The notes under the pieces are model-generated. The model made no database searches. It was not told the origin of the DNA and saw only the letters and a list, made by a program, of their open reading frames with translations. A stretch of DNA of 64,000 nucleotides from Planctomycetia bacterium (GTDB taxonomy: Bacteria > Planctomycetota > Phycisphaerae > Phycisphaerales > SM1A02), in assembly GCA_005790605.1 (NCBI GenBank), contig SXUI01000003.1:26539-90538 (forward strand). The letters are read 5' to 3'. A program made the translations under genes and the position numbers. Below, one piece after another: positions 1-64,000 of the stretch (position 1 is its first letter; every line of letters starts with the position of its first letter).

Positions 1-1187
1 GTCGTCATCGACGCACGAAGATCTGCTTGAAACGGCGTGGCGAGTGGGAAGTCACTCGGCACGATGTTCGCGTCGCCACCCACTGGAAGTTCGTCGGCAT
101 GCATCAAGGCCTTCAGCGCATTGGATGCGACTTGCACCGCGCGCTTGGCATCGAGGACCGCGGCCTTCCGCTGTTCAACCGTCGCCACCGCGTTCGCGTA
201 CTCCGACAGCGTCGCGTCAAAGGCTCGGCGCTTCGCGAGAACATCACGCACCTCCGTGCCAACCTCCACCAACCACTGTGCGGTGACAAGCTGGTTGCGC
301 GCCTGGACGAGTGCCCAATAGGTGCTCTCAGTATCAAACGCAATCTTCAGCAGTTGAGCACGCAAACTCTGATATGAGGCTCGATCCTGATTCTGCGCAA
401 CATGCACTTGCGCGAGATTGACTTCACTCCCAAAACCGCGCATAAGAGGCTGCGTAAAGCCAAGCGTGACCGCCGATTGGTACGCGGGATCGGGCGTGTA
501 GTACGCCGTGTCGAGGTTGTCGACGAAGTTCTCCGACGCACCGACCGTGAAGGTCCCACCGCCCTCAAGTTGCTTCTGGAGATTTGTCGACAGTTGCCAG
601 TCATTCTGATTCGTGACGGATGGAATGACGGTGCCCGAAAGCCCTGGGAAAATGATCCCCACCGAAGGCTGCTCGATCCGCTGGTACCCCGTCGCCGCAC
701 CAAGTACCCAGTCAAACGCCGCCTCAGCTTGGACGATCTGCGCGACCGAGACCGCTTTCTGCAACTGAGCGTTCTGCACGGAGAGATTGTTCGCGACAGC
801 TGTCTGAATCGCGGTCGCAAGTGACAGCATGACCTGCTCACAGGGCTCCGAGCTCGTCCCATGGAGCGGTATCCCAACATCGAGACTCGGCCCGATTTCG
901 CTCAACTTAGGGCCAAGGGCATCAAGCTCGTCCTTCCGCGCGGCGAGCATGGATGCAACCTCTCCCCCAGTGGCATCGAGGATTGGGCCGCCACCAGGCG
1001 GGATGAGGGCGATCTGCGTATCGGCGGATCGGTCGAGGGCGAGTCTCAACTGTTCAGACGCGAGGTCGGGGTCGGTTCCTTCGAGGGGGGATCGGCACCC
1101 GAAAATCAAGGCGCCGAGCAGCACAGCGCTCGCGATGTTTCGAACCGAGCCGCGGGGGAAAGAGAGGTCTTCAGATGATCGGTACAT
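1..1187 (-). CDS. TolC-type outer membrane efflux lipoprotein, C-terminus beyond the left edge
   Basis: The reading frame is open from an ATG at 1187 leftwards to base 1 with no stop, giving 395 residues of an incomplete protein. The N-terminus has a basic stretch, a hydrophobic segment and a lipobox-like IFGC ending at Cys31, so a lipoprotein is likely. From about residue 120 there are the long alternating helices and beta-strand stretches of the outer membrane efflux (TolC/OEP) family, for example a GFTQPLMRGFG strand followed by a long Gln/Ala-rich helix. Such proteins form the outer membrane channel of tripartite exporters or type I secretion systems. The pump and adaptor partners are not in the window and may lie to the left. 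It is divergent from the SH3 gene, with a 97-nt gap. Family is clear; substrate unknown. Confidence 0.85.
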   Translation of the reverse strand, partial: MYRSSEDLSFPRGSVRNIASAVLLGALIFGCRSPLEGTDPDLASEQLRLALDRSADTQIALIPPGGGPILDATGGEVASMLAARKDELDALGPKLSEIGPSLDVGIPLHGTSSEPCEQVMLSLATAIQTAVANNLSVQNAQLQKAVSVAQIVQAEAAFDWVLGAATGYQRIEQPSVGIIFPGLSGTVIPSVTNQNDWQLSTNLQKQLEGGGTFTVGASENFVDNLDTAYYTPDPAYQSAVTLGFTQPLMRGFGSEVNLAQVHVAQNQDRASYQSLRAQLLKIAFDTESTYWALVQARNQLVTAQWLVEVGTEVRDVLAKRRAFDATLSEYANAVATVEQRKAAVLDAKRAVQVASNALKALMHADELPVGGDANIVPSDFPLATPFQADLRASMT

Positions 1188-1284
1188 GAGGGAGAAGTCC
1201 GGACGATATCACCTCGGAACTCACCGCGACTCTCCGTCCAAAAGTGCCTTCCGCACGGAGCGGAGCGCGACTACACTGCGGGCT

Positions 1285-2754
1285 ATGAAGATCAGGACGA
1301 TCCTCTCGGCAATTCTTGCGCTCGCAAGCGCCTCGCCTTTGTTCGTCGTCTGCACGGATGCACACGCACTCCCGCAGGCTCCGAGCGCAACCACAAAGGC
1401 GCCCGCGAAAGAACCCTATGTGGCGATCGTGACGCAAAGCGACACACTCGTGCGTTCAGGCCCAAGCGTCGAGAGCGCGTACCCCTTTGGCAAACTCCCG
1501 CAAGGCGCAGTGTTGTTCGTGAGCGAAGAGAGCCTCGGTTGGGCGCGTGTCGCGCTCACGGGCGACACGTTCACTGGCTGGTTCGGATATGTGCCTGCGT
1601 CAGCTGCCGCAGTTGCGAATGACGATGGGTCCATGCTTTCGATCACGGGTCGCAGCGAAGTTCGCGCACCTAACTTCGAAGCCAACGGCGATCCTGAGAA
1701 GAGTTTCAAGATGATCGCTCCGCTCGGCGATGGTGATGTGCTTGAGATTCTCGAAGTCGTGAAGGGCGAACGCGGCAACTTCTATGCAGTGAAGCTCCCT
1801 GCGAAGGCAACGGGTTGGGTCAACGCGAGCGCCTTGCGTCCGGCAACTCCCGCAGAGTCAGCAAGCGCAACTCCAGCCGCGCCGTCACCACGACCCATCG
1901 CGACTCCAACGACCACGCCAGCTGCAGCGATGCCAGCAACGGAGACAACTCCGTCAACCACGACGACACCGGATCTGAGTGGTCCTCGACCGATCACCGA
2001 TCCACCGACAACGATCGTTCCGACGCCTGCCGAAACAATCACGCTCACGCCCCCGGATGATGCTTCGACTCCAGCGCCCTCGACAGCAGTGGACAGCACG
2101 ACTGCGCGCAATCTTGCAGCAGCGAAGGCGCGAGCAGCAACCTACGAAGACCTCGAAAAGCTCTGGGCCAAACTGCGCAAAGCACCCGTGGAGTCTGCGG
2201 AGCTGACCCAATTGCGTGAGCGCTACCTCGCGTTTGCAGAAGATCCAGCAACTTCGTCGATTCGCGCGAGTCTCGCGCAAACTCGCGCGTCGCAGATCGC
2301 GCTGCGCATGGAAGTTCAAGACTCGATTCTGGAACTCGCAAAGCTCAAAGCCAAGTCGAACGCGAGCGTTGATGGCATCGCGAATCTCGAGCTCGCGCTC
2401 CTGAATCGCAAGGGATATGACGCGGTCGGTCGACTCAATGCGTCGCTGGTCTACGACGGTGAGCGACTCCCCTTGCTCTATCGTTTGATGGACAATGTCA
2501 CCGGTCAAACGATCGCGTACATCGTCCCAGCGTCGGCCTTTGACCTCTCATCGATGCTCGGCTTACTGGTTGGAATCAAGGGCCCCATCGAGTACGACGG
2601 GGCGCTGCGCCTTAACACGCTCTCGCCAAGCGCGATCGATGTGCTTGCCAGCACACAGACGCCGCCGCAGACCTCAACAACTCCCCCGGCGCCAGCGGTC
2701 ACCGCGACAGGCGAGACGACGACCACCACGACCGATACTGATGAAAACAAGTGA
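1285..2754 (+). CDS. secreted protein with two bacterial SH3-like repeats and a Pro/Thr-rich linker
   Basis: A 489-residue protein starting at the ATG that gives a clean signal peptide (MKIRTILSAILALASA, cleavage near ALP). The frame stays open further upstream, but that part would overlap the divergent efflux gene and looks non-coding. Residues about 45-105 and 115-180 are two SH3b-like repeats, with motifs such as DTLVRSGPS, GWFGYVP and GWVNASALRP. They are followed by a low-complexity Pro/Thr/Ala linker (about 185-275) and a helical C-terminal domain. SH3b repeats often bind cell wall or other envelope polymers. The role here is unknown. It is followed by tRNA-Ala after 48 nt. Annotation as a secreted SH3-repeat protein is firm; its ligand is not. 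Confidence 0.8.
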   Translation: MKIRTILSAILALASASPLFVVCTDAHALPQAPSATTKAPAKEPYVAIVTQSDTLVRSGPSVESAYPFGKLPQGAVLFVSEESLGWARVALTGDTFTGWFGYVPASAAAVANDDGSMLSITGRSEVRAPNFEANGDPEKSFKMIAPLGDGDVLEILEVVKGERGNFYAVKLPAKATGWVNASALRPATPAESASATPAAPSPRPIATPTTTPAAAMPATETTPSTTTTPDLSGPRPITDPPTTIVPTPAETITLTPPDDASTPAPSTAVDSTTARNLAAAKARAATYEDLEKLWAKLRKAPVESAELTQLRERYLAFAEDPATSSIRASLAQTRASQIALRMEVQDSILELAKLKAKSNASVDGIANLELALLNRKGYDAVGRLNASLVYDGERLPLLYRLMDNVTGQTIAYIVPASAFDLSSMLGLLVGIKGPIEYDGALRLNTLSPSAIDVLASTQTPPQTSTTPPAPAVTATGETTTTTTDTDENK

Positions 2755-2802
2755 GTCCTCGCGAACGCGCATGCTCTGCGCTATGATTCGCGCCCGTCAT
2801 TC

Positions 2803-2875
2803 GGGGCGTTAGCTCAATTGGCAGAGCGATGCCTTTGCAAGGCATAGGTTAGCGGTTCGACTCCGCTACGCTCCA
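2803..2875 (+). tRNA. tRNA-Ala (anticodon TGC)
   Basis: A 73-nt cloverleaf. The 7-bp acceptor stem pairs GGGGCGT with ACGCTCC (one G-U pair). The D arm contains AGCTCAATTGGCAGAGC. The anticodon stem ATGCC/GGCAT carries loop TTTGCAA with anticodon TGC. The T arm is GCGGTTCGACTCCGC. The discriminator base is A and the CCA end is not encoded. It reads GCN alanine codons. A perfect inverted repeat follows 3 nt later. Confidence 0.97.
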
Positions 2876-2878
2876 CTC

Positions 2879-2923
2879 CGAAACGATCCGACCTCGCACC
2901 TCGTGCGAGGTCGGATCGTTTCG
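2879..2923 (+). terminator. perfect 21-bp inverted repeat after tRNA-Ala, terminator candidate
   Basis: Bases 2879-2899 pair without mismatch with 2903-2923 around a 3-nt loop, starting 3 nt after the tRNA discriminator. Its position suggests transcription termination or 3' processing of the tRNA. There is no run of T after the stem, only TTTCG at the end of the second arm, so it is not a classical intrinsic terminator. Confidence 0.6.
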
Positions 2924-2971
2924 TGTCAGCCGATTTCCGCTCGAATCACTCCAGCAAACACACGCGCTCCC

Positions 2972-3592
2972 ATGCGCAGAGCAAAGCGAAACGCATTCCT
3001 CAGTCCGGCACAAACGCTCCGCGTGGAAACGCACTTGTCGGCGCGTGCTGCAGAGGGCGGCCTCCAGCTGAGCGACGCGCTCGCGGTGATCTTTGTTGAA
3101 GGCGAAACGGAGCGAATCGTGCTTCGCACACAGACGGCCGTCGAGCAAGAAGGGATTTGCGTTCTCGACTTCGGACAGATTGGCCTCGAGTCCCTTCTGC
3201 GCTCGGCGGACGCTCACGATTGCCCGTGGCATGTTCTTGTGGACGGTGACGAAGCTGGAGCGCACTACGCCAATACTGCCCGCCGTTCGCTTCGAAGGCG
3301 CTCCCCTGCCTCTCACATCACCGTCTCGGACCACTCGACTTTCGAACATGCGTTGTGGGAGAGTGGGTACCGAGAGGCACTTCTCGCCGTCGCTCGTGAG
3401 CACGGCGTGGAGTTGCAGAATGACTCACTCGACGCAATGCTCCGCGCTGCTCGCCTCAAGTTGCCCAAGCCACTACTTGTCGAGACGGCGATTCGCCGCG
3501 CCCGCGCGTGCGACGCGAATCTGGAACTCCCCTCCAAGATGCGTGCCGCGATCCTCGCGGTGCGGAAGCTCGCAACGCAATCGTCGGGCTAA
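2972..3592 (+). CDS. orphan TOPRIM domain of the OLD/YbjD nuclease type
   Basis: A 206-residue protein from the ATG at 2972; the frame is also open from 2903, inside the hairpin, so the start is uncertain. Residues about 38-100 form a TOPRIM fold signature: FVEGETE (Glu43, Glu46) and, after FGQIGLESL, the metal-binding VLVDGDEAG (Asp91, Asp93). This pattern matches the C-terminal nuclease domain of OLD-family ATP-dependent endonucleases such as E. coli YbjD. Those proteins are about 550 residues and carry an N-terminal ABC-type ATPase, which is absent here and not found upstream. It may be a standalone nuclease domain or a remnant truncated next to the tRNA. Its stop codon overlaps the rsmE stop by 3 nt on the opposite strand. 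Confidence 0.7.
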   Translation: MRRAKRNAFLSPAQTLRVETHLSARAAEGGLQLSDALAVIFVEGETERIVLRTQTAVEQEGICVLDFGQIGLESLLRSADAHDCPWHVLVDGDEAGAHYANTARRSLRRRSPASHITVSDHSTFEHALWESGYREALLAVAREHGVELQNDSLDAMLRAARLKLPKPLLVETAIRRARACDANLELPSKMRAAILAVRKLATQSSG

Positions 3593-4332
3593 CCTCTCGC
3601 GTCCGCGTAGATACTCGCCGTTGCGATGACGGCCGTCTCGATACGGAGAATGTGCGCCCCGAGCGAGGCGATGTCAGTCCCGAGTGCGCGGAGTGCATCC
3701 ACTTCGTATGGCGAGAACCCACCTTCTGGCCCTATCCACACCGTGACACCGGCATCGGAAGTCTTCTCTCGCGCCGCACGCAACGCCGTGCCCATTGGCT
3801 TTGCCTCGGCATCGGTGTGCGCCATGATGCTGTAGGCCCCGCGCGCCTGCTCACGCAACGCTACTGCATCGAGCGCTCCTCCCTGAGCGAGTTCGGGTGC
3901 CCATGTTCGCTTCGATTGCTTGCACGCCTCAAGAAGAATGCGGTTCCAGCGCTCCGTGCGCGCAAGTTTTTCTTCATCGACGACGCTTCGCTCACAATCG
4001 ATTGGAAGGAATCGATCGACTCCCGCTTGCGTTCCCATGTCCAGAAGCGTTGCGAGGCGATCACCTTTGGGAACGGCAAACGCGATGGTCAACGGTCGGG
4101 TTGAGCGCGGCGTCAACGCACTCGAAATCACGCGCGCACATCGCTCTCCGTGTCGCGAGCGGCCATCGATGATTTCCGCGACCGCCGTGGCGCCTGCGCC
4201 ATCCATGAAAGTCACGATGTCACCCGTGCCGAGTCGCCGCGAGCCAATCGCGTGCTTGGCTTCGCTCGCGGGAATGTCGATCAAACTTCCAACCGCGCCG
4301 AGTATCGGCGAGTAGATCCACACATCAGCCAT
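3589..4332 (-). CDS. rsmE: 16S rRNA (uracil-1498-N3)-methyltransferase RsmE
   Basis: A 247-residue SPOUT-class methyltransferase. Diagnostic features are the N-terminal PUA-like half with EAKHAIGSRRLGTGD and the C-terminal knot region with VWIGPEGGFSPYE and LGAHILRIETAVIA. These form the S-adenosylmethionine pocket that methylates U1498 of 16S rRNA. The start chosen is the ATG at 4332, preceded by an AAGGAG-like ribosome binding site; an upstream in-frame ATG at 4428 lies inside rsmJ. The gene overlaps the end of rsmJ by 8 nt, so the two rRNA methyltransferases are translationally coupled. Length is normal for the family. Confidence 0.95.
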   Translation of the reverse strand: MADVWIYSPILGAVGSLIDIPASEAKHAIGSRRLGTGDIVTFMDGAGATAVAEIIDGRSRHGERCARVISSALTPRSTRPLTIAFAVPKGDRLATLLDMGTQAGVDRFLPIDCERSVVDEEKLARTERWNRILLEACKQSKRTWAPELAQGGALDAVALREQARGAYSIMAHTDAEAKPMGTALRAAREKTSDAGVTVWIGPEGGFSPYEVDALRALGTDIASLGAHILRIETAVIATASIYADARG

Positions 4333-5095
4333 GCGTCCCTGCTCCTTCCTGCGAAGCGTACACATCAAATCGAACGAGTGTTCCATGCGTCGACCATGAT
4401 GGGAGAACGCCCGCAAAGTCTCCTGCATGATCAGGTCGCTTCACGATGACTCGCGCGACGCCCGTGGCGCGCGCGGATGCGAGGAGCGTGCGCTCCGAGT
4501 CCACGCGCACCTCGAGGGTTGGCATCCCGAGAAGCTCCTTCAACACTTGCATCTCCTTGGGCGGAAGCGCGCTCTTCTTGCGTTTGGGGGGAAACATGGG
4601 GTCGAGCAAAATGGCGGTCGACGGCGTCGTGAAACCACGCGCGCGAAGTGATGCAAATGCGACTTCGGCGTCCATCGCGTGTAACTCGATTCGACTTGCG
4701 ATCGCGCGAAGCGCATCGTCGCGCAAGGCTCTCGTCAGACCATCATGTGCGAGCGCATGGACGAACGGATCGCGTTCGACTGCGAACACCTGACGACCGG
4801 AAGCCGCAATCAACCACGCGTCGCCAAGAAGTCCCGCCGTCGCATCGACCACATGCGCGGCATCGCCAAGCGCCCGCAACATCGGTTGACGCCGCAACGC
4901 AAGGGCCGAGCCAAGCGCGATCGCGCCGAGATCCACTCGGATTCCGAGCCCCAGTCGATCTTGGACGCGCCGAAGTTCAAGTCGATCCGCAGCATCGCGC
5001 GCGAGCACATGGGTCGCAGACCCCACGCATGAGGCCGGGAGCGCCGCGAAGAGCGGGTCGGAGCGAGGAATCTCGATGGAAACGGCAGCGGGCAT
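4325..5095 (-). CDS. rsmJ: 16S rRNA (guanine-1516-N2)-methyltransferase RsmJ
   Basis: About 256 residues from the ATG at 5095; an in-frame ATG at 5158 is possible but nearly touches the divergent cbs start. The Rossmann-type methyltransferase core is visible: VDATAGLLGDAWLIAASG (SAM-binding motif I), VFAVERDP (acidic motif II residue) and the catalytic-type ILLDPMFPP motif followed by a Lys-rich stretch typical of RsmJ/YhiQ. It modifies G1516 of 16S rRNA in the family. It is the first gene of a two-gene rRNA-modification operon with rsmE. Confidence 0.9.
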   Translation of the reverse strand: MPAAVSIEIPRSDPLFAALPASCVGSATHVLARDAADRLELRRVQDRLGLGIRVDLGAIALGSALALRRQPMLRALGDAAHVVDATAGLLGDAWLIAASGRQVFAVERDPFVHALAHDGLTRALRDDALRAIASRIELHAMDAEVAFASLRARGFTTPSTAILLDPMFPPKRKKSALPPKEMQVLKELLGMPTLEVRVDSERTLLASARATGVARVIVKRPDHAGDFAGVLPSWSTHGTLVRFDVYASQEGAGTHG

Positions 5096-5159
5096 GGTGT
5101 CGCGAGAGGGACGGCAATCGGGAAAGTAGTCGACAAAGGCACTTTGTACACTCGCCAAA

Positions 5160-6548
5160 ATGCCAGCGACCGTCTCTCCATCGCCCGTCTACAGCAACAT
5201 CCTCGAGATGATCGGCAACACCCCGATGCTTGAGTTGAAGCGATTCGACATCGGCCCCTGCCGACTCTTCGTGAAAATGGAATGCCTCAACCCAGGGAAT
5301 TCCATCAAGGATCGCATCGCGGTCACGATGATCGAAGCGGCGGAGCAGTCCGGCAAACTCCGACCCGGCGGGCGCATTGTTGAAGCCACGGCTGGGAACA
5401 CTGGGCTTGCGCTCGCGCTCGTCTCGAGCCAGAAGAACTATCGCTTGACGGTAGTCATGCCGGACAAGATGAGCGACGAAAAGATTTCACATCTGCGCGC
5501 GATGGGCGCGGAAGTGATTCTTACAAGATCCGATGTTGCGAAGGGGCATCCGGAGTATTACCAAGACATTGCAGAGCGCATTGCGCGAGAGGATCCCGAT
5601 GCATTCTTCGTGAATCAGTTTGCGAACCCCGCAAACGCGCAAGCGCATTACGAATCAACCGCGCCAGAGATTTGGGCGCAGATGGATGGACGCGTCGACG
5701 CCTTCATCGCGGGCGTTGGCTCGGGCGGAACCGTGAGCGGCATGGGGCGCTACTTCAAGGAGCGAAATCCCGCGTGCGAGATTGTCTTGGCGGACCCTGT
5801 CGGTTCCATTCTCGCGCCACTCGTGCGCGAAAAGAAAACTGTTGCACCAGGCGCTTGGCTTGTAGAAGGGATCGGCGAGGACTTCATTCCATCGATTCTC
5901 GACATGACGCTCATCGACAAGGCGTACGCGATCACCGATGCCGAGTCGTTTCAAGTTGCGCGCGATCTTCTCCGCCTTGAGGGCGTGTTGGCAGGCTCGA
6001 GCGTCGGCACCCTGCTCGCCGCAGCATTGAAGTACTGCCGCGAACAAACCACCCCAAAATGCGTCGTCACCCTCATCTGCGACAACGGCGCGAAGTACCT
6101 GTCCAAGATGTTCAACGACTTCTGGATGGTCGACAACGGATTCATTGAACGACCGACCTATGGGGATATCCGTGATCTCATCGCGCGACGGCACTTGAAT
6201 CACGAAGACTTCTGCCTCACTCCGGAAGTCCCTATCGCCCAAGCAATCAAGCGCATGCGCATGTACTCCGTCTCACAGATGGCCGTCCTCGACGCACACG
6301 ACCGCGTCGTCGGCATTCTCGATGAGAGCGATGTGCTGCTCGCACTCGTGCGCGACCGTGATTGCTCGGCGAGCCCCGTCCGCGACTTCATGTCGAGTCG
6401 CGTGGAGACCATCAAGCCGACCTCGAGCGTGAATGATCTCATTCCGATCTTCCGAGCCGATCGCGTGGCGGTTGTCGCCGACAACAAGCATTTCTACGGT
6501 CTCATTACCAAGATCGATCTCATCAACTACCTCCGCAAGCAACTCTGA
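5160..6548 (+). CDS. cbs: cystathionine beta-synthase (PLP domain plus CBS-domain pair)
   Basis: A 462-residue protein. Residues 1-330 are a fold-type II PLP enzyme of the cysteine synthase/cystathionine beta-synthase group: NPGNSIKDRIA supplies the PLP lysine (Lys50), EATAGNTGLALA the substrate loop, and GVGSGGTVSG the phosphate-binding loop. Residues about 335-460 are two CBS domains ending in VAVVADNKHFYGLITKIDL, a regulatory module in cystathionine beta-synthases. The product would condense serine and homocysteine to cystathionine. The next gene, 9 nt downstream, is the matching Cys/Met-metabolism enzyme, which supports reverse transsulfuration rather than plain cysteine synthase. Divergent from rsmJ with only 64 nt between starts. 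Confidence 0.88.
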   Translation: MPATVSPSPVYSNILEMIGNTPMLELKRFDIGPCRLFVKMECLNPGNSIKDRIAVTMIEAAEQSGKLRPGGRIVEATAGNTGLALALVSSQKNYRLTVVMPDKMSDEKISHLRAMGAEVILTRSDVAKGHPEYYQDIAERIAREDPDAFFVNQFANPANAQAHYESTAPEIWAQMDGRVDAFIAGVGSGGTVSGMGRYFKERNPACEIVLADPVGSILAPLVREKKTVAPGAWLVEGIGEDFIPSILDMTLIDKAYAITDAESFQVARDLLRLEGVLAGSSVGTLLAAALKYCREQTTPKCVVTLICDNGAKYLSKMFNDFWMVDNGFIERPTYGDIRDLIARRHLNHEDFCLTPEVPIAQAIKRMRMYSVSQMAVLDAHDRVVGILDESDVLLALVRDRDCSASPVRDFMSSRVETIKPTSSVNDLIPIFRADRVAVVADNKHFYGLITKIDLINYLRKQL

Positions 6549-6557
6549 GTTTCTCCT

Positions 6558-7763
6558 ATGGCTACTGGTTCACATCATCCTGCGACCGACTGCATTCACG
6601 GTGGACAGCACCCCGATCCATCCACCGGCGCGGTCATGCCGCCGATTTTTACGAGCTCGACCTTCATCCAAGAGTCGCCGGGCGTTCACAAGGGGTTTGA
6701 GTACTCACGAAGTCACAATGTCACGCGGTTTGCGTTTGAGCGTTGTCTCGCGAGTCTTGAGTGCTCGGGCCTGAGTGAGTCCGATGAGCGCACGATGGGC
6801 GGATTCGCCTTTGCCTCCGGCCTCGCGGCGATCGCCACCGCGCTCGAGCTTGTCGATGCTGGCAGCACAATCGTTTGCATGGACGATGTCTACGGCGGGA
6901 CGAACCGCCTGTTGAATCGGGTTCGCGCGCGGAGTGCGGGTTACAAAGTCGTGCACGCAGACCTGAGTGACACCAAGAGCGCGACGGCGATCATCAGCCA
7001 ACATCGACCGAAGATGGTTTGGCTTGAAACGCCCACGAATCCGACGCTCAAGCTTGTTGATGTGCGCAGCGTGTGCGAAGCGGCCAAGTCGGTTGGTGCG
7101 ATTTCTGTCGTCGACAACACCTTCGCGACGCCCATGTTGACGCGGCCACTGCAACACGGCGCGGACATCGTGATGCATTCCACGACGAAGTACATCGGCG
7201 GACACTCCGACACCGTAGGCGGCGCACTCGTCACTTCGTCTAAGCCAATCGCTGAACAACTGCGATTCCTACAAAATGCAATCGGCAGCGTCATGGGGCC
7301 CTTCGATGCGTACCTCTCGCTTCGCGGACTCAAGACACTGCACTTGCGCATGGAGCGCCACTGCGCAAGCGCACTCTCGATCGCAACGAGGCTCGAAGCG
7401 CACCCCAAGGTTGCAAAGGTTGTGTATCCGGGACTCTCGAGTCATCCACAGCACGCGCTCGCGTCTACGCAAATGCGTCTCGATGGAACCCCGGCGTTCG
7501 GAGGCATGATCACCATCTTCCTCAAGGGCGGCATCGCAGAGAGCCGTCGCTTTCTCGAGGCGGTCCACTTGTTCGCGCTTGCCGAAAGCCTTGGCGGCGT
7601 CGAGAGTCTCATCGAACACCCTGCGATCATGACACATGCGAGCGTGCCCACCGCGATGCGAGAGCAACTCGGCATCAGCGATGCACTCGTACGCCTCAGT
7701 GTCGGTATTGAGCATGTTGAGGATCTGTGGAATGACCTCAACCACGCGCTTGCGAAGGTCTAA
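6558..7763 (+). CDS. cystathionine gamma-lyase/gamma-synthase family PLP enzyme
   Basis: A 401-residue Cys/Met metabolism PLP-dependent enzyme (fold type I). Seen: ETPTNPTLKLVD, VVDNTFATP (Asp186 contacts the PLP ring nitrogen) and HSTTKYIGGHSD with PLP lysine Lys211. The family includes cystathionine gamma-lyase, gamma-synthase and beta-lyase, which sequence inspection alone cannot separate. The 9-nt spacing after cbs favours gamma-lyase, producing cysteine from cystathionine. I leave the symbol empty for this reason. The stop is followed 20 nt later by a secreted protein gene on the same strand. Confidence 0.88.
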   Translation: MATGSHHPATDCIHGGQHPDPSTGAVMPPIFTSSTFIQESPGVHKGFEYSRSHNVTRFAFERCLASLECSGLSESDERTMGGFAFASGLAAIATALELVDAGSTIVCMDDVYGGTNRLLNRVRARSAGYKVVHADLSDTKSATAIISQHRPKMVWLETPTNPTLKLVDVRSVCEAAKSVGAISVVDNTFATPMLTRPLQHGADIVMHSTTKYIGGHSDTVGGALVTSSKPIAEQLRFLQNAIGSVMGPFDAYLSLRGLKTLHLRMERHCASALSIATRLEAHPKVAKVVYPGLSSHPQHALASTQMRLDGTPAFGGMITIFLKGGIAESRRFLEAVHLFALAESLGGVESLIEHPAIMTHASVPTAMREQLGISDALVRLSVGIEHVEDLWNDLNHALAKV

Positions 7764-7783
7764 CTCCGCGTTACCTTGAGATC

Positions 7784-8695
7784 ATGCGTCTCTTCTGCTG
7801 CGTCACGGCCTGCTTGCTTGCGTCCGCCTCCCAAGTCGCACGCGCGGACGATCCACCAGTTTCGCCGCCCGCGACGCTGCTCGCTGGTCCCGCTGCAGGC
7901 GAGATGCAACGGAGTGATCCCACGCTTCTCACGCTTGACTTCGACGGCCACCTTGAGCACATCGTCGGAGAACCTGGATTTGAAGCGATGCGCCGGATTG
8001 GTCTCACGCCCGAGCAGCAGGCGGCGCTCTCGAAAGTAGACCAAGAACGAACCACGCAGTTCAACGCGATCGCGACGCGGGCGCTTCCACAGTTGATTGC
8101 CCTCGAGGGCATCGAAGCGAGATTGCAAGGGTCCTTCCGAACTCGCAGCGGGGCGCTCATTGATTTGGCCCGCGCGTACCTCGCAACCCGCAAGATCGTG
8201 CACCGCGCCAGCGCGCTCGATGCTCTTGCAGCGACAGGCGCCTTTGACGCGTCGCAACTTGCCACTGCTCGCAGCATGGTCGCCGCATACGAGAAAGCGC
8301 TTCGCCTCGAGATCGCGAACGCCACACCAAACCTCTCGGAACAGGAACTAGAGCGACGCGCACACATCGCGATGTTGCTCGAGCTCCTCCAAGAAGGCAT
8401 CGCGACACGAGCGAAGGCAGGCGAAGAGGAGTTTGATCGGCTCAGCGAGGCCGTGCAACTCACACCCGCGCAAGCGGAGCGCGTCAAATCGATCTTCGCT
8501 CCGATCGCGGTGCAGGAGTACCTTGGGAATCGAGTTGGACTTCTCGATCGAGTGCATGCCATGCTTGAAGCGAGCCGCGAATTGACCGCGGTACAACGCG
8601 AACGCGCGTGGAAGTACATCAAGGACGAAGCTCGCGCGGTCGAGCCATCGCCGTCAGGGAACCCCGCTCGGGGTTTGCCCACGTTGCGCGACTGA
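7784..8695 (+). CDS. secreted helical protein of unknown function
   Basis: A 303-residue protein with a signal peptide (MRLFCCVTACLLASASQVARA, cleavage before DDPP). The mature part is almost wholly helical and rich in Ala, Glu and Arg. It contains two similar segments, IGLTPEQQAALSKVDQE (about residues 73-90) and VQLTPAQAERVKSIF (about 225-240). These resemble the LTPEQ segments of LTXXQ/Spy-like periplasmic proteins. The resemblance is suggestive only. The last 42 nt overlap the end of the convergent gene, and a hairpin lies within that overlap. Confidence 0.7.
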   Translation: MRLFCCVTACLLASASQVARADDPPVSPPATLLAGPAAGEMQRSDPTLLTLDFDGHLEHIVGEPGFEAMRRIGLTPEQQAALSKVDQERTTQFNAIATRALPQLIALEGIEARLQGSFRTRSGALIDLARAYLATRKIVHRASALDALAATGAFDASQLATARSMVAAYEKALRLEIANATPNLSEQELERRAHIAMLLELLQEGIATRAKAGEEEFDRLSEAVQLTPAQAERVKSIFAPIAVQEYLGNRVGLLDRVHAMLEASRELTAVQRERAWKYIKDEARAVEPSPSGNPARGLPTLRD

Positions 8696-9505
8696 GGCAT
8701 TCCAGCGACCATCGCGCCAAGTGGCTAATGTTGGATCCACTCGGAAGAGCGTCCCGAGGTTTGAAACATCAATCTCGATGAGAGGTGCCCCTTGTGTCAC
8801 GGCGACATCGACGGACACCGCCCGTGGAGAAGGTGTAATGAGCGCCGCCTCAAGCAGCAACATGCGACGGAGTGTTGCATTGTCGAGCGTCGGTCGAACA
8901 CCGCCGCGTAGGGTTCGGCATTCACGCAAGAACCCCTCAGCTCCGCCGGGAATCATCGCGTCGTGTTCTTCAAGGAGCGGCTCGGCGTCAGCGGCGCGCA
9001 ACGTGGCAAGAGCCTGCTGGCCCTTGCCAAGTCGATACAACGAAAGCGCGCGAACAAGAGCCAGTGATTTCGTCTCGTCGGCCGCGGCGGATGCGCGCTC
9101 ATATCGCACGCCACCAAGAAGTGCTGCGGCGGCCTGCATTCGGCGAGCCTCGAGTGGCGTCGATGCGATCGCTGCACGCGCGAGCGCGGCACTGCGACCG
9201 AGTCGGTCACGATCGAGGGCGCCTGCGAGTCCGAAGAGTTCACGCGCAAGCTGACGCTCCGCGTCCGTCGTCGCAGCGTCAACGACCTCCTCTCCGAGCA
9301 AGAAGTACTCCATCGGTCGAAGAGGATTCAACGCGATGAGTCGAGGCTCCCACTTCGCGGTCGGTCGTGCGGAAATCGGCGCGGGCGCGATCGGCGCGGT
9401 TTGACCGTACAGCGACGCTGACGCGAAGTGCAGGAAGCAGACCGCAGAGCCAACACACAACGGATTCGTCACGAACGGGCGTAGGTTGAACATCCTTCGA
9501 CTCAT
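8654..9505 (-). CDS. secreted TPR-like protein, last gene of the ExbBD/VWA operon
   Basis: A 283-residue protein starting at the ATG that overlaps the stop of the preceding gene as ATGA. A signal peptide is visible (hydrophobic FVTNPLCVGSAVCFLHFA, cleavage near LYGQT). The mature domain is made of Ala/Leu/Arg-rich helix pairs of TPR appearance, such as LALVRALSLYRLGKGQQAL, then a C-terminal stretch with beta character around VDVAVTQGAPLIEID. No enzyme motif seen. Its position at the end of a chain of overlapping genes suggests it works with the ExbB/ExbD complex, probably in the periplasm. Confidence 0.75.
   Translation of the reverse strand: MSRRMFNLRPFVTNPLCVGSAVCFLHFASASLYGQTAPIAPAPISARPTAKWEPRLIALNPLRPMEYFLLGEEVVDAATTDAERQLARELFGLAGALDRDRLGRSAALARAAIASTPLEARRMQAAAALLGGVRYERASAAADETKSLALVRALSLYRLGKGQQALATLRAADAEPLLEEHDAMIPGGAEGFLRECRTLRGGVRPTLDNATLRRMLLLEAALITPSPRAVSVDVAVTQGAPLIEIDVSNLGTLFRVDPTLATWRDGRWNASVAQRGQTPSGVP
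8660..8675. terminator. bidirectional hairpin inside the overlapping 3' ends of two convergent genes
   Basis: AACCCCG (8660-8666) pairs with CGGGGTT (8669-8675) around a 2-base loop. It lies inside the 42-nt region where the convergent genes 7784-8695 and 8654-9505 overlap, so it is translated on both strands. The position fits a shared terminator, but the T tracts are very short. Confidence 0.45.
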
Positions 9506-12501
9506 GCTGCATCCTCTCGATCGACCGCTTCCGCTTCGACATTCACGATTGCCATTCGCGCGAAAGCGGTGAGCGTGACCGCAAGCTGCGCGGCTGCGCT
9601 CTGCGCGGTGCTGCGGGCAAGTGCCGCCTCGGTCAATATCTCTCGCGCTGCAGAGATGCATTGCGGACGCCGAGCGGCTTCGACCGCCGCAGCTTGCTCA
9701 AGCAAGGAGGCGGCGTCGGCAACCGCGCGTTGCATGGAGCCATCGGCCAGTCCGCGACGCGCAACTCGCAACCTCTCAAGTTCCTGACTTGATGCGGGGA
9801 ACGGCTCGGAGAGGAACCGTTCCTCCGCCGCGACGCGAAGCGCGGACGCAAGCATCGCCATAGAAACATCGAGCGCTGGAGCGAAGTCGAAGGCGGCGGA
9901 GTTGGGGGCGTAACGCACAGTTAGATTGGTCGCGCTTGCGGCAACGCGCGCTGCAAGGCGATCGATTGCAGCCTCTCGGCTCGCTTCGAGCGAGAGCACG
10001 CGATCGAGAAGTGCCGCGCGCGCGGGCACGGCCCAGTCTCGGCCTGTGAACTCCCGGTGGAGCAGCGCCGCGAGAAAACCTGCAAACTCCTCGCGCGGCT
10101 TCGACTCCGTCAACGCGTCGAGCACCGCGAGAAGCACAGTCCGCCCGTTCGCAAACTTGTCAGCAATCGCTCCCTGCGCTTCTCGGCGAATGTCTGCTGC
10201 GCCGCCTGCGAATGCCTCTCGCGCGAGCACTTCCGCATCGCGAGGACCAAGATCTCCCGTCGCTGGAAGTGCACGCAGCGCAGCAATGAGCCGAGCGCGT
10301 GACTCCATGTTCAAGCCAGGCTGCGTGAATTCGGTCGCCCAATCTCCATCATTCACGCCCGACGGACGAAGTCCGCTCTCGCCCGCAAACGGCGCTTCCA
10401 GTGCACCGCGATCAAACTTCAGCGCGGTGCTCGCATCCTGCATGGCGACCTCAGCTTCTCTCGACTTTCCAGACTCAAGCAATCGCACGGCAAGCACGCA
10501 TTGCAACGCACCATCCGCGATCGCAAGTGCCTCGACATCATCCTGCGGACGAACAGCGCGCGCTGCAAGCTCCGCGACTGTGTTGCGAAGGAGATCAAGC
10601 GTGCCGCGAGGAAACGCGAGCCTCTCCCCTTCTTCGCCTTCAACCGACTTCGGCCACGCGGCGAGAATGCGCTGGAGCGCAGCATCTCGTCGGTTCGCAT
10701 TCGCGTCCACAGGCAGCACCATCTCCGGCGAAAACCAAGCGATGCGATGATGACGGTCAAGCATGCTCGTCAAGACCCAAAGCCTCGTTGCGAGAATCGA
10801 CGGGTTCGCAAACCACGAACCAAAGGCGGTGCGTGCTTGATCGCCTGAGACGCCGCGATTTGACCAATCGATATCTGCGATGAGACGACCGAGCACATCG
10901 CTCGCTCCACTCTGCAAGTCGATTGGCGCAGCCCCTTGCAGAATCGCCTCGATTGCGCGAAGTCGCGCCGACTCCCCAAGCTTCACATTGGTCGCCGCGG
11001 CGTCGACTGCCTCGAACCATCGCGACCAATCATCAAGAGTAATGTTCGCGCTCCCCGCATCCGTCGCATCGGCGAATCCACTCGCGTCGCGCGTCAGACT
11101 CGCGATTGCCGTCACTCCGAATCGGTTGCTTCCAGCACCCGATGCGATCGCAATCCCCTCGCGGCGCAATGACTCGCGCGCGGCCACCGCGACTTCACCT
11201 GGCACTTCTGGATCACCGAGCAATTCGGCGGTCATCCCCGCTGCGAATGCGGCCTGCCACACAACCTTCCAAGGAGTGACACTTGAGCCGCTCGTCGATT
11301 GCAGTGGAAGCCCGCGCAACGCGAGCAAGAGGGCGTGCGCGCTCTCGTCGCCGTGCGTCGCCCTTGCGACTTGGATCATGCCCGTGATGAACTCTGCGCG
11401 AAACGCGCCAGAAACCGCCCACGATTCACCTGCAAGTCGACAGCACTCGGCGAGATTCGATGCGTTCACTCCATCGAGCCGGCCGCGATTCGTTTTCAAC
11501 TTCCGCGTGAGTTCATCGAGCGTCGTTAAGAAGTCTGGCCATTGATTCGCAAGCAAGAGCGTTGATGGCGGAGTTGCGCTTGACGCGAATCCCGGCGCAC
11601 GCGCGTACTTCGCTGGAGACGCAAGCGCCTCAATATTCGTATCTGGTGGCGCAAACTTCTGCGCGAGTGCTGCAGCGGCCCGCTCACGCTGCGTCGATGC
11701 ATCCTCGACCGCAATCGCGGGCAACGGAACGACATGAGTTTTTTCTGGGGGCTCCGCGCCGCGGACGATCATCCACACAATCGCGAGCGTGACGCTCACG
11801 GCGACGGTACCGAAGAACGCCGTCAACCGCAAAGCCGACCACGGCGAGTTCGCTCGCATTTCTTCGCCAATCGAGCTCGCGATGCGATCGACCGCAGCCT
11901 CAGCCACATTCGGCTTCTTCACGGGACGCGCGTGCAGTTGTTCCGCAGACACGCCGACGGAAGACAGATCTTTGCGAAGCACCGCGGCGCCGCCATCTCG
12001 CATGAACTTCGCGAGCCCAGCGACGACAAGTTGCAACCCCTCATTACTCACTCCATGTTCGGCGCTCAGTGCGGCTAACTGCGCGGCCGTCTTGGGGTTC
12101 CACCCTCCACCGGCAACCAAGATCGTCAACACGACGCGATCGAACTCCGTCAGATGTTCCTCGGTCACACCGCCCTTGGGGCGAATCGGTGGGTTCCCTT
12201 GCGACCCTTGCACTGATCGCTCCATGCGCTGCTTTGCAAGAGGATGCATCGGCATCGTGCGCGGTTCACGCACGAGTGAGATTTCAAGTTCAATCTCGCG
12301 CGCAAGCGCCTCGAGCTGCGCGATCGCGCGCGCGGCATCGGGAGAATCGCTCATCGGATGACTTCGCACTTGTGCGATTCGCCGCGCGAGCGCCTCTTCA
12401 ACGAGTCCACTGGTAAGCCCGTCAGCGCTCAGGCCAAGGATGCCTCGCGCGCTGCGGTCCTTGCCAATGGCAATGAATCGATCCATCGCCGAGAGGCTCA
12501 T
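9502..12501 (-). CDS. large single-span membrane protein with a possible J-domain-like N-terminus
   Basis: A 999-residue protein; the ATG at 12501 overlaps the previous stop (ATGA). Residues 7-75 include RGILGLSADGLTSGLVEEALARR and a conserved-looking HP step, which resembles a degenerate J-domain (DnaJ-like) helix pair without a clear HPD. This is a weak inference. A single membrane span lies at about 224-246 (LTAFFGTVAVSVTLAIVWMI), with the roughly 750-residue C-terminal part expected in the periplasm. That part is helical and Ala-rich, without a recognised enzymatic motif. As part of the ExbBD/VWA operon it could be a scaffold joining cytoplasmic and periplasmic parts. Confidence 0.75.
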   Translation of the reverse strand: MSLSAMDRFIAIGKDRSARGILGLSADGLTSGLVEEALARRIAQVRSHPMSDSPDAARAIAQLEALAREIELEISLVREPRTMPMHPLAKQRMERSVQGSQGNPPIRPKGGVTEEHLTEFDRVVLTILVAGGGWNPKTAAQLAALSAEHGVSNEGLQLVVAGLAKFMRDGGAAVLRKDLSSVGVSAEQLHARPVKKPNVAEAAVDRIASSIGEEMRANSPWSALRLTAFFGTVAVSVTLAIVWMIVRGAEPPEKTHVVPLPAIAVEDASTQRERAAAALAQKFAPPDTNIEALASPAKYARAPGFASSATPPSTLLLANQWPDFLTTLDELTRKLKTNRGRLDGVNASNLAECCRLAGESWAVSGAFRAEFITGMIQVARATHGDESAHALLLALRGLPLQSTSGSSVTPWKVVWQAAFAAGMTAELLGDPEVPGEVAVAARESLRREGIAIASGAGSNRFGVTAIASLTRDASGFADATDAGSANITLDDWSRWFEAVDAAATNVKLGESARLRAIEAILQGAAPIDLQSGASDVLGRLIADIDWSNRGVSGDQARTAFGSWFANPSILATRLWVLTSMLDRHHRIAWFSPEMVLPVDANANRRDAALQRILAAWPKSVEGEEGERLAFPRGTLDLLRNTVAELAARAVRPQDDVEALAIADGALQCVLAVRLLESGKSREAEVAMQDASTALKFDRGALEAPFAGESGLRPSGVNDGDWATEFTQPGLNMESRARLIAALRALPATGDLGPRDAEVLAREAFAGGAADIRREAQGAIADKFANGRTVLLAVLDALTESKPREEFAGFLAALLHREFTGRDWAVPARAALLDRVLSLEASREAAIDRLAARVAASATNLTVRYAPNSAAFDFAPALDVSMAMLASALRVAAEERFLSEPFPASSQELERLRVARRGLADGSMQRAVADAASLLEQAAAVEAARRPQCISAAREILTEAALARSTAQSAAAQLAVTLTAFARMAIVNVEAEAVDREDAA

Positions 12502-15176
12502 GGCGCGCCTCCAGTCTGTGGCGCTTGTTTGCTGCGCGCTTCCGTTTCTAATGCTTCGAACTTCGCCTTCCACTCGCCTGGCCCAAGGTCTGGGTGCAGC
12601 TTGCGATGCTGCTCGAGCACCGCGATGCTCCGAGCGGCGTCGATGCGAAGGAGGACGCGAGCAAGATCATATTTCGCGCGAAACCATGGGTCGGTTCGCG
12701 TTGGGACTCCTGACACAAGCGCCTTGAGTTGCTCGACGGCGACTTCGAGTTGGCCACAAGACTCCGCGAAGAATGCGGCGTTCTGAAGCACCCCTGCTTC
12801 GCGCGTTCCAGCGGCGAGCACTGCTTGCGCGATCAACAGTCCTTGCTTGGCTTCATCCGGTGACGCACTCGCGAGCACCAGTTCCTTTCGCGCGTCAAGC
12901 AGCGTCCGAAGCACGGCCATGTGTGATGCAGACTTGACTGCTTTCTCCACGCCACCTTCACGCGCGATAAGCGCATCGCCTGCGCGAACGCTCGTCGCAA
13001 CAAACGCACTGCGCCGTGGGTCATCCTTCGCAGTCGCGCGTCGAGCGAGTTCCGCTCCACGCAGTGCCAATCGAAGCGCTGCATCGGCCCAAATCGGAGT
13101 CGCTTGAGGCGACTCAAACTGGGCAAGACCACTCTCCACAAGTTCCCATTGGTTCTGCGAGATCGCGAGCTGCAGTCGCCGATACGCCAGTTCTTCGCGA
13201 GCTTCTGAGAGTTCAAACTCCCCGCGCGTCACTGCGGCATCAATCGCGACGAGCAGTTGTGCCGCGAAAGAGGTATCTGCCACTTCTGGCGCGAGAGCAA
13301 CTTCAAGCGCCTGACGCGCGATACCAACGCTGCCTGCAGGAAGTCCTGGAGCGGAAGGGACATCTCGAAGCGTCAACAGTACGCCGATGTATCGCCGTCC
13401 AAGTGTTGTTCGCTCCGCGACATCACGGGAGGCGCGGAAGCAACGGTAGAGTCCGCCAATCGCGGCGCGGCGTGAAGTATCAAACGATGGTTCGGTGCTT
13501 GGCACCGACAACAACTTCTCGATGTCTGCTGCATCCGGAAGCGGATCTGCTTGGACGCGACGCACGAAGAGTTCAATCACACGCATCGATGCTGGGAATC
13601 GACGGAGAAATGCATCGCTGCGCGCGGTCAACTGCGCTTCGAGCGCGGTGCGCTCCGAACCTTGCAGCGTGCGCGCCAACGCATCGAGACACGCGATCGC
13701 TGCCCACGCCGCATCTTCGCCCCGTTCTCCGGTCAACACGCTCGCGAGTTGATCGAACGCTTCCGCGGCGTCGCGATACTCGTGCGCGCCTCGAAGACAA
13801 TGCGCACGCATGAGCCGACAACCATCGCGCGCATCGGGGTACGCATCGGCGTCGGTCGCAGCGAGCGCGGCGTCGAGCCCCTGCAGTGCTTCGCGATTTG
13901 CGCGCATCGCATGCTCGGTCATCGCGGTATCAATGCTCGCCCCGTCGGCACGCGCGTTCTCTTCTGCAGCCTGCAACGTCTCATCAGCAACCCGCGCCGC
14001 GTCGTAGCGCGCGAGCGACGCCACATAACGGGCGACGAAGGTGTCTCCTTCAAGTCCGCGACCGCCGAACTGATCGACGATGTCGCGAACCTGCGCGAGT
14101 TCCCGCCGCGTCGCGAGCTGCGCGATTGCATCTTGTGCGAGAGCGAGCGCCTCCCCGCCGTCGGTGCCTTGTGTCACCGCCCGAAGCCCACCTGCGGCTG
14201 CAACTCTGAACCACGCCGTTTCAACTGTGCTCTGCGCCGCGAGCGCGCGGAGGAGCTTCTTTGCCGCGGTCCAATCCTTCGCGCGAATCGCCGCTGCCAA
14301 ACGCCATCCATCGAGTCGTGTACGAATTCCTTCGAAGGCAGAAGAGACTTCAAGCAATTGCAGCCATCGCGACGCCTCGCCATACCCTTGCGTTTCAGCC
14401 TTCGCCAACCCAAGTCCTAAGATCGCTGACGCAAATGCCTCCTCGGTTCTGAGGTCGAGGGAAACCTCCGCTGGATCCATATGACCGTTCCGCGCGCCGG
14501 CGATATCGAGGAAGAGTTGCGCCGCGGCCCCGGAATCCTCGACGGACTCGCTCAAGAGCCCCTTGTAAAGCAAACCCCACGCTCGCAAGAATCGGCACTC
14601 CGTCGCAATCGCTTCTGCACGCTGAATGTCCGCTCGCGCGAGATCTTGGGTGAGCCCGACGAGCGAATCGATGCGGCGGTCGAGGTCCTGCGCGCGCTTC
14701 AACGATTGCGCTTGCAGCTGCTCCAATGCTGGAAGCACGACGCCGAGTTCTGCGAGCGCTCGCGCGTTCGCCTCGCTCGGCACACGAACCGCCGCTCGCG
14801 TGTCTTCTGCGATTTCCGCGGCCACTCGGTATCGCGCTCGCGAGATCGCAAGACCAAGCACATCAGCAGCGAATCCCGCGCTCTCAGTCAACGCTCGCTC
14901 GGCTCGTTCAAGGAGCGCGTCGCGCTCAACACCGCGCGCGGAAAGATCAAGCAACCGCGCGTACGTCGTCGCGAGTCGCTCCCGCACGCGCTTGAGTTCA
15001 TCACCATTCGAGTCTCGTGCGACAAGTTCAAGCCTTGTGGCGAGAAGCCCGTCAAGTCCACGCGCCTCGAGCCAATCCGCGAGTTCATCCGCGCGCACGG
15101 GTGATGCGCAAAGTCCAACCACAACGCCAGCAAGGGCGAAGGAGTGTCGAAGCATTGCGCGCGGATGAAAGTACAT
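12498..15176 (-). CDS. secreted TPR-rich protein (about 890 residues)
   Basis: An 892-residue protein with a signal peptide (hydrophobic FALAGVVVGLCASP, cleavage near VRADE). ATG at 15176 or at 15155 is possible; the first lies 10 nt after the exbD stop. The mature protein consists of repeated helix pairs typical of TPR solenoids, for example MRAHCLRGAHEYRDAAEAF and YDLARVLLRIDAARSIAVL near the C-terminus. TPR solenoids mediate protein contacts. It overlaps the next gene by 4 nt. Function unknown; a periplasmic partner of the ExbB/ExbD motor is the contextual guess. Confidence 0.8.
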   Translation of the reverse strand: MYFHPRAMLRHSFALAGVVVGLCASPVRADELADWLEARGLDGLLATRLELVARDSNGDELKRVRERLATTYARLLDLSARGVERDALLERAERALTESAGFAADVLGLAISRARYRVAAEIAEDTRAAVRVPSEANARALAELGVVLPALEQLQAQSLKRAQDLDRRIDSLVGLTQDLARADIQRAEAIATECRFLRAWGLLYKGLLSESVEDSGAAAQLFLDIAGARNGHMDPAEVSLDLRTEEAFASAILGLGLAKAETQGYGEASRWLQLLEVSSAFEGIRTRLDGWRLAAAIRAKDWTAAKKLLRALAAQSTVETAWFRVAAAGGLRAVTQGTDGGEALALAQDAIAQLATRRELAQVRDIVDQFGGRGLEGDTFVARYVASLARYDAARVADETLQAAEENARADGASIDTAMTEHAMRANREALQGLDAALAATDADAYPDARDGCRLMRAHCLRGAHEYRDAAEAFDQLASVLTGERGEDAAWAAIACLDALARTLQGSERTALEAQLTARSDAFLRRFPASMRVIELFVRRVQADPLPDAADIEKLLSVPSTEPSFDTSRRAAIGGLYRCFRASRDVAERTTLGRRYIGVLLTLRDVPSAPGLPAGSVGIARQALEVALAPEVADTSFAAQLLVAIDAAVTRGEFELSEAREELAYRRLQLAISQNQWELVESGLAQFESPQATPIWADAALRLALRGAELARRATAKDDPRRSAFVATSVRAGDALIAREGGVEKAVKSASHMAVLRTLLDARKELVLASASPDEAKQGLLIAQAVLAAGTREAGVLQNAAFFAESCGQLEVAVEQLKALVSGVPTRTDPWFRAKYDLARVLLRIDAARSIAVLEQHRKLHPDLGPGEWKAKFEALETEARSKQAPQTGGAP

Positions 15177-15186
15177 CAGGTGTTAC

Positions 15187-15600
15187 TCACCGAAACGGAA
15201 CATAGGTGACACTCTTGTAACCAGCGTCATGGGCAGCTTGCATCGCTGCAGCTGCAAACCCGAAGTCAACGCCATCCCGAACTCGCACGAAAAGACTGTC
15301 CTCTGGGTTCAATGCACGAAGGGCTTCGGTGAGCGAAGATTTGTCTGCGTAGGTCGCTCCGCCGACGCGGTACAGGCGCACGCCGCCCTCTTCGAGCACA
15401 TCCACATTCTGAGGTTCGAGATCGGTGCGCTTGTCGCTTCCTCGTTGCGTGGCCAGTTGTGGATCGAGTTGCGCTTCACGCGACGCAGCCGACTGCGTAA
15501 ACAGGAAGTAGCCAAGCAAGAGAAATGTTGCGTCGATCATCGCCGCGAGATTGATCTCTGGCTTTCGGTCGCGTTCACTTCCTGCTCGTCGGAATCTCAT
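15187..15600 (-). CDS. ExbD/TolR-family protein, second copy
   Basis: A 137-residue ExbD/TolR protein: short cytoplasmic N-terminus, one transmembrane helix at about 18-36 (AAMIDATFLLLGYFLF) with the proton-relay aspartate at Asp23, and a periplasmic domain ending FAAAAMQAAHDAGYKSV. The usual Pro before the aspartate (NMTPMID type) is replaced, giving LAAMID, so it diverges from the first copy. It starts inside the stop of the first exbD (ATGA). ExbD dimers work with ExbB pentamers, so two different ExbD proteins suggest a heterodimer. Confidence 0.88.
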   Translation of the reverse strand: MRFRRAGSERDRKPEINLAAMIDATFLLLGYFLFTQSAASREAQLDPQLATQRGSDKRTDLEPQNVDVLEEGGVRLYRVGGATYADKSSLTEALRALNPEDSLFVRVRDGVDFGFAAAAMQAAHDAGYKSVTYVPFR

Positions 15601-16025
15601 TTCGAGGCTCCCTCCGTCGCAACTCGGACCGCCACCACGCCAGCCTGCGAGAGACGCTCAAGGACACCATTGAGGACATCGGTTCGAGCAGCGCGGTCGG
15701 CCCGCACGAGCGGTCGTAACTTCGTCACGCCACCTTCGTTCTGCGCAGCTGCTTCGGCGACGAGTTCGCCAATGCGATCGAGTGAAACCGCCTGCTCATT
15801 CACAATGATGCTTCCGTCGGCGAGCACATTGAGGACCACACCCGCCTGCTCTGCGGTCTTCACTTCTTGACCCGGTTCCTTCGGCAACGCCATTTCTGTT
15901 CGCGCCTGCTGCGCCGCTTGTCCGGTGACGAGGAAGAAGATGAGCAATTGAAACACAATGTCGATCAGCGGCGTCATGTCGACGACGGCGGCGCGGGAAG
16001 AGCTATTGCGGGGAGCGAATCGCAT
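15597..16025 (-). CDS. exbD: ExbD/TolR-family protein, first copy
   Basis: A 142-residue protein. The canonical ExbD signature VVDMTPLIDIVFQLLIFFLV sits at 14-33, with the essential aspartate at Asp22 in the membrane helix. The periplasmic domain contains VLADGSIIVNEQAV, the typical ExbD/TolR strand pattern. The start at 16025 matches this signature; the frame is open further upstream into exbB but that part is a shadow. It couples the proton motive force to ExbB and an energy transducer, here probably the VWA protein of the same operon. Confidence 0.92.
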   Translation of the reverse strand: MRFAPRNSSSRAAVVDMTPLIDIVFQLLIFFLVTGQAAQQARTEMALPKEPGQEVKTAEQAGVVLNVLADGSIIVNEQAVSLDRIGELVAEAAAQNEGGVTKLRPLVRADRAARTDVLNGVLERLSQAGVVAVRVATEGASK

Positions 16026-16050
16026 ACTGGAATGACTACAAACTTCGCGG

Positions 16051-16764
16051 TTATGCGCGCGCGACCTTCGTCTTGCTACTGCTCTCGATAATGGCAACCA
16101 CTTCTTCCATCTCCGCGGCGGCGTCGCCTGCGAGACGATCCACGCGATTGCGGAAGAAGCTGTAGAGCGACACGCACGGGATGGCAACGACAAGACCTTG
16201 GAAGGTCGTGATGAGCGCGATCGCGATGTTGTAGGCCAGCGCCTCGTAGTAGGTGGAATCATGGGCCGCGCTCGACGCGACCGTTTCAAACGCGCCGATC
16301 ATGCCCTGAACCGTTCCAAGAAGTCCGAGCAGAGGTCCGACCGAACCAATGACGCCGATCACATCCATGGTGCGGTAGAGCCGCGCGGTCTGCTCAACCC
16401 CACTCTCCTCAAGAGCGCTCTTCATTTCAAACGCGCCGAAGGGCGAAGCGATGAATCGCTTGAGACCCGGCGCAAGCGTCCGCAGGAAGTAACAGTCGTT
16501 CGCCGGCAGTTGCGCATACTGCAACGCCTGCTCGAACTGTCCGCGAGCAAGCAGTTCTTTCACTGCATTGATTCGATCTCGCGGGAGCTGGACACTCGCT
16601 CGGATCTGCACAAAGTGAATGATCACGAATGCGAGAGCCACGATCGACAACAGCACGATGATGTAGCCAATCACACCGCCGCCCGTGATGAACTTGAGGG
16701 CAGAACTGCCCGTGCTCGTTGGACTCGCGGTATCAGCGGCTGCTTGAAGAAGAAGGTGCGTCAT
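16051..16764 (-). CDS. exbB: ExbB/TolQ/MotA-family proton channel protein
   Basis: A 237-residue protein with three membrane helices at about 31-51, 134-156 and 178-203. The family core is present: SVGPLLGLLGTVQGMIGAF (141-159) in helix 2 and LITTFQGLVVAIP (184-196) in helix 3, which line the proton path with the ExbD aspartate. The N-terminus carries a short extra periplasmic segment (MTHLLLQAAADTAS). The start overlaps the preceding stop as ATGA. Two exbD genes follow, giving a complete ExbB-ExbD stator unit. Confidence 0.93.
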   Translation of the reverse strand: MTHLLLQAAADTASPTSTGSSALKFITGGGVIGYIIVLLSIVALAFVIIHFVQIRASVQLPRDRINAVKELLARGQFEQALQYAQLPANDCYFLRTLAPGLKRFIASPFGAFEMKSALEESGVEQTARLYRTMDVIGVIGSVGPLLGLLGTVQGMIGAFETVASSAAHDSTYYEALAYNIAIALITTFQGLVVAIPCVSLYSFFRNRVDRLAGDAAAEMEEVVAIIESSSKTKVARA

Positions 16765-17981
16765 GGAGTTTCGTTGCCTTTCAAATCTATCTCTGCGTCT
16801 CGCGTGGCAATCACGCGGGGCGCTGTATCTTTCATCGTTGTCTGCAGCGGCGTTCTCGCCGCATCCGACTCAATCGCGTCAAGCGCATCGTCTTGCATCA
16901 ATCGCTCAAGAAGCTGCGCACTCTTGACATCGCCCCGCGCGCGACACGCACTTGCGGCCTCTCGAAGTGCGAGTCGACCGAGCGCGGTCTCGCCTTCGAT
17001 GACGGCGGCGCTGAGCAGTTCGAGCACGCCCATTTCCTGTGATTCGGCGGACGCGCTTCCAACGAGCGCTCGACCGAGCACCATGGATTTCCACGCCAGC
17101 AGGAATCGAGGTGCTTCGCCTCCACCTGCGTTGCGCGCGAGCGCGAGGAATCCCTCGGCGAGTCTTGCGCGATCTCGGTCACTCTGTGCCAAGGCGAGTT
17201 CTTCGAGCGTCGCAAGCAACTGCTCCGCTACCGACGCGCCAGCGCGAGGCTCAACATGTTTGGGCGCGTTGCGCAGCAAACGCGCGAACCGCTCATCCAT
17301 CGACGAACCTCCCGTCGAATGCCCCGCGCGGACTTCGAGGACCTGCGCGGCGCGCGCCGCAGTCTCCGAGGTCGCGAATGGCGTGATTTCACTTGAAAAG
17401 AGCGTTGCTGGATCAAGCATGGGTGGCAGCGAAGCGAAGACTGAGTCAGCAGGCGCGTGCTGCCCTGCCTTCATCGCAGCAACATGCATCCATGGTTCAA
17501 GCGCGCTCACCGAATCACCTCGCGCGAGCGCGCATCGCAGCAACCCTTCCGCGGTGATGTACCCAAGGTCACACTGGGGATTACGCAGGGAACTCCACAC
17601 TTCTCGCAAGAGCGGCTCCGCGAACTCGTAGTCTCCTCGCACGACACGCGTCCGCGCTCGCCAAAGTGTTTCGCCCAGCTGCAAACCAGCATCGATACCC
17701 GCAGGAACGGTCGAACCAGTCACTGCGCGCACTTCGTCCCACCGCGCAAACTGTTCGATTCCCCCGACTCCCTTCAACCGGATACCTGATTCTTCGACGC
17801 TTGCGCTTGCGGCCTCGAGTGTGCTCGCGCCACCTCGCAACTCAACCCGGACATCCGCGCGCGCTGCCGATACGCAAAAAACTCCCGGCAAGGCGAGAAA
17901 AACGAATGCAAGGCTGGTCGGACGATCTGGACGCATGGGCTGTGGAATCTGAAACATCATTCGTACTGCATGCTCGATCAT
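16761..17981 (-). CDS. secreted protein between the VWA and exbB genes
   Basis: A 406-residue protein. The ATG at 17981 overlaps the VWA stop (ATGA); an internal ATG at 17936 would give a tidier signal peptide (hydrophobic TSLAFVFLALPGVFCVSA, cleavage near ARA-DVRV). The segment after the signal (VRVELRGGASTLEAASASVEESGIRLKG) looks like a small beta domain, followed by Ala/Leu-rich helix pairs of TPR appearance. No catalytic motif seen. Periplasmic location and operon position suggest it bridges the VWA protein and other components. Confidence 0.78.
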   Translation of the reverse strand: MIEHAVRMMFQIPQPMRPDRPTSLAFVFLALPGVFCVSAARADVRVELRGGASTLEAASASVEESGIRLKGVGGIEQFARWDEVRAVTGSTVPAGIDAGLQLGETLWRARTRVVRGDYEFAEPLLREVWSSLRNPQCDLGYITAEGLLRCALARGDSVSALEPWMHVAAMKAGQHAPADSVFASLPPMLDPATLFSSEITPFATSETAARAAQVLEVRAGHSTGGSSMDERFARLLRNAPKHVEPRAGASVAEQLLATLEELALAQSDRDRARLAEGFLALARNAGGGEAPRFLLAWKSMVLGRALVGSASAESQEMGVLELLSAAVIEGETALGRLALREAASACRARGDVKSAQLLERLMQDDALDAIESDAARTPLQTTMKDTAPRVIATRDAEIDLKGNETP

Positions 17982-19018
17982 GGGGACGCGGGAATCGTGA
18001 TGCGAACTCCACCGGTCACGGGGACGAACCGAAACACGCCCTCATTTTCACGCGCGATCTGTTCAAGTCCCGCGCGCCCCGCTTCCGAGCCGAAGCAGAT
18101 GGTGTTGATGATCGACGCGCGACGCTGCTTGTGATTGAGTCGAGTCACTTCATCGGGACCCTCGCCGGGGATCTCACCATCAGTGAGGAAAAAGATGACA
18201 TCCGGTGATGCGGGAAGTTCATACACGCGCTCGAAGGAAGTCATTGGATAGGTGCCTCCACCCGGGGATTGCTCCTCGATCCACTTCTTCATGCGCAAGA
18301 TGTTCCCTTTCGATGCTCGGACCCAACTCTCCTCCCAGTCTGGGATTCGGCGGTCATCCGAAAAGAGCACCACATAGAAACTCGCGAAGTCAGGAAGCGC
18401 CGCGATCGAACGCTTCAACTCATTCATCGCGACCGTGAATCGATCATCCATCTGCATCGAACCGGAAATGTCCACGATGAACGCGAATCGAGTGCCTCTT
18501 CCCCCCACTCCGAAGAAGCTCGTTCCTCCGCCACCGCGTCCAGAACCAATCCCGATCCCTTGTCCAGCGCCACCCGGCCCCACGATGCCTCCGGGCCCGG
18601 GCGCTTGCAACATGCCGAAACTGTTCTGCGTTGGATCATCGCTTGCGAGGTCTGCGCTGAGTGCCGGAATCTCATCGGGGTCCGGCATGATCTCGCCCGC
18701 CGCGAGCGGCGATGGATCTGGCAGTTCTACTTGCTCATCGGGAGCCACTTGCTCTTGCGCATCGGCAAGATTGACTTCAACGGGCGCGTCATAACTTCGC
18801 GCGTCAACTGCCGGCTGGCGGTACCACCAGAGTGACAACATGACGGAGATGTGGACGACAAGCGAAAGCGCAAAGGCGAAGAGGAGGAGATGAACCCAGT
18901 ACTCGCGGCTGTACCGCCGCTGATCCCCGAGCGCGCGAATGCCCTTTGCCAATGCGCGCCCCTGCTCCTTCACGGGAGCAGCAGCAAGATCGCGAGTTGG
19001 ACTTGCCGGATTTTGCAT
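17978..19018 (-). CDS. VWA-domain protein on a TonB-like membrane anchor
   Basis: A 346-residue protein. Residues 1-40 are a short basic cytoplasmic tail. One membrane helix spans about 42-66 and contains SLVVH (Ser52, His56), the same Ser-x-x-x-His spacing that TonB uses to engage ExbB/ExbD. Then comes a Pro/Asp/Glu-rich stretch (78-130) and a Gly-rich linker (140-175), followed by a von Willebrand A domain (177-340). The metal ion site DISGS (Asp183, Ser185, Ser187), Thr256 and Asp280 (FLTDGE) is complete. The start at 19018 is the first ATG giving this architecture; the open frame continues antisense across pyrH and frr but is not believable. First gene of the operon with exbB and two exbD. 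Confidence 0.88.
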   Translation of the reverse strand: MQNPASPTRDLAAAPVKEQGRALAKGIRALGDQRRYSREYWVHLLLFAFALSLVVHISVMLSLWWYRQPAVDARSYDAPVEVNLADAQEQVAPDEQVELPDPSPLAAGEIMPDPDEIPALSADLASDDPTQNSFGMLQAPGPGGIVGPGGAGQGIGIGSGRGGGGTSFFGVGGRGTRFAFIVDISGSMQMDDRFTVAMNELKRSIAALPDFASFYVVLFSDDRRIPDWEESWVRASKGNILRMKKWIEEQSPGGGTYPMTSFERVYELPASPDVIFFLTDGEIPGEGPDEVTRLNHKQRRASIINTICFGSEAGRAGLEQIARENEGVFRFVPVTGGVRITIPASP

Positions 19019-19177
19019 GCAATCCCTGTTCAGACCGCGCGACAACAAGACAGAGTGCGCACTCCCATCAGTTTCTACGAGATTGCGCGCGCTGTGCGCG
19101 CAGTCGCCCTGCAAAAATCCTAGATTTCGCAGAGAATGCGCGCGCGTCGATCCACCTCGCCCTGACGAGTCCTCACC

Positions 19178-19903
19178 ATGCCAATGAGTCGCCCCAAGAA
19201 CCGAATTCTCCTCAAGATCTCTGGCGAGAGCCTCGCGCAGCCTGGCCACTTGGGCATCAGTACGGAAGAGTTGCGGATCATCGCAAAAGAAATCGCTAGT
19301 GCCGCCGAACTCGGCGGCGAGATCGCGGTGGTTGTCGGCGGCGGGAACATCGTGCGCGGCGCAACCCTCGCCGCAAGCGGGATCATCCATCAGTCCACCG
19401 CGGACTACATGGGAATGCTCGCGACCGTCATGAACGGGATGGCGCTCAAGGAAGTTCTCGAAGAACTCGGCCGGCCCGCTCGCATCATGAGCGCGATCAA
19501 TGTGCCCGCCGTTGCGGAGCCCTTCATTCGCGCTCGCGCCGTCCGACACCTCGAAAAGGGCCGCGTGGTCGTCCTCGTCGCCGGAACGGGGAATCCCTTC
19601 TTCACGACAGACACCTGCGCGTCCCTCCGCGCGATCGAGCTCAACGCCAGCATGCTCCTGAAGGCTACGAAGGTTGACGGCATCTACTCCGCCGACCCCA
19701 AGATACACCCCGACGCGACCCGCTTCGACCGCCTTACTTTCGCGTCCGCGATCGAAAAGAAACTTGGCGTGATGGACCTCACCGCGCTCACGATGTGCAT
19801 GGAACACGACCTGCCAGTCTGTGTCTTTGATTACCGAGTCGCAGGCAATATCAAGCGAGTCGTCAGCGGCGAACGCATTGGAACCCTTGTGACGAAGTCC
19901 TGA
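19178..19903 (+). CDS. pyrH: uridylate kinase PyrH
   Basis: A 241-residue amino-acid-kinase-fold UMP kinase. Seen: ILLKISGESL at the N-terminus, VVVGGGNIVRG for phosphate binding, LVAGTGNPFFTTDTCA, and KVDGIYSADPK. It phosphorylates UMP to UDP and is allosterically controlled by GTP and UTP in most bacteria. The length is normal. It is followed by frr after 57 nt, the usual pyrH-frr pairing, but rpsB and tsf are not upstream. The divergent VWA operon starts 159 nt away. Confidence 0.97.
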   Translation: MPMSRPKNRILLKISGESLAQPGHLGISTEELRIIAKEIASAAELGGEIAVVVGGGNIVRGATLAASGIIHQSTADYMGMLATVMNGMALKEVLEELGRPARIMSAINVPAVAEPFIRARAVRHLEKGRVVVLVAGTGNPFFTTDTCASLRAIELNASMLLKATKVDGIYSADPKIHPDATRFDRLTFASAIEKKLGVMDLTALTMCMEHDLPVCVFDYRVAGNIKRVVSGERIGTLVTKS

Positions 19904-19960
19904 CCGAGCCCCTGCTTCCTGCAACAAGCGCGACCCCTGCGCGGTATCCTCTTCTGCCCT

Positions 19961-20527
19961 ATGGACATCGACACGCTCATCCTTGAAACCGACGACCGCA
20001 TGCAGAAAACGACGGACTACCTGCAAAAGGAACTCCGCGGCATGAGGACCGGTCGGGCAACGGTGGCCTTGCTTGAGTATGTGAAGGTCGACTACTACGG
20101 ATCCCACACCGATCTGCGCGAACTCGCCATGATCAATGTGGCGGACGCAACACAACTCTTGGTGAAACCCTTCGATCCAGGATGCAAGAGCGAAGTTGTC
20201 AAGGCGATCGAAGCCGCAGGCGTTGGCGCGCGCGCACAGGTCGAAGGGAATGCGATTCGAGTGAGCGTCCCTGCGCCTTCTTCCGACCGTCGCAAGCAAC
20301 TCGTGGTGCAAGTCAAGAAACTTGCCGAGGATTCGAAAGTCGCGATCCGAAACGAGCGCCGCGATTGCAACAAAGCCATCGAACATCTTGTCGCAGACAA
20401 GAAGAACGCGATCCCCGAAGACGCTGCAAAGAAGTCCAAGGAAGAGATCGATGAGATGACGAAGAAGTACTGCGAACGCGTGGACGAACTCGCAGAGAAA
20501 AAAGTGACCGAGATTGAGGAAGTCTGA
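19961..20527 (+). CDS. frr: ribosome recycling factor
   Basis: A 188-residue protein with the full RRF pattern: an N-terminal helix, LRGMRTGRATVALLEYVKVDYYG, the central domain with LLVKPFDPG, and the C-terminal helix with ESKVAIRNERRDCNKAIEHL. It splits post-termination ribosomes together with EF-G. Normal family length (about 185). Downstream of pyrH in the conserved order. Confidence 0.97.
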   Translation: MDIDTLILETDDRMQKTTDYLQKELRGMRTGRATVALLEYVKVDYYGSHTDLRELAMINVADATQLLVKPFDPGCKSEVVKAIEAAGVGARAQVEGNAIRVSVPAPSSDRRKQLVVQVKKLAEDSKVAIRNERRDCNKAIEHLVADKKNAIPEDAAKKSKEEIDEMTKKYCERVDELAEKKVTEIEEV

Positions 20528-20640
20528 GCCAACGCCCGCAATCGCGACCGCCCTCATCTTTCGCTGCACCGACGCGTTGCGTCGCGTTTCCCGAAACTAA
20601 ACCACGCGCTCGCCGAGCCGCGATGGTGTCCGGAGTACCT

Positions 20641-23013
20641 ATGTTGCACGAACTGACCCGATCACTCAGCGCCCGCCACAGCACACTCTCGACGCACGTG
20701 CGCCACCGATCGCACGCCATCGGGCGGGCTTTCCGACTCGGTCTTTGGACCGTCGCCCTCGGGCTCGGTACATCGACAAGCTTTGCCCAAACCGCAGCCC
20801 CCAAGGGGATGCTGATCGAAGCGGACAACACTGTCATCTCGCAATCCTGCACCGCGACACCCATCGTCGGAGTGCTCCTCGATGCGGATGGCAACGGCGT
20901 TGTGCACATTCAAGGCGACGCCGATGGCAAGCCCATCACTGTCGACTTCGGCGGCGGGCTTCTGCTTGGAAGCGCACTCTCCCCAGAGCGCCTCAGCGGT
21001 GTCGGCATCGTCGTCACCGGAAAGAATGTCACGCTCCGGAACGGGAAGGTGAAGGGATTCAAAGTCGGCATCCGCGGAGAGGGATGCGACGGACTTGTGC
21101 TCGAGGACTTCGATACCAGCGACAACTACGCGCAGCTCCTGCAATCCAAACCGTGGAAGGAAAACGGCGCCGACTGGCTCTTCCCTCATCAGAATGACGC
21201 CGGAGAGTGGGCGGGTTCGCACGGCGCAGGAGTTTCAATCTCCAACGCGAAGGGCGTGACGATTCGGCGCGTCACGAGCCTCCGAACCCAAAACGGCGTG
21301 CTGTTGTCAGGCGTCAACGACTCGAAGATCTACGACAACGACTGCTCGTTTCTCTCAGGCTGGGGACTCGCCCTTTGGCGGTCGAATCGCAATGAGATCG
21401 CGCGCAACAACTTCGACTTCTGCATTCGCGGGTATTCGAATGGGGTCTACGCGCGCGGTCAAGATTCCGCGGGCATCCTGATGTTTGAGCAATGCTCAGA
21501 CAATCTCATCGCGCTCAATAGTTGCACGCATTCCGGTGATGGCATCTTTGCCTTCGCCGGTCGCGAAGCACTCGGCGAGGCTCCGCCTCCCGCGTCTGCC
21601 CCTGGCGGAAGCGAACCGAGCGCGTGGTACCGTGGGCGTGGATGTAACAACAACCGGTTCATTGGCAATGACCTTTCATTCTCCTCTGCGCATGGCCTTG
21701 AATTGACGTTCAGTTTCGGCAATCAAGTGCTTCGGAATCGCTTCGAGGGCAATGGTTTCTGCGGAGTTTGGGGCGGATACTCGCGCGATACCCTCATCGC
21801 CTCGAACACCTTTGAGGGCAACGGCGGCGCGGGTCACGGGCGTGAACGCGGCGGCATCGCGATGGAGCACGCACAAGGAACGCGCATCGAAGACAACCAG
21901 TTCTCATTGCATCCGCAAGGCGTGGCGATTTGGATGGATGAGGATGCGTCACTCGCGAAGCTGCCTTGGAGCATCGCCAACGGGAGTGAAGCCAAGAACA
22001 ATCGAATTCAATCGAACTCGTTCACCAAAGACGATGTCGCCATTGCGCTGATCGGAACGCAAGCAACTTCATTGGATCACAATCAATTCACGGAGTGCGC
22101 GACGGAACTTCTTGCCGAAGGCGCGACAGACACCAAGCAGTCCGATGAGGGGCACGCGTCAAGCGCGCCCACAGCCGAGTCCATCGAAACGCTGCTCGCG
22201 GCATTGCCCGGCACTCGAAAGGCAGTCGGCTTTCGCGATGCGCTACGCGGGCGCGATCGCATCGTGATGCTCGAGCGTGGCCCATACGAATGGAATCGAC
22301 CGATCATTGTGCGGCTCAATCAATCACAGAGCCGCGCACAGTATGGGTTACATGGATTCCCGAAGATGGTTGGCGCGGATGTCCTCGGTCGAGGACCCCT
22401 CTTCATTGGTATGGCGAGGGATGATCGAGGCGCTGAAGTTGCCGCGGATCCCGCAGGGTTCGTGACGCCATATCTCGTGCAGATTCGCGCAATCAACAAG
22501 GTCAAAGTGCGCTACCTCGACATTCTCGCACCTGCAGAGTGGCGTACTCGGTTCTTCGCCCTGCAAGGCCCCAACGGGACAGTCGATCCAACCAAGGATT
22601 CGGCAGGTTTTGACGCACTGGCCGCCGCTGGCGAACTGGAATTCGTTTTGCGGGAGCTCGCGTTTGAATACGGCGCCCGCGCTCCCCAGCAGACGGTGAA
22701 TGATCCCGACGTCCAGAAGCTCACGCTCCCGAGCGATGGGTTTGGGATGGTTGCCGAGACGACGCTGCACTTCATTCCCGGGAAGTACCGGATCCATCTT
22801 GAATCCTGCGATGCTGCGCGTGTTCGGTTCGATGGTCGGGTCGTGCTTGACCGATTCAATCGCGTCGGCGAAAGTGCGATCACCGACGACGCGTTCGCGT
22901 TCGAAATCACTGAGGAACGCGAAGTACCCATCAAAGTTGAGCACTTTGATAGCGCCGGTGAAGCACACCTACGAATCTACTTCGAAGCCATTGATCCGAT
23001 CATCAAGGGATAG
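20641..23013 (+). CDS. secreted right-handed beta-helix protein with a PA14-like C-terminal domain
   Basis: A 790-residue protein; the ATG at 20641 has GGAG 5 nt upstream, which beats the ATG at 20623. A long N-terminal leader ends in a signal-like stretch (LGLWTVALGLGTSTSFA). Residues about 75-480 are repeated parallel beta-helix rungs with N/D-x-F patterns, such as NDCSFLSG, NNFDFC, NTFEGNGG and EDNQFSL, as in NosD/pectate-lyase-like proteins. The last 90 residues contain GKYRIHLESCDAARVRFDGR followed by VVLD, close to the PA14 sugar-binding fold. Carbohydrate binding or processing is likely but the substrate is unknown. A stand-alone gene between frr and nrdR. Confidence 0.82.
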   Translation: MLHELTRSLSARHSTLSTHVRHRSHAIGRAFRLGLWTVALGLGTSTSFAQTAAPKGMLIEADNTVISQSCTATPIVGVLLDADGNGVVHIQGDADGKPITVDFGGGLLLGSALSPERLSGVGIVVTGKNVTLRNGKVKGFKVGIRGEGCDGLVLEDFDTSDNYAQLLQSKPWKENGADWLFPHQNDAGEWAGSHGAGVSISNAKGVTIRRVTSLRTQNGVLLSGVNDSKIYDNDCSFLSGWGLALWRSNRNEIARNNFDFCIRGYSNGVYARGQDSAGILMFEQCSDNLIALNSCTHSGDGIFAFAGREALGEAPPPASAPGGSEPSAWYRGRGCNNNRFIGNDLSFSSAHGLELTFSFGNQVLRNRFEGNGFCGVWGGYSRDTLIASNTFEGNGGAGHGRERGGIAMEHAQGTRIEDNQFSLHPQGVAIWMDEDASLAKLPWSIANGSEAKNNRIQSNSFTKDDVAIALIGTQATSLDHNQFTECATELLAEGATDTKQSDEGHASSAPTAESIETLLAALPGTRKAVGFRDALRGRDRIVMLERGPYEWNRPIIVRLNQSQSRAQYGLHGFPKMVGADVLGRGPLFIGMARDDRGAEVAADPAGFVTPYLVQIRAINKVKVRYLDILAPAEWRTRFFALQGPNGTVDPTKDSAGFDALAAAGELEFVLRELAFEYGARAPQQTVNDPDVQKLTLPSDGFGMVAETTLHFIPGKYRIHLESCDAARVRFDGRVVLDRFNRVGESAITDDAFAFEITEEREVPIKVEHFDSAGEAHLRIYFEAIDPIIKG

Positions 23014-23036
23014 CGCAGACGACACGAGGTTCCATC

Positions 23037-23525
23037 ATGCAATGTCCGGCATGTAAGGAAGACGACGACAAGGTCATCGACAGTCGCCCGTCCGACGACG
23101 GGGCGGCAGTGCGTCGGCGTCGTGAATGCAATCGGTGCGCGAAACGCTTTACGACATACGAGCGACTCGAGCGCACCGCGCGACTCATGGTGGTGAAACG
23201 AGACGGAGCATGTGTTCCCTTCGAAATCGAAAACATCATGCGCGGCATTCAGGCGGCTTGCGGGAAGCGCCCTGTCTCTGAGGCGGCCAAGTTGCATCTC
23301 GCGCAGGAAGTGGATGATGAGTTACACGCTGAGTTCGATCGCGAAGTCCGAAGCGACGAAGTAGGCAAACGCGTCGCGCTGAAGCTCCGAGCGCTCGACA
23401 AGATCGCCTATGTTCGGTTCGCCAGTGAGTACCACGGGTTTCGCAGCCTCGAAGAATTTGCCGACGAAATAAGGCATTTGCTCGACGAACCGCCGGAGTT
23501 CCCGAATCAGCGGCCTTTGTTCTAG
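23037..23525 (+). CDS. nrdR: transcriptional repressor NrdR
   Basis: A 162-residue protein. The N-terminal zinc ribbon has CPAC (Cys3, Cys6) and a second CNRC pair, followed by RFTTYER. The ATP-cone domain starts at VVKRDGACVPFE. NrdR senses nucleotides and represses ribonucleotide reductase genes. A GAGG ribosome binding site lies 7 nt before the ATG. It is followed by thrS after 46 nt. No ribonucleotide reductase gene is in the window. Confidence 0.97.
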   Translation: MQCPACKEDDDKVIDSRPSDDGAAVRRRRECNRCAKRFTTYERLERTARLMVVKRDGACVPFEIENIMRGIQAACGKRPVSEAAKLHLAQEVDDELHAEFDREVRSDEVGKRVALKLRALDKIAYVRFASEYHGFRSLEEFADEIRHLLDEPPEFPNQRPLF

Positions 23526-23571
23526 CCGCATCCGCCGACCGTGTGGGCACGCCGATACACTTGCCCACCCC

Positions 23572-25665
23572 ATGGTGCGCATCACTCTCAAAGACGGAAC
23601 CTGCAAGGAATTCGAAGCTGCTCCAACCGCTGGCGAGGTTGCGGCATCGATCGGCGCAGGACTCGCGAAAGCGGCACTTGGCGCGAAGGTGAATGGTGAA
23701 CTCGTTGATCTCGCGCACCGCATTCCAACCGACAGCACGCTGGAGATCGTGACGGCAAAGAATCGTGATGGAACCGTGAGCGCGGAGTCGCTCTACCTGC
23801 TTCGCCACTCTTGCGCCCATGTCATGGCCGAGGCGATCACTCGGCTTTTCCCGGGCGTCCAACTGGTCTACGGACCACCTCTTGAAACAAATTTTTATTA
23901 CGACATGTCCTTCCCGCCTGGCAGCGTAATGTCGACTGACGACTTCGCTCGCGTCGAGGCGGAGATGGGGAAAATCATCGAGGAAAACAGAGCGTTTACA
24001 CGATTCAACTTGCCCGTTGAAGAAGGCATGGAGAAGCTGACGCGCGAGGGGTCGAAGTACAAACTCGACAACGCTCGACGCGCCGTCGAAGCGGGCTCGA
24101 ATGAACTTTCTTGGTACGCAACGGGAACACCCGGGCGCGACTGGGAAGATCTCTGCCGCGGACCACATGTGCCGTCGACTGGAAAGATCGGCGCGTTCAA
24201 AGTGCTCTCCCTCGCATCAAGTTATTGGAAAGGCGACGAGAAGTCCGACAGACTCACGCGCGTGTATGGAACCGCCTTCGCGACGAAGGAAGAACTCGCG
24301 CAGTTCACCAAGCAGTCAGAGGAAGCCAAGAAGCGCGATCACCGCGTGCTCGGCAAACAACTGAAGCTGTTTCACATCGATGAAATGGTTGGGCAAGGCT
24401 TGGTGCTCTGGACGCCCAACGGCGGCATCGTGCGCAGTGAATTGCAGAACTTCATCGGAACCGAATTACGCCGACAGGGCTACTTTCAGGTGTTTACGCC
24501 ACACATCGGCAAACTAGAACTCTATCGAACGAGCGGGCACTTCCCGTACTACCGTGAGAGCCAGTACCCGCCCATCATCGAACACGACGCGATGGCGAAG
24601 CTCGCGGACGAGGGCTGCACCTGTGGCGAACTCTCCAATCGCATGGCAGCAGGCGAGGTCGATGGGTACATGCTCAAGCCCATGAATTGCCCGCATCACA
24701 TTCGCATCTTTGCGAGTGAGCCTCGGAGCTATCGCGATCTTCCCGTGCGACTCGCGGAGTTCGGCACGGTCTACCGCTGGGAGCAGTCTGGTGAAATCGG
24801 CGGCATGACGCGCGTGCGCGGCTTCACCCAAGACGACGCGCACTTGTTTGTTCGCGAAGATCAGATTGCGGAAGAAGTGCTCGGCTGTCTCTCGATCGTG
24901 AAGCTCATCTTTGGAACGCTCGGCATCGAGGACTATCGAGTGCGAGTTGGTCTGCGCGACCCGGACAGTCAAAAGTATGTCGGCGACAGCGAGAACTGGG
25001 ACAAGGCGGAAGCGGCGTGTCGCAACGCGGTCGCAACGCTTGGAGTGCCCTTCAGCGAGGAACCTGGCGAAGCTGCGTTCTACGGTCCGAAGATCGACTT
25101 CGTGGTGAAGGATGTCATCGGGCGCAGCTGGCAACTCGGCACCGTGCAGGTGGATTACAACCTCCCGATTCGATTCGACCTCAGTTATGTAGGCGCCGAC
25201 AACAAGTCCCATCGCCCGGTCATGATCCATCGTGCGCCCTTCGGTTCCATGGAGCGATTTGTCGGCGTGCTCATCGAACACTTCGCAGGCGCGTTTCCAC
25301 TTTGGCTTTCGCCTGAACAAGTTCGGGTGCTCCCAATCTCGGAAAAGAGTGCGGAGTACGCGAATGAACTCCTTGCTGCCCTCAAGGCGCGTGGCATTCG
25401 CGCGAGTGTTGACCATGCCAACGATCGTGTGCAAGCGAAAATCAAGGTCGCCGCAGAAGCGAAGATCCCTTACATGGCAGTGGTGGGTCCTCGCGACGCG
25501 GAACAGCGGGCGGTCAGTGTTCGAGCTCGAGGCGTCGAGGCCAACCTCGGAGAGATGTCGTTTGACGCATTCGTCGACGGCATCGCTGCGGAGTTCGAGC
25601 AGCGATTACTCAGCGGCGCGCCTGGAACCGTACAAGCCACACTCGGAAGCGCGTCCAAGGCATAA
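23572..25665 (+). CDS. thrS: threonyl-tRNA synthetase
   Basis: A 697-residue class II synthetase. TGS domain at 1-65, second additional (editing-like) domain with RHSCAHVMAEAI, and the catalytic core with LKPMNCPHH (zinc cysteine), the motif 2 region GTVYRWEQSGEIGG, and motif 3 GSMERFVGVLIEHFAG. The anticodon-binding domain contains VRVLPISEKSAEYA and a final FVDGIAAEF. An insertion with a CTC pair (DEGCTCGELSNRMAAGE, about 345-361) precedes LKPMNC, longer than in E. coli. It charges tRNA-Thr. A hairpin terminator follows at 25735. Confidence 0.97.
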   Translation: MVRITLKDGTCKEFEAAPTAGEVAASIGAGLAKAALGAKVNGELVDLAHRIPTDSTLEIVTAKNRDGTVSAESLYLLRHSCAHVMAEAITRLFPGVQLVYGPPLETNFYYDMSFPPGSVMSTDDFARVEAEMGKIIEENRAFTRFNLPVEEGMEKLTREGSKYKLDNARRAVEAGSNELSWYATGTPGRDWEDLCRGPHVPSTGKIGAFKVLSLASSYWKGDEKSDRLTRVYGTAFATKEELAQFTKQSEEAKKRDHRVLGKQLKLFHIDEMVGQGLVLWTPNGGIVRSELQNFIGTELRRQGYFQVFTPHIGKLELYRTSGHFPYYRESQYPPIIEHDAMAKLADEGCTCGELSNRMAAGEVDGYMLKPMNCPHHIRIFASEPRSYRDLPVRLAEFGTVYRWEQSGEIGGMTRVRGFTQDDAHLFVREDQIAEEVLGCLSIVKLIFGTLGIEDYRVRVGLRDPDSQKYVGDSENWDKAEAACRNAVATLGVPFSEEPGEAAFYGPKIDFVVKDVIGRSWQLGTVQVDYNLPIRFDLSYVGADNKSHRPVMIHRAPFGSMERFVGVLIEHFAGAFPLWLSPEQVRVLPISEKSAEYANELLAALKARGIRASVDHANDRVQAKIKVAAEAKIPYMAVVGPRDAEQRAVSVRARGVEANLGEMSFDAFVDGIAAEFEQRLLSGAPGTVQATLGSASKA

Positions 25666-26079
25666 CGCGGCTGAGAACCCCCTCTTCCCCGCGAACATGC
25701 TGCCCTGCGATGAAGCGCCGCACGGGTAAAAACCCCCGCGCGATGCGCTGGCGCGGGATCCCACGCAAAAACAGCGCGCGGATCGGGCGACTCTCGCTTC
25801 CCCCGCCCGCTGTTTGATGCTATGTTTAGGGCAGATGTTGAACTTCACCGCGCGCCACCCTTCATGAGCACTGTCCCTTCAGGACGAGTCCTCATGGTTG
25901 CCATGGGTATGGAACGCGCGCAGCGCCCAGAAGGGTTGCGAGTTCAGCTCCAACCACCTGCAGTCTCTCGTCGCGTGAAGAGTCGGATCGCGATTGGTTC
26001 GCGCATTCTTCTTCGCTCTTCCACGCATTCACTTCCCGCCTAACGCACGCCTGCTCACTCTTACAGAAGGAACGGACTT
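25666..26079 (+). promoter_or_regulatory. thrS-infC spacer and infC leader
   Basis: This 414-nt stretch holds the two hairpins noted above and the infC leader. A 73-codon open frame (25822-26043) is in the same frame as infC and ends at a TAA 37 nt before the proposed infC start. I see no homology for it and treat it as leader sequence, possibly an upstream ORF. The infC ribosome binding site lies at 26067-26071. A clear promoter could not be placed. Confidence 0.35.
25735..25757 (+). terminator. terminator candidate after thrS
   Basis: CCCGCGC (25735-25741) pairs with GCGCGGG (25751-25757) around a 9-nt loop, 69 nt past the thrS stop. A second hairpin from 25769 to 25815 ends in CTGTTT. The tracts of T are short. 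Confidence 0.45.
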
Positions 26080-26082
26080 ATC
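26067..26082 (+). promoter_or_regulatory. ribosome binding site and AUC start codon of infC
   Basis: AAGGA at 26067-26071 is followed after 8 nt by ATC at 26080. Between the in-frame TAA at 26041 and the first ATG at 26197 there is no ATG, GTG or TTG, yet conserved IF3 residues are encoded there. Hence the start must be a rare codon, and this one has the right spacing. Confidence 0.75.
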
Positions 26083-26748
26083 TTTCCGCCACGCAGACCA
26101 TCCGGAGGACAGCGCACAGATTCGCGCGATTACGGTCCTCGAGTCAACGACCGCATTCGCATCACTCCCATTCGCCTCATCGATGCCGAAGGCGAGATGA
26201 TCGGCGTGATCGAGCTCGACGAAGCTCGCCGACTTGCGCACGAAAAGGGTCTCGACCTCGTCGAGATCGCTGCGGACAGTCGACCTCCCGTCGTGAAAAT
26301 GATGGACTTCGGTCGATTCAAGTACGAGAGTTCCAAGAAGGAACGCGCGAACAAAGCGCGCAACAAAGTCTCGGAAATGAAAGAAGTTCGTCTCGGTCGA
26401 TCGATGAAAATCGATCCACACGATGTCGAGATTCGCATTGCACAAGCTCGGCGGTTCCTGATCGAAGGCCACCGTGTGCAAATCGTCCAGAACTTCCGCG
26501 GCCGAGAGATGGCGCATCGACATCGCGGCGAAGACCGCATGGATGACATCATCACCGCGCTCTCCGACCTCGCAAAAGTCGAGATGTCGCCGCGCCTCAA
26601 CGGTCGCCGCTTGACCATGGTGATGGTCCCCGAGCGACAGAAGATCGAGGCGTGGAAGCGCAAGATGATCGCTGAAGGAAAGCCGATCCTGCCAAGCGTC
26701 CCTGACATGATCGAGGAAATGGATCACGACGACGAAGACGACGAGTGA
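26080..26748 (+). CDS. infC: translation initiation factor IF-3, apparent AUC start
   Basis: About 222 residues when started at ATC 26080; the first ATG at 26197 would remove the conserved N-terminal motif GPRVNDRIRITPIRLIDAEG. The rest shows the two IF3 domains: EARRLAHEKGLDLVEIA and the linker KKERANKARNKVS, then VRLGRSMKIDPHDVEIRI with QARRFLIEGHRVQ. It ends in an acidic tail. IF3 rejects non-AUG starts, and infC with AUU or similar start codons is autoregulated in many bacteria, so an AUC start fits. The usual partners rpmI and rplT do not follow; a strong terminator does. Confidence 0.92.
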   Translation: MFPPRRPSGGQRTDSRDYGPRVNDRIRITPIRLIDAEGEMIGVIELDEARRLAHEKGLDLVEIAADSRPPVVKMMDFGRFKYESSKKERANKARNKVSEMKEVRLGRSMKIDPHDVEIRIAQARRFLIEGHRVQIVQNFRGREMAHRHRGEDRMDDIITALSDLAKVEMSPRLNGRRLTMVMVPERQKIEAWKRKMIAEGKPILPSVPDMIEEMDHDDEDDE

Positions 26749-26787
26749 TGGCGGCCTGACGCGCACACGCAGTCGCACGACAACAAG

Positions 26788-26831
26788 AAGGCTCCACCTC
26801 GCGTTGCGAAGTGGAGCCTTCCTTCTTTTTT
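26788..26831. terminator. strong intrinsic terminator between infC and a convergent gene
   Basis: AAGGCTCCAC with TCGC pairs with GCGA and GTGGAGCCTT (stem 26788-26820, one mismatch), followed by CCTTCTTTTTT. The T run serves infC on the plus strand. On the minus strand the arm is preceded by AAAAAAG, and CTT follows, so it may also end the convergent gene 26851-27177. Confidence 0.85.
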
Positions 26832-26850
26832 GCCGTGCACGCTGGTTGAC

Positions 26851-27177
26851 TCAGTCGGCAGAGTCCGTCTCGCCTTCCTGCCACGCTGTGTACATGGTGC
26901 GAATGATCTCCTGCATCGTGTGAGACCACATGATCGGCAGAGGATTCTTCATGAGATAGTCCATCACGACCTGCTCCTGCGGAGTCGCGTTGTCCTTCAT
27001 CACAAGCCATGTCTTGAAGACCTTGAAGTCGGGCGGACACCATGTGCCTTCGGCGTGCGCGCGTGCAGCGAGCACTAAGGAAAGCGTCATTGCCGCGAGG
27101 GTACTCATCACAAGACTCACGCGCCGCGCGCGGACTCGACTCAGACCGAACCCATGTTGCATTCTTTGAGTTGTCAT
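26851..27177 (-). CDS. small secreted protein of unknown function
   Basis: A 108-residue protein with a basic N-terminus and signal peptide (VSLVMSTLAAMTLSLVLAARAHA, cleavage before EGTW), leaving about 65 residues. Mature part: EGTWCPPDFKVFKTWLVMKD, a helical segment TPQEQVVMDYLMKN, and an acidic end. A single cysteine follows the tryptophan. An AGAGGA-like site lies 11 nt before the ATG. No family recognised. It lies 102 nt downstream of the HTH-TPR gene on the same strand. Confidence 0.6.
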   Translation of the reverse strand: MTTQRMQHGFGLSRVRARRVSLVMSTLAAMTLSLVLAARAHAEGTWCPPDFKVFKTWLVMKDNATPQEQVVMDYLMKNPLPIMWSHTMQEIIRTMYTAWQEGETDSAD

Positions 27178-27279
27178 TTGGAAACTGTCCTCTCAGTTGA
27201 GTAGTTCAAGTAGTTCGAACTCCATTCGCTCGCGCGATGGCGCAGACACCAAGCACTCGCGAGCAGAACGGCATTCGAC

Positions 27280-28524
27280 TCATGCATCCGCGGTCAATGC
27301 TCCAGCTCGCTCGAGAATCGCCCATCCGGTGGGACGGAAGAGCGGGAATCGACCCATAGCGCCGGCCAACACTCGAATGTCCTCTGGATCGAGGGTCATC
27401 GCGTCGGAGGCGAGTCCTTCTTCACTCGCGCGCTCGCGACGGAAATGCTCCATCGTGAAAGCGCGCTCTCGCATCGCCCAGTTGTCGAGTCGCTCGGCGA
27501 TCTCAGCGGCCTTGTTGGTGAGGATCGCCAACTCTCGCTGGAAACTAACGGTGTTCGCCGATCGAAGCGCGATGTTGCATCCGTAGATGGACCACCAGCC
27601 CCAACTTTCTAGCAAATCACCCTTCGGGAAATCTTCGACATCCACCACTTGATCGAGCCCACTCAGGATCTCCGCGATCGCCGCGTCCTCATCGAGCCGA
27701 CCCGAAGCGGCATCGAGTTCGAAGAGCGCGCCTCGACAGGTGTTGGCGATCGCTTGATACTGCGCGTCGCCAAACTCAACCGCCAAACTCTCATATTCAC
27801 GCTGCGCCTTTCGAAGATCGGCGCTTGCCGCGTCGACGGAGAACTCAAACGGTTCATCCGCGTTCCAGAGCAATCTGCGCTGCGCATTGCCGCGGACGCT
27901 GCGGGCGAATGCTCGCGCGACACGCTGCAATCGGCCCATCGGTGCAAAGTGCTCAAATCGATCGAGAATGTCCGCAGCGATCGCGCGCGCCTCGTGCAGA
28001 TTCCAAAGCGAGTAATGCGCGTTGGCGAGATTCACGAGCAACATCAGACGAAGATCTCGCGGAAGCGCTGACTCCGCGAGTCCTTCCTGGACGCACGCCA
28101 GCGTTCGCACATACCGACCAAGCCCGTCGTACGCGCCCGCAAGACGATTGGCAACAATGGCACGCTCCGTCGAGGACCTCGCGCTCTTGCGCATGCGAGA
28201 CCCAAGACTCAACAGCTTCTGATACTCACCAAGGCGGTGCAATGACTGCGCCTCTTGATCCAGTTCGGAGAATGGTCGCGAGGATTCAGGGACGGAAACG
28301 GGTTCCGCCTGCCACACGCTCTCAGCCACATCGCCGACGCCCCAATCAAGAGCGTCCGCCAATCGAGCAACCAGGTCGAGCTTTGGATTCCCGCTCTCGG
28401 GAGTAACCTTGCCAGACTCGCGTCCAAGCGCTTCAAAAGTCTCTGACTTGTTCCAGCCCCGATACACGCGAGCGAGATCGACAAACCGATCGATTCGCTG
28501 CTTCCGGCGGATCACACTGGCCAT
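27280..28524 (-). CDS. HTH (XRE-like) and TPR-domain regulator candidate
   Basis: 414 residues from the ATG at 28524, with GGAG 7-8 nt upstream; the frame is open for 61 codons more but that part is Arg/Ser-rich shadow. Residues about 10-75 resemble a helix-turn-helix of the XRE type, with a recognisable LVARLADALDWGVGDVAESVW block. The remainder is helix pairs of TPR type, for example YQKLLSLGSRMRKSARSS and LLVNLANAHYSLWNLHEARA. This layout is common in regulators sensing peptides or proteins. It is divergent from the arg operon, whose promoter lies about 220 nt upstream of its start. Target unknown. Confidence 0.65.
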   Translation of the reverse strand: MASVIRRKQRIDRFVDLARVYRGWNKSETFEALGRESGKVTPESGNPKLDLVARLADALDWGVGDVAESVWQAEPVSVPESSRPFSELDQEAQSLHRLGEYQKLLSLGSRMRKSARSSTERAIVANRLAGAYDGLGRYVRTLACVQEGLAESALPRDLRLMLLVNLANAHYSLWNLHEARAIAADILDRFEHFAPMGRLQRVARAFARSVRGNAQRRLLWNADEPFEFSVDAASADLRKAQREYESLAVEFGDAQYQAIANTCRGALFELDAASGRLDEDAAIAEILSGLDQVVDVEDFPKGDLLESWGWWSIYGCNIALRSANTVSFQRELAILTNKAAEIAERLDNWAMRERAFTMEHFRRERASEEGLASDAMTLDPEDIRVLAGAMGRFPLFRPTGWAILERAGALTADA

Positions 28525-28740
28525 CTCAACACTCCGAGCCGACGATTTCTGATACGTCGATTCAGGCACTACCCCTGTGCCACCTCCACTTCTACTCCGC
28601 TTCCGGGGTGAAGCAACGAAACGCCTCCTTTTTTCCTCCCGAAAAGTGGTGAAAATCACGCCCTCCCCCTTCCCGCGATCGCTGGTTTCGCCGTGCTCGG
28701 ACGGCACAGGCTGTCAACAACTCCATTTTGTCGCGCCGAC

Positions 28741-28770
28741 TTGACATTTATGCAATCCATTGCATAATAA
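28741..28770 (+). promoter_or_regulatory. arg operon promoter overlapped by a palindromic operator (ARG-box-like)
   Basis: TTGACA (28741-28746), a 16-nt spacer and CATAAT (28763-28768) form a near-consensus sigma-70 promoter; TAATAA at 28765 gives an alternative with an 18-nt spacer. A 20-bp palindrome, TTATGCAAT-CC-ATTGCATAA (28748-28767), covers the spacer and the -10 element. A further ATGCAT lies at 28770-28775. The match to the E. coli ARG box (TGAAT/ATTCA core) is partial. Binding by the ArgR encoded just downstream would repress the operon. Confidence 0.7.
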
Positions 28771-28854
28771 TGCATCACGTCGCAAGTTCGCGAACGCGCC
28801 ACCCCAACAGCGTGTTGTCTGAAAGACTGCTCCACTGGTTCTGTCACCATTTCG

Positions 28855-29301
28855 ATGAAAGTTCGTCGCCAATCCATCATTCGAAAACTCGTCGCTGGAG
28901 ATGAGCTTCGCAACCAGCAAGAGTTGCAAGTTCGCCTTCGAGACGAGGGCATCGAAGCAACTCAGTCCACGCTCTCGCGCGACTTGCGCGAACTCGGGGT
29001 CTTGCGTGGGCGCGATGGATATCAGCTTCCGAACACCGAAGGAAACGGCCCAAGCGACGGCTCGCGCCTCCACGCAGCCATTCGGCGCGAACTGGTTGGC
29101 GTCGATGTGGGCGGGACTCTCGTTGTTCTGCACACGCCGAGTGGCCATGGCAACGCGCTCGCGATCGAAATCGATGCGGGCCAGCTCGAAGGCGCGCTCG
29201 GCACGATCGCGGGAGACGACACGGTCTTCATCGCCGCACGATCTGAGTCTGCGGCCATCCGCATCGCGAAGCGATTGCGGTCGATCGCAGAAATCAGCTA
29301 G
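28855..29301 (+). CDS. argR: arginine repressor ArgR
   Basis: A 148-residue protein. The N-terminal winged helix-turn-helix is visible, with EATQSTLSRDLRELGVLR as recognition helix region. The C-terminal oligomerisation/arginine-binding domain contains LGTIAGDDTVFIAA, the hallmark motif that binds arginine. ArgR hexamers with bound arginine repress biosynthetic genes. As the first gene of the arg operon, behind the palindrome at 28748-28767, it is probably autoregulated. 17 nt separate it from argC. Confidence 0.95.
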   Translation: MKVRRQSIIRKLVAGDELRNQQELQVRLRDEGIEATQSTLSRDLRELGVLRGRDGYQLPNTEGNGPSDGSRLHAAIRRELVGVDVGGTLVVLHTPSGHGNALAIEIDAGQLEGALGTIAGDDTVFIAARSESAAIRIAKRLRSIAEIS

Positions 29302-29318
29302 TTCGCACCTTTTCTTCC

Positions 29319-30419
29319 ATGCACACCTCCACTCTCATTGCTGAGCTCCCCACTTCTGCCTTGCCGCAGCGCGCCATCCGCGTTGCTGTTGTCGGAGCGA
29401 CCGGATACGCAGGCTGCGAGCTGTGCGACCTCCTCCTCGCACACCCGCGCGTCGAGCTCTGCGCGGTGTATGGATCGGCCCGTCGAGCGGACGAACCGAC
29501 ACAACGCTTAACCGATCTTTTCCCGCGCCTCGCGGGTCGAACCGCGCTCGTGGTGCAGCCACTCGATGCGGCTGCGCTCGCGACGAGTGGGTTCGACGCG
29601 ATTTTCCTTGCAACGCCGCATGAAACAAGCCACGCGATCGTGCCGTCGCTTCTCGCAAGCGGCATGTTGGTCCTCGACCTCAGTGCCGCGTTCCGACTCA
29701 GCGACCCTAGCGTGTTCGCGCAGGCCTACGGATTCACGCACGAGCACCCTCACTTGCTTGAAGAAGCCGTCTACGCGCTTCCTGAAATCGCCGCAACTGA
29801 AATCACGCAATCCAATCTCCTCGCGATTCCAGGTTGCTATCCCACTTCGGTGATTCTTCCAACTCGTCCACTCGTTGATGCGGGGCTCATCGACCTTGAT
29901 CGCGGCGCGATCGTCGATAGCACCTCCGGCGTTTCCGGCGCGGGACGCAAAGCAGAACTCAAGACGCTCTTCTGCGAAGTGAGTTTACAAGCGTATGGAG
30001 TTTGGAAGCATCGACACCGACCTGAGATGAGCGAACACGCTCGTATCCCAACCGTGTTCACGCCGCACCTCGGAAGTTTTGATCGCGGAATCCTTTCGAC
30101 GGTTCACCTTTTCCTGCGCGAGGGCGTCGCGGAGTCCGAGGCGCGCGAGTGCCTCACGCAGGCATACGGATCAAGCGCGTTCGTTCGCGTATTGCGTGCT
30201 GGGCAATGGCCAGCGATCTCTTCTGTGGAACGCACGAACTACTGCGACATCGGACTTGCGGCGGAGGGGCGTCACATCATCATCGAGAGCGCGATTGACA
30301 ACTTGCTCAAGGGCGCCGCAGGGCAAGCCGTCCAAACGTTCAATGTCCGCCATGGGTTCGAGCAAACCCTCGGCATCCTCGCACCTTCTGCTTCGAGGGA
30401 GGCCGCATGTCTCGCGTGA
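29319..30419 (+). CDS. argC: N-acetyl-gamma-glutamyl-phosphate reductase
   Basis: A 366-residue protein. VAVVGATGYAGCEL is the nucleotide-binding motif. IPGCYPTSVILP carries the catalytic cysteine, and HRHRPEMSEH matches the conserved substrate loop. It reduces N-acetylglutamyl phosphate to the semialdehyde (arginine/ornithine pathway). argB overlaps its last 13 nt, so translation is coupled. Slightly longer N-terminus (about 17 residues) than some ArgC proteins. Confidence 0.96.
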   Translation: MHTSTLIAELPTSALPQRAIRVAVVGATGYAGCELCDLLLAHPRVELCAVYGSARRADEPTQRLTDLFPRLAGRTALVVQPLDAAALATSGFDAIFLATPHETSHAIVPSLLASGMLVLDLSAAFRLSDPSVFAQAYGFTHEHPHLLEEAVYALPEIAATEITQSNLLAIPGCYPTSVILPTRPLVDAGLIDLDRGAIVDSTSGVSGAGRKAELKTLFCEVSLQAYGVWKHRHRPEMSEHARIPTVFTPHLGSFDRGILSTVHLFLREGVAESEARECLTQAYGSSAFVRVLRAGQWPAISSVERTNYCDIGLAAEGRHIIIESAIDNLLKGAAGQAVQTFNVRHGFEQTLGILAPSASREAACLA

Positions 30420-31222
30420 TGAACTCATTGACCATCGTCAAAGTAGGCGGCGCGCTGCTGGACAACGCGAGCGCATACGCAAGCACCTTCTCTGCGATCA
30501 TCGCCTTGCACGAGGAAATCCGCGCTTCTGGCGGATTTGGAGTGGTCCTCGTGCATGGCGGTGGCGCGGCAGTCGATCGGCAGTTCGCGCGACTAGGCGT
30601 TGAGAGCGAGAAGCGAGACGGCATTCGGATCACCCCCGCCGAGCACATCGACGACCTCGTCAGCGTGCTTGCCGGAAGCGTGCACCAGCGACTGCTTGGG
30701 CTGCTCCATGCACTCGGCGCGCGTCCCGTTGGACTCTCCCTCGCCGACGGCGGCCTGTGCGATTGTCGCGTCACGACACGATTTCCATTCGATGCCGGTC
30801 TCGTCGGCGAAGTGGTCGACGGCGACGCGAGCGTTCTTCGGACGCTTCTGCACGCCGGATTTCTTCCGGTACTCAATAGCATTGGGCTCGACCGCGACGG
30901 GACGCCGCTCAATGTCAATGCGGATGATGCAGCCAGTGCGATCGCGCGCATCGCGCAAGCAACTGAGGTGCTCTTGCTGACGGATGTCGCTGGTGTGCTC
31001 GATGCATCGCATGCCGTCATCCCTCAACTCGATGGTCGATTGATCGAGGAGCTCATTGCGAATGGAACGGTGCGCGGAGGAATGACGGCGAAGTTGCGCG
31101 CGGCCCATGAAGCAGCCGTCGCCGCTGGTTGTCCTGTGCGCATCGCGAGTTGGAAGGCGCACGGTCCACTTTCGTCCTGCGCGGGTACGAGCATCACACC
31201 GGGCGTCGCGCTCATCGCCTAA
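30407..31222 (+). CDS. argB: N-acetylglutamate kinase
   Basis: A 271-residue amino-acid-kinase-fold protein: VKVGGALLD near the start, VLVHGGGAAVD in the phosphate loop, LNVNADDAASAIA for ATP, and LLLTDVAGVLD. GTVRGGMTAKLRAA closes the active site. It phosphorylates N-acetylglutamate, generally the arginine-feedback-controlled step. Overlaps argC by 13 nt; argF starts 36 nt downstream. Confidence 0.95.
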   Translation: MSRVMNSLTIVKVGGALLDNASAYASTFSAIIALHEEIRASGGFGVVLVHGGGAAVDRQFARLGVESEKRDGIRITPAEHIDDLVSVLAGSVHQRLLGLLHALGARPVGLSLADGGLCDCRVTTRFPFDAGLVGEVVDGDASVLRTLLHAGFLPVLNSIGLDRDGTPLNVNADDAASAIARIAQATEVLLLTDVAGVLDASHAVIPQLDGRLIEELIANGTVRGGMTAKLRAAHEAAVAAGCPVRIASWKAHGPLSSCAGTSITPGVALIA

Positions 31223-31258
31223 GCCCCGTTTCCATTCCCAGACACGAAACCCTATTTC

Positions 31259-32209
31259 ATGCGCACGCTTTCCGTTTCCAATCCAGTCTCGCTCGCACGC
31301 CGCAGCGTCCTCACGCTTGCCGATCTCTCGCGCGCGGAGATTCGCGGAACACTTGATCTCGCGAAGGAACTGAAGCGCGACTATGCCCCATTCGCGCACG
31401 CGCTTCAGCAACGCGCAATCGTGCTCTTGTTCGAGAAGCCCTCGCTTCGCACGCGCGTGTCGCTCGAAGTTGGCATCGCGAAACTTGGCGGTACTTGTGT
31501 GTACCTCGATCATCAGGCGTCGCCGATCGGGCAGCGCGAGACAATCGCGGACTATGGCCGCAACCTAGAGCGATGGGCCGACGCCTTGATTGGTCGCGTA
31601 CTGCAACACGCGACACTCACAGAATTGCATCGATGGACCAAAGTGCCCATCGTGAACGCGCTGTGCGAAGCACATCACCCATGCCAAATCCTTGCGGATG
31701 CCCTCACGCTTGAAGAGCATGGACTTGACCTCAGCTCCATGCGTCTCGCATGGCTCGGTGACGGCAACAATGTGTGCCACAGCCTCATGCAACTCACCGC
31801 GATCTTCGGGGGTCAGATGGTCGTCGTCACCCCTGACGATTGCCGTCCGGCAAGCGCATGGATGACGCGCACAAGCGAACTCGCACTCGCGACAGGCGCG
31901 CGCATCGAATACACCAACGACATCAGCCGAATCGCTGGCGCCGATGCGGTCTACACCGATGCGTGGATTTCGATGGGTCAGTCCGACAGCGCGAGTAAGC
32001 GCGCGGCGATGCTCCCGTATCAAGTGAACGAAGCCGCCATGCAACTCGCCGGCAAGGATGCGCTCTTCATGCACTGCCTTCCGGCGCCTCGCGGCGAAGA
32101 AGTTCTTGATGCCGTGATGGACTCGCCCGCTTCTGTCGCCTTCGATCAGGCCGAAAACCGCATGCATGCGCAGAATGCACTGCTGCTCCAGTTACTCGGC
32201 GTCCGTTGA
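31259..32209 (+). CDS. argF: ornithine carbamoyltransferase
   Basis: A 316-residue transcarbamylase. LFEKPSLRTRVSLEVG is the carbamoyl-phosphate site (S-x-R-T), HHPCQILADALT the second carbamoyl-phosphate site, AWISMGQ and MHCLPAPRGEEV the ornithine-side signatures. It makes citrulline from ornithine and carbamoyl phosphate. The pathway enzyme argD is not in the cluster. argG follows after 68 nt, the largest gap in the operon. Confidence 0.96.
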   Translation: MRTLSVSNPVSLARRSVLTLADLSRAEIRGTLDLAKELKRDYAPFAHALQQRAIVLLFEKPSLRTRVSLEVGIAKLGGTCVYLDHQASPIGQRETIADYGRNLERWADALIGRVLQHATLTELHRWTKVPIVNALCEAHHPCQILADALTLEEHGLDLSSMRLAWLGDGNNVCHSLMQLTAIFGGQMVVVTPDDCRPASAWMTRTSELALATGARIEYTNDISRIAGADAVYTDAWISMGQSDSASKRAAMLPYQVNEAAMQLAGKDALFMHCLPAPRGEEVLDAVMDSPASVAFDQAENRMHAQNALLLQLLGVR

Positions 32210-32277
32210 TTCAAACATCCAATCCTCTCCTCCCTTCTCGACTCCACGATTCCCCTGCCTCGCCTGAAACCTAGAAA

Positions 32278-33516
32278 GTGCTCCCCGTGACCAACCCTCA
32301 AAAAATTTGCATCGCGTACTCCGGCGGCCTCGACACCTCTTGCATCATCCCATGGCTCCGAGAGAACTATGACTGCGAGGTTGTGGCAGCCGTAGCTGAT
32401 GTCGGTCAAGGCGATCGCGAACTCGAAGGGATTGAGGAGAAGGCGAAAAACTCCGGTGCTTCAAGTTGCATCGTCGTCGATCTCAAGCGCGAGTTCCTCG
32501 AAGCCTTTGCCTTTCCGATGGCGCTCTCCGGCGCGGTCTACGAAGGGCGCTATCTGATGGGCACAAGCATCGCTCGACCGATCATCGCGAAGGCGCAGGT
32601 GGAAGCCGCGCTCACGACGGGCTGCGACGCCCTTGCCCATGGCTGCACCGGCAAGGGAAACGATCAAGTTCGATTTGAATCGACCTACGCCGCGCTGGCT
32701 CCGCAGCTTTCAGTGATTGCGCCTTGGCGCCTTCCGAACTTCGAACTCAAGAGCCGCGAGGCGATGCTCGGCTACCTCAAAACGCGCAACATCCCGTGCG
32801 CTGCGAGCGCCGAGAAGATTTACTCTCGTGACGCAAACATCTGGCACATTTCGCATGAGGGCGGAGCACTTGAAGATCCTTGGAACGCCCCGCCAGAGGA
32901 TGTGTGGATGCTCACGGTTTCTCCTCAACAGGCACCGGACCAGTACCAAGATGTGATGGTGTCGTTCGAGAAGGGTCGCCCCATTGCAGTCGATGGGAAA
33001 TCCCTCGGCAGCGTTGCGCTGATGAACACGCTCAATGCGATTGGCGGTCGGCATGGCGTGGGTCGCGTCGACATCTGTGAGAATCGCCTCGTCGGCATGA
33101 AGAGTCGAGGCGTCTACGAGACACCAGGCGGCACGATCCTCACGGAAGCGTTCCGCGGCTTGGAGCAGCTCGTGTACGACCGTGAGACTCTGCACTACCG
33201 AGAGAAACTTGCCCTCGATTTCGCGAAGATCATCTATAACGGCACTTGGTATTCACCACTCCGTGAGGCGATGTGGGCAGCGTTTGTCTCCATGGCAGAG
33301 GTCATGACAGGCGATGTTGTCGTGCGTGTATTCAAGGGCAGCGCGCAAACCGCGCGACGCCGAAGTCCACACTCCCTCTTCAGCCACTCCTTCGCAACAT
33401 TCGGAACTGATGTGGTCTACGACCACGCCGACGCGACAGGATTCATTCGCCTCTTCGCACTCCCAAGCCGCATCCGTGCGCTGCAAGCCATGCAGGCTAT
33501 CGACACAGCCCACTGA
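32278..33516 (+). CDS. argG: argininosuccinate synthase
   Basis: A 412-residue protein starting with GTG at 32278; another GTG at 32287 is close. IAYSGGLDTS is the ATP-pyrophosphatase P-loop and HGCTGKGNDQVRFE the citrulline/aspartate motif. It joins citrulline and aspartate using ATP. Normal length (about 400). In the operon between argF and the argH fusion. Confidence 0.96.
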   Translation: MLPVTNPQKICIAYSGGLDTSCIIPWLRENYDCEVVAAVADVGQGDRELEGIEEKAKNSGASSCIVVDLKREFLEAFAFPMALSGAVYEGRYLMGTSIARPIIAKAQVEAALTTGCDALAHGCTGKGNDQVRFESTYAALAPQLSVIAPWRLPNFELKSREAMLGYLKTRNIPCAASAEKIYSRDANIWHISHEGGALEDPWNAPPEDVWMLTVSPQQAPDQYQDVMVSFEKGRPIAVDGKSLGSVALMNTLNAIGGRHGVGRVDICENRLVGMKSRGVYETPGGTILTEAFRGLEQLVYDRETLHYREKLALDFAKIIYNGTWYSPLREAMWAAFVSMAEVMTGDVVVRVFKGSAQTARRRSPHSLFSHSFATFGTDVVYDHADATGFIRLFALPSRIRALQAMQAIDTAH

Positions 33517-33562
33517 GCATCGCAACACCAGACGCATAGAGACACGCCTTCAGAGACGCACG

Positions 33563-35443
33563 ATGAGCACGCTTTACGCCGGACGATTCCTCGCTGAACA
33601 AGATCCGCTCTTTCGCCGCTTCAACGACTCGCTCCCGTTCGATCGAGTCTTAGTCACCGACGACATCGCGGGATCGGTTGGCTGGGCCAAAGCACTTACG
33701 AAGGTTGGCGTCCTCAGCAATGAGGAACTCGCCCGCGTGCTCACGGCACTCGAAGAGGTGCGTCTCTATGCGCTTGAGCAGCCCGACGCGCTCGTGGGCG
33801 CGGATGATGAGGATGTGCATTCATGGGTCGAACGAGAACTCGTCGCGCGACTCGGAGATCTTGGCAAGAAGTTGCATACAGGACGGTCTCGCAACGATCA
33901 GGTCGCAACGGATCTTCGGCTTTGGACCGTTCGTGCGCTGCAAACTCGCCGCGCGGAGATCGAAGGAGCGATCGATGCGTTGCTCCGAGTTGCAGAGCGT
34001 GAGAAGGCGACTCCATTTCCGGGCTACACGCATATGCAGCGTGCGCAGCCCATTCTGTTTGCGCACTGGTGTTTGGCGTATGTCGAGATGCTCACACGGG
34101 ACGCAGATCGCTTCGCGGATGCTGAGCGCCGGACGCTCGTCTGTCCACTCGGATCTGGCGCACTCGCAGGGACCGCGTACCCCATCGATCGCGTGGCGCT
34201 CGCAGAGAGTCTTGGTTTTCACTCTGCAAGTTCCAACTCGCTCGATGCCGTCAGCGATCGCGACTTTGTCGTCGAAAGTCTCTCGGCATGTGCACTCTGC
34301 GCTGTGCATCTCTCACGCCTTGCAGAGGATCTCATCTTCTACACGACGAGCGAGGCGGGGTTCATCGAGCTCAGCGACGAAGTCACGAGCGGTTCGAGTC
34401 TCATGCCGCAAAAGAAAAATCCTGATGCGCTTGAACTCATTCGTGGCAAGACCGGTCGTCACATCGGAAACCTCGTCGCAATGCTCACGACGATCAAGGG
34501 TTTGCCACTTGCGTACAACAAGGATCTCCAAGAAGACAAGGAGCCCTTGTTTGATGCGATGGAGCACCTCTCGATCTCGTTGCAGATGCTCGTGCGCGTC
34601 GTTGACGGCATGACCGTTCATCACGAGCGCGCACTTGCTGCTGCGATCGGCGGGTACTCCAACGCAACTGAACTCGCCGACTATCTCGTCAGCAAGGGCG
34701 TTCCATTCCGAGATGCGCATCACGCGGCCGGCCGTATCGTGCGCGACGCGATCGAGGAATCGAAGCCGCTCGAAGGAATGACCGTCGAACAGATGCTGAA
34801 GAGCAACCCGAACATCGGAAGCGATGTCTATGCGTCACTGACGGTGGATAGTGCGCTGCGAAAGCGCGATGTCGCGGGCGGCACAGCGCCCAATCGCGTC
34901 GCAGAGATTCTCGGCGGGCGCTCGGCGCGCATGGGCATGCGCCGATTGAACACGCCCGCGGGCGGAGTTCGTGTGCGTGGAGCGCGCGTAGACGATCTCG
35001 ACGGCATCGTTGCGCTCGTCGAGCACTGGGCGGATGAAGGCGAAAATCTCCCGCGCTCACGCGAAGATATTCTTGAGTGCATCAACGAGTTCGGCGTCGC
35101 AGTACGTGATGGGAAAGTCGTCGGTTGCGGCGCGCTGTGGGTCTACACGCCACAACTCGCGGAGATTCGCTCGCTCGGGGTCTCGCCGGATGCGATGGGT
35201 CATGGCATCGGCCAGAAGTTGATGGCCTTCTTCATCGACTGGACGAGTCGACTCCACATTCCCAAGGTCTTCGTCCTCACGCGCGCACCCAAGTTCTTTG
35301 AGAAGTCCGGCTTCAGGCAGGTCAGCGTGAATAGTCTTCCCGAGAAGGTGCTGAAGGACTGCGCGAAGTGCCCCAAGAACCACGCGTGCGATGAGATCGC
35401 GATGGTGCTTGATGTTGCCCCTTCGAAAGAGACTGGAAAGTGA
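33563..35443 (+). CDS. argH: ArgH-GNAT fusion: argininosuccinate lyase with N-terminal lyase and C-terminal N-acetyltransferase
   Basis: A 626-residue protein from the ATG at 33563; the open frame starts earlier but overlaps argG out of frame. Residues 1-460 are argininosuccinate lyase: HTGRSRNDQVATDLR, GYTHMQRAQPI and the signature GSSLMPQKKNPDALELIRGK. Residues about 470-626 are a GNAT acetyltransferase: VRGARVDDLDGI, IRSLGVSPDAMGHGIGQKLM for acetyl-CoA, and a CPKNHACDEIAMV tail typical of short N-acetylglutamate synthases. Such ArgH(A) fusions are known in marine gammaproteobacteria. The domain would supply acetylglutamate beside ArgJ. argJ starts within the stop (GTGA). Confidence 0.93.
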   Translation: MSTLYAGRFLAEQDPLFRRFNDSLPFDRVLVTDDIAGSVGWAKALTKVGVLSNEELARVLTALEEVRLYALEQPDALVGADDEDVHSWVERELVARLGDLGKKLHTGRSRNDQVATDLRLWTVRALQTRRAEIEGAIDALLRVAEREKATPFPGYTHMQRAQPILFAHWCLAYVEMLTRDADRFADAERRTLVCPLGSGALAGTAYPIDRVALAESLGFHSASSNSLDAVSDRDFVVESLSACALCAVHLSRLAEDLIFYTTSEAGFIELSDEVTSGSSLMPQKKNPDALELIRGKTGRHIGNLVAMLTTIKGLPLAYNKDLQEDKEPLFDAMEHLSISLQMLVRVVDGMTVHHERALAAAIGGYSNATELADYLVSKGVPFRDAHHAAGRIVRDAIEESKPLEGMTVEQMLKSNPNIGSDVYASLTVDSALRKRDVAGGTAPNRVAEILGGRSARMGMRRLNTPAGGVRVRGARVDDLDGIVALVEHWADEGENLPRSREDILECINEFGVAVRDGKVVGCGALWVYTPQLAEIRSLGVSPDAMGHGIGQKLMAFFIDWTSRLHIPKVFVLTRAPKFFEKSGFRQVSVNSLPEKVLKDCAKCPKNHACDEIAMVLDVAPSKETGK

Positions 35444-36645
35444 CAGAGCTCTGCTTCCCACTTGGTTTTCGGTCGGCAACCGCAGGTGCGTCCATCAAGA
35501 AGGCTGGTCGAGATGACCTCGCGCTGCTCCTCATGCCTGAAGGGGCGACCGCAGCGGCCCTCTTTACGACGAACTTGTTTTGCGCGGCACCGATTCATCT
35601 TTCTCGGCAACACTTGAAGGACTCTCGCGGGCATGCGAGTGCGCTGCTCTTGAATTCCGGCTGCGCGAATGCGGCGACCGGATCCATCGGCGCCAACAAT
35701 GCATCCGCGTGCGTCGAAGGCGTCGCACAAGCGCTCGGTGTTGATGCGCAAAGCGTTCTGGTGAATTCCACCGGCGTCATTGGAACCCAGCTGCCAATGG
35801 ATCGCATTCTTCCGCTCCTCGCGCCACTCGCAGCGGAGGCATCGAATGCTCACGCGCAGGCGAGCCTCGAGCCATATGCGCGGGCGATCATGACGACCGA
35901 TACGCGACCAAAGATGGCGGCTCGTGAGATCCGCGTTGGCGACGCATCTGTTCGCGTGAGTGGTGTCGCCAAGGGTGCGGGCATGATTCACCCGAACATG
36001 GCCACCATGATCGCGGTCGTCATGACGGACGCACAACTCACTGCCAGTGAGCTCGATCAAGTCCTTCGCGTTGCGGCCGATCAGTCCTTCCATCGAATCA
36101 GCGTGGATGGCGACACTTCGACGAACGACTCCCTGTTTGCCTTCGCGTCAGGGCAAGGACCGCGGGTTGAGCTCGCTACCTTGCAAGAGGCAGTGACGGC
36201 GGTGTGCGAAGAACTCGCGCGCATGATCGTGACTGACGGCGAGGGATTCACACGGTCGATGTCAGTGCGCGTCCGTGGCGCGCGAACTCGTTCCGATGCG
36301 ACGACGGTTGCCAAGACTGTCGCACAGAGTCTCCTTGTGCGCTGCGCTGTGACGGGAGGCGATCCAAACTGGGGGCGCATCGTTGCGGCAGCGGGTCGAG
36401 CGGGCATCACATTCGATCCGTCCGAACTTCGCCTTTATGTCGGCGGTACCGAGATCTTCGCACAAGGGCAGCCACTCCTTTGCAACCCAGACACGGTGCG
36501 CGCTGCGTTCAATGGACCACATGTGGACATGGTCATCGACCTCGGAGCAACCATTGGCGTGGAGGCGGAGCTCAACGCTGATGGGTTTCTCACATCCGGC
36601 CTCACGGAAGAGTATGTTCGGCTCAACGCTGACTACACGACTTAG
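35440..36645 (+). CDS. argJ: bifunctional ornithine acetyltransferase/N-acetylglutamate synthase ArgJ
   Basis: A 401-residue protein starting with GTG, sharing GTGA with the argH stop. The self-cleavage signature GAGMIHPNMATMIAV is present: cleavage is before the threonine, which becomes the nucleophile. It moves the acetyl group from N-acetylornithine to glutamate, giving the cyclic arginine pathway. Together with the GNAT domain of ArgH the operon holds two possible acetylglutamate sources. Whether it is mono- or bifunctional cannot be read from sequence alone. Confidence 0.94.
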   Translation: MTELCFPLGFRSATAGASIKKAGRDDLALLLMPEGATAAALFTTNLFCAAPIHLSRQHLKDSRGHASALLLNSGCANAATGSIGANNASACVEGVAQALGVDAQSVLVNSTGVIGTQLPMDRILPLLAPLAAEASNAHAQASLEPYARAIMTTDTRPKMAAREIRVGDASVRVSGVAKGAGMIHPNMATMIAVVMTDAQLTASELDQVLRVAADQSFHRISVDGDTSTNDSLFAFASGQGPRVELATLQEAVTAVCEELARMIVTDGEGFTRSMSVRVRGARTRSDATTVAKTVAQSLLVRCAVTGGDPNWGRIVAAAGRAGITFDPSELRLYVGGTEIFAQGQPLLCNPDTVRAAFNGPHVDMVIDLGATIGVEAELNADGFLTSGLTEEYVRLNADYTT

Positions 36646-36690
36646 GCATCTGCATCAACAGTCGCCGCGGGCGCGTGACAAGAACAAGAA

Positions 36691-36727
36691 CAGCGGGACG
36701 AGCAATGTGAGATTGCGCGCCCCGCTG
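36691..36727. terminator. hairpin between argJ and the convergent chemoreceptor gene
   Basis: CAGCGGG (36691-36697) pairs with CCCGCTG (36721-36727), and inside it GCAAT pairs with ATTGC. On the plus strand the stem is followed by GTTGATTTCTTT. It likely ends the arg operon; on the minus strand it may end the chemoreceptor transcript. Confidence 0.6.
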
Positions 36728-36752
36728 GTTGATTTCTTTGAGATCGGCTGTC

Positions 36753-38891
36753 TTATCCAGAGAATCTCGCGAGCGCTTGTCGAAGTTGCTGCACTTCACT
36801 CGCCGCTTGTTGAGCGCCCGCCGCAACTTCCTGTGACTGACCCGCGGCCTGCTGCGTGCGATTGCTGATGTCAGTGATAGCACGGTCGATCTGCTGAATG
36901 CCACATGCTTGTTCGCGCTGCTCGCTCGCCATTGTGTCGACGGTCTTCGCGACATCTTTCGCTGCCGACACGATCTGCTCAAGCGCTGTGCCAACTTCGG
37001 CGCCGATGCCAACGCCGCGCTTCACTCGCTCATTGCTGGCCTCCACAAGATCTGCGGTCTTGCGGGCCGCTTCACCGGAGCGCGTCGCGAGCGCGCGAAC
37101 CTCCTGTGCAACGACAGCGAAACCACGGCCGGCATCACCTGCGCGAGCGGCTTCCACAGCTGCATTGAGCGCGAGAAGATTCGTTTGAAACGCGATCTCG
37201 TCGATCGCTCGAATGATCTGGCTGATCTCCTTGGAGCTCTTCTCGATCTCCCCGAGCGCTTCGCTCATACGAGACATAGACGCCCCGGCACCTTCAGCTG
37301 CCTCAAGCCCCTGCCCTGCCATGCGCGCAGCATGTTCTGATCGCTTTGCGCCGTCTTGCGTCCGCTGACTGAGTTCCGTCACGGAAGCAGTCATCTCCTC
37401 AAGCGTTGCAGCTTGGCCTGAAGCGACATCGGCGAGTCCTTGGCTTGTTGTGGTGAGACCACCGACACCGGATTGAATCTCGCTCGCGCTCGTTCGCACC
37501 ACGCCGATGGAGTCACGCAGCGCGCTCACGAAGCGATCGAACGCCCCGCCGATGGCTGCAAGCTCATCGTTCCCCGTAAGCGTAGCGCGGGCTGAGAGAT
37601 CCCCACTCTCGAGGCGGCCAAGTCCCGCAACCATCGCGTTCGCGCGTTTCGAAATCCAGCGGCCAATGCCAAGAAACAGCGCAGCAACCACAAGCACGGA
37701 GATTGTGCCAATGGAGATGTTCGCGACAGCGAGTTGCTTCACAGGCGCGAGCACCTCCGCCTCATCGACTCTCGCAAGCATCGCCCAAGAGTGCCCGAGA
37801 AATTCAAATGGCATCGCGGCAGCGAGGTACCGCGTGCCATCGGCGTCATAATCGCAGAAGGCAGGCTTGCCTTCAAATGCTGCATCGACCGCCGTGTTAT
37901 CTCGCCGCGCCTTCAACACGGTCGACTCTTCTGAGAGACGCGTGTTGTTACGCAGAAGCCGATCTGAACCGAGAAGCACGCACTCACCACCGTCGCCAAG
38001 TCCTGCAGCGAGGTTGCACACAGCGTCGAGTTGATCAATCGGAACTTGTGCGGCGACTGCTCCGATCACGACACCATCCTTGAACACCGGGGCCGCAATG
38101 AACCCCGCCGCGGCGCCGTAACTTGGCGCGTACGGAGCGAAGTCACTCGCAATCGCGTTCGGACTTGTGGCGTTGAGTGCAGCCCGCACCGTCACGCCAA
38201 GCGAGGACTTGGCCCATGCACCGTCGAGGAGATTTGTCGCGAAATCAGTCTCTTTGAAGCAGGTGTAGACGACGGTTCCTTCGGTATTCACGAGGAAGAG
38301 GTCGTAGTACTTGAAGCGGTCAAGCACCGCGTGAAATCGTGGATGCAACGATGCGTGCGCGAGACCGTAAAGCGTTCCTTCTGCACCGCCATCAAGCATG
38401 AGTTTCGAACCAATCGGATGCGGATTGCGGGAGATGTACTCCGCTTGAAGTTCCGCCGCGCGATCGAGGGCAGGAATGATCGTCGCTGCGCCGTTCCACT
38501 CTGCGCCACCGTCACGGAAACGCTTCGCGAGTTCGCGTTCGTGATGCGCAATCAGTTCAGCGCGCGCGGCGCCGGCGTCTTTCGCTGGCTCGTGGAAACC
38601 CTCTGTGAGCCGTTCGATGGCCTCGATGGTCGTCGGCTCCCCCGCCATGGACTCGACTTGCGCACGCATGGAGTGTGCCCAAGCAGTGACATTCGCCGCG
38701 CGAGACTCGAGCGTCGCGTGGAGGGCCTGTCGCTGGGCCTCAACCAGAGACGACTCTCCGACTGTGTAACTGCCGTATCCGACGGCTATGGCGACAGCTG
38801 CGACGGCGCACGCGACCACCATCGCAAGGCGCGTGCCGATACGGTGATGCCACTTCGAGAGTGGACGGCGAACTGATGTCTCTGCGCTCAT
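36753..38891 (-). CDS. methyl-accepting chemotaxis protein
   Basis: A 712-residue transducer. First membrane span about 22-43 ([20 protein letters not shown]), a large periplasmic sensor domain (about 45-390) of the double-Cache type, a second span near 395-415 ([19 protein letters not shown]), HAMP (about 415-470), and the cytoplasmic signalling domain. The hairpin tip is conserved: [20 protein letters not shown] with [15 protein letters not shown]. Ligand unknown. It would signal to CheA/CheW, none of which are in the window. pheS lies upstream on the same strand, 234 nt away. Confidence 0.93.
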
Positions 38892-39125
38892 GGATGGGAT
38901 CTCCGAGTGTGAAAACTGCGAGCAATAGGATCGATGGTCTCAACTTCGGAGATTCACAGACCAAACTGCGGTGATCGTGCGGACGCTTCAGGCGATTAGG
39001 GAATTCGCCTTACCCGCTATCGCGATTGCGACCCTTACCGAGTCACGGTGCCACTCGGAGTGCAGCCAAAATCGCGCCGCATCGCAGGCGCGTGCACTTC
39101 AAGGATGAAAGTGGCAACCGGCGCG

Positions 39126-40121
39126 CTACGCGAACTGGCGCAAGAAGCGCGCGTCATTCTCAAAGAGAAGTCGGATATCGGTAATCCCGTAGCGGCGCAT
39201 CGCGACGCGCTCGATCCCCAATCCGAACGCGAAGCCCGTCCACTCCTCAGGGTCGATGCCAACGGCGCTGAGCACATTCGGATCGACCATTCCGCACCCG
39301 CCGAGCTCGACCCACTTCCACTCTCCCTTGATACGCATTTTCATATCGAGTTCCGCGGAGGGTTCGGTGAATGGAAAGAAGCTCGGTCGCATCCGGACCT
39401 CTGCTTCTGGACCAAAGAAGGACTTTGCGAACTGTACGAGTGTTGTCTTCAGGTCCACCATCGAGACCCCTCGATCGATGCAGAGACCTTCCACCTGATG
39501 GAACATGGAGTAGTGCGTGGCGTCGTGCGTGTCCGGACGGTAGACGCGGCCGATCGCAATAACCTTGAGAGGCGGCTTCTGCGATTCCATCGCGCGAATC
39601 TGCACCGTTGATGTCTGGGTGCGAAGAAGCAGCTTTCCAGCTGCCGCACCACCGAGATAAAAGTTGTCCGCTGGTCCGCGAGCTGGATGACCGGCTGGAA
39701 TGTTGAGTGCGTTGAAGTTGTGCCACTCGTCCTCAAGTTCCGGTCCGTCAGCGATCGCGAAACCCATCCGAGCGAAGACATCAACAATCTCTTCGATCGT
39801 CCTCGCGATCACATGCCGACAACCCTGCGGCAATGCAACACCAGGCTCCGTGACATCGATAGCCGGCCCCTTCACCACTTCACCGAGGTTGTTCTTGCGC
39901 TCGTCGAATGCTGCTTCGAGTGCGCTCTTGCACTGATTCAATCGCGCGCCCACGGCTGGCTTCAGTTCCTTCGAGACGCTCTTCAAACCTTGCATGAACT
40001 CACGGAGGGCGCCCTGCGGACCGAGGTAGGTCGACTTCCATGCGTCGAGTGCGTTCGGGTCGGTGAGTGCCGACAAGGCCTCGAGCGCGGCGCGTTCCTT
40101 CGCTTCAATATCGGCGAGCAT
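39126..40121 (-). CDS. pheS: phenylalanyl-tRNA synthetase alpha subunit
   Basis: 331 residues from the ATG at 40121; an upstream in-frame ATG at 40238 would run through the rplQ terminator. N-terminal coiled coil, then the class II core: IAIGRVYRPDTHDATHYSMF (motif 2 region) and GFAFGLGIERVAMRRYGI (motif 3). The alpha subunit aminoacylates tRNA-Phe with PheT. pheT is not downstream, unusual for this gene pair. A terminator of the ribosomal operon lies about 72 nt before its start. Confidence 0.96.
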   Translation of the reverse strand: MLADIEAKERAALEALSALTDPNALDAWKSTYLGPQGALREFMQGLKSVSKELKPAVGARLNQCKSALEAAFDERKNNLGEVVKGPAIDVTEPGVALPQGCRHVIARTIEEIVDVFARMGFAIADGPELEDEWHNFNALNIPAGHPARGPADNFYLGGAAAGKLLLRTQTSTVQIRAMESQKPPLKVIAIGRVYRPDTHDATHYSMFHQVEGLCIDRGVSMVDLKTTLVQFAKSFFGPEAEVRMRPSFFPFTEPSAELDMKMRIKGEWKWVELGGCGMVDPNVLSAVGIDPEEWTGFAFGLGIERVAMRRYGITDIRLLFENDARFLRQFA

Positions 40122-40192
40122 GCCGCGAGTGTATCGGGACGCGCGTGGTTCCTCGTACGCGTCAAGCCAAGAGCGCAGCTCCGTGGTGCAAG

Positions 40193-40225
40193 AAAAACCC
40201 ACCCGAAAGCTTGCTCTCGGGTGGG
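40193..40225 (-). terminator. intrinsic terminator of the S10-spc-alpha operon
   Basis: Read on the minus strand: CCCACCCGA and TCGGGTGGG pair perfectly (40225-40217 and 40206-40198) around a 10-nt loop, followed by TTTTTC. It lies 52 nt past the rplQ stop and ends the ribosomal operon. Confidence 0.88.
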
Positions 40226-40277
40226 GAAGAACTGACACAAACTGAATGGCGCTGCATCGCGGCGCGCCGCGACTTTA

Positions 40278-40889
40278 TCACTCAGCCGCAGCGGACTCAG
40301 AGCCGGCGGCGCTTCCCTTCTTGCGAAGTTCAGCGGCGTACGCAGTCCGACGATCCGCTGAGCGGCGGCGGTTCGAACGGCGACCGCTCACCTGCGGACC
40401 ATCCTCCTTGCCGACGAGTTGCAGAAGCACGAGGTCGGTGCCGTCGCCAAGGCGGTGCTTGTCGAGTTTCACGATGCGGGTGTACCCACCAGCGCGTCCC
40501 TCAAAGAGTGGCGCAACTTTGGTGAGGATGTGCTGCACAAGGCGAGGAGCCTTGCGAATCTCGCCGTAACGATTGAACTCGATGCTGTCGGCCGATGCGA
40601 TCTCGAAGAACGGATTCGTTCGCTTCGACTCCGGCACGCTCGGATCAGCAGCCCACGCGTGGATCTTGCGATCCGTGAGTGTCGCGGTGATGCGTCGACG
40701 GGTATTGAGACCGGTCGAACCCTTCGCGAGGGTGATGAGCTTCTCGACGAATGGCTGCACAGCCTTCGCCTTCGCGAAGGTCGTCTCAATCTGACCGTGC
40801 TCGAAGAGACCCGCCGCCAGATTGCGCAGCATGGCGCGACGGTGGTCTTCCTTCACACAGAGTTGTCTACCGAATACACGATGACGCAT
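40278..40889 (-). CDS. rplQ: ribosomal protein L17 with an internal insertion and a C-terminal extension
   Basis: 203 residues against about 127 in E. coli. The N-terminal MRHRVFGRQLCVKEDHRRAM and the later RAGGYTRIVKLDKHRLGD are canonical. An extra segment of about 35 residues (around 72-107, HAWAADPSVPESKRTNPFF onwards) separates the two halves, and there is a basic, Ser/Ala-rich tail of about 40 residues. Last gene of the alpha segment, 98 nt after rpoA. Insertions in L17 appear to be lineage-specific. Confidence 0.95.
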   Translation of the reverse strand: MRHRVFGRQLCVKEDHRRAMLRNLAAGLFEHGQIETTFAKAKAVQPFVEKLITLAKGSTGLNTRRRITATLTDRKIHAWAADPSVPESKRTNPFFEIASADSIEFNRYGEIRKAPRLVQHILTKVAPLFEGRAGGYTRIVKLDKHRLGDGTDLVLLQLVGKEDGPQVSGRRSNRRRSADRRTAYAAELRKKGSAAGSESAAAE

Positions 40890-40987
40890 GTTGATTACCT
40901 CAGGCGTTGAATGCCGTCATCACGACGGCGAGAATTCAGTCAAATCAGAACACAACACAATCAGCGGACCGGCGTCCGCCGTTGGAT

Positions 40988-41986
40988 TTAGGACGGGAGC
41001 ATTCCTTCTGGAACCTGCATACCAAGGTGGAGGCCAAACTGTGCGAGCTGCTGTTCCACTTCCTTGAGAGAGGTCTTGCCAAAGCTTCGGACGCCCAAGA
41101 GGTCGTCTTCGGTTCGGCACACCAACTCAGCGATCGTGGCGATGCGGGCGGTCTCAAGGCAATTGCTTGCGCGCACCGACAACTGCAACTCGCTCACCGG
41201 CAACTGGAGTTTGCGAAGGAACTCGCCGTCCGTTGCGGTTTGCTGTGCAACATCTTCAGAGACGATCGCAGAACCGATCTCCTCAAACTGCACGAATGGA
41301 TTGAGGTGCTTGCGCAGGATCTTGCTTGCCTCGACGAGCGCCATCTCAGGAGAGACGGTGCCGTTGGTCCAGATGTCGAGCACGAGGCGCTGATAGGTCG
41401 TCTTCTGACCAACGCGCGTGTCCTCGCAATGGAAACGAACGCGTTGCACGGGCGAGAAGATCGCATCGATCTCAATCTCTCCGATGCACTGTTCGCCCTT
41501 CGAGAATTGCTCGCTCGCTGGCATATAGCCGCGACCGCGGGCGACGGTGAACTCGACGCCAAAGTCGACCTTGTCGGTCAGGGTTGCAATGACCTTCTCT
41601 GGATTGTGAATCTCCACGGACGAATCACACTCGATGAGGTCTGCGGTGACATCGCCAGGACCGGTCGCTTCAAGGCGAAGCGTCTTGGTCTCAGCGTCAC
41701 CAGACATCGAAACGATGACGCCCTTGATGTTCAGAATGATGTCGGTGACATCTTCAAGCACACCGGGGAGAGACGAGAATTCGTGCTCGATGCCAGTGAT
41801 GCGCACCTTGGTGATCGCTGCGCCCTCGATGGAGGACAACAGGACGCGCCGAAGGCTGTTGCCAATGGTCGTACCGAAACCCGGCTCGAACGGCTCGATG
41901 ATGAACCGACCGAAGGTTGGGGTGTAGCTCTTCGAGTCTTTGACGACTCGTGACGGAAGTTCAAGACCGCGCCATCGAACATGCAT
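40988..41986 (-). CDS. rpoA: RNA polymerase alpha subunit
   Basis: A 332-residue protein. The N-terminal assembly domain has FEPGFGTTIGNSLRRVLLSS and the C-terminal DNA-binding domain ends with TEDDLLGVRSFGKTSLKEVE, the helix-hairpin-helix that reads UP elements. Standard length. rpsK is upstream with a 179-nt gap, without rpsD between, and rplQ is downstream. Confidence 0.98.
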   Translation of the reverse strand: MHVRWRGLELPSRVVKDSKSYTPTFGRFIIEPFEPGFGTTIGNSLRRVLLSSIEGAAITKVRITGIEHEFSSLPGVLEDVTDIILNIKGVIVSMSGDAETKTLRLEATGPGDVTADLIECDSSVEIHNPEKVIATLTDKVDFGVEFTVARGRGYMPASEQFSKGEQCIGEIEIDAIFSPVQRVRFHCEDTRVGQKTTYQRLVLDIWTNGTVSPEMALVEASKILRKHLNPFVQFEEIGSAIVSEDVAQQTATDGEFLRKLQLPVSELQLSVRASNCLETARIATIAELVCRTEDDLLGVRSFGKTSLKEVEQQLAQFGLHLGMQVPEGMLPS

Positions 41987-42165
41987 AGTGCAAACTCCAA
42001 GTACCAGCAGGACCTTCGAAAAGGTGGTTCAGACTGCCTCTCGGTGCCTACCACCCTGCTGGGCAGTGGCAAGCGACCTTCTTTGCAGCGAACCCAACAC
42101 GGAAACCAAACGATGCGGACGACAAACAGACGATGGCGCAGAAGCGCCACCGAGATAATCAAGAC

Positions 42166-42564
42166 TTAGACGCGACGCTTCTTTGGCGCGCGGCAACCGT
42201 TGTGTGGAATGCCAGTGTGGTCTTCGATCGCAGTGACCTTGACGCCGTTGGCAACGAGCGCGGTAATCGCGCTCTCGCGGCCCGGGCCTGGGCCCTTCAC
42301 GCGAACTTCGACTTCCTTCAAACCAACGCGCTTCGCCTTCGAAACGGCCTTCTCCGAGGCGCGAGACGCCGCGAAGGGAGTGGACTTACGTGCACCCTTG
42401 AATCCGACGGTGCCCGCGGAGTCCTGCGCGATCACATCACCGTTGGTATCCGTGATCGCAACAATGGTGTTGTTGAAAGTCGCATTGATGTGCACGATGC
42501 CGCGCACGACGGACTTGCGCACCTTGCTCTTCTTCGTGGGGGTAGTTGTTGCAGGCGTTGACAT
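42166..42564 (-). CDS. rpsK: ribosomal protein S11
   Basis: 132 residues with a short Thr/Lys-rich N-terminus and the conserved [20 protein letters not shown], and C-terminal [18 protein letters not shown]. Platform protein of the 30S subunit. It lies in the usual rpsM-rpsK order; rpsD is missing after it. Confidence 0.98.
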
Positions 42565-42646
42565 GGGTGAATTGCTTTCGTCAGAAAATCAGATGCGGTC
42601 GTGAGCGCTCCGCGCTCTGAGGTGTGGTGTGAGCAAGCGCTATCGA

Positions 42647-43024
42647 TTAGCCCTTCACACCCTTCTTGCCAGCGACAGTCTTCTTGCGACCCTTGCGCGT
42701 GCGCGAGTTCGAGCGCGTGCGCTGTCCATGCACTGGGAGGCTGCGACGATGACGATCACCGCGCCAGCACTTGATGTCCTTGAGGCGTTGGATGTCTTGT
42801 GCCATCTGGCGACGAAGCGCACCTTCAACGATGAACTCCGTGTCGATGATCGCGGTGATCGCAGCGACTTCAGCTTCCTTGAGGTCGTTGGTTCGGCGAT
42901 CTGGATCGATACCGACTTTGTTGAGAATGTCGAGCGCTGTCTTGCGTCCGATCCCATGGATGTAGGGGAGCGAGAAAGCAATCTTCTTCTTCTCTGGGAT
43001 GTCGATGCCGGCGATACGGGGCAT
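42647..43024 (-). CDS. rpsM: ribosomal protein S13
   Basis: 125 residues from the ATG at 43024, matching the usual MPRIAGIDIPEKKK start; the frame is open further upstream as a shadow. Contains IHGIGRKTALDIL and C-terminal HGQRTRSNSRTRKG. Head protein of the 30S subunit that contacts tRNA. Between rpmJ and rpsK. Confidence 0.98.
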   Translation of the reverse strand: MPRIAGIDIPEKKKIAFSLPYIHGIGRKTALDILNKVGIDPDRRTNDLKEAEVAAITAIIDTEFIVEGALRRQMAQDIQRLKDIKCWRGDRHRRSLPVHGQRTRSNSRTRKGRKKTVAGKKGVKG

Positions 43025-43115
43025 GGTGTTAGTCCTTCTGCTGAGCGAACCCGCGCGAGATGGAATGCGGGTCTTGGAGTGAGTCGTCGTGAATTGAGAA
43101 AATCTGGGTTTCGAA

Positions 43116-43232
43116 TCAACCCTGCCGTTGCTTGAGGCGTGGGTTCTTCTTGTTAATGACAAATCGCTTGCCCTTGCGGACGACGATCTGACAGTCTTGT
43201 GTGCGGCGCTTGATGCTCGAGCGAACCTTCAT
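43116..43232 (-). CDS. rpmJ: ribosomal protein L36, zinc-ligand-poor form
   Basis: 38 residues, [18 protein letters not shown] to RLKQRQG, short enough to be missed by length filters. Length and ends match L36. Of the four usual zinc ligands (Cys11, Cys14, Cys27, His33) only Cys14 remains; the others are Thr11, Asn27 and Leu33. So this is a zinc-independent (C-) form with one left-over cysteine. Lies between infA and rpsM, the standard position. Confidence 0.93.
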
Positions 43233-43330
43233 AGTGGGCCTCTTGCTGTGCTATCGAGTGGACTTCAGAACTTCAGTGGAATCAAGACATTAGGCAACGA
43301 ATCGAACTGTACTATCGCGAAAGGGCATGC

Positions 43331-43546
43331 TCAGAAACGGTAGATGATGCGCCCCTTCGTCATGTCGTATGGGCTCATTTCAATCGTGACACGGTCTCCT
43401 GGCAGGATGCGGATAAAGAACTTTCTCATCTTGCCGCTGACATACGCCAAGATTTCTTGGTCGTTCTGCAGGCGAACTCGGAACTTTGCGTCCGGGAGCG
43501 CTTCGGTAACTTCGGCGTCAAGTGTGATTTTGTCTTCTTTGGCCAT
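43331..43546 (-). CDS. infA: translation initiation factor IF-1
   Basis: 71 residues, full OB fold: [39 protein letters not shown], and [11 protein letters not shown] at the end. It binds the A site during initiation with IF-2 and IF-3. It lies 77 nt after secY. adk and map, often found between secY and infA, are absent. Confidence 0.98.
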
Positions 43547-43623
43547 TCAACCTTCTACTGACACTTGGACTTACGCGGAACTTGCGATTGCTGCCCTCTA
43601 AACAGGAGACACTGCGGCGGGCC

Positions 43624-45045
43624 TTACCCCTTGGCGCTGCGTACGCGCGGTGCGCGATCCCCAACGCCCTTGGAGAGAAACCCTGAATAGTTGCGCATGA
43701 GCAGGTTGGCTTCGATCCGTTGAATCAGATCGAGACCAACGCTCACGACGATGAGCAGGCCGGTTCCTCCGAGGAACTGGCTGACATTGAACGGAATTCC
43801 CATCTGCGACGAGACGACCGTGGGAATGATTGCGATTGCTGCCAAGAATCCGCCACCGACATAGGTGATGCGTTCCATCACCTGCTCGAGGTACTCCGCG
43901 GTGTAGGGACCGGGACGGATTCCAGGGATGAAACTGCCATGCTGCTTGAGCTGCTTCGCCATTTCGTCTGGCGAGAACTGGACCGTCGTCCAGAAGTAGC
44001 TGAAGAAGAAGATCATGCCGATCTCGCAGAGCACATAGAGGTAACCGCTGTTCTCGAAGTTCGACGAGAGGAAACTCGTCGTCGAGCTCCACCAGTTCGC
44101 TTCACCGGAAGCGCGAGCGGAATCCGCCAGAAGCCCGAAGACCCACGACGGGAAAACCATCAGCGAACTTGCGAACACGATCGGCATGACGCCGGCATGG
44201 TTGAGTCGAAGCGGGAGATAGTGGCGCTGACCACCGAAGACTTTTCGTCCGCGAGTGTGCTTCGCTTGCTGAATCAGAATGCGTCGCTGAGCCACAGTGA
44301 TGACCACTGCTCCAGCCACGACGAAGAGGAAGCCACCGATCAGGAGGAGCAGGCCGATGGGGCCAAGCTTGCCCGCTTCGCTGCTCTGAATGGATGGATC
44401 GAAACTCGAGACGACCCAGTCAATCGCGCTCGGCATGCGGGCGAGGATGCCCGCGGTGAGGATGAGCGAGACGCCGTTTCCGATGCCGTGCTTGTCGATC
44501 TGCTCGCCAAGCCACATCAAGAAGAGACTACCTGCGGTCAGCGCAAAGATGCCGGCGAGATAGAAGTTGAAAAGACCAGCCGTCGTTTCAAGGTATTGAG
44601 GCTGTACGAGGTTCGAAGTCACCAGGTATTGCAGCCACATGTATCCCTGCAAGATGCAGAGACCCACGGTTGCATACCGCGTCCATTCCATAATCTTCTG
44701 CTGTCCGCTCGCGCCTTCCTTCTTCAGTTCTTGGAACATCGGAAGCACAGTCGTGAGCAGCTGGAAGATGATGCCGGCCGTGATGTACGGCATGATGCCG
44801 AGGCCGAAGATCGTTGACTGCTGGAGGCTGCCGCCGGAGAAGATCGATGCGTACTCGAGGATTCGACCGAATCCGCTCGTCTCGCCTTGCGTGGCTTTCT
44901 GCGCAGCGTCATGGAGCTGCTGCTGATCAACGCCAAGCAATGGAATCCAGAAACCGACGCGATAAATCGCAAGCATGCCGAGCGTGAAGAACACGCGACG
45001 GCGCAGGTCTGGAATCTTGAAGATGTTCGCGAAGGCTTGAATCAT
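43624..45045 (-). CDS. secY: SecY, protein translocase channel subunit
   Basis: A 473-residue protein with ten membrane helices. It starts MIQAFANIFKIPDLRRRVFF and contains IMEWTRYATVGLCILQGYM, and the cytoplasmic loop GQRHYLPLRLNHAGVMPIVF. The last helix precedes a basic tail (GDRAPRVRSAKG). It forms the channel with SecE and SecG. Follows rplO; the lipid-facing helices are of usual length. Confidence 0.97.
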   Translation of the reverse strand: MIQAFANIFKIPDLRRRVFFTLGMLAIYRVGFWIPLLGVDQQQLHDAAQKATQGETSGFGRILEYASIFSGGSLQQSTIFGLGIMPYITAGIIFQLLTTVLPMFQELKKEGASGQQKIMEWTRYATVGLCILQGYMWLQYLVTSNLVQPQYLETTAGLFNFYLAGIFALTAGSLFLMWLGEQIDKHGIGNGVSLILTAGILARMPSAIDWVVSSFDPSIQSSEAGKLGPIGLLLLIGGFLFVVAGAVVITVAQRRILIQQAKHTRGRKVFGGQRHYLPLRLNHAGVMPIVFASSLMVFPSWVFGLLADSARASGEANWWSSTTSFLSSNFENSGYLYVLCEIGMIFFFSYFWTTVQFSPDEMAKQLKQHGSFIPGIRPGPYTAEYLEQVMERITYVGGGFLAAIAIIPTVVSSQMGIPFNVSQFLGGTGLLIVVSVGLDLIQRIEANLLMRNYSGFLSKGVGDRAPRVRSAKG

Positions 45046-45143
45046 GCTTGTCGAGATCTCAGAGACTTGGACTCAGACGGCGGACACTGCGCTGACGACG
45101 ACCCGCTGGCCTGGCGACCCGCGCTCCGCGTCGGCGCAAACCA

Positions 45144-45599
45144 TCACTTCGCAACAACCAATGTGGCAACGCCACCGGCTGCTTCGATCTTGGACTTCGC
45201 GGACTCGCTGAACTTGCCCGCCACGAAGGTGAGCTTCTTGGCGATGTCGCCATGACCGAGCACCTTGAGAGGAAGTCGGGTGTTCTTCACGAGGCCGAGC
45301 TTGGCGCAGAGTGCGAGGTCAACCGTCGTACCTGCTTCCACCACTTCAGCCACCTGGCTGACATTGACAACGTGATAGTCCGTGCGGAAACCAGTGTTCT
45401 TGAAGCCGCGCTTGGGGAAGCGGCGAGCGAACGGCGTTTGACCGCCTTCGTAGGAAGGACGACTCGTCCAACCTGCGCGGCTCTTCGCACCGTTATGTCC
45501 GCGAGTTGAGGTGCCACCGATACCGGAGCCCTCACCGCGTCCGACGCGCTTGCGCTTCTTGTTTGCTCCCGCCTTGGCGGTGATGTCATGGATCATCAT
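45144..45599 (-). CDS. rplO: ribosomal protein L15
   Basis: About 151 residues from ATG 45599 (a second ATG follows directly). Contains RVGRGEGSGIGGTSTRGHNG, the conserved N-terminal basic/Gly-rich segment, and VVNVSQVAEVVEAG. CGGAG lies 10 nt upstream of the ATG. Between rpsE and secY; rpmD (L30), normally upstream, is not found in the 118-nt gap. Confidence 0.96.
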   Translation of the reverse strand: MMIHDITAKAGANKKRKRVGRGEGSGIGGTSTRGHNGAKSRAGWTSRPSYEGGQTPFARRFPKRGFKNTGFRTDYHVVNVSQVAEVVEAGTTVDLALCAKLGLVKNTRLPLKVLGHGDIAKKLTFVAGKFSESAKSKIEAAGGVATLVVAK

Positions 45600-45717
45600 G
45601 GCTGTTCTGCTCCGTCTTTCATTCCGGAAGAACTCCGGACAACTGGCTTGTTGGACTGCGCTACGTGGAACACTCAACGACTGACAGATTCAAACTCTTG
45701 CTTTGCTGCACCGAGGC

Positions 45718-46425
45718 TCAGGCCGGCGCTCCGGTTGCCGCAGCCGCGTCATCGCGACCGCGACGACCACCGCCACCACTACCGCCGCGACCACCGCCGC
45801 CACCGCTCCCGCCGCGTGGACCGCGACCCTTGTTGCGACCGTCATCGACGGTGTTCTGTGGAGCAGCCATTTTCTCTGCGGACTTCGACGAAACCATGAA
45901 CGCTGCGCCGCGACGAATCGCGGTTTCAACAGCGGTCGCCTGAATCGAGTGGCCGCGAAGCAACTCGACGGTCTCACGCGAGCGAAGCTTCTCAAGCGCA
46001 TCGAAGGTCGCCTTGACGGCGTTCTTTCCGTTCGATGAGCCATAGACCTTCGAAAGGCAATCTTGAATGCCGAACATTTCGAGGACGGCGCGCACGGACG
46101 CGCCAGCCTTGACACCGGTACCTGGCGCGGCGGGGATCAGGCGAACGGTGGTTGCACCGAATCGACCTTCCGCGGTGTGCGGGATCGTCTTGCCCTGCAT
46201 TGGGAACGCGCGCATCTTGCGACGGCCTTCCTTCTGCGCCTTCTCGATGCTCTGCGGAACCTGCGTGCTCTTGGCGTAGCCAATGCCCACGCGGCCGCTT
46301 CGGTTGCCAACAACAACGAGTGCCGCGAAGCTGAAGCGGCGACCGCCTGCAACGGTTGCGCTCGTGCGATACACACCGACCGTGGTCGATTCGATGTTAC
46401 TTGTTTCGTCGATGATCTCAGCCAT
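45718..46425 (-). CDS. rpsE: ribosomal protein S5 with a Gly/Arg-rich C-terminal tail
   Basis: 235 residues; the core (about 1-190) has GGRRFSFAALVVVGN and SVRAVLEMFGIQDCLSKV. The last 45 residues are a low-complexity tail rich in Gly, Arg and Ala (RGGSGGGGGRGGSGGGGRRG), which E. coli S5 lacks. S5 helps in mRNA entry and proofreading. Between rplR and rplO. Confidence 0.96.
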   Translation of the reverse strand: MAEIIDETSNIESTTVGVYRTSATVAGGRRFSFAALVVVGNRSGRVGIGYAKSTQVPQSIEKAQKEGRRKMRAFPMQGKTIPHTAEGRFGATTVRLIPAAPGTGVKAGASVRAVLEMFGIQDCLSKVYGSSNGKNAVKATFDALEKLRSRETVELLRGHSIQATAVETAIRRGAAFMVSSKSAEKMAAPQNTVDDGRNKGRGPRGGSGGGGGRGGSGGGGRRGRDDAAAATGAPA

Positions 46426-46495
46426 GTTGGAATCGCCTGTATGCGGGAAGTTGCTTGCGGAAGACTTGAAGAGATTGGTTCACAAACTTGTCGAA

Positions 46496-46855
46496 TCAGA
46501 ACTGAAGACCACTCGCGCGTGCGCCCTCGGCGACTGCCTTCACGCGGCCGTGGAATCGGAAACCGTTGCGATCGAAGACGACCGCAGTCACGCCCTTCGC
46601 GATCGCGCGTTCCGCGATGGCCTTGCCAACGGAACTTGCTTCGGCGGACTTGTTTCCTGAGGAGACGAAGCCCTTGTCGCGTGTCGACGCGGACGCGAGT
46701 GTGTGACCAGACAAGTCATCAATGACTTGGACATAGATGTGGCTGAGCGAACGGAAGACCGTCAAACGCGGCCGGCTCGGTGAGCCAAGGAGCGTCTTTC
46801 GGATGCCGGACTTGCGGCGGCTTCGCTTCAATCGCTTGGATGCTGTCGGATTCAT
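46496..46855 (-). CDS. rplR: ribosomal protein L18
   Basis: 119 residues from the ATG at 46855. Contains [21 protein letters not shown] and [19 protein letters not shown], the standard L18 blocks that bind 5S rRNA. The upstream extension of the frame is out of keeping with the family and was left off. Between rplF and rpsE. Confidence 0.97.
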
Positions 46856-46914
46856 GTGCGTTCCTGTGGATGTGTGAAATGCCCTGCGTTCTCGAACACC
46901 GCTCAAACGGTGCC

Positions 46915-47475
46915 TTATGCGCCGAAGGCCTTTCCTTGCTTACGAGCAATAGTTTCTTCTTGGTACTTCACGCCCTTGCCGTTGTAGGGCTCGGGCTTGC
47001 GCTGCATGCGAACCTGCGCGGCGAACCCGCCGACGGCTTGCTTGTCAGAACCGGTAATCGTGACGAGGTTGGCTTCGATCACCACAGTCACACCGGCGGG
47101 GATCGCCATGATGATCGGGTGGCAGAAACCGACATTCAGGACAAGGTTCTTGCCCTGAAGCTTCGCCGTGTAACCAACGCCATTGACTTCGAGCTTCCGC
47201 TCGTAGCCCTTCGTCACGCCCTCGATCATGTTCTTGATCGTGGAGCGAGTCGTGCCCCAGTAGGCTCGGCGACCGCCGATGTCCACCTTGCTGAAATCGT
47301 CGACTGCGCAGACGACTTCCTTCTTGGAATCGTCGTAGGCGACGGTGATCTCAGGGCGCGACACGAACTTCAGCGTGCCCTTCGGACCGGTGACAGAGAC
47401 CTCGCGAGTCGCGGCTGCGATGGCAACCTTGACGCCGGAGGGAACTGGGATGGACTGCTTGCCAATGCGGGACAT
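46915..47475 (-). CDS. rplF: ribosomal protein L6
   Basis: 186 residues from the ATG at 47475, with [17 protein letters not shown] at the start and [20 protein letters not shown] and [15 protein letters not shown] blocks. Binds near the sarcin-ricin loop. The frame upstream of the ATG is non-homologous. Between rpsH and rplR. Confidence 0.97.
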
Positions 47476-47542
47476 GGTGTATTCCTGCTGGGGTTCAGAC
47501 GGGAAAGAATCTGCGGACGAACGGGCGGGAAGAGCGAACGAC

Positions 47543-47941
47543 TTAGAACACGAGTGCGACGACTTCGCCGCCAACCTTCAACTCGCGTGCCTTGCGATCG
47601 CTCATCACACCTTGACTTGTCGAGACGATGGACATGCCGAGGCCCTCATGAGGACGCGGCAGCGCACCGAACGCTGAGTAGACGCGGCGGCCAGACTTCG
47701 AGACACGCTCGATGCCGCTGATGAGTTGCTCGCCACGCGAGCCGTACTTGAGTTGGATGCGAATGATGCCTTGGTGTCCGTCTGCGACGAGCTCGAAGTC
47801 AGAGATGAATCCCTCTTCCTTCAGCACGGAGGCGACACCGCGGTTCAGCTTGTTCGAAAGCGTGACGACAGACTTCTCGCGATTCCGCAGTGCGTTGCGA
47901 ATTCGGGTGAGCATGTCAGAGGTCAGGTCTTGGATGGACAT
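47543..47941 (-). CDS. rpsH: ribosomal protein S8
   Basis: 132 residues: DMLTRIRNALRNREKSVVTL, and C-terminal LGMSIVSTSQGVMSDRKARE. Binds 16S rRNA and in E. coli acts as translational repressor of the spc genes, which may hold here. Between rpsN and rplF. Confidence 0.98.
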   Translation of the reverse strand: MSIQDLTSDMLTRIRNALRNREKSVVTLSNKLNRGVASVLKEEGFISDFELVADGHQGIIRIQLKYGSRGEQLISGIERVSKSGRRVYSAFGALPRPHEGLGMSIVSTSQGVMSDRKARELKVGGEVVALVF

Positions 47942-48088
47942 GGTTCGTTCCTTCGGGGTCTAGGTTGACTCGCGGTTGCGAGCCAAACTCATCTGCAATC
48001 TCAACAAATCTCTCGAGCCTTCAATCACTTGGTGTCGCGGCAATGACCACTCGGATCACACGCGCGCACCACGCTTCCATTTTCAGCA

Positions 48089-48274
48089 TCACCAAGATGC
48101 TTTCCGCATGCCGGGGATCATTCCCTTGAGCGCGAGCTCGCGGAGCATGATTCGGCTGATACGGAATTTTCGATACACGCCACGCTTGCGGCCGGTCAGC
48201 TCGCAGCGGACCTCCTTGCGTGTCGAGAATTTCGGCGTTCGCTTCATGCGGTTGAAGGTTCGCTTGCTTGCCAT
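48089..48274 (-). CDS. rpsN: ribosomal protein S14, short form without its zinc cluster
   Basis: 61 residues, the length of the short zinc-type S14, including the RTPKFS, VYRKFR and [11 protein letters not shown] blocks. Only Cys24 of the four zinc cysteines remains; the rest are Thr27, Ser40 and Met43. Thus it is a zinc-independent short S14. Standard position between rplE and rpsH. Confidence 0.96.
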
Positions 48275-48351
48275 GAGGGGGGATTCCTATTCGTTCGAAA
48301 CAGTCTTGGACTTCGTGGCACTTGCCACGGGTTGGTTGGGTATCGAGGGGA

Positions 48352-48951
48352 TTACTTCTTGCTCTTCTTCTCTTCGGGGAGGACGAATGGCATGCCCATT
48401 TGGCCCAGCACGAAGCGACTCATCTTCGGATTGGAGTTCTCAAACACCATCGTGATGTGCATGCCGTGCGTGATGGTGGAGTTCACCATGCTGATTTCGG
48501 GCCACACAGCTTGCTCAGTCAATCCGATGGAGTACGAGCCACCTTGGTCGAACGCCGTCTCCTTCACGCCGCGGAAGTCCTTGATACGAGGAATCGCGAG
48601 GTTGATGAGCCGATCGAGGAAGTGCCACATGCGCTCGCGGCGAATCGTCACCATCACGGCGCTTGGATTGCCTTCGCGAACCTTGAAGTTCGCAACGGCC
48701 TTTCGAGCCTTGATGAGGATCGCACGCTGACCAGTGATGGTTGCGAAGTTCGAAAGGAACTGATCGCGCACCTCAGGCTTGAGCTTCTGATTGTCGAGAT
48801 ACTTACCGAGACCGGCGTTCACGACGATCTTCTTCAGCACTGGCACTTGGTGCGAGTTCTCTAGTTTGAACTCAGCCATCGTCTTGGCGACGATGGAGTC
48901 CTTGTAGAGCTGCTTGAGGCGGGGTTGGGCGGTGGTAGTAGCGGCGGACAT
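48352..48951 (-). CDS. rplE: ribosomal protein L5
   Basis: 199 residues from the ATG at 48951; includes PVLKKIVVNAGLGKYLDNQK, TGQRAILIKARKAVANFKVR and a final ITMVFENSNP segment. L5 binds 5S rRNA. The frame is open upstream into rplX but the start fits the family. Ends in a lysine-rich tail. Confidence 0.97.
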   Translation of the reverse strand: MSAATTTAQPRLKQLYKDSIVAKTMAEFKLENSHQVPVLKKIVVNAGLGKYLDNQKLKPEVRDQFLSNFATITGQRAILIKARKAVANFKVREGNPSAVMVTIRRERMWHFLDRLINLAIPRIKDFRGVKETAFDQGGSYSIGLTEQAVWPEISMVNSTITHGMHITMVFENSNPKMSRFVLGQMGMPFVLPEEKKSKK

Positions 48952-49009
48952 GGATCTGGATTCCTTACTGCAGTTGGCGCAGTCGAGGGCTTCCTCGTTG
49001 CGCTTGCGG

Positions 49010-49375
49010 TCAGGCGGACTTTGCGGACTTTGCGGACTTTGATGCCTTCCTTGGACCATGCAGGACCGACAGCTGCTTGCCGCCCTTCACTGCAACGCGA
49101 ACCTTGGAACCATCGGTCTTCGTGGGGAATCGGACGCGCGATGGCTTGCCATCGACGGCGGGCGAAACATTGCTGCGGTGCAAGGGTGCTTCTTGCTTGA
49201 GAATCGTTCCTTGCGGACGAGCTTGCGTGCGCTTGAGATGGAAGGTGCGAATGTTCGCGCCCTTCACAACGACGCGCTCGCCTTCAGCTTCGACGCGAAG
49301 AACTTCGCCCACGACGCCCTTCGAGGCGCCCTTGGTGACGATGACAACATCGCCCTTTTTCACATGACTTGGCAT
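49010..49375 (-). CDS. rplX: ribosomal protein L24
   Basis: 121 residues from the ATG at 49375; KOW-type KKGDVVIVTKGASKGVVGEV, and NVSPAVDGKPSRVRF. C-terminal tail is repetitive (KASKSAKSAKSA) because of a short tandem repeat in the DNA. Initiates assembly of the 50S subunit. Starts 1 nt after the rplN stop. Confidence 0.97.
   Translation of the reverse strand: MPSHVKKGDVVIVTKGASKGVVGEVLRVEAEGERVVVKGANIRTFHLKRTQARPQGTILKQEAPLHRSNVSPAVDGKPSRVRFPTKTDGSKVRVAVKGGKQLSVLHGPRKASKSAKSAKSA
49016..49042 (+). repeat. three 9-bp tandem repeats in the 3' end of rplX
   Basis: GGACTTTGC twice and GGACTTTGA once, at 49016-49042. They encode the SAK repeats of the L24 tail. Copy number may vary between strains by replication slippage. 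Confidence 0.9.
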
Positions 49376-49376
49376 T

Positions 49377-49763
49377 TCAGATGACCTCCGTCGCGAGCGA
49401 CACAATTTTCATGAAGTTCCGCTCACGCAATTCGCGGGCGACCGCACCGAAAATGCGCGTGCCCTTTGGATTTCCTTCTTCGTCAACGAGCACGCATGCG
49501 TTCGTATCGAATCGCACGTACGAACCGTCCTCGCGGCGGGTTGGCGACTTGCAACGAACGATGATGGCCTGCGCTTTGTCGCCAGCCTTCACTTCGCCGT
49601 TGGGAAGCGCCTTCTTGATGCTGACGACAATCCGGTCGCCAATACCCATGGTGAGGCGGCTGAACTTTCCGGATGCGGTGCTCGAGCCAAGCACACCAAT
49701 CACCATCGCTTCTTTCGCGCCGGAGTTGTCTGCGACTTCGAGTCTGGATTCCTTCTGAATCAT
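49377..49763 (-). CDS. rplN: ribosomal protein L14
   Basis: 128 residues, starting [20 protein letters not shown], with [20 protein letters not shown] and a C-terminal [15 protein letters not shown]14 contacts L19 and 16S rRNA bridge B8. Between rpsQ and rplX. Confidence 0.98.
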
Positions 49764-49838
49764 GGATGGGTCCTACCTATCAAACGCTGGCTTTCGCATC
49801 GATCGACTGACTCGATGCCGGATGGAACAGGGATTCGC

Positions 49839-50153
49839 TTAGCGGGCTGCAGCTTCCTTCAGGAGGAGATGCGCGCCTTCAGGTGCCTTCTCAACGATGC
49901 GCACAAGCACCCAGTGCTTGGTTCGCGAGAGTGGGCGGCACTCCGCCACTTCAACGCGGTCACCAAGGTGAGACTCGTTGTGCTCGTCATGCACATGGAG
50001 CACGGTCTTCTTCTTGATGTACTTGCCGTACTTCACATGGCGGGACACATACGGAATCACGACCGTACGGGTCTTGTTGCGTGCGTCGCTCTCGACGACG
50101 CCGATGCGGCGCGGCGAATTTTCGCTCGTCACGATCTCAGCGGTATGGCTCAC
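49839..50153 (-). CDS. rpsQ: ribosomal protein S17
   Basis: 104 residues with the S17 core VVESDARNKTRTVVIPYVS, HVKYGKYIKKKTVLHVHDE and DRVEVAECRPLSRTKHWVLV. A short extra N-terminus and a C-terminal helix lengthen it beyond the E. coli 84 residues. Overlaps rpmC by 4 nt (ATGA). Confidence 0.97.
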   Translation of the reverse strand: MSHTAEIVTSENSPRRIGVVESDARNKTRTVVIPYVSRHVKYGKYIKKKTVLHVHDEHNESHLGDRVEVAECRPLSRTKHWVLVRIVEKAPEGAHLLLKEAAAR

Positions 50154-50362
50154 TTGCTCGTCTCCTTCGACGCTGCGATGGCGCGTGCTTTGGTCTCGGT
50201 CAGAACGCGTGCAATGTCCTTGCGCGTCTTCTTGAATTGGGAGTTGTCAGCGACTTTCTCGCTCACGCTTTGACGACGAAGATCGAAGAGGCGGCGACGC
50301 AGGCTCGTAGCCTCCATCGCGAGGTCTTCTGCATTCATCGAATGAATTGCCTTAGCTTTCAT
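50150..50362 (-). CDS. rpmC: ribosomal protein L29
   Basis: 70 residues with the L29 pattern: LRRRLFDLRRQSVSEKVADN and KKTRKDIARVLTETKAR. Sits near the polypeptide exit with L23. Overlaps rpsQ; 33 nt after rplP. Confidence 0.96.
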   Translation of the reverse strand: MKAKAIHSMNAEDLAMEATSLRRRLFDLRRQSVSEKVADNSQFKKTRKDIARVLTETKARAIAASKETSK

Positions 50363-50395
50363 AGGTATCGGTGCTCCTAACGACTAGCAGACGGA

Positions 50396-50818
50396 TCAGA
50401 CGGCGAGGCGGCGGCCAACGAATCGGCAACGAATCGGCATTTTGTAGGCAATGCGCGCGAGTGCCTGCTTGGCGAGGTCCTCTGGGACGCCCGCGACTTC
50501 GAACAACATCGTGCCTGGCTTGATGCGTGCTGCCCAGTAATCGACATCCGCTTTTCCCTTACCCATTCGAGTTTCGAGTGGCTTCTTGGAAATCGGCTTG
50601 TCTGGGAAGACGCGAATGTAAATCTTGCCTTGACGGCGGAGGAAGTGCTGCGCCGCGATACGACCAGCTTCGATCTGCCGCGCTGTGAGCCAATGCGGCT
50701 CGAGCGTCTGCAGACCGTAGTCGCCGTACGCAACATAGTTGCCTCGCGTCGCACAGCCGTTGAGCTTGCCGCGCTGCTGCTTTCGAAACTTGACGCGTTT
50801 TGGCATCAGGCCTGACAT
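50396..50818 (-). CDS. rplP: ribosomal protein L16
   Basis: 140 residues: MSGLMPKRVKFRKQQRGKLN, GRIAAQHFLRRQGKIYIRVF, RMGKGKADVDYWAARIKPG. Binds near the A site of the 50S subunit. Between rpsC and rpmC. Confidence 0.98.
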   Translation of the reverse strand: MSGLMPKRVKFRKQQRGKLNGCATRGNYVAYGDYGLQTLEPHWLTARQIEAGRIAAQHFLRRQGKIYIRVFPDKPISKKPLETRMGKGKADVDYWAARIKPGTMLFEVAGVPEDLAKQALARIAYKMPIRCRFVGRRLAV

Positions 50819-50899
50819 CGGTCGTCTCCGGGAAACTGGGGTTCAGATCGTTGGACTGGACTTTGCATACTCAAGACATCAACTACGCAAACAAAACAC

Positions 50900-51604
50900 T
50901 TAGCGGCGACCACGCGCCCGGGCTCGGCCGCCCGCTGCGCTCGACGCGGTCTGATCTTCGTCGTGCTCTGTGAAGAGCCCCTTGAAGACCCAGACCTTGA
51001 CGCCGATGGCGCCGTAGGTCGTGTGACTCACCGACAACGCGAAATCGACATTCGCCTGCAGTGTTGAAAGTGGAATCGAACCAAGGCGCGTGTTGAGCGT
51101 GCGGCTCATTTCCGCACCACCCAAACGACCCGAGAGCAGGATGCGGATTCCCTTCGCGCCGTTCTGCATCGCGACTTCAGCGCGCTGCTTGAGAACGCGG
51201 CGGAAATTCGCGCGCTTCTTGAGCTGCTCAGCAATCACTTCGCCAATGAGCTTGGCATCCGCATCGGGATTCTTGATCTCGATGATCTTGATCGCGACCT
51301 TACGGCCAGTGAGCAATTGCAGGTCTTGCGTGAGCTTCTCAACTTCGCCGCCCTTGACACCGACAACCTGTCCAGGTCGCGAAGTCTTGAGGATGACAGT
51401 CAACTCATCGCGCGTACGCTCGATGAGAATGTCCGAGACCGCCGCGTAGGGTGGGGTCTTGTTGAGGCGCTTGTCGACATACTTGCGAAGTTTGAAATCT
51501 TCGACAAGCAGCGAGCCAAAGAGAGCCTTCGGGGCGAACCAACGAGAGCGGTGAGCCTCAGTGACTCCGACGCGGAAACCAAAGGGTTGGACTTTTTGTC
51601 CCAT
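50900..51604 (-). CDS. rpsC: ribosomal protein S3
   Basis: 234 residues: MGQKVQPFGFRVGVTEAHRS, the KH domain with VVGVKGGEVEKLTQDL, and C-terminal LSGRLGGAEMSRT. The end is basic, with GGRARARGRR. Mouth of the mRNA entry channel. Spacing 10 nt from rplV. Confidence 0.98.
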   Translation of the reverse strand: MGQKVQPFGFRVGVTEAHRSRWFAPKALFGSLLVEDFKLRKYVDKRLNKTPPYAAVSDILIERTRDELTVILKTSRPGQVVGVKGGEVEKLTQDLQLLTGRKVAIKIIEIKNPDADAKLIGEVIAEQLKKRANFRRVLKQRAEVAMQNGAKGIRILLSGRLGGAEMSRTLNTRLGSIPLSTLQANVDFALSVSHTTYGAIGVKVWVFKGLFTEHDEDQTASSAAGGRARARGRR

Positions 51605-51614
51605 AGTGAATTAC

Positions 51615-51995
51615 TCAGCGTTCGGCGACAGCGACATGAATGTGGCAGGTGCGCTTGAAGATGTTGAATGCTCGGCCGCGATCCTTCGGTTGGAACCGCT
51701 TGATCGTTGGACCCTCGTCGATGCGCGACTCGCTCACGACGAGCTTGCTCGCGTCTGCGTTCTTTTCCTCAGCGTTCGCAATCGCGCTCTTGAGGACATA
51801 GATGATGAACGCTGCGCCGCGCTTCTTCTCGAACTGCAGCGTCGTCAGTGCTTCGTCGACCCGCATGCCACGGATGAGATCCGCAACAAGGCGAATCTTC
51901 CGAGGCGCGATGCGCGCGAAGCGATGACAGGCGTTGAAGCCCTTCTCGGCGACTGGCTTTCCAGCGTTGATGTTTTCTTTGATCGTGCGTGCCAT
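51615..51995 (-). CDS. rplV: ribosomal protein L22
   Basis: 126 residues: ARIAPRKIRLVADLIRGMRV, LKSAIANAEEKNADASKLVV, FQPKDRGRAFNIFKRTCHI, the loop lining the exit tunnel. Between rpsS and rpsC. Confidence 0.97.
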   Translation of the reverse strand: MARTIKENINAGKPVAEKGFNACHRFARIAPRKIRLVADLIRGMRVDEALTTLQFEKKRGAAFIIYVLKSAIANAEEKNADASKLVVSESRIDEGPTIKRFQPKDRGRAFNIFKRTCHIHVAVAER

Positions 51996-52019
51996 TTGGA
52001 TTCGTCGACTCCTAATGCT

Positions 52020-52298
52020 TTAGGAAGCAACATCCTCCTTCTTGTTGGTATGACCACGGAAAGTCGTGGAGAACGAAAACTCGCCGAGCTTGTGACCAAC
52101 CATGTCTTCGGTGCAGAAGACATCAACGAAGGTCTTGCCGTTGTGGACCTGAAACGTCAGGCCAACGAACTCAGGAACGATCGTGCAAGTGCGGGCGTAT
52201 GTCTTGATGGGAACTCGTCGAGGCATCGCGAGAACCTTCTCTGCCTTGCGGAAGAGCTTCTCGTCGACGAATGGACCTTTTTTGGTGGAACGGCTCAT
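52020..52298 (-). CDS. rpsS: ribosomal protein S19
   Basis: 92 residues: MSRSTKKGPFVDEKLFRKAE, then VPEFVGLTFQVHNGKTFVDV and a C-terminal GHKLGEFSFSTTFRGH. Head of the 30S subunit, partner of S13. Between rplB and rplV. Confidence 0.98.
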   Translation of the reverse strand: MSRSTKKGPFVDEKLFRKAEKVLAMPRRVPIKTYARTCTIVPEFVGLTFQVHNGKTFVDVFCTEDMVGHKLGEFSFSTTFRGHTNKKEDVAS

Positions 52299-52322
52299 GT
52301 GTGCGGCCTTTCTTCAAATCAA

Positions 52323-53177
52323 TCAGAGAACAAGTTGTCCGTAGCGCGTGCTTCGACGACGACGAATGATGCGCTCATCACTCGACTTGCCGTAACGACG
52401 GGTACGACCGCCCTTGGCCTGAGTACCAGAGGAGTTTGATGGCTCTTGGCCGCCCTTCGAGCGACCTTCACCACCACCGTGTGGGTGCTGGTGGTGGCAC
52501 ATCGCAACACCACGAGTCGTGGGGCGGCGACCAAGCCATCGATTGCGACCTGCCTTGCCGAGAATCACATTCGCGTGATCGGCGTTGCCGACTTCACCGA
52601 TGGTCGCGCGGCAATCCATCGACACCTGGCGAATTTCGCCCGAAGGAAGCACGATGGTTGCCCAGCGACCTTCCTTGTTGGTGAGACGAGCAGACATACC
52701 CGCAGCGCGGCAGAGTCGACCGCCCGCCTTGGGCTCCATCTCCACATTGTGCACCGCAAGACCAGTGGGAATGTGGCGAATGAGCATGCAGTTGCCGACC
52801 TTGGGCTCGATCATTTCGTTCGAGCTCTCAATGACAGCGCCCGCAGTCATGCCCTTCGCGGCAAGGATGTAGCGAACCTCGCCGTCGGTGTATCGCACCA
52901 ACGCGATGTGGCAGCTTCGATTGGGGTCATACTCAATCGAAACGATGGTTGCAGCCATCCCGTCCTTGTTGCGACGGAAGTCGATCTTGCGGTAACGACG
53001 CTTGTGACCGCCGCCTCGACCCAAGATCGTGATCTTGCCTTGCACATTGCGACCGCCGTGCTTAGGCAACGGCACGAGCAGCGACTTCGCTGGCTTCGAT
53101 CCGGTTGTTTCAGTGTGAAGATTCACCGACGCGTTGCGGCGTCCTGCGGTGACCTTCTTGTATACGCGAATTGCCAT
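52323..53177 (-). CDS. rplB: ribosomal protein L2
   Basis: 284 residues. Conserved GRGGGHKRRYRKIDFRR, RMSARLTNKEG-type and GVAMCHHQHPHGGGEGRSKG, the histidine-bearing loop near the peptidyl transferase centre. Between rplW and rpsS. Confidence 0.98.
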   Translation of the reverse strand: MAIRVYKKVTAGRRNASVNLHTETTGSKPAKSLLVPLPKHGGRNVQGKITILGRGGGHKRRYRKIDFRRNKDGMAATIVSIEYDPNRSCHIALVRYTDGEVRYILAAKGMTAGAVIESSNEMIEPKVGNCMLIRHIPTGLAVHNVEMEPKAGGRLCRAAGMSARLTNKEGRWATIVLPSGEIRQVSMDCRATIGEVGNADHANVILGKAGRNRWLGRRPTTRGVAMCHHQHPHGGGEGRSKGGQEPSNSSGTQAKGGRTRRYGKSSDERIIRRRRSTRYGQLVL

Positions 53178-53202
53178 GGTGGTTACTCCGTTTCTCGAGG
53201 GC

Positions 53203-53484
53203 TCAGAAGAGCTCGAGCTTGTCCTCGGGATGGATTTTCACGAGAGCGCGTTTCCAAGTCTTGCCCTCGATCTTGCCGTATGCGTACGCGCGATTGCGAA
53301 GACGACGCGTTTGCGTCGCGACACCAAGCACGCGAACCTTGAAGAGTGTCTCGACCGCACGTCGGATGTCCGACTTGCTGGCGATCTTGCTCACTTCGAA
53401 AGCGATGCGGTTGCCGTGTGCAGCAGCCCAGGTCGCCTTCTCCGTCACGAGCGGACGAATGAGTGTGTATGTCGGGTCGTGCAT
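53203..53484 (-). CDS. rplW: ribosomal protein L23
   Basis: 93 residues from the ATG at 53484, which joins the rplD stop as TAATG. RPLVTEKATWAA, then FEVSKIASKSDIRRAVETLF and WKRALVKIHPEDKLELF. Docking site for trigger factor and SRP at the exit tunnel. Confidence 0.96.
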   Translation of the reverse strand: MHDPTYTLIRPLVTEKATWAAAHGNRIAFEVSKIASKSDIRRAVETLFKVRVLGVATQTRRLRNRAYAYGKIEGKTWKRALVKIHPEDKLELF

Positions 53485-54173
53485 TAGGCCTTCTCCTTCG
53501 CGCAGGTTTTGGCGTTGTCCTGTCGACCGCACTCAGAGTGCGTGAAGCACGACTCATCGAGGAACGAGAGCAACGCAGCCTTGTCGAGCACAAGGAAGCG
53601 GTGATTCAACAACTCAAACGCATTGAGCTGGTCGACACGGCAGGTGTCCACGCCTTCGATGTTGCGAGCAGAGAGTTGCGCGTTGCGATTCGCGCGATCG
53701 AGCGCGATGAGCGTCGTGCGATTCACGCCGACCTTCTCAAGCAAGGTGACAAACTCAGAGGTCTTTGGCGCAGCAAAGTTGAGATCAACGAAGCACTTCA
53801 CTTCGCTGTCCACCAACTTCGCGAGAAGCGCATTGCGATTCGCGAGCCGACGCATCTTCTTGGGAAGTTCGGAGCGGAAGGCTTCGCGCGTGCGGTCCTT
53901 CTTGAAAGCCACACCACCACCCTTGCGGGTTGGAACGCGAGACGCACCAACGCGCGCGTTACCGGTTCCCTTTTGCTTGTAGAGCTTGCGCGTCGAACCT
54001 TCGATGTCGCCACGCGACTTCGTTCGTGCGCTTCCCTGACGCTGGTTGGTGTGCGTTGTGACGTATGCCTGCTTGAGCAGTGCGAACTTCACGTCGCCGC
54101 CGAGCGATTGCTCGTCGATCGAGAGAGTCTCTACTTGCTTGCCGGCTTTGTCGTATATCGGCAGTTGAATCAT
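53484..54173 (-). CDS. rplD: ribosomal protein L4
   Basis: 229 residues from ATG 54173, with GGAAGG 7 nt upstream. The frame is open 82 codons further upstream (to 54419), but that part has no L4 resemblance and I excluded it. Core: ARVGASRVPTRKGGGVAFKK, in the tunnel loop, and ALDRANRNAQLSARNIEGVD. The C-terminus carries about 20 extra residues with two cysteines. L4 also represses the S10 operon in E. coli. A 290-nt spacer separates it from rplC. Confidence 0.93.
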   Translation of the reverse strand: MIQLPIYDKAGKQVETLSIDEQSLGGDVKFALLKQAYVTTHTNQRQGSARTKSRGDIEGSTRKLYKQKGTGNARVGASRVPTRKGGGVAFKKDRTREAFRSELPKKMRRLANRNALLAKLVDSEVKCFVDLNFAAPKTSEFVTLLEKVGVNRTTLIALDRANRNAQLSARNIEGVDTCRVDQLNAFELLNHRFLVLDKAALLSFLDESCFTHSECGRQDNAKTCAKEKA

Positions 54174-54427
54174 TGCTTCGCCTTCCGCGGCTTTCGCCGC
54201 TTCCGCCTCCTCCTCCCCGCGCCTGTTATTGGCGGCGTGGGGCAGGATTCGACTCGGTGAGTCCGGAACTTCCGAACTTGGTTCGCACCGGATGTCTGTT
54301 CCGACTGGTTCCGTTCTTCGAGCCGTCGTTGCTGAAGGAACCTTCAGCAGTCTGGTCTCGCGTTTCGGCCTCTTCGGCTCCGCAGGCAAACTTCGTTCGC
54401 CTGAGGATGGTTCGTTCAATCACTGAA

Positions 54428-54451
54428 GAAGCGCAGCACACGCTGCGCTTC
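54428..54451 (-). promoter_or_regulatory. perfect hairpin in the rplC-rplD spacer
   Basis: GAAGCGCAGC (54428-54437) pairs with GCTGCGCTTC (54442-54451) around ACAC, 12 nt past the rplC stop. The 290-nt spacer 54174-54463 is far longer than other gaps in this operon. There is no U tract, so it may be an attenuator, a processing site or 3'-end stabiliser rather than a simple terminator. Confidence 0.5.
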
Positions 54452-54463
54452 GTTGGTTTGGAA

Positions 54464-55156
54464 TCAGGACAGTTTCTTCGCTTTGCGCTTGTAAAGTCGG
54501 GTCGCTGCGCGAATGACGATGACGCCATTGTTCGCGCCGGGAACCGCGCCCTTCACAAGAATAATACTGTTCGCTGCGTCAATCTTGATCACATCGAGAC
54601 TGCGCACCGTGACTTGATCGTCACCCATCTGGCCAGCCATGCGCTTGCCCTTCTTGATCTTCGCACCGTGACCACGATCGGTACCGTGCGAACCAATGGA
54701 TCCAGGCGAGCGGTGCTTGCGCTCCGTACCGTGCGTCGCGGTAAGGCCCTTAAAGCCGTACTTCTTCATGACGCCTTGGAAACCCTTACCTTTGCTCACG
54801 CCGATGACATCGACGTACGCAACGCCATCGAGAATCGAAGCATCAACAGTCGCGCCGACCGTAAACGCGCCAGCGGCAGCGTCGTCAGCACAACGAAGTT
54901 CTTTGTGAATCCGCTTGGGAGCGGCGCCGGCTTTCACATCGTGGCCGATGACAGCCATGGTCGAGTTCCGCGCCTTAATGTCTTCGAAACCGAGTTGCAC
55001 GGCGGCATAGCCATCGGTCGCGATGGTCTTGACTTGCGTCACGACACAGGGACCAGCTTGAATGACGGTGACTGGAATGTTCTTGCCGCCTTCGAGGAAG
55101 TAGCGGGTCATTCCAACCTTGCGTCCGATGATTGCTTTGGGCGAAGTCGAGGTCAT
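54464..55156 (-). CDS. rplC: ribosomal protein L3
   Basis: 230 residues: IIGRKVGMTRYFLEGGKNIP, KGKGFQGVMKKYGFKGLTAT, then RSPGSIGSHGTDRGHG and MAGQMGDDQVTVRSLDV, the extended loop region reaching the peptidyl transferase centre. 146 nt after rpsJ. Confidence 0.97.
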   Translation of the reverse strand: MTSTSPKAIIGRKVGMTRYFLEGGKNIPVTVIQAGPCVVTQVKTIATDGYAAVQLGFEDIKARNSTMAVIGHDVKAGAAPKRIHKELRCADDAAAGAFTVGATVDASILDGVAYVDVIGVSKGKGFQGVMKKYGFKGLTATHGTERKHRSPGSIGSHGTDRGHGAKIKKGKRMAGQMGDDQVTVRSLDVIKIDAANSIILVKGAVPGANNGVIVIRAATRLYKRKAKKLS

Positions 55157-55302
55157 GAAAATCAGCTCGTGCAGGCGGTTTCGGACAGTTGCAGACAGAG
55201 GTCAACGGCGGTACGCCTGACTTGTCTCTCGTGTGTGCCAAGGCTCCAGTGTTGCCTTGACGATGAACGGGCAGCGGACGCAAACGCAGACGAGGCCAGA
55301 AC

Positions 55303-55614
55303 TCAGGCCTTGATTCGGAGGAACACGCCGGCCGGAACTACGAGGCGCTGAAGCGCATCGGTCGTCCGAGCATTCCATTCCGTAATGTCGATGACGCGCT
55401 TGTGCGTCCGGATCTCAAACTGCTCGCGCGACTTCTTATCGATGAAGGGGCTGCGATTGACGGTGTAAATCTCGCGACGGGTTGGAAGCGGAATCGGACC
55501 AGCGACCCGCGCACCACTGCGCTTGGCATGATCAACAATCTCGCGTGCAGCCACATCGAGGGCTTGATGGTCGTAGGCTTCCATTCGGATTCGAAACTTA
55601 CTGCCTGTCATCAA
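55303..55614 (-). CDS. rpsJ: ribosomal protein S10, first gene of the operon
   Basis: 103 residues: [40 protein letters not shown] and [11 protein letters not shown]. Also takes part in NusB-dependent antitermination. It begins with two ATG codons at 55614; the promoter candidate lies about 180 nt upstream, leaving room for an operon leader. Confidence 0.97.
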
Positions 55615-55795
55615 CTTGCTCCGTTCGAGTCAATTCGAACTAGTAGGGAAACCTTCAACGAACCGAGGTCACGATTCGCACGACCATCGTGCAAATTCAG
55701 CTGCAAAAGAAGCTGTTTTCTGCACATCAACGCGGCGGTTGCGGTGCATAGAACAGTCCACCCAACATGCTTGCGCAGGTCGGGGGGAATCGAGA

Positions 55796-55823
55796 AGGAT
55801 AGTGAATCCACCGTTGATGTCAA
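55796..55823 (-). promoter_or_regulatory. promoter candidate of the S10-spc-alpha operon
   Basis: On the minus strand TTGACA (55823-55818), a 16-nt spacer and TATCCT (55801-55796). The -35 is consensus and the -10 matches 4 of 6. It lies 182 nt upstream of rpsJ, leaving a leader of about 170 nt where an L4-dependent attenuator could act. Lines of GAACC repeats are found just upstream. Confidence 0.55.
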
Positions 55824-55862
55824 GCCGACTCGTTCGTAGATTCTGAACTGTCCGAGACTTCG

Positions 55863-55959
55863 GGACCAAATCCGATCGCTCGGCAACACCTCCGAACCGA
55901 ATCCGATCCGCGCACACGCCCGAGAACCAAAAGTTATCCGTCATTCTGAAACGTGAACC
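55863..55959 (-). repeat. phased short repeats upstream of the S10 promoter
   Basis: GRACC occurs at 55863, 55894, 55924 and 55955, spaced 31, 30 and 31 bp. The first two extend to GGACCAAATCCGATC and GAACCGAATCCGATC (13 of 15 identical). They lie 40-136 bp upstream of the -35 element of the S10 promoter. Spacing near three helical turns suggests same-face protein binding. The rest of the 378-nt spacer 55615-55992 shows no convincing gene. Confidence 0.45.
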
Positions 55960-55992
55960 TCGCTGGCACACGCCCTTACCATCTCAAACTCA

Positions 55993-57417
55993 ATGGCGCT
56001 GCTCACTCGAACGATCCTTTGGACGACGCTCCTGCTTCTTGGCCTTTTCTCGTCCGGCGCCCGCGGGCAAACGCCGACGAACCCGCCGAAACCGACCAAC
56101 GGGACGGCTCCGGTCTTCGATGCGCCCGAACTGGGGCTCCGATTTACCCCGCCACTTGGCGCGGTGATGCGAGCGGAGCCACTGACCAAGGGCGTGAGTT
56201 ACTCGATCGCTGATTCCGCGACAGATCCAAAATGGCGACTGCGAATCGTTTCACTCGAAGCTTCCCGCAGCGGGACCACGCCCGAGTCGCAGATCGCTGA
56301 CTACCTCGCGCTCGCGAAGCAGTCCACCCCACTGCTCACGGTGCTTCGCGACGAAGCACTCACGCTCGGTGGATTCGCAGGTGGCCCGCCACCAGAAAAT
56401 CGACTGCTCCTGCTCTCGGTCCCGCTCGAAGGTGGAGGCCACGGCATCGCTGGACAATTCGTCATCGCGCGAGGCGAAGAGCACTTCATCGTGTTCTCGC
56501 TGCTCGCCGATGGTCCTTCGTTTGCCGCGCTTGAGCGAAGTCTTGTGCAGAGCCTCCAATCGGCGATCGTTCGACCCCTCAGTGATGTTGCCTTTGAGAA
56601 GGTTGAACTTCTTGCGCGTGGCGTCCAACTCATCGCACGGATGGATGCCACTGCGATGCGCGCACTGGTGAAGGACGAAACACGTTTCTCCCGCGTTTAC
56701 AAGGGGCTTCCAAGCGGCGAGGAACGCGAGATTGGGTACATGAGCACGCGCATCCAGGAGGGACCACGGGGCGCCATCGATCCATCGCGCGATCCGAAAC
56801 AGTTTGATGGAGAGGATCTTGAAGTCGGCTTGCTCGTTGTGGTCGACGCGCGCGCCATCGTTGACGGGAATGCGAAGCACACCGTCGATGTACAGAGTCG
56901 CTACTGGCTCGCATGGGATGCTTCGAGTGAAGCATGGAGCGTGCGATCCACTGAGCGACAGGGTGCGGCGAGTCGGTCGAAAGCTCAAACCGGCATTCGC
57001 AGTGCGCAAAGCACTGGAAATCCAGCGCCGGAAGTGCAAGTCATCAATGCGAGTTCTCAAGGCATGACGCGCGAGCCAAGCGTCTGGCCCGTTCCGCCCG
57101 CCTACCTTTCACAGGCACAAACCCTTGTGCTTGGAAAACTGCTCCCGCGCGACGGTAGTTTCGAGGGAGAATTCGCGGATTACGCTTATGACCCGCGTGA
57201 ATCACGCATTCCGCAGCGCAAAGAAATGTGGAAACGGAGCGCGAACGGTTGGACTCTTGAAACGCGCATCGCAGGAAACAACGGCGTGCTCACGCAGGAA
57301 TTCGACGCGCAAGGCGAGCGCGTGAAGCGTATCGATTTCGATGGGACGATCACGGTCGCGATTGCGCCGGAGGCCCTGAAATCACTCTGGAAGTCGAAGG
57401 GACTCCCAGTCAAGTGA
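55993..57417 (+). CDS. secreted protein of unknown function, first gene of a three-gene operon
   Basis: A 474-residue protein with a signal peptide (ILWTTLLLLGLFSSGARG, cleavage before QTPT). The N-terminal part after a Pro/Thr stretch (FDAPELGLRFTPPLGAVMR) looks like a beta-sandwich found in secreted planctomycete proteins; the rest mixes strands and helices, without a catalytic motif. The GTG of the glycosyltransferase shares GTGA with its stop, so it is coupled with glycan synthesis genes. Function unknown. Confidence 0.75.
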   Translation: MALLTRTILWTTLLLLGLFSSGARGQTPTNPPKPTNGTAPVFDAPELGLRFTPPLGAVMRAEPLTKGVSYSIADSATDPKWRLRIVSLEASRSGTTPESQIADYLALAKQSTPLLTVLRDEALTLGGFAGGPPPENRLLLLSVPLEGGGHGIAGQFVIARGEEHFIVFSLLADGPSFAALERSLVQSLQSAIVRPLSDVAFEKVELLARGVQLIARMDATAMRALVKDETRFSRVYKGLPSGEEREIGYMSTRIQEGPRGAIDPSRDPKQFDGEDLEVGLLVVVDARAIVDGNAKHTVDVQSRYWLAWDASSEAWSVRSTERQGAASRSKAQTGIRSAQSTGNPAPEVQVINASSQGMTREPSVWPVPPAYLSQAQTLVLGKLLPRDGSFEGEFADYAYDPRESRIPQRKEMWKRSANGWTLETRIAGNNGVLTQEFDAQGERVKRIDFDGTITVAIAPEALKSLWKSKGLPVK

Positions 57418-58172
57418 CGCGCGTGCTCATCGCAGTGCCTGTGTTCAACGAAGCTGCAACCGTCGTGTCGGTGTTGACGGAGATCTCGCGATGCGCGGCG
57501 GACATTCCTCTCGCGCTCGGGCGCAGTGATCTCGCGCTCACGGTGATCGCCCTCGACGATCACTCCACGGATGCGACGCCTGCACTTCTCGCTTCGCTCG
57601 GCGTTGAGACGATCCGTCAGCCACGCAATCGAGGCTACGGCTACGCGATGCGCGAGACCTTTCGTCAGGCGCAATTCCGCGGCGCAGACTGGTGCATTTC
57701 GATCGATTGCGACGCGCAGCACGAACCGGCGAGATTGATCGACTTTGTGCGGACAGCTCTCGCCGACAGCGCGGATGTAATCAGCGGCACTCGCTACGGG
57801 GACGAGGCATTCGCGCACGACGACGCGCCTGAGGATCGTCGCGCAATCAATGCAACGCTCACGCGCGAACTGAATGCCGCGCTCGAACTGAAACTCACCG
57901 ATGCGTTCTGCGGATACAAGGCATATCGCACCAGCGCGGTTGCAGACCTCACGCTCGACGCGGACGGATATGAGTTTCCCATGCAATTCTGGGTACTCGC
58001 GGCTGCAGCAGGCCTCCGAATCGAGGAACTTCCCACGCGCCGGATTTACACCGATGCCGCTCGTCGATTTGGAGGCGGCCTCGATGACAGCACAGTACGA
58101 CTCGCGCACTACCGTCAGACGATGGCGAACGCGCTCCACGCAGTGCGGTCGAGATCCATGCTTCCACGCTAA
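57414..58172 (+). CDS. family 2 glycosyltransferase
   Basis: 252 residues, GTG start overlapping the previous stop. GT-A fold: LIAVPVFNEAATV at the N-terminus, LDDHSTDAT (48-55), and DCDAQHEP (98-105), which carries the metal-binding Asp-x-Asp-type motif. There are no membrane helices, so it is a cytoplasmic or peripheral dolichyl-phosphate-mannose/undecaprenyl-type transferase. Sugar donor and acceptor are unknown. The next gene starts 8 nt downstream. Confidence 0.85.
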   Translation: MTRVLIAVPVFNEAATVVSVLTEISRCAADIPLALGRSDLALTVIALDDHSTDATPALLASLGVETIRQPRNRGYGYAMRETFRQAQFRGADWCISIDCDAQHEPARLIDFVRTALADSADVISGTRYGDEAFAHDDAPEDRRAINATLTRELNAALELKLTDAFCGYKAYRTSAVADLTLDADGYEFPMQFWVLAAAAGLRIEELPTRRIYTDAARRFGGGLDDSTVRLAHYRQTMANALHAVRSRSMLPR

Positions 58173-58180
58173 GTTTCGAC

Positions 58181-59467
58181 ATGAGTCACGCCACGCACCT
58201 CCCTGACATCGACAGCGCCGCGCGCCTTGCCGCGCACGCGTTCGCGCGAGTTGATGAGCGCGAGTCGTTGTTCGGAAACACTCGCAGCGCGTGGCGCACG
58301 GCCACACGCGCGCAGTTGGGACTTCCACTCGATGTGCCGATCATCGTGACAGGACATCAGGCTGGGCTCTGGCATGCAGGCATCGCAGAAAAGTTTTCTT
58401 ATGGCGCACGACTCGCGCGAAGACTCGGCGGCGTCTTGGTTCACATCGTCATCGACCACGATCTGAACGATGCCTCGGAGATTGCATTCCCTGCGACGAT
58501 GGCCGGCAAACTCGTACGCCTCCACCTTGTGAGAACCCCGCGCGGACGAGGGGTAAACGCGCTTCGGCGACCGATTCGAGTGCGGATTCCAGAAGAAGCG
58601 CAGGACGGCACGGCGACCGTGATTCCAACGGTTGCTGAAGCGCTTTCGCGCATCGAGTCAGCCATCCACGACCACGCATCGCAGCCGAATCTCGCGCTGC
58701 AAATGGCGCATGCGGCCAACGCGCTCTTGCCCATGAACGTAAGACCGAACTTCACAATCCCCGCAACGGCGATCGCGCGGTCGCCCTTCGCGAGCGCCAT
58801 GCGGGCACATTTCGATGCGCATGCGCGCGCCTGCTACAACTTTGCGCTCGGTGACGCGCGTGTCCGAAGACTTCGAGGCGATGAATTGCCGTTTTGGAGC
58901 CTCATCGACGAAACCGCGAGTCGCGAACCCCTGTCGGTTGGCGCCTCCGACGCGCTTGCTGCTCCGCGAGCGTTGAGCCTGACGGCGATCGTGCGATTGG
59001 TGCTGTGCGATTTCTTTGTGCATGGCACGGGTGGCGCGGTCTATGAAGAGGCGACGGATCGCTGGCTCGATGCGTGGCTTGGCGCCCGCTTGCTTCGCGC
59101 GCCAATTGGCATCGCGACCGCGACTCGCACTATCCCGCTTCTCGCATCCATCGATGCGAACGCCACACCGCGCGCTACCGCCGCAGATCTTCGCCGCATC
59201 ACAAGCGATCCCTTTGGCGCATCGCTTTCCACCGAAAAACAAGCAATGCTCGCTGAGATTGCTGCGATTCCTCGGGATCAGAAGCAGGCTCGACGAGACG
59301 CGTACACGCGCATGCATCGCGCGATGGATGCCGAGCGATTACATCATGCGCCGCGCATCGCCGAGATGCAGTCACAAATGAATCTGCATCTCGAGCGAGC
59401 GAAGGAACTCGCGCTCATCCACGATCGCACTTGGCCATTCCCATTCACGCTGCCTGCAACACCGTAA
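58181..59467 (+). CDS. protein of unknown function with TGHQ and DHD motifs, BshC-like at low confidence
   Basis: 428 residues. N-terminal segment VPIIVTGHQAGLWHAGIAEKF (54-72) with His59, Gln60, His65 and Lys71 resembles the TGQQ/TGHQ motif of the bacillithiol synthase BshC and of related uncharacterised proteins. It is followed by VIDHDLND (90-97). A second block FFVHGTGGAVYEEATDRWL (about 271-289) is conserved in look. No secretion signal. Follows the glycosyltransferase by 8 nt. I cannot assign a reaction; BshC relationship is a guess. Confidence 0.55.
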   Translation: MSHATHLPDIDSAARLAAHAFARVDERESLFGNTRSAWRTATRAQLGLPLDVPIIVTGHQAGLWHAGIAEKFSYGARLARRLGGVLVHIVIDHDLNDASEIAFPATMAGKLVRLHLVRTPRGRGVNALRRPIRVRIPEEAQDGTATVIPTVAEALSRIESAIHDHASQPNLALQMAHAANALLPMNVRPNFTIPATAIARSPFASAMRAHFDAHARACYNFALGDARVRRLRGDELPFWSLIDETASREPLSVGASDALAAPRALSLTAIVRLVLCDFFVHGTGGAVYEEATDRWLDAWLGARLLRAPIGIATATRTIPLLASIDANATPRATAADLRRITSDPFGASLSTEKQAMLAEIAAIPRDQKQARRDAYTRMHRAMDAERLHHAPRIAEMQSQMNLHLERAKELALIHDRTWPFPFTLPATP

Positions 59468-59543
59468 CCACGACAGGCAACATCGCAATCCGTTACGCAC
59501 GACGCATCCGCGTCACATCGCTCGCGCGGCCGCGTTCCTGCGG

Positions 59544-60539
59544 TTATGCGAGAGGATCGGGACGATAGACCTTGGTGTCGATCGCCCACACGCGCTCCGT
59601 CCACACACTTCCTCCAGTCCCCTGCACGACATCGCGTCGAGCGGCCTGCATCACGATGCCCATGCGCGCGTCGAGATTGTCGAGCTGCGAGACGAACACC
59701 GCTTCGGGCGTTGCAGGGAGTTTCGCCGCGCCATGCTCAAGTTGCCCATGATGCGAAAGGAGAATGTGCTGCAGCACGCGAAGGGTGTCACCAGGCAGTC
59801 GTTCGTTCGTGCGTTGTGCGGCATGCGCAGCCTTCACCTGCACCCAGATCGCGCCTCGCACGATGTGACCAACGAGTTGTCCCTCATCAGTTGACGAGAA
59901 TCCACGAGCCCACTCCATCTCCACGGTCTTCGCGAGGTCGTGCAGGAAAAGGCCCATGAGCACCAGATCGCGATTCAATCCTGGATAGAGCGGAAGCGCA
60001 CGCTCGGCGAGTTCAAGAAGATTGAGGGTGTGCTCAAGCAGACCACCAATCCACGCGTGGTGAACTTGCACCGCAGCCGGTGCTTGACGGAAATCTGCCA
60101 TGAGGCGTTCATCCATCAAGTACTGCTCCGCGAGGGCACGCATCGCGGGATGCGAAAGCGACCGCATGATCTCGCCAACTCGCGCGAACATTTCATCGAT
60201 ATCACGCTTCGTGCAGGGAAGGAGCGCGCGAATGTCGTCGGGCGTGACCTCAGCGCGCTCAATCGTCTCGAGGATGAGTTGCGCGACGCCTTGATAGATC
60301 TGCACATTTCCACGCACACTCACGAATCCGCAATCTGCGAGTTCCTGATACTGCGCCTCTTCAAACGTCCACATGCGACCGGGCATCTCTCCTGTTGCAT
60401 CTCGCAGAATGCACTTCAAGAAGGGCTTGTTGGTACGCGTCGTCCCGAGTTGCGGATTCATGAGCGAGTACACGCCCTCGACATACATGCGATCCGTCAA
60501 ACTCGAAATGTTCTGATGGCTTCCAGCGGCTGCGGTCAT
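59544..60539 (-). CDS. OB-fold/HD-domain 3'-5' exoribonuclease, YhaM-like
   Basis: 331 residues. An OB-fold nucleic-acid-binding domain (about 15-95, with GEMPGRMWTFEEAQYQELAD) is followed by an HD phosphohydrolase domain: VHHAWIGGLLEHT (His161, His170), LFLHDLAKT (His200, Asp201), and ILLSHHGQLEHG. This is the YhaM/CBF1 family layout, a 3'-5' exoribonuclease of DNA/RNA 3' ends. The gene follows nnrD by 67 nt. Confidence 0.85.
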   Translation of the reverse strand: MTAAAGSHQNISSLTDRMYVEGVYSLMNPQLGTTRTNKPFLKCILRDATGEMPGRMWTFEEAQYQELADCGFVSVRGNVQIYQGVAQLILETIERAEVTPDDIRALLPCTKRDIDEMFARVGEIMRSLSHPAMRALAEQYLMDERLMADFRQAPAAVQVHHAWIGGLLEHTLNLLELAERALPLYPGLNRDLVLMGLFLHDLAKTVEMEWARGFSSTDEGQLVGHIVRGAIWVQVKAAHAAQRTNERLPGDTLRVLQHILLSHHGQLEHGAAKLPATPEAVFVSQLDNLDARMGIVMQAARRDVVQGTGGSVWTERVWAIDTKVYRPDPLA

Positions 60540-60606
60540 GCGAATGAGTGTACGCCACGCGATCGCTGCGATGCGCGTGCCACCACGCGCGTGCCTCGCA
60601 TAGCTT

Positions 60607-61545
60607 TTATGCGTGCTGACGCATTTCGCGAAGGACTTCGGGAATCAAGTCCGTCAATTCGTGCGCGAGGAGCCCTGCATCCCCATGCGCAGCGCGCCAA
60701 CGATCGCCGGCGCGCGCATGCACCTCGACCGCAAGCGCGGTCGCCTCGCCCATCGTGCACCGAGGAGCAGTTCGTTGACAGAACTGCGCGACGAAGCTCG
60801 CGATCACGCCGGAAAGCACATCTCCACTCCCTCCCGTCGCAAGCGCGGCGTTCCCGCTCGTGCTCGTCCAGAGATGGAGACCATCGCACGTGAGCGTGCC
60901 GCTTCCTTTCACGCACATGATTGCACCGAGCCGCTGGGCAAGTCGAGCGGCAAGATTTCGCCGCGCCTGTGTATCTCCCTCAAGAAAACCAGAGCCGACC
61001 GCGACGCCAACACCTTCCGCGAGTCGACACGCTTCTCCCGGATGTGGCGTGAAGATCGCACTCGTTCGGAGGTCGATCGGCGCATCTCTTATTTGCGCGA
61101 AGAGTGTGATCGCATCTGCGTCGATGATCACGGGCGCGTCAGTCGATGCAATGAGCCGAAGGAGCACCTGTGCTGCCGCGTCACCAAGTCCTAGCCCCGG
61201 GCCGATGACGAACGCATCGGCCGGTATTCGCACAGCATCGAGCGCGAGCGCGACCTCCGACGCGTGCAGTGCACCATCCGCAGTCGTTGCGAGCGGAATG
61301 ACAGTTGCCTCGGGCACGATTTCGATGGCGTGCGACGCGAGTGCTGCTGGCACGGCGAGAGCCACAAGTCCGCATCCGGCGCGTAGAGCGGCGCGCGCGG
61401 TCAAACACGTTCCTCCGAGCATCATGCGCGGTGCTTCGCGACGCCCCCCCAGGCAACCACCGATGACGACGACCGTGCCAAACGTACCTTTGTGTCCGTG
61501 TGCGAGTCGCGGCGGTAACGCTGGGATGACCGCATCAACGATCAT
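60607..61545 (-). CDS. nnrD: ADP-dependent NAD(P)H-hydrate dehydratase
   Basis: 312 residues of ribokinase-like (YjeF C-terminal) type. HKGTFGTVVVIGG near the start, FVIGPGLGLGDAAAQ, the middle VCVKGSGTLTCDGL-type segment and NAALATGGSGDVLSGVIASF, the ADP/phosphate motif. It repairs damaged NADHX. The N-terminal epimerase domain of the YjeF fusion is absent, so the epimerase should be encoded elsewhere. Overlaps the transglutaminase-like gene by 11 nt. Confidence 0.93.
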   Translation of the reverse strand: MIVDAVIPALPPRLAHGHKGTFGTVVVIGGCLGGRREAPRMMLGGTCLTARAALRAGCGLVALAVPAALASHAIEIVPEATVIPLATTADGALHASEVALALDAVRIPADAFVIGPGLGLGDAAAQVLLRLIASTDAPVIIDADAITLFAQIRDAPIDLRTSAIFTPHPGEACRLAEGVGVAVGSGFLEGDTQARRNLAARLAQRLGAIMCVKGSGTLTCDGLHLWTSTSGNAALATGGSGDVLSGVIASFVAQFCQRTAPRCTMGEATALAVEVHARAGDRWRAAHGDAGLLAHELTDLIPEVLREMRQHA

Positions 61546-63031
61546 GCTTCACGCTCCCCTCGACCAGTTCAATCTTGACTTGCCCAATCAGCGCAAGAGC
61601 GCCAAGAAAGACTGGATCTGCGCCGCCGGATGCGAGATCGCTCACCGCCACTGCAATGTGCCCGGCGTGAAATCGTGTGTGAAGCGTCGCGTCAAGATCA
61701 ACCCAGACAAGTGCAGGCTCACTCGCGCTCGAAGTCGCACGCGGGACGAGTGCTTGAGTCCACATGTGCCATCCCCATGCGCACTCCTGCCCGCCAAGGC
61801 CTTCGACGAACACGACGCCACTGACGACGCGAGAGGGAATGCCATCTGCGCGAAGGAGCGCGGCTAAGAGGACGGCATGCTCCGTGCAATCGCCAGAACG
61901 CGACTCTGCGGCCTCACTCGCACTTCCGAACGCCGTCTTGAAGTTCTTTGACTTGAGGTGCTTCGAAACAAGACTGCGAAGTTGTTCCGCTCGAGCAAGT
62001 CTCGACTGGCCTTCCGTGCGCTTCGTTTGATCACGCAGGGCGACCACAGCAGCGCTCTCGGAGTCGATGAGCGCATTGGGCTTCATCCATCGCGCGTCAC
62101 CCGCTTCAACTGCATCGACCACGATCATCCGATCTCGATCCACTTCAACCACGGCCACCTGTGGCGTCGCAGCATCGATCCGCACCATCTGCGACGCGCC
62201 GTTTGGCAGCGAGATGGCTGGCGCGGTTGTCGTGACGCGAAAACTCGCGCGAGAGAGGCGAGAAGAATTCGGAATCGGCGCTGCGGAAATCAAGGTGCCC
62301 CGCAAGAGATCAAAGTTCCCAGCAGCAAGCGCAGCGCGTGCCTCACTCTCGTTGGCGATGCGTGAGATGAGCGCGCCGATTCCAAGCGGCATCGCGCTCT
62401 CAAGCAGCGCGCCGTCCATCGCGTATTGCTCGCGAGCGACGAGCGGCACCAATGAGTTCTTCACATCAAACCAGCGTTCATCAGGTGCACCCTTCGCGCG
62501 AGTCATCGTCGATTGCGCAGCGACACATCCCGATTGCAAATCAAGTGCCGTAAACACGATCTCTGCCGCGCCCGCTGCGAGTCGCGCGGCGATGAACTTC
62601 TCCACCGCACGAGGCGTGAGAAACGACTCCGCAGGCCACGCGAACGGTTCCGGTTTCCCATCGCCAACTTGCATCGTCGCTCGCTTGAGCGCTGGCTCAA
62701 ACTTCCAGCGCACTCGCGCAGAGCCCATTTGAGAACAACTCGCCTCGATCGGTTCGCCCCGAGCGCTCTCAATGAACTCTGAGTGCATGGAAATCTCAGT
62801 CACTTCGCCCAGACGCCGAAATCGCATCTCGATGTCGCCCGTCGTCCGCAGCTCCACACCCGTCGCGAGCGTCCTGCGATGTACGGATTCATGGGAATAT
62901 CCGCATGGCATCTCGCTCAGTGTGAGCACATACCATCGGTCGCTCTGCAGTTCCCAAGCCTGCGCATGCGCCGCCTGCGCGCCCAAGAGCGCGACCAAGA
63001 ACACCAGCAACCGATGGATGTTCGCAATCAT
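61535..63031 (-). CDS. secreted transglutaminase-like protein
   Basis: 498 residues with a signal peptide (LLVFLVALLGAQAAHA, cleavage before QAWE). A beta-rich N-terminal half is followed by a papain-like transglutaminase core: SGDCTEHAVLLAALLRADGI with nucleophile Cys382, WGWHMWTQAL with His422, and VWVDLDATL with Asp445, a full catalytic triad. It probably acts in the periplasm as protease or crosslinker. It overlaps lysS by 4 nt (ATGA). Confidence 0.88.
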   Translation of the reverse strand: MIANIHRLLVFLVALLGAQAAHAQAWELQSDRWYVLTLSEMPCGYSHESVHRRTLATGVELRTTGDIEMRFRRLGEVTEISMHSEFIESARGEPIEASCSQMGSARVRWKFEPALKRATMQVGDGKPEPFAWPAESFLTPRAVEKFIAARLAAGAAEIVFTALDLQSGCVAAQSTMTRAKGAPDERWFDVKNSLVPLVAREQYAMDGALLESAMPLGIGALISRIANESEARAALAAGNFDLLRGTLISAAPIPNSSRLSRASFRVTTTAPAISLPNGASQMVRIDAATPQVAVVEVDRDRMIVVDAVEAGDARWMKPNALIDSESAAVVALRDQTKRTEGQSRLARAEQLRSLVSKHLKSKNFKTAFGSASEAAESRSGDCTEHAVLLAALLRADGIPSRVVSGVVFVEGLGGQECAWGWHMWTQALVPRATSSASEPALVWVDLDATLHTRFHAGHIAVAVSDLASGGADPVFLGALALIGQVKIELVEGSVKHDR

Positions 63032-64000
63032 GCGTCAGGCGCGCCGTCCGTGGAAGACGCCGCCGCACCCATCGACTTCAAGAGCGGGAAGAGGATGACA
63101 TCACGGATCGACGCGCTATCCGTCAACAACATCACGAGGCGATCGATGCCAATACCAAGTCCGCCGGCAGGCGGCATACCCACGCGTAGCGACTCCACGA
63201 AATCTTCATCGAGCGAACGGAAGGTGGAGACTTCCTCATCTTCACCGCGAAGTTGCTCGGTGAACTTCGCGAGCTGAATGTCGGGATCGTTGAGTTCGGT
63301 GTACGCCGGTCCAATCTCCATGCCACCGATGAAGAGATCCCAGCGCCCACAAATGTCTGGATCGTGTCGGTGCGGACGAGTGAGAGGAGAAATCGCACTC
63401 GGCCAATCCGTGACGAATGTCGGTCGAGCAGGATCGATGCGCGGTTCGGCAATGGCTTCGAACACCTCATTCACCACAAGCCAATCATCGAGCTTGGCTT
63501 CATGATGCAATCCAATCTCGCGCGCCTTCGCGCGAACAGCCGCGAAATCACGCACGCTGCAACCCACATGCTGCTCGAAGAGCTCCGCGAAACTCACCCG
63601 CACAAACGGCGCGGTGTAGTCGATGTCAAGTTCGCCAAATGGAAGGATCGGACCGCGGCCGTCCGTGATCGCCGTTGCGCGAAGTCCGGCATCGACGCGA
63701 TCCGCCACCGCATCACATGCGAGCGTGTGGATGAGCGACTCGGTGAGCGTCATCATCGTTCCAGAGTCGCCGAACGCCTCATAGGCTTCCATCGCGGTGA
63801 ACTCAGGATTGTGGCTTCGATCGATGCCTTCATTGCGGAAGTTGCGATTGATTTCGAAAACCTTGCGCATGCCACCGACGAGGCAGCGCTTGAGATACAG
63901 CTCCGGTGCGATGCGCAAGAAAAGCGGCATGCCGAGTGCGTTGTGCTGCGTGAGGAATGGTCGCGCGGCGGCGCCTCCTGCAATCGGCTGCAGCATCGGC
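63028..64000 (-). CDS. lysS: lysyl-tRNA synthetase, 5' end beyond the right edge
   Basis: The window holds the C-terminal 324 residues of a class II lysyl-tRNA synthetase; the start lies to the right. PFLTQHNALGMPLFLRIAPE, FEINRNFRNEGIDRSHNPEF, the motif 2 segment, and GLGIGIDRLVMLLTDS of motif 3 (glycines and Arg for ATP) are all present. It charges tRNA-Lys. Anticodon-binding N-terminal domain not visible. The 3' end overlaps the transglutaminase-like gene. Confidence 0.95.
   Translation of the reverse strand, partial: PMLQPIAGGAAARPFLTQHNALGMPLFLRIAPELYLKRCLVGGMRKVFEINRNFRNEGIDRSHNPEFTAMEAYEAFGDSGTMMTLTESLIHTLACDAVADRVDAGLRATAITDGRGPILPFGELDIDYTAPFVRVSFAELFEQHVGCSVRDFAAVRAKAREIGLHHEAKLDDWLVVNEVFEAIAEPRIDPARPTFVTDWPSAISPLTRPHRHDPDICGRWDLFIGGMEIGPAYTELNDPDIQLAKFTEQLRGEDEEVSTFRSLDEDFVESLRVGMPPAGGLGIGIDRLVMLLTDSASIRDVILFPLLKSMGAAASSTDGAPDA

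Follow-up and report, generated by a model that had tools for sequence, protein, structure and literature searches.

A candidate eight-gene operon in a planctomycete that may place a VWA protein on an ExbB-ExbD-type motor

Results and discussion

Organization of the gene block

Eight consecutive genes lie on the minus strand of the window, the whole 64,000-nucleotide stretch of contig SXUI01000003.1 (assembly GCA_005790605.1, Planctomycetia bacterium) that was analysed. All of them fall within 8654-19018 and are read from 19018 down to 8654. The first encodes a VWA protein of 346 amino acids (A, 17978..19018) and the second a protein of 406 amino acids (B, 16761..17981). These are followed by three motor-type genes, encoding an ExbB/TolQ-type subunit (C, 237 aa, 16051..16764) and two ExbD/TolR-type subunits of differing sequence (D or ExbD1, 142 aa, 15597..16025; E or ExbD2, 137 aa, 15187..15600). 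Three further genes, for F (892 aa, 12498..15176), G (999 aa, 9502..12501) and H (283 aa, 8654..9505), complete the block.

The genes are tightly packed. With the most likely starts, which for ExbD1, G and H are 16025, 12501 and 9505, five junctions are 4-nt ATGA overlaps: A/B (17978-17981), B/C (16761-16764), D/E (15597-15600), F/G (12498-12501) and G/H (9502-9505). The other two are gaps of 25 nt (C/D) and 10 nt (E/F). Upstream, a divergent open reading frame that by eye resembles UMP kinase begins at 19178, and downstream a convergent open reading frame ends at 8695; the block is thus bounded on both sides as a single candidate operon.

The VWA protein and its anchor

Protein A has one transmembrane helix (residues ~41-66) carrying Ser52 and His56, then a linker, and finally a VWA domain, predicted to be periplasmic, with a full MIDAS metal site. 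The domain itself matches Pfam weakly (E = 5.3e-4, below the Pfam cut-off), and the MIDAS residues, D183, S185, S187, T256 and D280, are conserved in 122/122, 121/122, 122/122, 116/122 (Ser in five others) and 121/122 rows, counts that include duplicates. Of the 99 residues in the linker, 16 are Asp/Glu and 13 are Pro, and its final part is rich in Gly; the median linker length is 95 over the 98 VWA proteins that are distinct at 90% identity. No TonB_C match was found in protein A by Pfam search, and its transmembrane helix contains no Asp.

The anchor motif stands out within the helix. Among the same 98 proteins, Ser52 and His56 are each kept in 93, whereas of the 27 helix positions compared the one that ranks next, a Leu, is kept in 67. 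The Ser-x3-His spacing is that of the TonB/TolA motif. An NCBIfam TonB model also matches residues 47-121, the anchor and linker, albeit weakly (E = 0.006). Asn replaces the His in three distinct proteins; two of these (L108, L109) carry exbB in the operon, and the contig of the third ends before that point. L060 has Leu in place of the His, and the gap at Ser/His in the row for L161 comes from cropping of that row. At the final Ser position of SHLS the 98 proteins vary, and the window copy has R. Just after the helix, a stretch resembling V-E-V/I-E-F/L-A is partly conserved in sequence. The first-pass annotation had described eight minus-strand genes with six of seven junctions overlapping or under 12 nt, and a first protein with an N-terminal helix, an acidic and proline-rich stretch and a VWA domain with a full metal site; both the gene coordinates and the residue conservation agree with it.

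Motor subunits

The window copy of C matches MotA_ExbB (7.3e-25), and its closest solved structures are TolQ and ExbB. D and E match ExbD (1.3e-20 and 4.2e-10, respectively) and no other Pfam family; the MotB plug and OmpA domain are absent from both. The ExbB helix threonines are conserved in 102-103 of 104 rows, as are the transmembrane aspartates of the two ExbD proteins in 98/98 and 100/100; duplicates are again included in these counts. Since the Asp is invariant in both subunits, both ExbD proteins look able to take part in motor function.

Partner proteins

Pfam gave no match for B, F, G or H as encoded in the window, and profile searches assigned no known family to B or H. Signal peptides and membrane orientation of the four proteins were assigned by eye, and on that basis B, F and H have signal-peptide-like N-termini. 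Four TPR models match within the B family, each in one of 50 members. F is predicted to be an all-helical solenoid (AF2 model, pLDDT 92.7) whose structural matches are mostly TPR superhelices; some members of its family match TPR families directly, TPR_6 being found in 9 of 48. G is less well modelled (pLDDT 81.5). Its N-terminal ~220 residues, predicted to be cytosolic from the orientation assigned by eye, form two small domains and are followed by a single transmembrane helix (~224-247) and a predicted periplasmic, HEAT/ARM-like helical part of ~700 residues. In the N-terminal domain (window 12265-12501, minus strand), L-x-L, A-L and H-P are invariant in 17 members. By eye this domain resembles a J-domain, an assignment to which profile searches gave no support, and we do not adopt it. 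H is a conserved last gene.

Conservation of the block

Profiles of the eight proteins were run on the window and on 33 stretches from relatives, mostly long contigs, which we chose from the 59 further genomes in which a VWA protein was matched. Two further samples were 18 stretches from a phylum-wide search with F and 79 named loci collected by VWA similarity, the best 79 of 558 confirmed candidates; some genomes are in both the 33-locus and the 79-locus set, and the two counts therefore cannot be treated as independent. In the neighbourhood comparison proposed in the first-pass annotation, A-G occur in order in 26 of the 27 loci examined from families f1, f2 and f4 of the host order. All eight genes are present in 23 of these 27, H being cut by the end of the stretch in some. 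The single exception, G054, lacks C-D-E. In families f5 and f6, seven loci have the VWA gene and six of these also have ExbB and the ExbDs; B, G and H are not recognisable in any of the seven, and F is present in only two.

The larger samples extend this picture. Among the best 79 of 558 candidates, 42 loci have all eight genes and 29 end at a contig edge and agree as far as visible; four have no recognisable B, and another four lack C-D-E. The phylum-wide search with F returned two f73 loci outside the host order that keep the block (L074 with all eight genes, L073 with no recognised G), one more f1 stretch with all eight, and A-C-D-E-F in three loci of further families outside the host order; the remaining 12 of the 18 stretches hold F, C-D-E, both or none. 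The full block is therefore a feature of part of the host order and a few other families, and the VWA-ExbB-ExbD-ExbD set is distributed more widely. The named relatives are mostly metagenome bins of Phycisphaerales and other Planctomycetota, and the few labelled as other groups may be mislabelled bins.

A proposed envelope machine

Taken together, the products of the eight genes likely assemble into a single envelope machine powered by protons, with the VWA protein occupying the position held elsewhere by TonB or TolA. From the conserved Ser/His pair of the anchor, the intact VWA metal site, the intact key residues of the adjacent ExbB and ExbD genes and the conservation of the block, we infer with good support that the VWA protein replaces TonB on ExbB-ExbD, as had been suggested in the first-pass annotation.

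In such a machine, five ExbB subunits would surround an ExbD1-ExbD2 pair and pass protons, as family membership and the intact Thr and Asp residues suggest. The VWA anchor would use Ser52 and His56 to dock laterally on the ExbB ring, as TonB and TolA do, a placement consistent with the conservation of the motif and with published AF3 models of the class. The linker of ~100 residues could then convey motor movement to the VWA domain, whose metal site may hold a partner in the periplasm; the first-pass annotation's description of this domain as adhesion-type is putative at most. As B and F are fused into a single protein in four relatives, the likeliest partner would be an assembly of the two, in which B is attached to the TPR solenoid predicted for F. 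More speculatively, G, which is predicted to span the inner membrane and to have a cytosolic part, might link the machine to an intracellular signal or structure, and H might complete the periplasmic part. The object pulled is probably the outer membrane or the wall.

Motor and Tol-type genes elsewhere in the genome

The genome that contains the window is a 99% complete draft in 80 contigs, with four MotA/ExbB matches: the block copy and one each on C14, C48 and C49. The match on C14 belongs to a second, shorter vWA-ExbB-ExbD-ExbD set (L045, 6792-9641). The next open reading frame there (9638-12091, 817 aa) overlaps the set by 4 nt and is weakly F-like at its C-terminus; similar sets occur in G058 (L179) and G012 (L184). 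The ExbB on C48 (L046, 9712-10458) has no ExbD neighbour, a lone ExbD lies at C57:73495-73767, and MotA/MotAB is on C49, a contig separate from that of the block. No TonB_C, TonB_2 or TonB-dependent receptor-barrel match was found in this genome by a search that a diverged TolA domain could escape; among the 19 genomes searched, TonB_C was found in nine, TonB_2 in five and the receptor barrel in ten. Since both ExbBs with ExbD neighbours sit in vWA sets and TonB-type and receptor matches are absent, the motors with ExbD in this genome seem to serve vWA proteins only.

These data bear on a Tol-like function, in which the VWA protein would be a TolA stand-in acting in outer-membrane attachment and constriction at division, with F and B as a CpoB-like TPR partner. 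We regard this as a possible but tentative reading. The absence of TonB-type and receptor matches and the pairing of both ExbD-associated ExbBs with vWA genes are consistent with it, as are two lipoprotein-like open reading frames with an OmpA (Pal-type) domain in the same genome. A housekeeping role would also suit the VWA match found in 60 of 61 genomes, the host's own included, the weakest of which may be other VWA proteins. However, the search could have overlooked a TolA domain that has diverged, the genome is a draft at 99% completeness, and the Pal-like genes lie on contigs other than that of the block. Moreover, relatives carrying the VWA set include genomes with TonB_C (9/19) and with receptors (10/19), and the distribution of the set therefore does not distinguish this function from others.

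Loci lacking the motor triplet

Five genomes bear on how closely the VWA protein and the motor are coupled. In four assemblies (L133, L144, L147 and L157), B and F form one open reading frame of 1237-1294 aa and the operon lacks exbB-exbD-exbD. Each of the four has a VWA-bearing second set and another exbB-exbD-exbD triplet elsewhere, which adjoins no VWA gene in the stretch seen. The ExbB proteins of these separate triplets nest in the clade of the eight-gene-block type (system 1; 82 tips, support 0.953), and we read the VWA protein of these genomes as still depending on a motor encoded elsewhere. In two of the loci that hold such a separate triplet, L220 and L221, it adjoins an open reading frame of ~747 aa. 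In L126, an extra triplet (6083-7875), whose ExbB is also within the system-1 clade, lies upstream of a full eight-gene block.

The fifth genome, G054 (L044), keeps B, F, G, H and a VWA protein with Ser-x3-His. Its ExbB-family matches number three, all outside the system-1 type: one, close to an OmpA match, resembles MotA, and the others belong to another clade. G054 is a counter-case to strict VWA-ExbB coupling. The two matches of the other clade are close paralogues (L170, L171); a relative has a single copy (L175).

Alternatively, the VWA protein might not be moved by the motor at all and might instead assemble or gate the ExbBD channel or tether the TPR proteins, the operon reflecting shared regulation only. 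The G054 gene set and the separation of the triplet from the VWA operon in four genomes both point that way. Yet the Ser-x3-His motif is intact in all five genomes, and a mere tether would not need it. We consider this explanation unlikely.

Relation to known systems

The proposed machine shares with TonB-ExbB-ExbD and TolA-TolQ-TolR its motor family, the Ser-x3-His anchor and a periplasm-spanning linker, and differs from both in having a VWA domain in place of the C-terminal domain, two ExbDs and four extra proteins. The first-pass annotation was aware of no published system composed in this way, a statement that does not hold for the class. Force transducers with a vWA domain have been proposed for the PVC group, with planctomycetes named (PMC12204202; Mol Biol Evol 2025, msaf138), and the core idea of a vWA force transducer on an ExbBD-type motor is thus already in print. 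According to the accessible part of that paper, many members have an SHLS anchor, and the class has a ~100-residue linker (domain II) and a C-terminal vWA domain. In the gene neighbourhood lie a tolQ-like gene, two tolR-like genes that differ from each other, and a gene for a TPR protein. The same text presents AF3 models of the vWA transducers, identifies a beta strand after the helix as the motor box and gives the function as unknown.

The window block resembles these Tichowtungia-type transducers in its Ser/His anchor, linker length, vWA domain, tolQ gene, tolR pair and TPR gene. Unlike them, it has the VWA gene first, where the accessible text of PMC12204202 puts it downstream, and it has extra genes, with a B-F fusion in some relatives, where that text mentions one TPR gene. 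The TPH-vWA family treated in the same paper likewise has a membrane-anchored vWA protein beside a TolQ-like gene; as described there, it has no ExbD and carries an Asp in the vWA helix, in contrast to the two ExbDs and Asp-free anchor found here. Our literature search found no paper on the eight-gene make-up, the B-F fusion, the second set or the loss of the triplet. The additions made here are these four features and a host genome without TonB-type or receptor matches.

Comparison with Myxococcus gliding raises the possibility of a surface-motility or attachment machine. AglR, AglQ and AglS comprise one ExbB-like and two ExbD-like proteins, the make-up on which we base the comparison, and act with Glt proteins in a system that also has a TPR partner and VWA proteins, according to the accessible part of PMC4488436; the authors of PMC12204202, in the text accessible to us, also suggest gliding. 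Nevertheless, the Myxococcus VWA proteins described in PMC4488436 are outer-membrane lipoproteins (CglB; CglD by prediction), whereas here the VWA domain is on a protein predicted to dock on the motor, and the named relatives are metagenome bins. A function of this kind seems to us quite improbable. Finally, import in the manner of TonB, with the VWA domain opening a channel in the outer membrane, would fit the TonB-like anchor but is very unlikely given that the block contains no receptor gene and that no receptor-barrel match was found in the host genome.

Implications

Returning to a VWA transducer in place of TonB or TolA, a bolder version, which we put forward with considerable doubt, is that in Phycisphaerales-type bacteria such a transducer has appropriated the ExbBD motors entirely. 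A trans-envelope machine of eight proteins, including a HEAT/ARM-like subunit that reaches the cytosol and a TPR scaffold, would then do TolA's outer-membrane pulling in cells without TonB and TolA-type domains. The present analysis gives the class of vWA force transducers a concrete form in a unit of eight genes, with its partner proteins named and specific residues (S52, H56 and the MIDAS) singled out, and the natural B-F fusion shows which parts of that unit probably touch. In the host genome, ExbBD motors seem to serve only vWA proteins. If the proposed machine is correct, it would extend the cargo of 5:2 motors driven by proton-motive force beyond TonB, TolA, flagella and gliding.
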